Shown here: piece by piece, positions 1 through 35,354 of the stretch
How positions within the stretch are numbered: position 1 is the first letter of the stretch
Layout: every line of letters starts with the position of its first letter
Assembly (NCBI GenBank): GCA_003223295.1
Contig: QHYM01000120.1
Coordinates: forward strand, 1-35,354
Length of the DNA: 35,354 nucleotides
DNA from: Acidobacteriota bacterium
Lineage (GTDB): Bacteria; Acidobacteriota; Terriglobia; Acidiferrales; UBA7541
Direction: 5' to 3'
Translations under genes and position numbers: made by a program
The notes under the pieces: generated by a model
What the model saw: only the letters and a program-made list of their open reading frames with translations
Told to the model about the DNA's origin: nothing
Database searches by the model: none

Positions 1-957
1 CTGAAGAAGTTCAAAGACTTGACGGAAAAAGAGATTCTGGCGATTGCCATTGGCGCGGAAGAGGACGACGGGCGCATTTACGGGGATTTTGCCGATGCCC
101 TGCGGGAGGAGTATCCCTCGACGGCGCAAATGTTCGAGGAGATGCGCCAAGAAGAGGCGGTACACCGCGACCGGCTGATTGCCATGTTCCGGAAGCGGTT
201 TGGCGAGCACATTCCGCTGATCCGCAGGGAAAACGTAAAGGGATTCCTCGAGAGAAGGCCGGTATGGCTGATCCGGCCGCTGGGCGTGAAGGTGGCAAGA
301 AAGCAGGCCGAATTGATGGAGATGGAGGCGCAGCGCTTTTATCACAAAGCGGCCAGCCGAACCAGCGATGCATCCACGCGGGAATTGCTGAACCAGCTTG
401 CGGACGAGGAACGGAAACACACGCAGACCGCGGGCGAACTGGAAGAAAAGCATCTGACGGCCAACGCGAAGGCGCAGGAAGACGAGTCGCATCGCAAGCT
501 GTTTTTGCTGCAGGTGGTGCAACCGGGACTGGCGGGGCTGATGGATGGCTCCGTTTCCACGCTGGCGCCCTTGTTTGCGGCGGCGTTCGCCACGAAACAC
601 AGCTCGGACGCGTTTCTCGTAGGGCTGGCGGCTTCGATTGGCGCGGGGATTTCGATGGCGTTTTCCGAGGGGCTCTCCGACGACGGCTCGCTGACGGGAC
701 GCGGATCACCCTGGCTGCGCGGGGGCGTGACCGGGCTGATGACCACGGCGGGAGGAATTGGGCACACGCTGCCGTTCCTGATCAGCAGTTTTCACGTCGC
801 AACGCTGGTGGCCGTGATCGTGGTGGCCGTGGAGCTGGGCGTGATCAGCTACGTGCGGCACAAATACATGGACACGCCGTTCCTGCAAGCGACGTTTCAG
901 GTGGTGGTCGGCGGCGTTTTGGTTTTCCTTACCGGATGGTTGATCGGAAGTTCGTGA
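1..957 (+). CDS. mbfA: MbfA-like ferritin/VIT1 fusion iron exporter (5' end outside the window)
   Basis: The reading frame is open from base 1 and ends at TGA 955-957. The first residues read LKKFKDLTEKE, which fits the usual start of this family, so the true start codon most likely lies just left of the window rather than at the in-frame TTG at 19. The N-terminal half is a ferritin/rubrerythrin-like four-helix domain; counting from the TTG, likely di-iron ligands are E14/E15, E45/E46 with H49, E103, and E130/E131 with H134. The second half, from about residue 165, is a VIT1-type membrane domain with Gly/Ala-rich helices (GLMDGSVSTLAPLFAAAF, then four more hydrophobic segments). Characterised homologues in rhizobia and Agrobacterium export iron from the cytoplasm and protect against iron and peroxide stress. 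It is tail-to-tail with the M20 peptidase. The family is clear; the substrate (Fe, possibly Mn) is inferred from homologues. Confidence 0.9.
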   Translation: MKKFKDLTEKEILAIAIGAEEDDGRIYGDFADALREEYPSTAQMFEEMRQEEAVHRDRLIAMFRKRFGEHIPLIRRENVKGFLERRPVWLIRPLGVKVARKQAELMEMEAQRFYHKAASRTSDASTRELLNQLADEERKHTQTAGELEEKHLTANAKAQEDESHRKLFLLQVVQPGLAGLMDGSVSTLAPLFAAAFATKHSSDAFLVGLAASIGAGISMAFSEGLSDDGSLTGRGSPWLRGGVTGLMTTAGGIGHTLPFLISSFHVATLVAVIVVAVELGVISYVRHKYMDTPFLQATFQVVVGGVLVFLTGWLIGSS

Positions 958-992
958 GAGCTTGTATACCAGCTCAAAAGACAGCCCTCAGC

Positions 993-1068
993 GGCTAAAG
1001 CCTTGTTGATTTTGGGGTGGTACGGCACGGGTAAAGCCGTGCCCTGACGAAGACCAGTGCGCTAGCGC
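993..1068. repeat. Acidobacterial-type intergenic hairpin repeat (GGCTAAAGCC plus GGCACGG-CCGTGCC)
   Basis: Three inverted repeats are packed between two convergent genes. GGCTAAAGCC lies at 993-1002; a 7-bp perfect stem GGCACGG (1024-1030) / CCGTGCC (1037-1043) encloses a GTAAAG loop; and GCGCTAGCGC (1059-1068) is a 10-bp palindrome. The two TAAAG-containing units resemble each other, suggesting one composite element. I recall very similar units as dispersed repeats in acidobacterial genomes, but this window holds only this copy. It could also act as a bidirectional terminator, although no T-run follows the stems. Confidence 0.5.
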
Positions 1069-1069
1069 T

Positions 1070-2479
1070 TCAGTTAGCGGGCTTGGCCAGGAGCTTGACC
1101 ATGTCGTAGAGAAAGCTTTGGCCCTCGTAGAACGAGTTGATGAGGATGCGCTCGTCGCGGCCGTGGAAGCGGACGTCGTCGCGGTCGATGAAGATCCCCT
1201 GAATGCCGTAGGTCGGAATACCGGCGACACGGAGACTCCGGCCGTCGGTGGCGCCCATGACCATGTTGGGAACGACGGGAACGCCGTGCCAGTGCGATTC
1301 GGTGACGCGGCGTGCGGCGTCCATCACGTCGGGACGCAGCGGGGAGACGGGGCCGGCTGTGGGCTGGCCAAGGGGCTTGACGGTAACCTGATCGTCGGCG
1401 ACCACTTTGCGCAGCGTGTTGAGGACGTAGTCGGCGGAATCCTCCGGCAGCACGCGGCAATTGACGGTGGCGGCAGCGAGCTGGGGCAGGGCGTTCACGG
1501 CGTGGCCACCTTCCAAGAGAGTCGCCACGCAGGTCGTCCGTAGCGTGGCGTTAAATGCGGCCGACGTGGCGGCGACGCGCTGCATGGCTTCCTGCGAGCC
1601 CTGAGTGGCTTGGGCAAGATCCTGTTTGAGGGGCCCCTCCTCGAGATTGGCCATCTGCTGAAAATAGGCCCTGGTTACTTCATTTGTCTTGAGCGGGAAG
1701 GCGAACTGGGAGACCCGCTCGAGCGCGCCGGCGAGGCGATAGATGGCGTTGTCGGCGACGGGCAACGAACTGTGGCCGCCCTTGTTGCGCACTTCAAAGC
1801 GAAAATTGACGACGTACTTTTCGGCGACCTGAAGATAGTTGGCGACATGCTTGCCGCCAACCATTTCGCCCCAGCCGCCTTCGTTGAGGGCAAATTCCGC
1901 GTCGATCAAATCGCGGTGATTGGCGATGAGCCAGTCGACGCCGTTGAAGGGCCCGCCGCCTTCTTCATCAGCGGTGAGCGCAACGATGATGTCGCGATCC
2001 GGCTTGAATCCCTCTTTTTTGTACTGAATCAAGTTGGCCATCCAGATGGCGGCCTGGGCTTTGTCGTCGCCGGTGCCGCGGCCGTAAAAATAGCCATCGC
2101 GTTCAACCAGTTGAAACGGCTCCATGCTCCAATCTTCGCGCTTGGCTTCCACGACGTCGGTGTGGGCCAGCAAAAGGATGGGCTTCAACTTGCCGGTGCC
2201 GCGATAACGGACGACGAGATTGGATTTGCGCAGATTCGCGCCGCCGAGAAAGATGTCGGAATCGGAAAATCCGGCGGCTTTGAGGCGGGCGGCGGCAGCT
2301 TCGGCGACGGGAGTCGTTGAGCCGGTGGTAAAGCCGGACTGGATTTCGATGAATTCCTTGTAGATGTCGCGGGCGAGCTTTTTTTCGGCATCCGGCCGCG
2401 TTGATTGCGCGTTCAGAGAAGCAGCAAAGAACGAGATTGCGAGAGCGACCAGCAATGAAACAGATTTTGGATTAGGCAT
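1070..2479 (-). CDS. Exported M20-family metallopeptidase
   Basis: The 469-residue protein starts with a Sec signal peptide (MPNPKSVSLLVALAISFFAASLNA, cleavage near residue 24). M20 metal and catalytic residues are all present: H106 and D108 in LLLAHTDVV, D138 in GRGTGDDK, the E172/E173 pair in TADEEGGG, E200 in ALNEGG, and H439 in VRFHGRDER. A dimerisation (lid) domain would lie around residues 220-350. M20 enzymes with this signature hydrolyse dipeptides or N-acyl amino acids using two zinc ions; here the enzyme should act in the periplasm. The start at 2479 is chosen because GGAAG sits 8 nt upstream and the signal peptide begins there; an ATG at 2494 has no ribosome-binding site. It is 50 bp downstream of the mdtC-like gene on the same strand and may be read through from it. 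The exact substrate is unknown. Confidence 0.9.
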   Translation of the reverse strand: MPNPKSVSLLVALAISFFAASLNAQSTRPDAEKKLARDIYKEFIEIQSGFTTGSTTPVAEAAAARLKAAGFSDSDIFLGGANLRKSNLVVRYRGTGKLKPILLLAHTDVVEAKREDWSMEPFQLVERDGYFYGRGTGDDKAQAAIWMANLIQYKKEGFKPDRDIIVALTADEEGGGPFNGVDWLIANHRDLIDAEFALNEGGWGEMVGGKHVANYLQVAEKYVVNFRFEVRNKGGHSSLPVADNAIYRLAGALERVSQFAFPLKTNEVTRAYFQQMANLEEGPLKQDLAQATQGSQEAMQRVAATSAAFNATLRTTCVATLLEGGHAVNALPQLAAATVNCRVLPEDSADYVLNTLRKVVADDQVTVKPLGQPTAGPVSPLRPDVMDAARRVTESHWHGVPVVPNMVMGATDGRSLRVAGIPTYGIQGIFIDRDDVRFHGRDERILINSFYEGQSFLYDMVKLLAKPAN

Positions 2480-2480
2480 G

Positions 2481-2503
2481 CGGCATTCTTCCATGAAGTG
2501 CCG
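2481..2503 (-). promoter_or_regulatory. Hairpin overlapping the ribosome-binding site of the M20 peptidase
   Basis: CGGCATTC (2481-2488) pairs with GAAGTGCCG (2495-2503) through eight base pairs and one bulged base, with a 6-nt loop. On the minus-strand mRNA the GGAAG ribosome-binding site of the gene starting at 2479 falls in and beside the loop. There is no T-run, so it is not a typical terminator for the upstream pump operon. A role in translation initiation is possible but unproven. Confidence 0.3.
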
Positions 2504-2529
2504 CGAAGATACAACGGGCTGAAAAAGTT

Positions 2530-5500
2530 TCAATCGGAGTGCGCGGGGGAAGGGGCCGGAGCGGGCAAGTGGCCGTGAGCGCGCTTGCCCTGAATCCAGG
2601 TTTGCAAGCGATCCATGTAGATGTACACGACTGGGGTGGTGAACAGCGTGAGCATCTGGCTGAGGATGAGGCCGCCGACAATGGTGATGCCGAGAGGGCG
2701 GCGAAGTTCGGAGCCGACTCCGGCGCCAAGTGCCAGCGGCAAAGCGCCGAGCAGAGCAGCCATAGTGGTCATCAGAATGGGCCGGAAGCGAAGCAGGCAA
2801 GCCTTATAGATTGCGTCGACTGGAGATTTCGCTTCTTCCCTTTCCACCTGAACAGCAAAATCGATCATGAGGATGGCATTTTTCTTGACGATGCCGATCA
2901 GCAAAATGATGCCAATGAGCGCGATGATGTTCAGGTCGGACTTGATGAATTGAATGGCAAGCAGCGCGCCGATGCCGGCAGAAGGAATTGTGGAAAGAAT
3001 CGTAATCGGATGAATGAAACTCTCGTAGAGAATCCCGAGAACAATGTAGACAGCGGCCAGGGCGGCGAGAATCCAAACCGGCTGATCTTTGAGGGAATCC
3101 TGAAAGGCCTGCGCGGTTCCCTGAAACGTGGCGTGAACTGTGGACGGCACCTTGAGTTCGCGGCGTGCAGCTTCAATATGCTGGACGGCCGGGCCCAGCG
3201 AAGCGCCCGGAGCAAGATTAAACGAGAGGGTAATCGCGGGGAAGATTCCCTGGTGATTGACGGAAATGGCGGTGTTGGAGGGCTTGTAATGGGCAAAGGC
3301 GCTGAGCGGAACGAGTTTGCCGGACTTGGAAGGAACGTAGATGGATTTCAAAGCCTCCGGGGATTGCTGGAACTCGGGGGCGACTTCCAACACCACGTGA
3401 TATTGATTCAAACCTTTGTAGATATTGGAGACCTGGCGCTGACCAAAAGCGTCGCCTAAAGTGTTGTCGATATCTTGAACGGCGACGCCGAGGCGCGAAG
3501 CCGTGTCGCGATCGATGACCAGCGTGCTTTGAAGACCTTTCAATTGCTGGTCGGAATTGACATCGCGCAGCTCAGGAATCCTGCTGAGGCGCTGTTGCAA
3601 GATGGGCGCCCAATAGGTGAGATCGGAGAGGTTGTCGGCCTGTAATGTGTATTGGTATTGCGCCCCACCCATGCGCCCGCCCATGCTGAGGTCCTGAACC
3701 GCCTGCAGATACAACGCCGCACCTGGAATCTTGGCGGTTTTGGCACGGATGCGCGCGATGACCTGATCAACGCTAATTTTGCGCTCGCTGAGGGGCTTGA
3801 GCTGACCAAACATGCGGGCAGTGCTTCCCCCGCTGCCGCCGCCAGTGAAGGATGTGACGGTATCGACGGCAGGGTCCTGCAAAACAATTTCAGTGAACTG
3901 GCGCATCTTCTGGGACATGGCGGCAAAGGACAAGTCCTGGTCGCCCTGGATGAGCCCATTGAAGCGGCCGGTATCCTGCTGCGGGAAGAAGCCCTTCGGA
4001 GTATTCACAAAGAGATACGCATTCAGGCAAACCGTGCCGAGAGTGACCAAGAGAATGAGGAATTGATGGCGGAGAACCCAGCGTAAAGAAATATCGTAGG
4101 TTCGCAGAAGACGATTAAACGCACCTTCTGAGAAACGATAGAGGCGATTGTGCTGGCCGGTTTCGTGCCGAAGGAAGCGGGCGCACATCATGGGAGTGGT
4201 GGTCAACGATACGAACAGCGAAACGCCGATGGCCACACTCAGGACCACGGCGAATTCGCGAAAGAGGCGCCCCACGATTCCGCCCAGCATCAGGATGGGG
4301 ATAAAAACGGCGACAAGCGAAGTACTCATCGAGAGAACGGTGAAGCCGATTTCGCTGGCGCCCTTCATTGTTGCGGCGAACGGTTTCATGCCGCCTTCGA
4401 TGTGGCGCGCAATGTTTTCGATGACCACGATGGCATCGTCAACGACGAAGCCCGTGGAAATGGTGAGGGCCATGAGGGAGAGATTGTCGAGAGTATAGTG
4501 ACAGAGATACATCACGCCGAACGTGCCGATGAGGGAGAGGGGAACGGCCACGCTCGGGATGATGGTGGCCCATACGTTTCTGAGAAACGCAAAAACCACG
4601 AAGATGACCAGCACAATCGAAATCATGAGCGCGACTTCGACGTCGTGGACGGAAGCGCGAATGGTGGTGGTGCGATCAACGGCCACGGTGAGATGCAGCG
4701 ACGGAGAAATCGATGCGCGCAGAAAGGGGAGGAGGGCCATGACGCGGTCGACGGTCTCAATCATGTTGGCGCCAGGCTGCCGGAAGATGGCCATGAGGAC
4801 GCCAGGCTTGCCGCCGGAGAGGCCGAGATTGCGCGAATCCTCCACGGAGTCGACGACTTCCGCGATGTCGCGCAGACGGACGGGAGCGCCCTGATGGCCG
4901 GCGACAATCAAGGGCTCATATTCGTAGGCCTTGAAGAGCTGATCTGTGGCGGAGACCGTCCAGGCCTGCCGGGGATCCGCGAGTTCCCCTTTGGCTAGAT
5001 TGGCATTGGCGGACCGCAGGGAGTTGCGAATCTGCTCTAGGCTGATTCCGTAACTATTGAGCTGATGGGGATTGACCTCGACGCGAACAGCAGGGCGCGC
5101 GCTGCCCCAGGTGAACACCTGCCCGACACCTTCGACCTGTGCCAGTTTCTGCGCCAGGATGGAATCGGCGGCGTCATAAATCAGCGCGGGAGGAATATTG
5201 TCGGAGGTCAGCGAGAGCATCAGGATCGGAGAGTCGGCTGGATTAACCTTGCGATAGTTTGGCTGGCTGGGCATGTCCGCAGGGAGCTGGCTGCGAGCCG
5301 CGTTGATGGCAGCCTGAACGTCGCGCGCCGCGGCGTTGATGTCACGATTGAGATCGAATTGCAGAGTGATGCCGGTGTTGCCAAGGCCGCTCGAAGAAGT
5401 CATCTGCGTGACACCAGCGATGCGGCCAAACTGGCGTTCAAGGGGAGTGGCAACCGCGGACGCCATGGTTTCGGGACTTGCTCCGGGCAGACCCGCTCCG

Positions 5501-5655
5501 ACCGAGATGGTCGGAAAATCCACTTGAGGGAGCGGCGACACGGGCAAGAACCGGAACGCAACAACGCCGGAAAGCAAAATCGCGAAGGTGATCAGCGACG
5601 TGGCCACGGGCCGTCGGATAAAGGGCGCGGAGAAATTGGAAGAAAAATGCTGCAT
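2530..5655 (-). CDS. mdtC: HAE1-type RND efflux permease, MdtC-like
   Basis: This 1041-residue inner-membrane pump protein has the standard RND layout: TM1 at about 19-37 after RRPVATSLITF, a large periplasmic loop, TM2-TM6, a second loop and TM7-TM12. The proton-relay residues are present: D406-D407 in [15 protein letters not shown] (TM4) and K924 in [14 protein letters not shown] (TM10), matching AcrB D407/D408 and K940. RND permeases use proton import to drive drugs or other amphiphiles from the periplasm or outer leaflet into a tripartite channel. The ATG directly follows the TAG of the preceding RND gene (5656), so the two are translated as a pair, as in MdtB-MdtC, whose members form a heterotrimer. 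Substrates cannot be read from sequence. A 35-residue Pro/His-rich cytoplasmic tail (PAPAPSPAHSD end) closes the protein. Confidence 0.93.
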   Translation of the reverse strand: MQHFSSNFSAPFIRRPVATSLITFAILLSGVVAFRFLPVSPLPQVDFPTISVGAGLPGASPETMASAVATPLERQFGRIAGVTQMTSSSGLGNTGITLQFDLNRDINAAARDVQAAINAARSQLPADMPSQPNYRKVNPADSPILMLSLTSDNIPPALIYDAADSILAQKLAQVEGVGQVFTWGSARPAVRVEVNPHQLNSYGISLEQIRNSLRSANANLAKGELADPRQAWTVSATDQLFKAYEYEPLIVAGHQGAPVRLRDIAEVVDSVEDSRNLGLSGGKPGVLMAIFRQPGANMIETVDRVMALLPFLRASISPSLHLTVAVDRTTTIRASVHDVEVALMISIVLVIFVVFAFLRNVWATIIPSVAVPLSLIGTFGVMYLCHYTLDNLSLMALTISTGFVVDDAIVVIENIARHIEGGMKPFAATMKGASEIGFTVLSMSTSLVAVFIPILMLGGIVGRLFREFAVVLSVAIGVSLFVSLTTTPMMCARFLRHETGQHNRLYRFSEGAFNRLLRTYDISLRWVLRHQFLILLVTLGTVCLNAYLFVNTPKGFFPQQDTGRFNGLIQGDQDLSFAAMSQKMRQFTEIVLQDPAVDTVTSFTGGGSGGSTARMFGQLKPLSERKISVDQVIARIRAKTAKIPGAALYLQAVQDLSMGGRMGGAQYQYTLQADNLSDLTYWAPILQQRLSRIPELRDVNSDQQLKGLQSTLVIDRDTASRLGVAVQDIDNTLGDAFGQRQVSNIYKGLNQYHVVLEVAPEFQQSPEALKSIYVPSKSGKLVPLSAFAHYKPSNTAISVNHQGIFPAITLSFNLAPGASLGPAVQHIEAARRELKVPSTVHATFQGTAQAFQDSLKDQPVWILAALAAVYIVLGILYESFIHPITILSTIPSAGIGALLAIQFIKSDLNIIALIGIILLIGIVKKNAILMIDFAVQVEREEAKSPVDAIYKACLLRFRPILMTTMAALLGALPLALGAGVGSELRRPLGITIVGGLILSQMLTLFTTPVVYIYMDRLQTWIQGKRAHGHLPAPAPSPAHSD

Positions 5656-8600
5656 CTAGTCCCCGTGCGCGGGCTCTTCGATAGGATTACCAATTTGAAT
5701 TTGGAAGCGCCGCCCGAGCCAATCGAATGCCAGGTAGACCACCGGAGTGGTGTAAAGCGTTAGCAACTGGCTGAGAATCAAGCCGCCCACGATGGTAATG
5801 CCGAGTGGGCGGCGCAACTCGGATCCGACACCAGTTCCGAGCGCTAAAGGCAGGCCGCCAAGGAGCGCGGCCATGGTGGTCATCATGATCGGGCGGAAGC
5901 GAAGCAGGCACGCTTCATAGATGGCGTCGAGCGGCGACTTCCCTTCTTTGCGTTCAGCTTCGAGAGCAAAGTCGATCATCATGATGGCGTTTTTCTTGAC
6001 GATGCCGATGAGCAGGATGATGCCGATAAGCGCGACGACGCTGAATTCCGTGCGGCACAGCAAAAGCGCGAGAATTGCGCCAACGCCGGCGGAGGGAAGC
6101 GTCGAGAGAATCGTGATGGGATGAATGTAGCTTTCGTACAAAACACCGAGAACGATGTAGACGGTCACGAGAGCTGCAAGAATCAACAAAGGCTCATTGG
6201 ACAGGGACCGGAGGAAGGCAGCCGCGGTGCCTTGAAACGTGGCCTGGACGCTCGGCGGCATGTTCAAATCCTGCTTCACGCGATTGATGGCGTTGACCGC
6301 ATCGCCCAGAGCGGAGCTGGGCGCCAGGTTAAACGAAACAGTGACCACGGGAAACTGGCCCTGGTGGTTCAACGCGAGCGCAGTGGCGCCAGGATCGAAG
6401 TGCGTGAAAGAGCTGAGCGGGACCTGCGTGCCGTTGGAGGACCTGACGTAAATGTTTTTTAAAGAATCGGGATCCTGCTGAAACCGCGGATCGACTTCAA
6501 GGACCACGTGATACTGATTCAATTGCGTAAAGATCGTGGAGACCTGGCGCTGGCCAAAGGCGTCGTAGAGCGTGTTATCGATGTCGGCAGGGAGAATGCC
6601 CAAGCGCGCGGCCGTGTCGCGGTCAATCGTTAGGGAGGCGAGAAGGCCCTGATTCAACTGATCGCTGGCGACGTCTCGCAGCTCCGGGAGCGCCTTTAGT
6701 TTGTCAATGAAGCGAGGCGTCCAGTAAGCGAGTTCCTTGGAATCGGCATCTTCAAGGCTGTATTGGAATTGCGTGCGGCTGACACGGTCTTCCACGGTCA
6801 AATCCTGAACCGGCTGGAGAAAAAGGGAGATGCCATCGATTTTGGCAAGCTCCGGCTGGAGACGGCGGATCACGTCCGAAGCGCTGATTTTGCGATCGGC
6901 AAGCGGTTTGAGATTGATCTGGATGCGGCCGGTATTCAGCGTGGTGTTTGTGCCGTCAATGCCGATGAAAGAAGAGAGGCTTTCGACAGCGGGGTCCTTC
7001 AAAATGGTGCTCGCGAGCGCCTGCTGGCGCCGCGCCATGGCCGCAAACGAAACGTTCTGCGGGGCTTCGGAGACACCCAGAATCACGCCGGTGTCTTGAA
7101 CGGGAAAGAATCCTTTGGGGACATAGATGTAAAGAAGAATGGTGCCGACGAGGGTGGCAATCGTGACGATCAAAGTGGTGGTGCGATAGCGCAGCACGAA
7201 TTGGAGCGTACGGCCGTAAAAAGCGATCACGGCATTGAAGGCGTCTTCCGACTTGCGGTAAAACCAGCTTTCTTCCTCTTTTTTCTGATGGCGAAGAAGC
7301 TTGGCGCACATCATCGGCGTCAGGGTGAGCGAGACAAAGGCGGAAACCAGAATTGTGACCGCGAGGGTGACGGCAAATTCGCGGAAGAGGCGGCCAACGA
7401 TGTCGCCCATGAACAGCAAAGGAATGAGCACGGCAATCAGGGAGACAGTCAACGACACAATCGTGAAACCGATTTGTTCGGAGCCTTTCAGCGCCGCTTG
7501 CAAAGGCGAATCGCCTTCCTCGATATAGCGGCTGATGTTCTCGATCATGACGATGGCGTCGTCGACGACAAAGCCCGTAGAGATGGTAAGCGCCATGAGC
7601 GAAAGATTGTTGAGGCTGTAGCCCAGCAGATACATCACGCCGAACGTGCCAATCAGCGATAAGGGCACGGCAATACTGGGAATCACCGTCGCGCGGAAGC
7701 TGCGTAGGAAAAGGAAGATGACCATCACCACCAAGGCAACGGTGAGCACCAGGGTGAATTGCACGTCTTCCACGGAAGCGCGAATGGTGGTGGTGCGGTC
7801 AGTGAGGATATCAACCTGAACCGCAGCGGGAAGGGCCGCCTGGAGCTGCGGGAGAAGTTTCTTTACGCGGTCGACCACGGCAATGATGTTTGCGCCCGGC
7901 TGCCGCTGAATATTGAGAATGACGGCGGGATCTTGATTGGCCCACGCCGCTTGCTTGCCGTTTTCCACGCCGTCGATGACGTTCGCGACATCGCTGAGGC
8001 GGACCGGCGCGCCATTGCGGTAAGCGACGATGAGCGGGCGATAACCATCGCTCGAAAGCAACTGGTCGTTGGCGCCAATAGTAAACGCCTGATGCAAGCC
8101 GTCAAAAGTGCCTTTGGCCATGTCCACGTTGGCCTGGCCGAGAGCGGTGCGCAGGTCCTCAAGACTCAACCCGTAGGAAGCGAGCGCTGTGGGATTCGCC
8201 TGAATACGAACGGCGGGGCGTTGGCCGCCGCTGATGCTGACTAGCCCCACGCCGGAAAGCTGAGAAATTTTCTGGGCGAAGGTAGTGTCTGCCAAGTCTT
8301 CCACTTTGGAGAGCGGCAGACTGGGAGCGGAAAGCGCGAGCGTCAGGATGGGCGCGTCCGCCGGATTGGTTTTGCTGTAGATCGGCGGATTGGGGAGGCC
8401 CTGCGGCAAGAGGTTCGAGGCCCCGTTGATGGCCGCCTGAACTTCCTGCTCGGCGACGTCAATGTTGAGGTCCAACTCGAATTGCAGCGTGATGACAGAG
8501 CACCCGAAGGAGCTCGTGGAGGTCATCTGGTTCAGCCCGGGAATCTGGCCGAACTGGCGCTCGAGCGGTGCGGTGACCGAAGAGGCCATTACATCCGGGC

Positions 8601-8763
8601 TGCCACCGGGATAAAACGTTTGTACCTGAATCGTGGGGTAGTCAACCTGCGGCAGGGCGGAAACCGGCAACTGGCGATAGGCCACCCAGCCGACCAGTAC
8701 AACGCCCACCATGAGCAACGTGGTGGCAACCGGCCGCAGAATAAACGGCCGAGACGGACTCAT
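5656..8763 (-). CDS. mdtB: HAE1-type RND efflux permease, MdtB-like
   Basis: This 1035-residue RND permease is a paralogue of the next gene in the operon. It opens with [20 protein letters not shown] (TM1), carries D401-D402 in [15 protein letters not shown] (TM4) and K923 in [14 protein letters not shown] (TM10), so both permeases keep the full proton-relay set. Its start ATG at 8763 overlaps the adaptor stop as ATGA, and its stop abuts the ATG of the MdtC-like gene. One adaptor followed by two RND permeases is the arrangement of E. coli MdtABC and Pseudomonas MuxABC, which function as B2C heterotrimers. No outer-membrane factor is encoded in this operon; a channel from elsewhere, perhaps the one at 21023-22405, must serve it. 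Assignment to MdtB rather than another HAE1 subgroup rests on gene order and overall resemblance. Confidence 0.93.
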
Positions 8764-10118
8764 CGCCGGGACCCTCCGGATTGGGCACGGGGAGAATTGG
8801 ACGCGGGAGATGCGCTTTGATTTGCAGGCGCGGTGGTGTTTGCGGATGCGCGGCCGCCGCCGTTGCCTCCTCCAGCCATGGTGGGGTTGACTTTGCTGCC
8901 GTCCTGAAGCTTGTCCTGGCCGTCAATGACGACGACGTCTCCTGCATTGACGCCGCTGCTCAGGCCAACACTGTTGCCGGTGGTTTGAGCGATGGTAACC
9001 GGACGGATTTTGACGGTGTTATCGCTGCCCACGGCGTAGACATACGTTCCTTGAGGTCCGCGCTGGATGGCTGGCGCGGGCACGATCGTGAGATTGTGCT
9101 TGGTGTCGACGAGCAGGTGCATGTTCACAAATTGATTGGGAAAGAGCGCATTGTCGCTATTGTTGAAAATGGACTTCAGCTTGTACGTGCCGGTGGTGGG
9201 ATCGATCTGATTGTCAATGGTAAGAAGCTTGCCGGTGGCAATTTTCTGTGTATCATCGCGGTCGAAGGCGTCGACGCTAAGCTGAACGCCCGCGCGGAGT
9301 TTGGCGCTGACCTGGGGAAGCTGGTCTTGAGGCAGGCTGAAGAGGACGGCGATGGGCTGAAGCTGGGTGATGACCAGCAGGCCATTCGTGTCGTTAGCGT
9401 GAACGATGTTCCCCGGGTCGACCAGGCGCAATCCCACGCGGCCGCCGATGGGCGCGGTAATCCGCGAATAGGTAAGCTGGAGTTTGGCGTTATCAACCTG
9501 ACTTTGATCCGATTTGATGGCCCCGTCAAACTGGCCTACTAATGCCGCCTGCGTGTCGAGTTGCTGCTGGGGGATGACGCCTTCCTTGAAGAGAAGTTTG
9601 AAGCGCTCGAGATTGGCTTCGGCATCCTTGCGCTGGGCTTGATCTTTGGCGAGCTGGCCCTGCGCCTGCTCGAGCTGGACCTGAAAAGGGCGTGGATCGA
9701 TCAGCGCGAGGAGGTCACCTTCATGAACGTATTGCCCCTCTCTGAAAGCCACACTGAGAAGCTGGCCGTCGACGCGGCTATGAACGGTCACGGTGTTAAA
9801 TGCGGTTACAGTTCCCAGTCCGTTGAAGTAAACGGGAAGGTCGCCGCGCTGCGCGGGCGCAACGACGACGGGCACTACAAAATTGCCCATGCCGCCGCCT
9901 CCGGGCCCTCCTCTGCCCTTGCCTGCCGTCGCAGGCGCAGAAGCGTTGGCCGCCTCGCTGTGAGTTTGCGACCCCCGGAAATACCAGACGCCAAGAGCTA
10001 TACCAGCGATAACAAGCACCCAGAGCCACCAGAGACTCCCGGACTGCTTGCCTACCGACGCTTCGGTCGTCGCGTGGGCCCCGGATTCAGGTAGGTCCAT
10101 CGACTTGAGCTGCCCCAT
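8760..10118 (-). CDS. mdtA: RND periplasmic adaptor, MdtA-like
   Basis: This 452-residue membrane-fusion protein has an N-terminal anchor (about residues 29-47, [19 protein letters not shown]), a Gly-rich linker ([11 protein letters not shown]), a split biotinyl/lipoyl domain ([30 protein letters not shown] and later [22 protein letters not shown]), a coiled-coil hairpin rich in Gln/Ala/Lys between them, then beta-barrel and membrane-proximal domains. The C-terminal 40 residues are low-complexity Gly/Ala/Ser/Asn/Arg. It bridges the inner-membrane pumps to the outer-membrane channel. The start at 10118 is supported by AGGAG at 10126-10130, 7 nt away. It heads the operon with the two RND permeases and is divergent from the cytochrome gene. 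Confidence 0.92.
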
Positions 10119-10125
10119 TCATCTG

Positions 10126-10130
10126 CTCCT
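10126..10130 (-). promoter_or_regulatory. Ribosome-binding site of the mdtA-like gene
   Basis: The minus strand reads AGGAG, 7 nt before the ATG at 10118. It fixes the start at 10118 rather than the in-frame ATG at 10100. Confidence 0.7.
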
Positions 10131-10239
10131 AACCTAAGAGGTACAAGAATGTGCTACGTTCGTGCGAGCAAGCCTACAAAAGGCAGGGCGTCTCGGGTAA
10201 TTCCAAGGGCTGCTCCAACGCAGGGGCATAGACTATTGG

Positions 10240-10251
10240 AGACTTAAGTCT
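10240..10251. promoter_or_regulatory. 12-bp perfect palindrome, candidate operator
   Basis: AGACTTAAGTCT is its own reverse complement. It lies 122 bp upstream of the mdtA-like start and 218 bp upstream of the cytochrome start. The half-site AGACT recurs as TAGACTAT at 10229-10236 and 10399-10406 in the same intergenic region. A dimeric regulator is the natural reading, but no regulator gene is adjacent. Confidence 0.35.
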
Positions 10252-10468
10252 ACGCCTACATAAGACGGCTCAGGCAGAACAAAGGTTACGCGCGGGGGAG
10301 AGTGTGGGTGGGGCAGATATGTCACTCGACCGCCCCACGATTCCCTTCGGCGGAGCACCGCTTGCAATTTGTGGCGTGCAGAATGACGGCGAAAACTTTA
10401 GACTATGGCGGAACCAAACCACATTGGAACGTTTTAGACCGATCCCGAATGGGACTGGAGGATTATAA

Positions 10469-11071
10469 ATGGCTAAGGGCCTGGTCTTAGGAATCCTGAT
10501 CGGCATTTTGTTGCTTGTGGGGAGCGCGTACTTGTACTTTTCCTGGGGTTTCGCACCGGTCGCAACGTCAGCGGCCCCGATGCCATTCGAAAGAAAATTG
10601 GCGAAGGCGGCGCAGCATGCGTACCTGGATAAGTTGCCGCATCCCCAACCGCTCGTTCCCGCGGACGAAGCGAACCTGATTGCCGGCGCGAAGGTTTATA
10701 AGGAACACTGCGCCGTGTGTCACGGCCTGCCTGACCAACCCAAGTCGGCGGTTTCGCAAGGAATGTTTCCAAAGCCGCCGGAACTTTTCCACGGCACGGG
10801 CGTGACGGACGATGAACCCTGGGAGACCTACTGGAAGGTGGAAAACGGCATTCGAATGACAGGGATGCCGGGATTCAAAGGCCAGCTCTCGGAAAAAGAA
10901 ATCTGGCAGGTCACGATGCTGGTGAAGAACGCGGACAAGATTACGGAGCCTGTAAAGAAAGAGCTGCTGGCTGGGAATTCGACGCCCATGTCCATGGCCA
11001 TGCCGGACATGGAGACCAAGCCTGCGAAAGAAACCAAACCGATGAAAGAGACGAAGCCCGCGAAAAAGTAA
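10469..11071 (+). CDS. Membrane-anchored monohaem c-type cytochrome
   Basis: This 200-residue protein has an N-terminal membrane anchor (residues 4-25), then a class-I cytochrome c domain. The haem site is CAVCH at 81-85, and M133 in RMTGMPGF is the likely sixth ligand. A conserved GAKVYKEHC start and the TYWKVENGIRMTGMPGF stretch match small cytochrome c domains (cytochrome_CBB3 type). The C-terminus carries three copies of an ETKP-(A/M) unit, giving a Lys/Glu-rich tail that may be flexible. It should face the periplasm and carry electrons, but no oxidase, dehydrogenase or reductase gene is adjacent, so its partners are unknown. GGAGG at 10457-10461, 7 nt before the ATG, supports the start. 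It ends 14 bp from the convergent MFS gene. Confidence 0.88.
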   Translation: MAKGLVLGILIGILLLVGSAYLYFSWGFAPVATSAAPMPFERKLAKAAQHAYLDKLPHPQPLVPADEANLIAGAKVYKEHCAVCHGLPDQPKSAVSQGMFPKPPELFHGTGVTDDEPWETYWKVENGIRMTGMPGFKGQLSEKEIWQVTMLVKNADKITEPVKKELLAGNSTPMSMAMPDMETKPAKETKPMKETKPAKK

Positions 11072-11085
11072 ATCCGGCGGCGCGC

Positions 11086-12333
11086 TCAGTTCGCGAATTT
11101 GCCCGTTTCGTCTGCGTTGCGTAATTCGGGAAACCACCAGGCCCACAGGCCGGTCACCAGGATTGCGCCTACGCCACCCAGCACAACCGCGGGCACGCTG
11201 CCAAACCAGTGGGCGGTGAGGCCCGATTCGAATTGACCGAGTTCATTGGAAGCGCCGACGAAGACGGAGTCCACGGCGTTGACGCGGCCGCGCATTTCGT
11301 CCGGCGTGCCCAGTTGAATGAGCAACTGGCGGACGATTACGCTGACCATGTCCGTGGCTCCGACGAGAAAAAGCGCGACGAGAGAAACGATGAGGTTTCG
11401 CGAGATCCCGAAGAAGATGGTGGCCAGCCCGAATCCCGCGACGCACCACAACATTCGAGTACCGGCGTGGCGGCCCAACGGCTTGTGGGCGAGCACAATG
11501 GCCATCACCGCCGCACCCACTGCGGGTGCGCTGCGAAGAAGGCCAAGACCCCAAGGACCGGTCAATAGAATTTCTTTCGCGTAGACGGGAAGCAGCGCGA
11601 CCGCTCCTCCCAGAAGGACCGCAAACAAATCCAAAGAGATCGAGCCGAGAATCAGTTTTTCGCGCCAAATGTAATGGAGGCCAGCCAGCGTGGTTTTCCA
11701 ATTCAACGGCTCGGGAGCGCGCTCAACCGATTGAATTTTTACCCTCCAAGCACAGACGGCGGCGACCGAGGCAGTGAAGAAAGAAAGAGCGTAAACCGCG
11801 GCGGGCCCGCGCGTAATGGCGTAGACAATTCCTCCGACCGAGGGGCTAAGGATCACCGTGCCCTGAAAAAAGACGGAGTGCCAGGCCACTGCATTTGGGA
11901 AGTCCTTCGCGGGAACTAACTGAGGAAGAAGCGAGCGAGTTGCAGGCGCGCTGAAACAACGCGCAACACCCAGGAAGAGAAGCACCGCATAGATTGGGTA
12001 GGGTGAGTGGAATCCGCACAGCGTGAGAAATAACAAAGCGCCCGAGGAAGCCGCGGAGGCGCAGTAGCACAGGACGATCAGCTTGCGCCGATCGAAACGG
12101 TCTGCGGCGTGGCCCGCGACGAGAAAAAGCAAAATGCCCGGCAGGAATTGCGCCAAACCGACCAGGCCAAGGGCGAGAGGCCGCTTGGTGATTTCATAGA
12201 CTTCCCATCCCACCGCGACCGACTGCATCTCGCCGGAAAGGACAATGAAGAAACGCGCCAACTGAAAAAGGACAAAACTTGGGTAGGTGAAAGCGATTCG
12301 CCCGGCGGTGGTGGAATTCTCAGAAGCTGCCAT
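11086..12333 (-). CDS. MFS transporter, EntS-like subfamily
   Basis: This 415-residue protein shows about twelve hydrophobic segments and the MFS loop-2/3 signature in GHAADRFDRRKLIVLCY (about residues 75-90). The overall pattern (FFIVLSGEMQSVAVGWEVYEIT near the start; ATRSLLPQLVPAKDFPNAVAW in the middle; GTPDEMRGRVNAVDSVFVGASNELGQFESG near the end) is that of the EntS/enterobactin-exporter-like MFS group, whose members export siderophores or other small molecules. It lies 91 bp downstream of the metallophosphoesterase on the same strand and could be the third gene of the receptor-phosphatase cluster. No siderophore biosynthesis gene is present. Substrate unknown. Confidence 0.88.
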   Translation of the reverse strand: MAASENSTTAGRIAFTYPSFVLFQLARFFIVLSGEMQSVAVGWEVYEITKRPLALGLVGLAQFLPGILLFLVAGHAADRFDRRKLIVLCYCASAASSGALLFLTLCGFHSPYPIYAVLLFLGVARCFSAPATRSLLPQLVPAKDFPNAVAWHSVFFQGTVILSPSVGGIVYAITRGPAAVYALSFFTASVAAVCAWRVKIQSVERAPEPLNWKTTLAGLHYIWREKLILGSISLDLFAVLLGGAVALLPVYAKEILLTGPWGLGLLRSAPAVGAAVMAIVLAHKPLGRHAGTRMLWCVAGFGLATIFFGISRNLIVSLVALFLVGATDMVSVIVRQLLIQLGTPDEMRGRVNAVDSVFVGASNELGQFESGLTAHWFGSVPAVVLGGVGAILVTGLWAWWFPELRNADETGKFAN

Positions 12334-12424
12334 CCAATCTACTTTGCCACAAAAGGCAAAGCGGAACGAGAACGGTGAGCGGAGAGCCTTCTATTTGGAG
12401 AGGATTCGTTGGAGATTCTGGAGA

Positions 12425-13360
12425 CTAGTGGCAGACGCCGCTGCCCGAATCCCCGTAGGTCTTGCCTTCCTCAGGAACGAATTGCCAGTCGTAACCCTTG
12501 GCATGAAGCGTGAGCTTCAGAACGCCGAAAGCCTCGGTGTTGCGCACTTCGCTGTTGGGCTTCGGGGCGCCAAACGGGCGAAGACCCTTCCCGCCGGTAC
12601 CCACAACGAACTCGCGAATGCCGCGAGCTGAGTCGAGTGTGCCGTCGGGCGCTTGCGGCGCGAAACGCTCGTAGTCGTGGTCGTGGCCGTTGATCACCAC
12701 GTCGGCGTTGGCATCGTACAGCGCGTCCCAGAGCATTTTCACGGTCAAATCGTTGCCATGCGCGCTGCCGGAACTGAAGAGCGGTTTGTGCCAATAGGCG
12801 AGCGTGCACGCCACGGGATGCGCCGCAAGATCGGCGCGGAGCCACCTTTCTTGCGGTGAGCCGGAATCGCAGCCGCCGACGTCTTTGCACTCGCTGTTCA
12901 GCACGATGATGTGCCAGGGGCCGAGTTCGTAGCTGTAGTAGCCGGTCTTGGGATCGCCAGCAGCCACGCCAAAATAATCAAAATACGGCGTGGCTCCTGC
13001 AGCATGAAACTCATGATTGCCCAGAGCGGGGCGCGTGCGGGATCTCGCGCGGCCCCAGGTTTTGTCGTAGCAGGTGAAATTTTCCTTGCTGCCGTCGGGA
13101 TAGGCGAGGTCGCCGACGGCCATCACGGTTCCCGGGATCAGGTCCAGCAATTTGGCGGTGGCTTCTGCGCCGACGAGATTCTTGCAGTCGGCGATGTCGC
13201 CTGCGCCGACCAAGACAGCAGCTTGATCATCCTTTGCCACCGGCGGTGTGAGGAGACGCGATTCGGCGTTTCCCGCAAAAGAAGCCGGGACAAGAACCAG
13301 AACAAAAAACGCACTTCGACACAAATTCTTGGGCATCGTTCGTGCGCCCTTATCGTTCAT
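12425..13360 (-). CDS. Exported purple-acid-phosphatase-like metallophosphoesterase
   Basis: All five calcineurin-like metal motifs are visible in the 311-residue protein: GDIAD (D55), GDLAY (D84, Y87), GNHE (N115, H116), YWHKP (H191) and GHDHDY (H226, H228). The tyrosine in GDLAY is the residue that ligands Fe(III) in purple acid phosphatases, so a dinuclear Fe-M centre is plausible. A signal peptide (NLCRSAFFVLVLVPASFAGNA) directs export. It should release phosphate from organic phosphoesters in the periplasm. The ATG at 13360 overlaps the stop of the TonB receptor by 11 nt; a second in-frame ATG at 13336, 14 nt past that stop, gives a more compact signal peptide and is a real alternative. 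Either start implies translational coupling with the receptor. Confidence 0.87.
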   Translation of the reverse strand: MNDKGARTMPKNLCRSAFFVLVLVPASFAGNAESRLLTPPVAKDDQAAVLVGAGDIADCKNLVGAEATAKLLDLIPGTVMAVGDLAYPDGSKENFTCYDKTWGRARSRTRPALGNHEFHAAGATPYFDYFGVAAGDPKTGYYSYELGPWHIIVLNSECKDVGGCDSGSPQERWLRADLAAHPVACTLAYWHKPLFSSGSAHGNDLTVKMLWDALYDANADVVINGHDHDYERFAPQAPDGTLDSARGIREFVVGTGGKGLRPFGAPKPNSEVRNTEAFGVLKLTLHAKGYDWQFVPEEGKTYGDSGSGVCH

Positions 13361-16160
13361 GCAGCGGCGTCCAGCGGAATCCCGCGGCGATGGTGGGCCG
13401 GTAATATTCGCGCTGGAGCATGTACTGTGGGCTGCCGTTATAAAAGCCGAAGACCTCGTTGTTGATATTGAGGCCGTACATGACGAACTGAAAGCCGCGC
13501 ATCATGCGCACGCTGCCTTGGGCATCGAACTGAAGGTGCGGATAGAAGTAGTTATCGCCGAAGGGGCCAGGAGTGCCATCCCCATAGGCAGCGATGTTCT
13601 GAGCGTTGTAAGAAAGGCCCAAACGAACCGAGACTCGCCCGCGATCGTAGGTCGGGCTAACGTTCCAGGTATGGGGCGCGTTGCGAACCAGCCGGGGATG
13701 ATCGGTGCGGCCCGGTAATGCGCTCACGCGGGACACGGTGTAGCCATAATTGGCGGAGAAGCCGAGTCCACGCAAGGCGCCAGGCATGAACGACAAGTGT
13801 TGCAGGTACCCAGCTTCAAAACCATTGATCCACGCGCTGCCCGCATTGATGGGTTGACTGCCTCGACAGCTAGTCGTCGAGCAGTCCGTAGTACCAAACG
13901 TGCCGGAAGTGATTGGAAATGTCGTGGAAGCCAAAGGGTCAGTCAGGTTCTTGTAGAAGTACCCCGCCTCGATCATTCCGAACGGGTTGATGTAGTGCTC
14001 GACGAGTATGTCGACGTTATCCGCGGCCTCCGGTTTGAGATTTGGATTCCCGAGGGAAACCAAGACCGGGTTGGCGGTATTATCAACGGTCGCTGCTACT
14101 GCAATCTCTTGCGGATCCGGGCGTGATAGTCCCCGGCTGTAAACCAAACGCAGATTGGTATCCTTGGTGAGAGCAAACCGGAGGGAGGCGCTCGGCAACA
14201 CTTTCACGTAGGAGCCATTGAATTTATGAGTAGTTCCAAGGAATTGGCCGTCACCATCGACGTCAGGGGCCACGGTATCGAGGTTGGTATCCTCAAAGCG
14301 GACGCCAGCTACTAAACGGACTTTGCTGAAATCGAGAGTGTTCATCAGGTAGCCAGCACTGACTTTTTCAATCAGGTCAAACTGGCTAGAAACGTCATGC
14401 GCGAGGGAGTAATTCGCCGCATTGGCAGCGAGATCCGCCTTAAATGCATTGTACACACCATTAAATGCCGGATTGGGGCCCAGCTTGTAGGCACCCTGGT
14501 AATAATCGCTGTTGGAGAAGCTATTTGGGAACTCGGCTAGTGTAATGGATGCACCCGAGCCAGTGGGAAAAAAGTTGTCCGTGAACGTATTGGCAAATTT
14601 ATGCGCGTTGCGGAACTTCCCACCCACTTCGATCGTTGCCAGGTGCGAGCCGAGGCGATAACGCTTGGCCATGGCTCCCGTAAACTGGAGATTGAGTTGG
14701 GCGCTCAGCCCGTGGTTGATCTGCATGCGGCTTAGCGGCATGGTGCTCTGATTCGTGTACGCTTCGGTGAAGCAGCTGGGGGTCCACTGGGGAAGATACA
14801 GGCTCATTGTGTTCGCCAAGTCGTATTGGCACGAACTTGTGGCTAGATTGGAACTAAAGGAAGCCGAGCGGTCACCGACCTGGCCAATTTGCCGAGCGCG
14901 CGATGCGGAAACGTCCCAGGTGTACCACGTTGTAGCAAGCACATGCTTGCCACCAAGCAGTACGCTACCGATCCCATAATCAGGCCGGCGGATCTGATCG
15001 TTGAAACTGGGTGGCCCACCGTTAGTAAACAGGTTGTCGTTGATCGAATAGACCCAGCGGTCGCCGTAATTCTTGAAGTCGGAGTAAAGGCCACGGATAT
15101 AGATTGTGGATCCGTCTGAAGGCTTGTAATCGGCACTTCCCGCTAGCCCCCATCGGCTGCGGTAGTAGCGGTACTCACGGATATCCATGGAATCAAAGAT
15201 GCGAACCTGCTGCCCTCCCACGGATGCAAGGTCCGGCACCGGCTCGATGTCGTCAATCCCGCGGCCATTCCAATCATAAGATCCGCCAATGAGCACACCA
15301 ATACGCTTGCTGGCACCAAAGCGCTGGCCCACGGTACCGGTGTTTTCTGTAAGGCCACGGCCACCGAGGATTGGAGTGTATCCACCCATGCTGCTGAAGT
15401 TCATCGTGGGGCGTTCTCCAGCGGTCTTGGTGACGAGATTCACGGAGCCACCGATACCGTCGCCATCCATGTTGGCTTGCAAAGTCTTATTGATTTCGAC
15501 GGACTCGACGATATCCGCGGGGATGGCGTCGAACTTGATCTGACGAACGCCGGATTCCGGCGAGGGCACGTTGATCCCGTCGATGGTGGTGTTAGTCAAC
15601 CGCGGCTCGGTTCCGCGAACCTGCACATACTTGCCTTCGCCTTCATCGCGTTCAATGGTGACGCTGGGCAGGCGGCCAAGGGCATCGGCCATATTGGCGT
15701 TGGGCAAGCTGCGAATCACGTCGGCGGGTAAAACCTGAACAACATTATCAGCGGTACGTTCGCGGTTTACGGCTGCGGCCTCTCCCGAAGCGCGTTCGGC
15801 CGTGACGAGGACCTCCAGGTTCTGGGACTCCGGGCCCAACTTGGCCTCCACGGAGACAGCCTGGCCTGCGGCGACATTCACGGCCTGTGTGAATTCTCCG
15901 AAGCCCACATACGTGACCGTCACCGTATAACTTCCCGGCTCAAGATCGTTCACGAAGAACTGCCCCTGCGCATCGGAAACGACATTAACGCCCTTTGGCT
16001 CAACGGTGATTTGGGCACCCTGAAGAACGCCGCCCGAGCTGTCCATGACGCGGCCCGCAATGGTACCTTTGCGCCCTTGTCCGGCAGTTTGCGCCTGCGC
16101 AGGCGTGTTCAGCAGCAGCGAGCAAGAAAAAACAACGAGCAAACCCACAAAACTTCGCAT
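13350..16160 (-). CDS. TonB-dependent outer-membrane receptor with N-terminal carboxypeptidase-regulatory-like domain
   Basis: This 936-residue protein begins with a signal peptide (to about residue 23, ...TPAQA). A carboxypeptidase-D regulatory-like beta domain follows at about 31-110, a possible TonB box at about 115-122 (LEVLVTAE), the plug at about 137-250, and the 22-strand barrel to the end (GFRWTPLHER). The plug motifs NMADALGRLPSVTIERDEGEGKYVQVRG, split over residues 156-183, and MDGDGIGGSVNLVTK match the Xanthomonas/Caulobacter-type receptor family (TIGR01782), members of which often import carbohydrates or sit beside hydrolases. Here the partner is an overlapping phosphoesterase, suggesting uptake of a phosphorylated compound or its product. 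An ideal AAAAGGAG at 16166-16173 supports the start. Ligand unknown. Confidence 0.93.
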   Translation of the reverse strand: MRSFVGLLVVFSCSLLLNTPAQAQTAGQGRKGTIAGRVMDSSGGVLQGAQITVEPKGVNVVSDAQGQFFVNDLEPGSYTVTVTYVGFGEFTQAVNVAAGQAVSVEAKLGPESQNLEVLVTAERASGEAAAVNRERTADNVVQVLPADVIRSLPNANMADALGRLPSVTIERDEGEGKYVQVRGTEPRLTNTTIDGINVPSPESGVRQIKFDAIPADIVESVEINKTLQANMDGDGIGGSVNLVTKTAGERPTMNFSSMGGYTPILGGRGLTENTGTVGQRFGASKRIGVLIGGSYDWNGRGIDDIEPVPDLASVGGQQVRIFDSMDIREYRYYRSRWGLAGSADYKPSDGSTIYIRGLYSDFKNYGDRWVYSINDNLFTNGGPPSFNDQIRRPDYGIGSVLLGGKHVLATTWYTWDVSASRARQIGQVGDRSASFSSNLATSSCQYDLANTMSLYLPQWTPSCFTEAYTNQSTMPLSRMQINHGLSAQLNLQFTGAMAKRYRLGSHLATIEVGGKFRNAHKFANTFTDNFFPTGSGASITLAEFPNSFSNSDYYQGAYKLGPNPAFNGVYNAFKADLAANAANYSLAHDVSSQFDLIEKVSAGYLMNTLDFSKVRLVAGVRFEDTNLDTVAPDVDGDGQFLGTTHKFNGSYVKVLPSASLRFALTKDTNLRLVYSRGLSRPDPQEIAVAATVDNTANPVLVSLGNPNLKPEAADNVDILVEHYINPFGMIEAGYFYKNLTDPLASTTFPITSGTFGTTDCSTTSCRGSQPINAGSAWINGFEAGYLQHLSFMPGALRGLGFSANYGYTVSRVSALPGRTDHPRLVRNAPHTWNVSPTYDRGRVSVRLGLSYNAQNIAAYGDGTPGPFGDNYFYPHLQFDAQGSVRMMRGFQFVMYGLNINNEVFGFYNGSPQYMLQREYYRPTIAAGFRWTPLHER

Positions 16161-16165
16161 GAGAA

Positions 16166-16173
16166 CTCCTTTT
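16166..16173 (-). promoter_or_regulatory. Strong ribosome-binding site of the TonB-dependent receptor
   Basis: The minus strand reads AAAAGGAG, 5 nt before the ATG at 16160. It is the longest Shine-Dalgarno match on this strand in the window and implies high expression of the receptor. Confidence 0.75.
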
Positions 16174-16441
16174 AGAGAGGAATTCGAGCTGTGCCGCGCT
16201 TCGAGGCGGATGATCCGAATCGTTCAACTGATCGTGTAACCAGAATCTCAGCGTTCCCACTTCCCCACACACCCCAAAAGACTTGGCGAGGAGGAGTAAA
16301 CGCGAGATTTGTGACTGGCAGATAACAGAAGAATGATAAAGACGTTAAGCGCAATTCAGGCGCGCGGAGAGACTGGCCAAAACGAGTGCCTGAGGCCGAA
16401 AGCTGAGATGTTGCCAAGCTGGGCGCAGCATGACGCGCCTT

Positions 16442-16467
16442 TGTGGACGCGTTAAAGCGCGCCCACA
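16442..16467 (-). terminator. Hairpin downstream of the RND permease, possible terminator
   Basis: Ten base pairs are possible between 16442-16451 and 16458-16467 (TGTGGACGCG / CGCGCCCACA) with a 6-nt loop; the single mismatch on the plus strand is a G-U wobble in the minus-strand RNA. It lies 33 nt past the RND stop codon. There is no U-run after it, so it may stabilise the mRNA 3' end or need Rho rather than act as an intrinsic terminator. Confidence 0.4.
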
Positions 16468-16499
16468 CCTCGCGCTGGTTTTGACTTGTCCTGTTCGCC

Positions 16500-19400
16500 T
16501 TATTCGTGGGCAGCGGCGGCGCGCGGACGCAAGTAGAACTGGATCGCCGGAGTGAAGATCAGTGAAAGAACCATGGAGCTGAGCAAGCCGCCAATCACCG
16601 CGACCGCCAGCGGCTTGAGCATTTCGGAGCCGGAGCCAATGCCGAACGCCAACGGGGCCATGCCTGCAATCGTGGCAATCGCCGTCATCGCGATGGGGCG
16701 CAGGCGCCGGCGGCCTGCTTGAATCATGGCCTCTTCGGCGGCAAAACCAAGCTCGCGGAAATGATGCTCGGCGTCGAGAAGCAAAATGCCGTTTTTCGCA
16801 ACGATGCCGATGACCATGATCATGCCCATGAATGACGCCACGTTGAATGTCGTGCCCGTGACCAGCAGCGCCAGAAACCCTCCGAAGGTCGAGAGCAATG
16901 CCGAAGCCAGAATCGCCGTGGGCGCGGAGAAAGTGCGGAATTCGAACAGCAGAACAGCAAACAGCAACACGAGCGCAAGCAGGAAAACCATCAGCAGGTC
17001 GCGGAACGATTTCATTTGCTCCGCGTACGTCCCCCCGTACTCCACGCGAATGGAGGACGGCAGATGCAGACCATCAACTGCCTTTTTCACCGCGGCGATG
17101 CCGGAGCCCAGATCCACTCCTTCGAAGCGCCCTGTGATTTGCACGAGCCGTTGAAGATTCTCGCGGCGGATTTCGGTTTGGCCGGGGTCTAAGCTGACGC
17201 TTGCGAGAGAGCCAAGCGTCGCGGTGCGTCCGGTGGAACTGGTCAGCAACGTATCGCTCATGCGTTCCAAAGAAGTCCGATTCTGTTCCGGGAACCTAAC
17301 CCTGATGGTGTAGGCACGGTCATTCAGCACCACGGGAGTGGCGGCGGGTTCGCCTTCCAGAATTGCAGCCGCGTCCACTGAAACCTCTTCGGGCGTAAAG
17401 CCAGCACGCGCGGCCACCGTAGGATTAATCTGAAACGTGGTTGCTGGACCGCTGATGGTGTTTTCGATTCCGTTGAGCACATCCACGACACCATGAACGT
17501 TCTGTATCGCCTCCGCGACGCGCGGCGCGGCGCCGGCCAAGAGCTTGGGATCCGGGGAAAAGAGCCTGATGACGATGGGCTCCGGCTGGCTGGTAAGGTC
17601 GCCAATCATGTCCTGCAAAACCTGCACGAACTCGACTTTGGTGGCGGGCTCGGTCTGCTCAATCTCCTTTCGAATGTCATTCATGATTTCCTCAATGCCC
17701 CGCTTGCGATCGCGCTTGAGCTTCACGGTGAAATCGCCGCGATTCGCTTCGGTAACTGCGGACAACCCTAGCTCCAGGCCGGTGCGACGCGAAGTGTTCT
17801 CCACTTCGGGCTGAGACTTCACGATCTCTTCAATGTGCAGCAGAATACGATTGGATTCGGCAAGCGAGCTGCCGGACGGCGTCCAGTAATCGAGAATGAA
17901 GCCGCCCTCGTCCATTGCCGGAAGCAGGTCGGTTCCCAGGAAGTTGTAGCAGAGGTAGGAAGCCACAATAATCACACTCGAGCCGCCCAAGATCAGCACA
18001 GGCCGTTCGAGGACAGCGCCTAGAGCTTTTGCATAAAAGGTGACGATGCGGCCAAACAGTCCGGTGAACTGAGCCTCCTCGACCGCGAGCAGTGAAGCAA
18101 CATCCGTGCCGGAAGGTCGTTCGCCCGCGGCTCGCGGAGCTTCTTTGCGGCGCACAAGATACTGGCTCAGCGTCGGCGTCCAGGTAAGGGCGAGCAACAG
18201 CGAAGTGAAGAGCGAGACCGTCATGGTGACGGCCAGCGCGCGAAAGAAGGTCCCGGTTACGCCGGTGATGGAGATGAGCGGAAGAAAAACGACAATAGGC
18301 GTGATCGTGGAGCCGATCAGAGGAATAGTCATTTCCCGGAGCGCGCTCTGAATGGCTTCGACCCGCCCCTGGCCGGCGTCGCGATGCAGCACGATGTTTT
18401 CCAAGACCACGATAGCGTCGTCAATCACCAGGCCCACCGCAGCGGCGAGACCACCCAGCGTCATGAGATTAAAGCTCTCGCCTGCGAGCTTCAGCACAAT
18501 GAAGGTAATCAGCAGCGTGGCTGGAATGACCAGGCCAGCAACCAGTGAGGTACCCCAATCGCGAAGGAAAAGAACCAGGATGATGGAGGAGAGCAGCAGG
18601 CCGAGCAGCACCGCGTCGCGCACGCTGGCGATGGATTCGCGAACAATTGTGGATTGATCGTAGAACGGCTCGATGTGCACGCCCGGCGGCAGCGTGGGCC
18701 GAATAGCTTCTATTTGCGCGTGGACCAGGTTGGCTACGTCCAGCGTGTTGCCGTCCGGCTGGCGATTGACGTTGAGCAGGACCGCCGGCTTGCCGTTGGC
18801 AGTCACAATTGTGTAAACGGGCGCCACCGAGGGCGTGATTTTCGCAATATCGCCCAACCGGATGGGAACCTGCGACGACGAAGTTTTCACCACGATTTGC
18901 CCAATCTGTTCCGGCGTGCGCACCTGCCCGCTGACAAGGCCGAGCACCAATTTGTGCTCGTTCTCGATTAGTCCTGGGGAGTCGATCAGATTCGTCTTGC
19001 GAATCGCTTCAAGAATGTCGCTGACGGTGATTCCAGAAGCCAGCAGCCGCGCCGGATCCGGAGTCACCTGGAATTCCGGAACGCGCCCGCCTTGCACGAT
19101 AACGGAAGCAACGCCATCCAAACGGTTCACGCGCGGCTTGATGTCGTAGGTGGCGATTTCCCAGAGCTTGTCGGGGGGAACGGTGTCGGACGTCAAGCTG
19201 TAGCCGATGATGGGAAACACCGCGAATGTGAGCCGATGCGTTTGCACTTTGGCTGTGGGAGGCAGTTCGGCTTGCAGGCGCGCGACGACGGCGTCGACGC
19301 GCTGCAGCGTCAAAATCATGTCGCTGCTCCAGTCGAAGAAAAGATCGACCTCCGCGTCCCCACGGCTGGTGACCGACGTGACTTTTTGGAGGCCAGGGAC

Positions 19401-19670
19401 GCTGTTGACGGCTTCCTCGAGCGGCCTGGTGATAGTCACCAGCATTTGGTCAATCGGCATCACGCCGTTGTCTACGCCAATAACGATGCGCGGGAAATCC
19501 GTGTTGGGAAAAACCGCCACGGGAATACTGAAGGCGAGATACGCGCCAACCAGCGTGAGTGTCACTGTCAAGAACAGAATCGGGCGCGACAGCTTTTGGA
19601 ACCACGGTGCGGCTGGCTTCCGGGCATCGCTCTGCGCATCCGGCACTTCAGGCCGAAGCTCCATGGGCAT
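16500..19670 (-). CDS. RND efflux permease of the regulated tripartite pump
   Basis: This 1056-residue RND permease has TM1 at about 30-50 (PILFLTVTLTLVGAYLAFSIPV), two large periplasmic loops and twelve TM helices. D417-D418 in VGLVIDDAIVVLENI (TM4) and K959 in IGIVAKNGILLLDAEH (TM10) are the proton-relay residues. The DD pair is typical of HAE-type pumps; heavy-metal (CzcA/CusA) pumps usually have a single Asp in a VDGAVV context, so despite possible CusA/CzcA labels it is more likely a drug or amphiphile exporter. It is clearly divergent from the two permeases at 2530-8763, for example PVAVFPNTDFPRI in place of PVSxLPQVDxPTI after TM1. Its ATG follows the adaptor stop directly, and the adaptor's last codons supply its AAGGAG ribosome-binding site. 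Confidence 0.92.
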   Translation of the reverse strand: MPMELRPEVPDAQSDARKPAAPWFQKLSRPILFLTVTLTLVGAYLAFSIPVAVFPNTDFPRIVIGVDNGVMPIDQMLVTITRPLEEAVNSVPGLQKVTSVTSRGDAEVDLFFDWSSDMILTLQRVDAVVARLQAELPPTAKVQTHRLTFAVFPIIGYSLTSDTVPPDKLWEIATYDIKPRVNRLDGVASVIVQGGRVPEFQVTPDPARLLASGITVSDILEAIRKTNLIDSPGLIENEHKLVLGLVSGQVRTPEQIGQIVVKTSSSQVPIRLGDIAKITPSVAPVYTIVTANGKPAVLLNVNRQPDGNTLDVANLVHAQIEAIRPTLPPGVHIEPFYDQSTIVRESIASVRDAVLLGLLLSSIILVLFLRDWGTSLVAGLVIPATLLITFIVLKLAGESFNLMTLGGLAAAVGLVIDDAIVVLENIVLHRDAGQGRVEAIQSALREMTIPLIGSTITPIVVFLPLISITGVTGTFFRALAVTMTVSLFTSLLLALTWTPTLSQYLVRRKEAPRAAGERPSGTDVASLLAVEEAQFTGLFGRIVTFYAKALGAVLERPVLILGGSSVIIVASYLCYNFLGTDLLPAMDEGGFILDYWTPSGSSLAESNRILLHIEEIVKSQPEVENTSRRTGLELGLSAVTEANRGDFTVKLKRDRKRGIEEIMNDIRKEIEQTEPATKVEFVQVLQDMIGDLTSQPEPIVIRLFSPDPKLLAGAAPRVAEAIQNVHGVVDVLNGIENTISGPATTFQINPTVAARAGFTPEEVSVDAAAILEGEPAATPVVLNDRAYTIRVRFPEQNRTSLERMSDTLLTSSTGRTATLGSLASVSLDPGQTEIRRENLQRLVQITGRFEGVDLGSGIAAVKKAVDGLHLPSSIRVEYGGTYAEQMKSFRDLLMVFLLALVLLFAVLLFEFRTFSAPTAILASALLSTFGGFLALLVTGTTFNVASFMGMIMVIGIVAKNGILLLDAEHHFRELGFAAEEAMIQAGRRRLRPIAMTAIATIAGMAPLAFGIGSGSEMLKPLAVAVIGGLLSSMVLSLIFTPAIQFYLRPRAAAAHE

Positions 19671-21026
19671 TTACTCCTTGCCCTTCTTGGCGGGTTTCGC
19701 GTCAGCAGCCTTATGGTCTTTTTCTTCTGTGCCCGCCTTATCTCCGGCTTCTTTTTCTTCCGCGGCGGGAGCTTCGATTTTGATTTGGGTGTTATCTGGC
19801 AACGCATACCCGCCTGTACTGATGATTACGTCCCCGGGAGTCACGCCGCTCGCCACTTGAGAAAAATCCGCGTTGCGTACGCCGACTTGGACCGCCTTGA
19901 CGTGTGCATGGCCATCCGAACCGGCAATCACCACGTAGTTTGCGCCTTCGTCGTTCTTGAAGACCGCTGGAGTTGGCACAACCAACGCATCTTTCACCGT
20001 TTTCGCGGTCATGCTCACTTCCACGGTCATCCCTGGTTTTAGCGCGGGATTCGATTTGATGGCCTCGGCCCAAACTTCAATGGTTGTGCTCCCCGGGTCC
20101 AGCGCGGGGCTCACCAGGCTGACGCGCCCCTTGATGGGTTCATCGAGGCCCGGGATTTTCAATTCCGCAGGATTTCCAACCTTCAAGACTGCCGCGTCGG
20201 ATTGCGCGATGTGGGACTTGGCGATCAACCGGGACGTGTCCATCACCGTCAGGATTGGCTGATTTGCCGCCGCCAGGTCGCCCACGTACAGCGGGCGGTC
20301 CGTCACATAACCATCAATCGGGCTGCGAATCTCGGAGTAACTGAGCTGCGCCTCCGCACTGCGATACTTCCCTTCCGCCGACATGCGCGAGCCTTGCGCC
20401 GCCTTCAGCGCTTGTTCTTTGCCGAGCCGTTGCAGATCCGCCAGTTGCCGCTGGGCCTGTTCGTTCTGGCTGCGCGCTTGCGCCAGCGCCACCGTTGCGG
20501 AATCAAAATCCCGCTGGGGCAAAGCGCCTTGTTGAAAGAGCTCTTTGCGGCTGTCGTAGACTTTCTGCTGCGCGTCAAAGGCGGCCTTTGCCGACGCGGC
20601 GTCGAGCTCTGCCTTCTGGATTTGCTGAGGCAGGCTCGCATTCACCGTGGTCACGTAGTTGGCATCAGCCTGCTCAAAGTCACCTTTGCTCGCCTCCACC
20701 GCCGCGGTGAGGTCTTTGTTTTCCAGAACGACGAGCAACTGGCCTTTTTTCACCCGACTGCCCCGTTGCACCAAAAATTCCTTCACGGTAGAAGTGATCT
20801 TCGGAGCGATGGTCGCTTGCTGCAGTGGATAGACGACCGCTTCCGCGGAAACATTCTGTGAGATGGTCGCGCGTTTCACCGGCGTGACCTGCACGGTGAC
20901 GACCGGGTCCTTTTCCTTTTCTTCTTTTTTGCAACCGCCAGACAAGAAAAGCACCGAAGCGCTTGCAAGAGAAAGAAGGGCCAAGCCTCTGCGCCTCGAA
21001 ATTCCAGGATGTATCGTGAGTTTCAT
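19671..21026 (-). CDS. RND periplasmic adaptor lipoprotein
   Basis: The 451-residue protein has an N-terminal lipoprotein signal: basic n-region, hydrophobic core and lipobox LSGGC with C32 as the lipidated residue, followed by a Lys/Glu stretch. The lipoyl half-motifs are TVKEFLVQRGSRVKKGQLLVVLENKDL and YSEIRSPIDGYVTDRPLYVGDL, with a long Ala/Gln/Lys coiled-coil hairpin between them (about 105-230), then the beta-barrel and membrane-proximal domains. The tail is unusually charged (EEKEAGDKAGTEEKDHKAADAKPAKKGKE region). It joins the RND permease to the outer-membrane channel. Its ATG overlaps the channel gene's TGA as ATGA, which fixes the start at 21026 and indicates translational coupling. 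Confidence 0.92.
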   Translation of the reverse strand: MKLTIHPGISRRRGLALLSLASASVLFLSGGCKKEEKEKDPVVTVQVTPVKRATISQNVSAEAVVYPLQQATIAPKITSTVKEFLVQRGSRVKKGQLLVVLENKDLTAAVEASKGDFEQADANYVTTVNASLPQQIQKAELDAASAKAAFDAQQKVYDSRKELFQQGALPQRDFDSATVALAQARSQNEQAQRQLADLQRLGKEQALKAAQGSRMSAEGKYRSAEAQLSYSEIRSPIDGYVTDRPLYVGDLAAANQPILTVMDTSRLIAKSHIAQSDAAVLKVGNPAELKIPGLDEPIKGRVSLVSPALDPGSTTIEVWAEAIKSNPALKPGMTVEVSMTAKTVKDALVVPTPAVFKNDEGANYVVIAGSDGHAHVKAVQVGVRNADFSQVASGVTPGDVIISTGGYALPDNTQIKIEAPAAEEKEAGDKAGTEEKDHKAADAKPAKKGKE

Positions 21027-22405
21027 GGAGTTGTCGGCACTCCCGTCAAAGTTTGCAAATTCGCCAAAGCCACGCGATACCGCACCGCGCCATCCTGATA
21101 CGCCGCGCTCGATTGCGCGTAAGTCGTTTGCGCATCGACGACTTCGAGCACAGTCGCTTCCCCGCCCTTGTAGCGCAGCGTGGTCAGCCGCAGACTTTCT
21201 TCCGCCAGTTCCGCAGAGCGGCTGAGGCCGCCCAGCTCGTTCATCGCCGTTTCGGCTTCCGAGTAGAGCGACTTGATTTCCGCCAGCAGCTTGCGCTGGG
21301 CCAGCGAAAGTTCCCGCTTTGCTTGCGCCCGCCTTAGCTCTGCTTGTTTGATGCGGCTCTGCGTCGCACCCCAATTCCAGATGGGAATATTCACTGTGCC
21401 CACGGCCGAAGAACCGAGATTAGAAACGCCGTTGGGGCCGTTTACGGCAAACTGCCGCGCATCGATGCCGTACCAGTAGTCGAAACTCAGCGATGGCAAG
21501 TATCCCGCGCGCGCTCCAGTGACATCAAACCCCGCCGCGCGCACGGTTTCGAGCGCCGCGCGAATGTCAGGATTGTCCCGCGCTGCATGCTGTTGCACTT
21601 CGCCGAGCGTCGGCAACGGGGCGGACGCGTGCAGATCATCCGTGACTTCGAAGTTGTCGTTGAAATCCGGGAAAAGCAGCACCGCCAGATCGAGCCGCGC
21701 ATTGAGCAGCCCCAATTGGGCTTCCTGCAAGGCCCGGCGGCGATCCTGGGCCTGCAATTCCGCCTTGATCACGTCCGCATGCGCAACTTCCCCGCCACGC
21801 TCCAGATCCTGCGTCAGCTTTAGAAAGCGGTCACCTTCGTCCGCCGCTTTTTGTGCTGACAGCACTTTTTGTTGAGCCGCCGCTACCGAGTAATAATTCT
21901 GAACCACGGTAACCACCAAACCGCGGGAAGCAATTTCCGCTCGAGCCTTGGCGGCGGCCGCCAGTGCTGTTGCGCGGCGAAAATTCGACACGCCAGCCAA
22001 ATCCAGCGATTCATGCACGTTTCCTTGGCTGACGTATTCGTGCGCCGCGTTATTCGCGATGAAGATTACGTCATTAGTCTTGTTGAGCTGGGTGTACCAC
22101 GCCTGATTGTCGTAGGTCACGCTGGGGAGCAGCGCTGCGCCCGCCTGCCATCGGTCCTGCCGAGCTATCGCCGAATCGGTGAGCGCGGACTGAAATGGCA
22201 CGCTGTTTTTTCTCGCGCGCACGAGCGCATCCTGCAGTGTTAGCTTCAGCGCCGGTGCTCCCGTGGAAGTCGCTTGGTCCGGATTCTTCGCGGCCGTACT
22301 CGTGGCCGCGGTTCCGCCCTCTTGCGCCGCTGTCATTCCCGCTCCGCAGAGGCATAGCGCTGCGACCATTCGCCATGACATCGCAAAGATTCCAAGGGAG
22401 CTCAT
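21023..22405 (-). CDS. TolC-family outer-membrane efflux channel
   Basis: This 460-residue protein has a signal peptide (MSWRMVAALCLCGAGMTAA from residue 9) and two outer-membrane efflux protein repeats: roughly residues 55-245 and 265-455, each with long Ala/Gln/Arg-rich helices and a short beta segment (SVTYDNQAWYTQ; LSFDYWYGID). Three such proteins form a beta-barrel plus a periplasmic helical tunnel. A family-typical LRYKGGEATVLEVVDAQTTY motif is near the C-terminus. An ATG at 22381 is an alternative start that shortens the signal peptide; neither has a strong ribosome-binding site. It is the first structural gene of the pump operon and follows the sensor kinase by 79 bp. Confidence 0.92.
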   Translation of the reverse strand: MSSLGIFAMSWRMVAALCLCGAGMTAAQEGGTAATSTAAKNPDQATSTGAPALKLTLQDALVRARKNSVPFQSALTDSAIARQDRWQAGAALLPSVTYDNQAWYTQLNKTNDVIFIANNAAHEYVSQGNVHESLDLAGVSNFRRATALAAAAKARAEIASRGLVVTVVQNYYSVAAAQQKVLSAQKAADEGDRFLKLTQDLERGGEVAHADVIKAELQAQDRRRALQEAQLGLLNARLDLAVLLFPDFNDNFEVTDDLHASAPLPTLGEVQQHAARDNPDIRAALETVRAAGFDVTGARAGYLPSLSFDYWYGIDARQFAVNGPNGVSNLGSSAVGTVNIPIWNWGATQSRIKQAELRRAQAKRELSLAQRKLLAEIKSLYSEAETAMNELGGLSRSAELAEESLRLTTLRYKGGEATVLEVVDAQTTYAQSSAAYQDGAVRYRVALANLQTLTGVPTTP

Positions 22406-22484
22406 GAATCTTGACTCCTATGCCCGATCCGCCCAGACGCCAGGCAGCAAGCTTCAAGCTAGCAATTCGGAGATAAACGCAGGA

Positions 22485-23957
22485 TTAACCAGGAGATAGG
22501 GAATGTCCAGAATCGGCCGGAAGATAGGCGCTGAAAGTGCTTCCAGTGGAATCCGATTGCGTGAGTTCCAAACGCCCATGATGCGTCTCGGCAATCCAAC
22601 TTGAAATGGCCAAGCCGAGTCCTGCCCCGCCACCGTCGCTCTCGGAACGCGAACGTGCCTTGTCAGCACGGAAAAATCGCTCGAAAATGCGTGGCCGCAA
22701 CTCCGCCGGGATACCGCTTCCCGTGTCCGCGATACTCACTTCGTATTCCTGGCCGTTGCGCCGGCAAGCTACGGTAACTCGCCCGAAATCCGGCGTGTAC
22801 TTGATCGCGTTGTCCAACAGATTCAAGAGCATGCGGCGTAGCAGGGACTCATCCGCATGAATCGGAGATTCGGCCGCCCCCTCGAATGTGAGTGAAATCT
22901 TTTTGGCTTGGGCGAGTGTCCGCGCCGAATGCACGCATTCGGCAATCAATTCATCCAAGTAGAAATTGCTCGGCTGGAGCGGGTACTGCCCGGCGTCCGC
23001 CCGCGTCAGCGTGAACAGGTCGTCCACGATGTGCGTGAGCCGCTCCGCCTCGTGGTGCAACACTCCTAGCGATTCGCGGTACTCTTCTGGCGTGCGCGCC
23101 TGTTGCGACAGCGCCACTTCCGATTCGCCACGCAGAATCGCCACCGGCGTACGCAGTTCGTGCGAGGCATCCGCCATGAAACGGCGCTGGCGATTGAACG
23201 ATTCACTCAATCTGTTCAGCAAGCCGTTAAAGGATCGCGCCAGATGCCCCAGTTCATCTTTTTCGTTTTGCACCGTGAGCCGCTCGTCCAAATTCGAGGA
23301 CCCGATGCGGCCCGCCTGGCTGCTCATCGCTACAACCGGCGCAAGGCTCTTGCGCGCCAGAAAATAGCCCCCGATGCTTGCCATCAGGATGGCAATGGGA
23401 ATCAACCACGCGAACAGCGATCCAGCTTCCTCCACCACCTCTTTTTGTGGATGCAGGGATTGCAAAATGATCAGCGTGTAAGAACTTCCCTTGGCTAAGA
23501 AACGCTGCGCGAACGCCCGGTAGCCGGCTTCGGTGACAGCAATGTGACCGAAAAGGCGATCGGACTGCATCGATGATGCCAGGAACTTTTGAAAAGAAGC
23601 GGAAGAAAGAATCTGCCGTCGGGCAGCTTTCATCGGGGCATCAGCCGAAGGAGTCTCTTGCGAGCTGATAATCACTTTTCCTGTCTGATCCACAATTGCA
23701 TACACGGTGTCGCGAAAATGATGCTCATCGATCGCCACTTGAGCCGCGGTGCGAAATACGTCAGGGCCAGTTTGATCTTCCAGTTCCGCCCGCAACGTCA
23801 CTAGGAAGGAATCCGAGAGTTCGACAAGATTTGCATCCGTGCGTCGTACGGCGCTCCGCCAGAAGATGAAATAGGCCACTACGCAAAGTACGACAATCAC
23901 CAGCGCGAGCACGCCCGTGTACCACAGCGTCAGCCGCATGCGAATCGAATCAAGCAT
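22485..23957 (-). CDS. Sensor histidine kinase controlling the RND pump
   Basis: The 490-residue membrane kinase has TM1 (about 11-33), a periplasmic sensor domain of about 150 residues, TM2 (about 183-201), HAMP (about 202-254), HisKA with the phosphoacceptor H266 in ADASHELRTPVAILRGE, and a HATPase domain with N box N383 (LLDNAIKYT), G1 DTGSGIP (411-417) and G2 GGGAGLGLA (442-450). The periplasmic domain lacks an obvious Cys/Met/His metal-binding cluster, although the overall plan resembles CusS-type kinases. The start at 23957 gives an 8-nt overlap with the response-regulator gene; the frame extends upstream to 24020 but this would lie wholly inside the regulator gene. It should sense a periplasmic or membrane signal and switch the downstream pump. 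Confidence 0.92.
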   Translation of the reverse strand: MLDSIRMRLTLWYTGVLALVIVVLCVVAYFIFWRSAVRRTDANLVELSDSFLVTLRAELEDQTGPDVFRTAAQVAIDEHHFRDTVYAIVDQTGKVIISSQETPSADAPMKAARRQILSSASFQKFLASSMQSDRLFGHIAVTEAGYRAFAQRFLAKGSSYTLIILQSLHPQKEVVEEAGSLFAWLIPIAILMASIGGYFLARKSLAPVVAMSSQAGRIGSSNLDERLTVQNEKDELGHLARSFNGLLNRLSESFNRQRRFMADASHELRTPVAILRGESEVALSQQARTPEEYRESLGVLHHEAERLTHIVDDLFTLTRADAGQYPLQPSNFYLDELIAECVHSARTLAQAKKISLTFEGAAESPIHADESLLRRMLLNLLDNAIKYTPDFGRVTVACRRNGQEYEVSIADTGSGIPAELRPRIFERFFRADKARSRSESDGGGAGLGLAISSWIAETHHGRLELTQSDSTGSTFSAYLPADSGHSLSPG

Positions 23958-24708
23958 GGTTCTTCCGAGCGGGAGGAGTCTTGACTCGCGGGCGTGGCGA
24001 GGTGCTTTCTTCTCCCTCATCTGTGCTAGTCAGGTCCTCTGCGGAACCGAGGACATAGCCCACGCCGCGCCGCGTATGCAGCAGCGGCTTGGCCGCATCC
24101 GCGTCAATCTTTCGCCGCACGCGGTTGATGTACACCTCGATCAAATTCGAGAACGGGTCGAACGTTTCGTCCCAGACGTGCTCCGCGATTTCCGCCCGGC
24201 GCACCACTCGCCCCGCGTTGCGCGCCAGATATTCCAGAAGGGCATATTCTTTCGCCGTTAGCGTCACCTTACGTCCGGCGCACTTGGCAGTCTGCGCTCC
24301 CGTATCGAGCACCAGGTCGGCAATGGTGATTTTCTCCGGCCGCAATTCACCAGAGCGCCGCAGCAACGCCCGCAGGCGCGCCAGCAACTCCCGAAATTCA
24401 AATGGTTTGGTTAAGTAGTCGTCCGCGCCATGATCCAGACCCGCGATGCGGTCTTCCACGGCGTCGCGCGCGGTCAGCATCAGAATGGGCATGCGCTGGC
24501 CCGACTTGCGCAGCTCGCGACACACCGCGAAGCCGTCCGGCGCCGGGATCATCACGTCGAGGATCACCAAGTCGTACGTATTCACTGCGGCTTGATAAAG
24601 CGCATCTTCGCCTGTGCCGGAGACGTCCACAGCGTACGCCTGTTCGCGCAATCCCTTCGCCACGAACCGTGCAATCCGCGCATCGTCTTCAACCAAGAGA
24701 AGCCGCAT
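23950..24708 (-). CDS. OmpR/PhoB-family response regulator
   Basis: The 252-residue regulator has a receiver domain (1-116) with D8-D9, phosphoacceptor D51 in LVILDVMIP, T79 and K101 (TKPFEF), and a winged-helix DNA-binding domain (about 125-218) ending in the usual NLIEVYINRVRRKID and RRGVGYVL motifs. A basic, Pro-rich 30-residue tail (TSPRPRVKTPPARKNHA) is extra. The ATG at 24708 begins directly with MRLLLVEDD; an upstream ATG at 24732 would add eight residues that the family does not need. It is the first gene of the five-gene regulator-kinase-channel-adaptor-pump unit and most likely activates it from the promoter between 24709 and 24848. Confidence 0.92.
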   Translation of the reverse strand: MRLLLVEDDARIARFVAKGLREQAYAVDVSGTGEDALYQAAVNTYDLVILDVMIPAPDGFAVCRELRKSGQRMPILMLTARDAVEDRIAGLDHGADDYLTKPFEFRELLARLRALLRRSGELRPEKITIADLVLDTGAQTAKCAGRKVTLTAKEYALLEYLARNAGRVVRRAEIAEHVWDETFDPFSNLIEVYINRVRRKIDADAAKPLLHTRRGVGYVLGSAEDLTSTDEGEESTSPRPRVKTPPARKNHA

Positions 24709-24821
24709 GAGAGCATCATACGGCAGAAGCAAGGAAACTAATCAAGCTGCGCTCTTCCCCTTGGCGGGCCTATACGAAGGAGCATTCTTGTCTGGCCCCT
24801 GCAGCCCGCAATCGTTCACGC

Positions 24822-24827
24822 TATAAT
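24822..24827 (+). promoter_or_regulatory. Candidate -10 box of the Lhr-type helicase gene
   Basis: A perfect TATAAT lies 21 bp before the helicase ATG; no good -35 hexamer sits 16-18 bp upstream. The 140-bp divergent region must also carry the promoter of the response-regulator operon on the other strand. Confidence 0.4.
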
Positions 24828-24848
24828 TCTGGCTTAAGTCCTTTTGCG

Positions 24849-27800
24849 ATGAACATCGAAACTACCCAAGCGAATTCCTCCAGCCTGGAATGGGCGCACC
24901 CGCTCGTTCGCGATTGGTTTGTTAGCCGCTTTGGAACGCCCACCGAGCCGCAACTTCACGGCTGGCCTCGCATTCTGGGTGGAAAGACCACATTAATCTC
25001 AGCCCCGACCGGCTCAGGGAAAACACTGGCGGCTTTCCTCATCTGCATTGATCGCCTCGTGCGCAAGGCACTCGCCGGGGAGTTGATGGATCAGACCGAA
25101 GTTCTCTACGTGTCGCCACTCAAGGCACTGAGTAACGACATTCAGAAAAACCTGGAAATTCCTCTGGGCGAGATTCTGCAACTCGCCGGACAGCGCGGCA
25201 TGCTCATGCCGGAGATTCGCACTGCCGTGCGTACGGGAGACACCCTCGCGCATGAGCGCCGCGCCATGCTGGCGCATCCGCCGCACATTTTGGTCACCAC
25301 TCCGGAATCTCTGTATATCCTGCTGACCGCCGCGAGAAGCCGCGAGGTCTTAAGGACCGTCGAGTCCGTCATCGTGGACGAAATCCACGCCGTCGCGGAC
25401 GACAAGCGCGGCGCCCACCTGTCGCTCTCTCTCGAGCGCCTCGATCATTTAACCGGCAAGCGCCTGCCGCGCATCGGCCTTTCCGCCACGCAAAAGCCCA
25501 TCGAGGTAGTTGCGGATTTCTTGACCGGTACGGACCGGCCCTCCGGCTACATCGTACAAATCGGGCATCGGCGCGAGCTCGACGTGGCCATTGAAGTTCC
25601 CGGCAGCGAGCTCGGCCCCATCGCGTCCAACGAAATGTGGGACGAGATTTACGAGCGCATCGCCGCGCTGGCGTCGCAGCATCGCTCCACGCTGATTTTT
25701 GTCAACACGCGCCGTCTGTCTGAGCGCATGGCCCATCATCTTGGCGAACGCCTGGGAAAAGATTCCGTCGCGGCGCATCATGGCAGTTTGTCGCGCAAGC
25801 TGCGTCTCGCCGCCGAGAGAAAACTGAAAGCAGGGGAAATCCGCGCGCTGGTCGCTACTGCTTCTCTCGAACTTGGGATCGATATCGGCAGCGTTGATCT
25901 CGTTTGCCAGATCGGGTCGCCGCGCTCCATTTCCGCAGCTTTGCAGCGTATCGGTCGCGCGGGGCACTGGCGCGGAGCGGTGCCCAAAGGCCGCCTCTTC
26001 GCCACCACGCGCGACGACTTGCTGGAATGCGCTGCGCTCGTGCGAGCGATTCGTCAAGGCGACCTCGACCGCATTGCTGTCCCCGAAGCTCCCCTGGACA
26101 TTCTCGCCCAGCAAATCGTGGCCATGTGCGCCGCCGAAGACTGGAAAGAAGACGAACTGTTCCAATCCGTGCGACGTGCCTATCCCTATCGCAATTTGTC
26201 GCGCGCGGATTTTGACGAAATCATTGAGATGCTTTCCGAAGGTATCGCCAGCGCCCGCGGGCGCTATGCTGCTTACCTGCATCGCGATCGCGTGAACGGC
26301 ATGGTCCGCGCGCGCCGTGGCAGCAGGCTAGCGGCCATCACCAGCGGCGGGGCGATTCCTGAAAATTCGCTGTACACCGTGGTCGCGCAACCGGAAGGCA
26401 CAGTTGTCGGAACCGTGGACGAAGACTTTGCCGTCGAGAGCCTTGCCGGCGACGTCATGCTGCTGGGAAATACTTCCTGGCGGATTCGTCGCGTGCAGTC
26501 CGGCAGCATCTTGGTGGAGGACGCGCAAGGAGCGGCGCCCAACATACCGTTCTGGCGTGGCGAAGCGCCATCGCGCACCGACGAACTTTCCGGGCATGTT
26601 TCGAACCTGCGCCAAAAAATCAGCGCGTCCGTTTCACATGTCGCGCCGGACTCCGGCAGCAAAACGACGCCCGGAGCCGATGCGACTGTGAGCTGGCTCA
26701 AGTTCGAGTGTGGCCTCGATCAAGCGGGCGCCGAGCAAGCTGTGGAATACATCGTGGCCGGGCGCGCGTTACTGGGAGCGGTTCCTACACAAACCACGGT
26801 GATCGCCGAACGCTTTTTTGACGAAAGCGGCGGCATGCAACTCATCATTCATGCCCCGTTCGGCGCGCGCATTAACAAGGCCTGGGGCCTGGCGTTGCGC
26901 AAGCGCTTCTGCCGCTCCTTCAATTTCGAGTTGCAAGCCGCGGCTACCGACAACGGCTTAAACATTTCGCTCAGCGAGCAACACAGCTTTCCGCTCGCCG
27001 ACGTCTTTCATTTTCTCCATCCAAATTCCCTGCGCTCCGTTCTGGAGCAAGCTGTACTCGCTTCTCCCCTCTTCACCGCGCGCTGGCGCTGGGACGCTGG
27101 CCGCGCTCTGGCGCTACTTCGTTTTCGCAACGGGAAGAAAGTTCCGCCCCCGATTCAGCGGATGCGCGCCGATGATTTGCTGGCCGCCGTTTTTCCCGAA
27201 GCGCTCGCTTGCCAGGAAAATCTTCCAGGTGACATCCCCATTTCCAATCACGCACTGATCCGCGAAGTGATGAAGGACGTTCTCACCGAGGCCCTCGATA
27301 TCGACGGCCTTGAGCGCGTGCTGCGTGACATCGCGGCCGGCCGCATTACCTGCCTCGCCGTGGACACGCCCGTCCCTTCACAGTTCTCGCACGAAATTTT
27401 GAACGCTAATCCTTACGCCTATCTCGATGATGCGCCGCTCGAAGAGCGCCGCGCTCGCGCCGTCGAGATGCGTCGCGTCCTCCCCGAAGCAGTGCTGGGA
27501 GAAATCGGCCGTCTCGATCCAGCGGCCATCGCCGAAGTTTGCGACGACGCCTGGCCCGATGTGCGCGACGCCGAAGAATTGCACGAGGCGCTGCTGACGT
27601 TGACTGCCTTGCCAGCCCAGGCCAACGCAGACACCCACGGAATCAGTCGCCTGAACGCCAAATTACAGGAATTATTGCCTGCGTGGGCTCCATTCTTCGA
27701 GCAGCTCGTCGCCGGTCGCCGCGCCGGTCTCGCGCGCGTGAGCAACGAAACGTACTGGGTCGCCGCGGAACGTGTTCCCGCATTCAACCAGATTTTCCCT

Positions 27801-29168
27801 GCGGGGCGCTTCGAAGTTCCGCCGGCAAACATGGAATCACCAACCGTTTCGCATGAGGATGCTCTGCTGGCTCTCGTAACGGGCTGGATGTCTCACTCCG
27901 GTCCGGTCACCGCAAGCCAACTGGCCAGCATCGTTGTCCTCCCCGTTGCGGACATTGACAAAACTCTGTTGCGCCTGGAATCCAGCGGCACGGTGCTCCG
28001 CGGCAAATTTACCGACCCGCATTCCAACCAAACCGAATGGTGCGAACGACGCCTGCTCGCGCGTATTCACCGCCTCACGCTCGGACAACTGCGCAAGGAA
28101 ATCCAGTCCGTTACTCCCGCGCAATTCATGAACTGGCAGCTTCGCTGGCAGCATGTCGCTCCGGGCACGCAACTCCTCGGTGAGCGCGGCACGCTCGAAG
28201 CCATCCGCCAAGTGCAAGGATTCGAGGCTCCTGCCAATTCCTGGGAGCGCCAAATCCTCAAGCGCCGCATTGCCGATTTCGACCCCAAGCTGCTGGACCA
28301 GCTTTGTCTCACCGGTGCAGTGGGATGGGGCCGGCTCTCTCCGCATCCTGCCACGCTCGAAGCCCTCACCGACGGAAAGCGACGCGTCATCCCAACCAGC
28401 GTCGCGCCGATTACTTTCTTCGTCCGCGAGGACGCAGACTGGATGATTCCGCGGCGCGAAGGCGAAGCCGACGTGACCGGCCTCAGCCCAGATGCCGCTG
28501 CCGCTCTGCAATACTTGCGCCAGCGTGGCGCATCGTTTTTCGCCGACATCGTGCGCGGCACCGCTAAGCTGAAGGCCGAAGTTGAAACCGCGCTCTGGGA
28601 ACTTGTCGCCGCAGGGTTGCTCACGGCGGACGGCTTCGACAATCTGCGCGCGCTTATCGACCCCAAGCGCCGCTCCGGCCAAGGCAGCGCCCGCAGTTCA
28701 CGCCCCCGGCATAGCGCCGGTCGCTGGTCGCTACTTTATTCCGGCGAGAACCACGACCGCGGCCGCGCCCTCGAAGCAATTTGCTGGATGCTGCTGCGGC
28801 GCTACGGAATCGTCTTCCGTGAACTTCTCACACGCGAAACCATTCTTCCCAAATGGCGCGAGTTGCTCATCACCTTGCGGCGCCTCGAGGATCGCGGCGA
28901 AGTTCGTGGCGGCCGGTTCGTCAGCGGCTTTTTAGGAGAGCAATTCGCTTTGCCGGTAGCCGTGGAATCGCTCCGCGCTATGCGTAATCAGCAACCGTCC
29001 GGCGAGATCATTACCATCTCCCCCGCGGATCCGCTGAATCTTGTCGGTATTGTCGTTCCCGGGGAGCGTGTTCCCGCCAATTCAGGCAGAGTGGTTGCGT
29101 ATCGCGATGGCGTCGCGGTCCAGCCCGATCAACCGACAAATGTAATTCCCATGCCCGCCGTGCGCTAA
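24849..29168 (+). CDS. lhr: Lhr-type large ATP-dependent DNA helicase
   Basis: The 1439-residue superfamily-2 helicase shows motif I APTGSGKT (52-59), Ia SPLKAL (89-94), motif II DEIH (177-180), motif III SAT (212-214), motif IV TLIFVNTRR (281-289), motif V TASLELGID (337-345) and motif VI QRIGRAGH (366-373). A winged-helix and beta-barrel core follows to about residue 850 and the long C-terminal half matches full-length Lhr rather than Lhr-core proteins. In mycobacteria and E. coli, Lhr is a 3'-to-5' translocase that prefers RNA:DNA hybrids and acts in DNA repair; the C-terminal region contains tandem winged helices. E. coli Lhr is about 1540 residues, so the length is normal. No ribosome-binding site is evident before the ATG. 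It is divergent from the regulator operon, and no nuclease or ligase gene accompanies it. Confidence 0.92.
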   Translation: MNIETTQANSSSLEWAHPLVRDWFVSRFGTPTEPQLHGWPRILGGKTTLISAPTGSGKTLAAFLICIDRLVRKALAGELMDQTEVLYVSPLKALSNDIQKNLEIPLGEILQLAGQRGMLMPEIRTAVRTGDTLAHERRAMLAHPPHILVTTPESLYILLTAARSREVLRTVESVIVDEIHAVADDKRGAHLSLSLERLDHLTGKRLPRIGLSATQKPIEVVADFLTGTDRPSGYIVQIGHRRELDVAIEVPGSELGPIASNEMWDEIYERIAALASQHRSTLIFVNTRRLSERMAHHLGERLGKDSVAAHHGSLSRKLRLAAERKLKAGEIRALVATASLELGIDIGSVDLVCQIGSPRSISAALQRIGRAGHWRGAVPKGRLFATTRDDLLECAALVRAIRQGDLDRIAVPEAPLDILAQQIVAMCAAEDWKEDELFQSVRRAYPYRNLSRADFDEIIEMLSEGIASARGRYAAYLHRDRVNGMVRARRGSRLAAITSGGAIPENSLYTVVAQPEGTVVGTVDEDFAVESLAGDVMLLGNTSWRIRRVQSGSILVEDAQGAAPNIPFWRGEAPSRTDELSGHVSNLRQKISASVSHVAPDSGSKTTPGADATVSWLKFECGLDQAGAEQAVEYIVAGRALLGAVPTQTTVIAERFFDESGGMQLIIHAPFGARINKAWGLALRKRFCRSFNFELQAAATDNGLNISLSEQHSFPLADVFHFLHPNSLRSVLEQAVLASPLFTARWRWDAGRALALLRFRNGKKVPPPIQRMRADDLLAAVFPEALACQENLPGDIPISNHALIREVMKDVLTEALDIDGLERVLRDIAAGRITCLAVDTPVPSQFSHEILNANPYAYLDDAPLEERRARAVEMRRVLPEAVLGEIGRLDPAAIAEVCDDAWPDVRDAEELHEALLTLTALPAQANADTHGISRLNAKLQELLPAWAPFFEQLVAGRRAGLARVSNETYWVAAERVPAFNQIFPAGRFEVPPANMESPTVSHEDALLALVTGWMSHSGPVTASQLASIVVLPVADIDKTLLRLESSGTVLRGKFTDPHSNQTEWCERRLLARIHRLTLGQLRKEIQSVTPAQFMNWQLRWQHVAPGTQLLGERGTLEAIRQVQGFEAPANSWERQILKRRIADFDPKLLDQLCLTGAVGWGRLSPHPATLEALTDGKRRVIPTSVAPITFFVREDADWMIPRREGEADVTGLSPDAAAALQYLRQRGASFFADIVRGTAKLKAEVETALWELVAAGLLTADGFDNLRALIDPKRRSGQGSARSSRPRHSAGRWSLLYSGENHDRGRALEAICWMLLRRYGIVFRELLTRETILPKWRELLITLRRLEDRGEVRGGRFVSGFLGEQFALPVAVESLRAMRNQQPSGEIITISPADPLNLVGIVVPGERVPANSGRVVAYRDGVAVQPDQPTNVIPMPAVR

Positions 29169-29264
29169 GAACTCCGCACAACTTCTTACCAAATGTGATT
29201 TTCATGGTCTTAGTTGGTACTAGGAGTCATGAATTTGGTCGCCCCGTACCAGGCAAAAGGCGTC

Positions 29265-29292
29265 TTGACATCTTTATACATCGGTGCATTAT
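29265..29292 (+). promoter_or_regulatory. Sigma-70-like promoter of the 72-residue protein gene
   Basis: A perfect -35 TTGACA (29265-29270) is followed after 16 bp by CATTAT (29287-29292, four of six matches). Transcription would start near 29300, giving a leader of about 60 nt that contains the duplicated ribosome-binding site. Confidence 0.5.
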
Positions 29293-29322
29293 GAGCTTTA
29301 GGCCCAACCCGCCGGCTCCTAC

Positions 29323-29368
29323 CCCACAGGAAGCCAAACGTGAGTCCCACAGGAGGCCAAACATGAAC
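29323..29368 (+). repeat. Tandem 23-bp duplication of a ribosome-binding site and start codon
   Basis: Two contiguous copies lie at 29323-29345 and 29346-29368; 19 of 23 bases match. Both contain ACAGGAAG or ACAGGAGG, then CCAAAC, then GTGAG or ATGAA. Copy 1 thus offers AGGAAG plus GTG at 29340; copy 2 offers AGGAGG plus ATG at 29363. The GTG frame encodes eight residues (MSPTGGQT) and stops at TGA 29364-29366, overlapping the second ATG as ATGA. Confidence 0.6.
29351..29356 (+). promoter_or_regulatory. Ribosome-binding site of the 72-residue protein
   Basis: A perfect AGGAGG lies 6 nt before ATG 29363 and decides this start over the longer in-frame extension upstream, which has no ribosome-binding site and runs through the promoter. 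Confidence 0.75.
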
Positions 29369-29581
29369 GCCAAGATTCTGACGTTTTCATCACAGGGCGA
29401 TAGCACCATTCTTGAGTACGATCCCGCAACCGCCGACATGGACGAAGTGAACCGCGTGATTGCAGAATACGAAGCCAAGACCGGGGCGCAGCCCTTCGAC
29501 GTCGCGACCGGTGAACGCATCGACAAAGTGACACGCGCGCAGAATGAAGTCTTGATGGTCCACCCCATCGCGGGCGGCTAG
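29363..29581 (+). CDS. Small acidic protein of unknown function (72 aa)
   Basis: The 72-residue protein is acidic and soluble-looking, with no signal peptide or membrane segment. I do not recognise the family. Its sequence suggests a beta-hairpin start (AKILTFSSQGDSTILEYDP), a helix (DMDEVNRVIAEYEAKTG), then PFDVATGERIDKV and a conserved-looking end VLMVHPIAGG. The fold may be a small binding or adaptor module, such as a phage- or plasmid-type accessory protein, but that is a guess. A strong promoter and a perfect ribosome-binding site suggest real, possibly high expression. It lies between the helicase and another unknown gene and has no evident link to either. Confidence 0.7.
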   Translation: MNAKILTFSSQGDSTILEYDPATADMDEVNRVIAEYEAKTGAQPFDVATGERIDKVTRAQNEVLMVHPIAGG

Positions 29582-29693
29582 ACATTCAGCGAGCGGTCGA
29601 GATGCGGTAATCGACGGCGCAACTTCGCCTGATGAACTTGATGAAGGCGAATGGCACGGCGCTTGAGGTCCGCATCTGACTCGCGGCACTTGT

Positions 29694-30275
29694 ATGGCTT
29701 CCACAATCCTATCCGCCGCCGTGGTCCTCACTCTGCTGATTGGGGTCCTCGCATTGCTCAGGTGGAGGCTTTTGCTTTTTAGCTTTCGGCGGAGGGCCTT
29801 GGCTCGAGCCGGCGCACCGCAAGGGCAAGCAAACCAAGCCTTCTCCTACGGCCTGCATGCCCTTAGCCCTGGGGGCCTGTCACTGTTCGGAGGCAATGCA
29901 TCCGGCAATAGCCTGCATGTGCCACGCGTCACCAGGGAGCAGCGCGCGGAAGCTTTTCTACAGCGCATACTCGCCCTCACCGGGGCAAAGAAGATGGATA
30001 GCGCGTATGTCCTGAATGTGGGCAGGGTGCAATTTCAACTTCGCGACCGATTCATTCGGCGGCTGCAGAATCCTGACGATCCGAAATCCCCGTACGAAGA
30101 AACTTGCTTTTATCTGGTGCACAACGGCATGCCTAAAGTCGAGGAAATTGCTACGGCGCTGCTACACCTCTCCAACAATCCTTCGCTGTTTGATAAGTGG
30201 GCTCTTCAGAATGGAGTGGCCTTCAAGGCGGACGGCAAGGTGTTCGACCGCTGCCCGCTGATCGGCCTGCGCTGA
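29694..30275 (+). CDS. Hypothetical protein with an N-terminal membrane anchor
   Basis: The 193-residue protein has one N-terminal hydrophobic helix (about 4-22) followed by an Arg-rich stretch (RWRLLLFSFRRRALARAG), so the bulk is predicted to remain cytoplasmic. A Gly/Ser/Asn-rich linker (about 50-75) precedes a mixed charged domain (about 78-193) with YVLNVGRVQFQLRDRFIRRLQNP and CFYLVHNGMPKVEEIATALLHLSNNPSLFDKW motifs. I do not recognise the family. No clear ribosome-binding site precedes the ATG. It follows the 72-residue gene by 112 bp on the same strand and is tail-to-tail with the inositol oxygenase gene (54 bp). Reading frame length and amino-acid composition make it a credible gene. 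Confidence 0.65.
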   Translation: MASTILSAAVVLTLLIGVLALLRWRLLLFSFRRRALARAGAPQGQANQAFSYGLHALSPGGLSLFGGNASGNSLHVPRVTREQRAEAFLQRILALTGAKKMDSAYVLNVGRVQFQLRDRFIRRLQNPDDPKSPYEETCFYLVHNGMPKVEEIATALLHLSNNPSLFDKWALQNGVAFKADGKVFDRCPLIGLR

Positions 30276-30328
30276 GAAGAAAATCCGGTCGCCGCTCCCG
30301 CGGTTCTTTTGCCAGACGGTCCTACCGA

Positions 30329-31186
30329 TTACCAATCAAGCTGGTCGGGGAAAAACTCGGACACTAAGTCCTGATAAAAAGGAAGAATGGCCTGCGTGCC
30401 GGGGCGCTCGCGGCCTTTCGAGTACAGATCGTACGGATTGAACTTCCGGACCCACTCAAACATCTTTTCGTCGTGCTCATTCATCAAGTGACGGTAGGCG
30501 TTGTGACGGTGTGCGGCGTAGAAGGAATGATAGCGGAGCATGTACAACCCTTCTTCGGGGAGGTAATTGCGCGCGACTTGATAGATGTATTCGTCGTGCC
30601 CAAACGAAAGCTGCACTTTATCGAGCCCGCAGCGGTGCTCGTAGATCCCGTACTTGGTCTGATATTCAGGGACGTTCGCGTCCGGATTCGCACCAAAAAA
30701 TTCCGGGAACACTACCTGATCCGAGTAGGCGCAGCCAACAGGAAACGTATCGCCTACCACGGCCCATTGCGGCTCGCCGTAGAGGCACAACACCTTTCCC
30801 AAGTCGTGCACAAACCCCGTGAGAATGAACCAGCGCGGATGACCGTCCTTTCGAATCGCTTCTGAAGTTTGCAGAAGATGCTCGATCTGGCTCAGGTCCG
30901 TATCCGGATCGCTCTCGTCCACCAGCGTATTCAGATATTCCGCCATTTCCCAGATGCTCTTCTTGCCGCGGCGCAGGCCGCAGTATTCCGCCTTTTTCTT
31001 CAGCACGAAGTCCAGCGTTTGCTGCGCATGATTTTGGCGGTAGAACTCCGTGACCGTGGGATGGGCATCAGCCCTGTAATTCCGGAACTGCTCTTCGGAT
31101 TTTCCCTGCTGATAGCGAGTGGCTACAAAATCATCCCAATCGTCGAGTTCTTTGAGAGGGGCAGAGGTCCTGAGAAGGTCATCCAT
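30329..31186 (-). CDS. Bacterial myo-inositol oxygenase (MIOX)
   Basis: The 285-residue protein has the same length as mammalian MIOX and is collinear with it through [34 protein letters not shown]-like, [21 protein letters not shown] and FNPYDLYSK blocks. The six di-iron ligands are all present: H103, H127, D128, H197, H220 and D253. R35 and K131 match substrate-binding positions. MIOX uses a mixed-valent di-iron centre and O2 to convert myo-inositol to D-glucuronate in one step. The start at 31186 is chosen for GGGAG 7 nt upstream; an in-frame ATG at 31231 would add 15 residues without homology. It lies 125 bp downstream of the Gfo/Idh gene on the same strand. MIOX is well known in eukaryotes and scattered in bacteria. 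Confidence 0.93.
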
Positions 31187-31204
31187 TGCAAGACTCCCAC
31201 TCTG

Positions 31205-31233
31205 ATTATGAGAGCTTGCGGTGAGCGGCACAA
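31205..31233 (-). promoter_or_regulatory. Possible separate promoter for the inositol oxygenase gene
   Basis: On the minus strand TTGTGC (31228-31233) and CATAAT (31205-31210, five of six matches) are 17 bp apart. The predicted start, near 31198, would place the ribosome-binding site at the very 5' end of the mRNA, so the call is weak. Confidence 0.3.
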
Positions 31234-31311
31234 TAGGGTCTTTCCATCCTTTTTTGAACGCCCATGCCGTCTTTTGCCGGCAATGCTCTTAAGGACGGGC
31301 CCTGATCCGCC

Positions 31312-32490
31312 TCACCGCGAACCGGAAAGCGCGGTCCACGCCGAACGGTTGCGAGAAGATTCCAGCACCGCGGAAACGAACCGCATGCCCTCCACGCCCT
31401 CCGCAATGCCTGGCACAAGAAGGGATTGCGGGTCCGGAGGCCGCCCTTCCCGCTTTGCGGTGATCTGTTCGGCCAAATCTTTGTAGAGTTGCGCGAAACC
31501 CTCCAAGTAGCCCTCTGGGTGCCCTGCTGGGATGCGGATGGCGTGCGCGGCCGCAGCTCCGGTTCCGGGACCGCCGCGTCGCAAGGTCCGCCGCGGCTGG
31601 CCCAAAGGCATAAAGCAAAGCTCGTTCGGATTCTCCTGCTGCCATTCCAGCCCGGCCTTTTCGCCGTAGACGCGCAAGCGAAGATTGTTCTCGTTCCCAG
31701 CCGCAACCTGGCTGGCCCAGAGCATCCCCTTCACTCCCTTAGGAAACCGCAACATCATTTGCACGTTGTCGTCGAGCCGCCGCCCGGGCACGAATGTAGT
31801 CACTTCAGCCGCGAGCTCTTGCACCGGCAACCCCGTGACAAAACACGCCAGGTTGTGCGCGTGAGTGCCGATATCTCCCAAGCTTCCGCCGGGCCCGCTG
31901 CGGGCTGGGTCCGTACGCCAGTCAGCCTGTTTTTGTCCGGTCTTTTCCAGCGGTGTGGAGAGCCAGTCCTGCGCGTACTCCACTTGAACCACTCGAAGCG
32001 CGCCAAGCTCTCCGGCAAGCACCATCTCGCGCGCCTGCCGCACCATCGGGTAGCCCGTGTAATTGTGAGTCAAACCGAAAATCAACCCACTTCGCTCCAC
32101 AATCTTCGCCAAGTCCAGCGCATCCTCAAGCGAGGTCGTCAACGGCTTGTCGCAAATCACGTGGATTCCCGCGTCCAGAAACTTCTTGGCGTTGACGTAG
32201 TGCAAATGATTTGGCGTGACGATGGCAACCGCTTCGATCCCGTCGGGCCGCCCCGCTTCCGCCGCGGCCATCTCTTCAAAGCGGCCGTATGCGCGCGGGA
32301 TGTAAAGCTCCTCCGCCGCAGCCAGGCTTTTTTCCGGGTCCGAACTTAGCGCAGCCGCGACCAATTCATAGCGATCGTCGATACGTGCCGCAATGCGATG
32401 CACCGCGCCGATGAACGCGCCTGGCCCGCCTCCCACCATGCCAAGCCGCAACCGCCGCTGTTTGCTCTGCTTCTTGTGTTCAGCCGGCAT
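31312..32490 (-). CDS. Gfo/Idh/MocA-family NAD(P)-dependent dehydrogenase
   Basis: The 392-residue enzyme has an N-terminal Rossmann fold with [12 protein letters not shown] (17-28) and a Gfo/Idh C-terminal alpha/beta domain. The catalytic-lysine motif is CDKPL (K115), a variant of EKP, and D206 with H210 in GDIGTHAHN completes the usual set. Family members oxidise or reduce sugars and cyclitols at a secondary alcohol; inositol dehydrogenase (IolG) is one. The start at 32490 is supported by AGGA 8 nt upstream; the first 11 nt overlap the stop of the TIM-barrel gene, so the two are translationally coupled. The linkage to MIOX makes an inositol or inosose substrate attractive, but sequence alone does not show it. 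Confidence 0.9.
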
Positions 32491-33562
32491 GTTTGCTTTC
32501 CTTTCTCGCAGCAAGCCCCAGCATTCGCCGATTCGCTTCTTCGTCGGTGCCGGATTTTGCAAAATCGTCGAACGCGCGCTCCGCCGTCTCAATGATGTGC
32601 CGCGCAATAAACGGCGCGCCTTCCCTCGCTCCTTGCCCGCTGCTCTTCAGACAACACTCCCATTCGAGCACCGCCCACCCATCGAAGCCGTACTGCGCCA
32701 GCTTGGAAAAAATTCCTCGAAAATCCACTTGCCCGTCGCCGAGCGACCGGAACCTGCCCGCGCGCTCCACCCACGGCTGGTATCCCCCGTAAACGCCTTG
32801 GCGCCCGCTGGGTCTGAACTCCGCGTCCTTCACATGAAACATTTTGATTCGCGAATGATAAATATCGAGAAACGCGAGGTAATCGAGCTGCTGCAAAACA
32901 AAGTGGCTGGGATCGAACAAAATGTTACACCGCTTATGCCCGCCTACGCGATCCAGAAACATGTCGAACGTAACGCCATCATGCAAGTCCTCGCCTGGAT
33001 GCAATTCGAAGCAGAGATCAACGCCCGCCTTGTCAAACGCGTCCAGGATTGGCCGCCACCGCTTCGCTAGCTCCTCGAACGCTGTCTCAATCAAGCCAGG
33101 CGGACGCTGCGGCCAAGGATAAATGTACGGCCAAGCCAGCGCGCCGGAAAACGTCACGTGCGCTTTGACTCCCAGATTGGCGGAAGCTTTCGCCGCAAAC
33201 AAAAGTTGTTCCACTGCCCAGGCCTGCCGTGTGGCAGGATTTCCTCGCACGGCTTCCGGAGCAAAGCCGTCAAATGCCGCGTCATAAGCAGGATGCACCG
33301 CAACCAACTGGCCCTGCAGGTGAGTCGAGAGTTCCGTCAACTCCACGCCGCTTGCCGCCAGCGTGCTTAAAATCTCATCGCAGTATTTGCGGCTCTCCGC
33401 CGCACGCTTCAGATCGAACAGACGCCCATCCCAAGTCGGAATCTGTACCCCTTTGTAACCGAGCCCCGCCGCCCAGCGCGTAATCTCGCGAAGACCGTTG
33501 AAGGGAAGCTTGTCGTCCGCGAATTGCGCCAGAAAAATTGCCGGTCCTTTGATCGTCTTCAT
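32480..33562 (-). CDS. Sugar phosphate isomerase/epimerase-like TIM-barrel protein
   Basis: The 360-residue protein belongs to the xylose-isomerase-like TIM-barrel (AP endonuclease 2) superfamily. The metal-binding quartet is visible at E186 (CFELHPGED), D217 (LFDPSHF), H243 (FHVKDAEF) and E300 (AVLEWE). The family includes IolE (inosose dehydratase), IolI (inosose isomerase), tagatose epimerases and many uncharacterised partners of Gfo/Idh dehydrogenases. It has no signal peptide. The ATG at 33562 has AAAGGTG about 5 nt upstream. It is the first gene of the cluster leading to MIOX. IolE and IolI are each about 280-300 residues, so at 360 it is longer, mostly through insertions around residues 85-115 and at the C-terminus. 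Confidence 0.88.
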   Translation of the reverse strand: MKTIKGPAIFLAQFADDKLPFNGLREITRWAAGLGYKGVQIPTWDGRLFDLKRAAESRKYCDEILSTLAASGVELTELSTHLQGQLVAVHPAYDAAFDGFAPEAVRGNPATRQAWAVEQLLFAAKASANLGVKAHVTFSGALAWPYIYPWPQRPPGLIETAFEELAKRWRPILDAFDKAGVDLCFELHPGEDLHDGVTFDMFLDRVGGHKRCNILFDPSHFVLQQLDYLAFLDIYHSRIKMFHVKDAEFRPSGRQGVYGGYQPWVERAGRFRSLGDGQVDFRGIFSKLAQYGFDGWAVLEWECCLKSSGQGAREGAPFIARHIIETAERAFDDFAKSGTDEEANRRMLGLAARKESKHAG

Positions 33563-33607
33563 GATTGCACCTTTCGCGTGCTTGCCTCACTCTGCCGGGA
33601 GACGGGC

Positions 33608-33636
33608 ATTCTATAAAATCTTTGCTGTAGTGCGAA
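33608..33636 (-). promoter_or_regulatory. Sigma-70-like promoter of the inositol oxygenase cluster
   Basis: The minus strand reads TTCGCA (33631-33636), a 17-bp spacer and TAGAAT (33608-33613, five of six matches to TATAAT). It would start transcription near 33600, about 40 nt before the TIM-barrel gene. Confidence 0.45.
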
Positions 33637-33685
33637 TGGAATTCTAGAGGGAAGCGCGAAGAACAAGTGAGGAACAACGTCGCAC

Positions 33686-34795
33686 CTACTTGCCTGCCGC
33701 TAAAAACTTCCCAATCGTGTCGTTCAAGAATCTTGCATCTGTGGGATTACTCGCCGCACCTGCGGTATGTCCCCATAAGGACGGAATCGGCATTAGAGAA
33801 ACCCCGGGAATAAATCCGGCCTCGTAGCGCGCATCGCCGATCGGAAAATACAAATCCGTTTCCGAGGGCATGTACAGAAACGGAACTTTGATGGATTTCA
33901 GGGCGCGTTCTACGTCCCCGCCAAATCCCGGCGTTGCCCCGACGTCGTGCTTTTGCCATGTCCGCATCTGCAAAATCAAATTGTTGGCATCCGCACCGGG
34001 GATGAAATTCGTTCGGAATTCATGCAAGACCTGCTCGAAGGTTGTCCCTGGTTTGGCCCCTTCGCGCCACAGTTCGCGCCGCCACCACTCCTGCGAGAAA
34101 AGCCAGCCCGTCCAGACGACTGCAAACGCCTCCAGCCCTCTTTTCGGCTGTTCCTTGTAGTCGCCATTCTCAAATGCTGCGTCTGTCGTCAGCGCGGCGA
34201 TTTCTCCTTCGAGCCTCACGACTCCGTGCGGATAACACTTAGCAGTACCCGCTGTCGCCGCGATGCGATCTGCAAAATTCGGATAGCTCACCGCCCACTG
34301 AAACGCCTGCTGTGCACCCATCGAAAACCCTATAATCGCGCGCAAGTGCGTAATCTTCAGCTCTTCCGTCAACAACCGACGCACCGCTTCCACATTGTCG
34401 CGAATTGTTGTTACCGGAAATCGCGGCCCGTGATACGGCTCAGGTGTGTTGCTCGGCGACGATGAATTTCCATTTCCAAACAATTCCGTGGCCACGAGAA
34501 ACAACTTCGATGGATCAAGCGCCTTGTCTTCGCCAATCAGCCACTCATAGCCATGAAAATCCGCCATGTAGTGCGATGGCAAGAGCACGGTGTTGTCCCT
34601 CGCGTCGTTTAGCTTCCCGTATGTGCCGTATACCACGCGCGCCTGCGGCAGCGTGACGCCGCTCTCCGTTTTGAAATTCGCAATCACAAACTCATGTCGT
34701 TCCGCCTTCGGTACCTTAGCGTCCACCTTCTCTTGTGCCAGAACGCTTTGGCCAGCCAGCGAAGCCAAAAGCAACAGAATCAGTTTCTTCCTCAT
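33686..34795 (-). CDS. Exported alpha/beta hydrolase of the MetX (homoserine acetyltransferase-like) family
   Basis: The 369-residue protein has a signal peptide (MRKKLILLLLASLAGQSVLA, cleavage after residue 20). The catalytic triad is S158 in IIGFSMGAQQAFQWA, D314 in SETDLYFP and H343 in LWGHTAG, in the order and spacing of MetX-type acyltransferases. True MetX enzymes are cytoplasmic and have GGSMGGMQALEWA at the nucleophile, whereas this one has GFSMGAQQAFQWA and is exported. A biosynthetic role is therefore unlikely; hydrolysis of an ester or amide in the periplasm is more plausible. It lies 124 bp upstream of the MIOX cluster on the same strand, but the good promoter at 33608-33636 suggests separate expression. 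Confidence 0.85.
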   Translation of the reverse strand: MRKKLILLLLASLAGQSVLAQEKVDAKVPKAERHEFVIANFKTESGVTLPQARVVYGTYGKLNDARDNTVLLPSHYMADFHGYEWLIGEDKALDPSKLFLVATELFGNGNSSSPSNTPEPYHGPRFPVTTIRDNVEAVRRLLTEELKITHLRAIIGFSMGAQQAFQWAVSYPNFADRIAATAGTAKCYPHGVVRLEGEIAALTTDAAFENGDYKEQPKRGLEAFAVVWTGWLFSQEWWRRELWREGAKPGTTFEQVLHEFRTNFIPGADANNLILQMRTWQKHDVGATPGFGGDVERALKSIKVPFLYMPSETDLYFPIGDARYEAGFIPGVSLMPIPSLWGHTAGAASNPTDARFLNDTIGKFLAAGK

Positions 34796-35148
34796 TTCAA
34801 CTCATCTCTTCCCGATGGAGGTGGATCTTTACTTTAGCCAATAACGCAAGGCCCGCCGCACTGGGTGGCCGCCATCTTGGATTTTCCATATCTAGCGGCA
34901 CGTATACTAGCATCTAAGTTCAGCCTCAAAGGAGCCATCACTTTATGGCGAGATCTTTTCAACCACTGGTCTACGAGTAGCGATGGTCCGTCCGGATTAG
35001 TTTCCATTTCGAGCCGTGCCCGAGCTTCAAACTCCCGATAAGTTGCTTCTTTTTCTTGCCCACAAGTTCATGAGGCTCTAAACGGGCCACGTGCCATTCT
35101 CCCGCGCGAAACGTCCAATCACTCTAGCTAATCGATTGCTATGCTAGG
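34796..35148. other. 353-bp intergenic region between the exported hydrolase and the ABC permease
   Basis: The flanking genes are divergent, so promoters for both must lie here, but no convincing hexamer pair was seen. An 11-residue open frame (ATG 34945, TAG 34978-34980, AAAGGAG upstream) is too short to call a gene. Near the permease there is a near-palindrome (35125-35141). Confidence 0.5.
35125..35141. promoter_or_regulatory. Near-palindrome upstream of the ABC permease, candidate operator
   Basis: TAGC-T-AATCGATT-GCTA contains the perfect 8-bp palindrome AATCGATT flanked by TAGC and GCTA arms offset by one base. It ends 7 bp before the permease start. Acidobacterial permeases of this type are often next to PadR-type regulators, but none is in the window. 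Confidence 0.25.
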
Positions 35149-35354
35149 ATGACGTTTCGCATGAACACGCTGATGTACCAGATTCGTTTCGCACTTCGCT
35201 CTTTCGTGAAGAATCCCGGGTTCGCACTCGCCGCGCTATTGTCGCTGGCGATTGGAATTGGCGCGAATACCTCCATTTTCAGTGTTGCGAACGCGCTGCT
35301 GCTCCGCCCTCTGCCGTATGAGGGCTCAGACCGGTTGGTAATCCTGTGGAATCG
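35149..35354 (+). CDS. ABC transporter permease of the acidobacterial MacB/FtsX-like type (3' end outside the window)
   Basis: Only 68 codons are present. They read MTFRMNTLMYQIRFALRS, then FVKNPGFALAALLSLAIGIGANTSIFSVANALLLRPLPY in two blocks, and run off the window at VILWN. This N-terminus, with the first TM helix at GFALAALLSLAIGIGANTSIFSV, is the hallmark of the duplicated orphan MacB-like permeases that are very abundant in Acidobacteriota; full-length members have about 800 residues, with two FtsX-like permease domains. Their transport substrates are generally unknown. Alternative starts lie in frame at 35161 and 35173. AGGA (35147-35150) precedes 35161 by about 10 nt, so that start is at least as likely. 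Confidence 0.85.
   Translation, partial: MTFRMNTLMYQIRFALRSFVKNPGFALAALLSLAIGIGANTSIFSVANALLLRPLPYEGSDRLVILWN

Follow-up and report, generated by a model that had tools for sequence, protein, structure and literature searches.

The most important feature of this DNA is the gene that lies behind a duplicated start region, not the leader that the duplication appears to create. The window, by which we mean the whole stretch of 35,354 nucleotides analysed, comes from an Acidobacteriota bacterium (GCA_003223295.1, contig QHYM01000120.1, positions 1 to 35,354). The gene, on the forward strand at 29363-29581, encodes a 72-residue protein that ends in HPIAGG, and its homologues, its fold model and this Gly-Gly end suggest that it is a ubiquitin-like protein. 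With a probability of roughly one half, we read it as the first of the two or three genes of an accessory cassette, probably derived from phages, that combines a ubiquitin-like Gly-Gly protein with a cysteine-bearing partner. The comparisons show its gene order, the co-occurrence of its genes, conserved ends and residues, a promoter and a clade-specific hairpin; the beta-grasp fold of the first gene product is a model prediction.

In the proposed mechanism, the repeat and the short open reading frame (ORF) in it would belong to the promoter and leader region of the cassette. Gene 1 would produce the 72-residue protein, predicted to adopt a beta-grasp fold with a free Gly-Gly tail, and gene 2 a soluble domain with an invariant cysteine, in most copies behind a membrane-type N-terminal helix. 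Gene 3, present in many copies, would supply the same domain as gene 2 without the helix. The ubiquitin-like protein may then be held by the cysteine domain or handed on to it, in most cases at the membrane. The cassette, which is carried by soil bacteria and two phages, could thus be a protein-tagging or protein-binding system that has not yet been described. The initial annotation had seen a well-promoted gene of no recognised family, coupled to a leader peptide through what might be a recent duplication. The promoter and the lack of a family hold up, and the coupling and the recent duplication do not. Overlooked were the terminal Gly-Gly, the prediction of a ubiquitin-like fold, the partner gene and the copies in phages.

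Gene order and distribution of the cassette

We compared 16 copies of the gene, namely those of the window, L020-L032 and the phage contigs L035 and L036. Relative to the window, 12 relatives together have 59 substitutions at first, 40 at second and 311 at third codon positions, a pattern which indicates that the gene is real and evolving as a protein. Gly-Gly is followed directly by the stop codon in 14 of 14 complete copies, a count that leaves out L030, which meets a contig end, and the broken copy L032. Wherever downstream DNA is available (15 of 15 copies; L030 is cut), a gene for the partner domain follows. In the window, this partner is a protein of 193 residues (29694-30275, forward strand) with an N-terminal hydrophobic helix (model residues 3-39) and a soluble domain (29928-30251, forward strand), to which the model assigns the order alpha-beta5-alpha-alpha-beta2. 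The first partner gene has a hydrophobic N-terminus (19-residue mean over 1.6) in 13 of 15 cases; L033 and the phage copy L035 have no clear membrane segment. A second domain of the partner family then follows in L025-L029, L031, L033 and the phage copy L036. In the phage copy L035 there is one short partner form that overlaps the stop of the Gly-Gly gene, and L032 has the soluble form only.

Cys138 of the partner (codon at 30105-30107) is invariant in all 24 rows of the domain alignment, paralogues included. It could be a catalytic residue, although none of the histidines in the same 24 rows is invariant. Searches with the partner fold gave no convincing match, and Foldseek returned nothing useful. 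An assignment of the partner as an E2 enzyme (UBC fold) is not supported, as E2 structures reach just Z 2.2-2.7 and stand among unrelated folds. In PADLOC, the phage form of the partner has just a weak homing-endonuclease match (E 0.023), which we ignored.

Of the 36 genomes of the genus, 10 encode the 72-residue family, and these 10 and no others encode the partner family. When 396 genomes were sampled evenly across the phylum, two matched the 72-residue protein, the window's own and L019, the latter a chance match inside a frame of 353 residues. The partner family is present in at least 1 of these 396 genomes (the window's own), a lower bound because at most 12 first-look candidates per genome were scored. 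A scan of genome contigs found 15 loci; 14 belong to metagenome-assembled genomes of Acidobacteria and one to Salipiger; the Acidobacteria loci come from 'gp2' isolates, one '13_2_20CM' and 'Candidatus Acidiferrum typicum'. The Salipiger locus (L034) was dropped together with L018 and L019, all three being short matches in unrelated long frames. They are still included in the raw search counts, where L018 is the third match of genome G019.

Two phage contigs from IMG/VR, L035 and L036, encode the protein at 49 and 51% identity, respectively. In their cassettes, at 5965-6602 of L035 and 5989-7056 of L036, one or two partner genes come after the Gly-Gly gene. Nearby, no more than a few kb away, lie genes for a RecE-like exonuclease, RecT and an excisionase in L035, and for a RecE-like exonuclease, an integrase and an endolysin in L036. 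Further viral scans with the phage proteins returned only L035 and L036 again. The window's 72-residue protein and its partner had no match in phage or plasmid records, and neither the L035 form of the Gly-Gly protein nor the window DNA matched phage records.

On the chromosome, the pair sits between genes for an Lhr helicase and a myo-inositol oxygenase (named by Pfam in the window) both in the window and in L020-L024. The neighbours differ at the other loci: immediately upstream of the L027 copy is a transposase-type integrase gene, and in L025 a repressor-type gene with HTH and peptidase S24 domains (391-1266) lies 0.6 kb upstream of the chromosomal cassette. Ten flank genes of the other loci, searched with Pfam, are ordinary or belong to no known family, and there is no E2 among them. 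The genome RYN_23 has at least three cassettes (L028, L029, L030 and L033), with two on one contig in opposite orientation, one of them cut by the contig end, and a further partner pair stands at the edge of its contig C93. A single gene, split by a contig joint, probably accounts for both L030 and L033. One decayed copy is found in L032 (3800-4380), where the Gly-Gly gene goes out of frame near codon 52 but the soluble partner domain has kept its open frame. The phage genes and the varied neighbours suggest that the cassette was mobile and linked to phages in origin and later settled at a single site in one clade. We found no paper on this family in the literature within reach, which excluded most subscription papers and all preprints.

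The cassette carries no obvious activating enzyme of its own. In the ten genomes with a cassette, all ThiF matches (E up to 1e-5) and all Prok-JAB matches (E up to 1e-3) are on contigs other than those of the cassette, and the phage records L035 and L036, which may be fragments, contain no ThiF match. Every one of the 36 genomes of the genus has ThiF-family genes, 33 of the 36 have Prok-JAB genes, and all 31 that were searched for ThiS-family genes have those, so that all three families are near-universal and do not track the cassette. Because no ThiF/MoeB-type gene was found with the cassette, we propose that its Gly-Gly tail is activated, if at all, by housekeeping enzymes of this type; the presence of ThiF genes throughout the genus, with or without the cassette, means that such an enzyme could serve it.

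The same observations bear on the strongest alternative, a lesser though real possibility, in which the protein has the ubiquitin-like fold and is never attached to anything. It would instead be a small binding protein, such as an inhibitor, antitoxin or decoy, whose Gly-Gly tail docks in the partner or in an E1-like enzyme of the host. The cassette contigs without ThiF or JAB matches, the two phage records without ThiF and the pairing with a single partner family are all consistent with this. What speaks for attachment is that the Gly-Gly is exactly terminal in every complete copy, as C-terminal activation requires, although tight docking could explain this too. The cassette reading can also be taken further, to a phage-borne and bacterially domesticated ubiquitin-like system that has no dedicated E1. 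Its protein would be charged by a host enzyme of the ThiF/MoeB type and transferred to the cysteine of the membrane partner, for tagging or gating at the membrane that might, for example, keep out other phages; in this detailed form, we consider the proposal doubtful.

The predicted fold and known ubiquitin-like systems

Profile searches place the 72-residue protein in no established family. The initial annotation had made the same statement and proposed a sensitive profile search as a check, and this search gives nothing over the cut-off in Pfam or NCBIfam and no convincing match in PHROGs or PADLOC. Below the cut-off, NeqB_N matches 11 of 15 members weakly (best E 0.0065) and Plasmid_RAQPRD matches 3 of 15. 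Among PDB sequences, there is no match below E 0.3.

The best AlphaFold2 (AF2) model has a pLDDT of 85.3 and a pTM of 0.71, and the remaining four have mean pLDDT values of 72.6-78.4; the input alignment was shallow (15 sequences). In the best model, strands at residues 3-9, 12-19, 43-46 and 62-66 and a helix at 26-40 are arranged in the order bb-a-b-b and are followed by a tail. The 50 best Foldseek matches to the PDB are nearly all ubiquitin, SUMO, ISG15, NEDD8 and other ubiquitin-like domains, with probabilities of up to 0.99, a best E of 7.8e-3 and TM scores of about 0.5; none reaches E 0.001. Proteins named ubiquitin are among the top matches to viral structures in BFVD as well. The best VIA match is UFM1 (Z 5.8, rmsd 3.8 over 68 residues), and of 995 chains, 5 have a Z of at least 5 and none a Z of 8, where a Z below 8 may reflect just a common arrangement. 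The prediction thus gives the beta-grasp order, and the free C-terminal Gly-Gly is present in the sequences themselves. Taken together, the model and the searches make it likely, short of proof, that the protein is a new small ubiquitin-like (beta-grasp) fold. That the fold is mispredicted, and that the genes form a different kind of small accessory system linked to phages, we judge unlikely: the 15-sequence alignment is shallow and the scores are modest, but ubiquitin-like domains head the PDB list and ubiquitin-named proteins rank high in the viral list (both searched with one and the same model), and the Gly-Gly end, which as such adds nothing to a fold score, is an independent feature that fits.

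Bacterial and phage ubiquitin-like proteins described so far are, as far as the accessible text of the cited sources goes, sulfur carriers, tail-assembly proteins or members of operons with E1, E2 and JAB genes. ThiS and MoaD have the ubiquitin fold and a Gly-Gly end and are activated by ThiF and MoeB (PMC12355090; PMC11354881). BilABCD combines a two-domain ubiquitin-like protein, BilA, with an E1, an E2 and a JAB peptidase (PMC11354881). TAPI is a phage ubiquitin-like protein of tail-assembly clusters with JAB/NlpC neighbours (PMC1779556).

The cassette protein resembles ThiS and MoaD in being a small predicted beta-grasp protein with a C-terminal Gly-Gly (PMC11354881; PMC12355090; PMC1779556). 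In contrast to them, as they appear in the available portions of these papers, it has no PF02597 match and no ThiF-family gene on its contig in the ten genomes, and it is paired with a cysteine-domain partner that usually bears a membrane-type helix. With BilABCD, it shares the placement of a bacterial ubiquitin-like protein in an accessory cassette and a second component that bears a cysteine. Unlike the two-domain BilA with its operon of E1, E2 and JAB genes, however, it has a single domain, and the cassette contigs of the ten genomes hold no ThiF- or JAB-family gene. As in TAPI, a phage-borne ubiquitin-like domain has a conserved C-terminal glycine. TAPI is found with tail genes and with a JAB/NlpC protein, and it contains an additional domain, whereas the cassette protein is a single domain without a convincing PHROGs match, and RecE-like and excisionase or integrase genes lie no more than a few kb from its gene. 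Measured against what the accessible parts of these sources describe, the cassette fits none of the three systems. If the cassette reading is true, a minimal Gly-Gly protein and a cysteine-domain partner, shared by phages and bacteria and with no ThiF-type enzyme found beside them, would form a different arrangement, and one that is easily testable.

The resemblance to ThiS and MoaD raises the alternative of a sulfur carrier for some pathway, which we regard as quite improbable. An hhalign comparison with ThiS/MoaD of the genus covers the last 19 columns only, in register at the Gly-Gly (E 0.0015, Prob 16.6), and this register and the ThiF-family genes in every genome of the genus are what such a carrier would have in its favour. 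Against it, the Pfam scans gave no match to ThiS (PF02597) in any of the 15 members at E up to 1, the flank genes scanned (a part of the total) include no sulfur or cofactor gene beside the cassette, and the 31 genomes searched already have 3-6 ThiS-family matches each.

Promoter, leader hairpin and start region

The leader begins with a -35 box, TTGACA, at 29265-29270 and a -10-like element, CATTAT, at 29287-29292 (CAATAT in 11 relatives), both on the forward strand with 16 nt between them. The pattern TTGACA-N16-CA[AT]TAT occurs in 12 of the 16 copies, with a spacer of 16 bases throughout, which supports the good promoter that the initial annotation had proposed from the perfect -35 box. It is missing from L029, the broken copy L032 and the phage copies L035 and L036. 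A perfect 8-bp hairpin is found at 5946-5966 of L036, just upstream of the phage Gly-Gly gene, where the preceding frame ends. The cassette at 5448-6001 of L029, where the conserved promoter is lacking, has its start 43 bases past the end of another frame, and an ORF of 14-15 codons joins that preceding frame to the Gly-Gly gene through ATGA and TAATG overlaps.

Pairing in relatives reveals a leader hairpin (29314-29335, forward strand) with its 5' arm at 29314-29320, its loop at 29321-29327 and its 3' arm at 29328-29335. The window form has one bulged A, from a lost base, and the hairpins of L020-L024 have 7-8 continuous pairs. Three pairs are altered on both sides (G-C/A-U, C-G/U-A and C-G/G-C) among six sequences of one clade, L025 being left out since its stem differs. 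The arms of these six were aligned by hand because a MAFFT alignment misplaced them and a second alignment was no better. Local folding gave z values of -3.26, -4.18, -2.85, -1.89 and -4.01 for L020-L024, -2.10 for L025 and -1.64 for the window. No hairpin is present in L026, L027, L028, L030 or L031 (local z -0.17 to 1.21), that is, in 5 of the 12 promoter-bearing copies. When the whole leader is folded, only L021 clearly beats its shuffles (z -2.73); the other promoter-bearing copies lie between -1.72 and 1.02. The hand alignment leans towards a structure kept by compensatory changes in the window's clade, and the hairpin is thus a clade feature. Its role may be to leave the single Shine-Dalgarno site accessible or to shield the 5' end of the mRNA.

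Other RNA structures found less support. A common fold of all 12 leaders has 5 pairs, -0.67 kcal/mol and 0 two-sided changes. A switch in which the 5' arm of the hairpin pairs with the Shine-Dalgarno site is not claimed because the pairing energies are not beyond those of shuffles in most of the 16 copies: between 11 and 253 of 300 shuffles are as low, with the lowest counts in L024 (11), L031 (33) and L027 (42). For an outer pairing, GGGAC...GTCCC, both arms are present in 9 of the 12 promoter-bearing copies and both are gone in L021 and L025; where present, the arms are invariant, and the pairing therefore gains no support. A search of Rfam 15 found nothing at the gathering score anywhere in the window (0 hits) and, for 29230-29400, nothing even at E up to 5 (0 hits), and a scan of the window found no tRNA.

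The tandem repeat itself was correctly described: its two 23-base units, at 29321-29343 and 29344-29366 (forward strand), are identical at 19 of 23 positions. The first unit is largely the loop and 3' arm of the hairpin, and the second holds the real ribosome-binding site. There is no other tandem pair of period 18-40 as identical in the 35,354 bases of the window. The repeat exceeds chance, though not hugely for the whole window, since a comparable tandem pair in this range of periods arose in 3 of 60 dinucleotide shuffles and none of period 23 did (0 of 60). On an 18-base measure, the window has 16 of 18 identical at spacing 23. L026, L027 and L031, whose proteins are 79-85% identical to the window's, have the repeat at spacing 25 (14, 15 and 15 of 18 identical; in each case none of 200 shuffles did as well). 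Fainter traces (11-12 of 18) occur in L021, L025, L028 and L030, and the leader comparison shows no repeat in L020, L022, L023 or L024. The repeat is old, being shared by distant copies, and a recent duplication, which had been suggested, is not supported because L026, L027 and L031 have it at spacing 25 and not 23. The window's genome has no other copy of the leader apart from one 16-base chance match.

The ORF VSPTGGQT (29340-29366, forward strand) has likewise been described accurately, with its GTG at 29340, its stop TGA at 29364-29366 and an overlap as ATGA with the ATG at 29363. Translational coupling by a leader peptide is a general mechanism, and the window resembles it in this overlap of a short upstream ORF with the start. 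The resemblance ends when the upstream regions of the homologues are aligned, a check that the initial annotation had itself named: the ORF occurs in 1 of 16 copies, the window's, and is missing from the other 15. All 16 copies open with ATGA, so that a stop in the frame of the window's ORF comes free and the overlap is not special. In L021, which has one of the leaders closest to the window's, ATG-TAA stands where the window has the GTG ORF. When out-of-frame ORFs of up to 20 codons that reach the start are counted, 11 of the 16 copies have none. The others include L028 and L030, paralogues of one genome, with a different ORF of 11 codons in another frame, L029 with one of 14-15 codons ending in TAATG, and the broken copy L032 with one of 20 codons from TTG. 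A tandem start unit whose leader peptide couples or tunes translation is therefore the least probable reading, although its geometry is exact in the window, AGGA precedes GTG 29340, and L028, L029, L030 and L032 each have some short ORF over the start, because the eight-codon ORF stands in one copy, most copies have no such ORF, and the peptides and their lengths differ, the paralogues L028 and L030 aside.

In the preferred reading, translation would begin at 29363 from one strong Shine-Dalgarno site (AGGAGG, 29351-29356, forward strand), of which CAGGAG is invariant across 12 aligned leaders, and the eight-codon ORF is probably incidental. The frame of the gene is open further 5' in the window, with a first start at 29195 and an in-frame ATG at 29292. 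In-frame stops lie just 6, 7 and 5 codons upstream of the start in L021, L023 and L036, respectively, so the open frame 5' of 29363 is not needed, and the relatives' sequences support the start at 29363. A striking start-site duplication can, then, be mostly the sequence of a hairpin and not a leader gene.

Elsewhere in the window, 2530-8763 and 16500-19670 hold three ORFs of 1035-1056 residues, two of them adjacent, which are mutually related by BLAST and have, by eye, the look of RND-type transporters.
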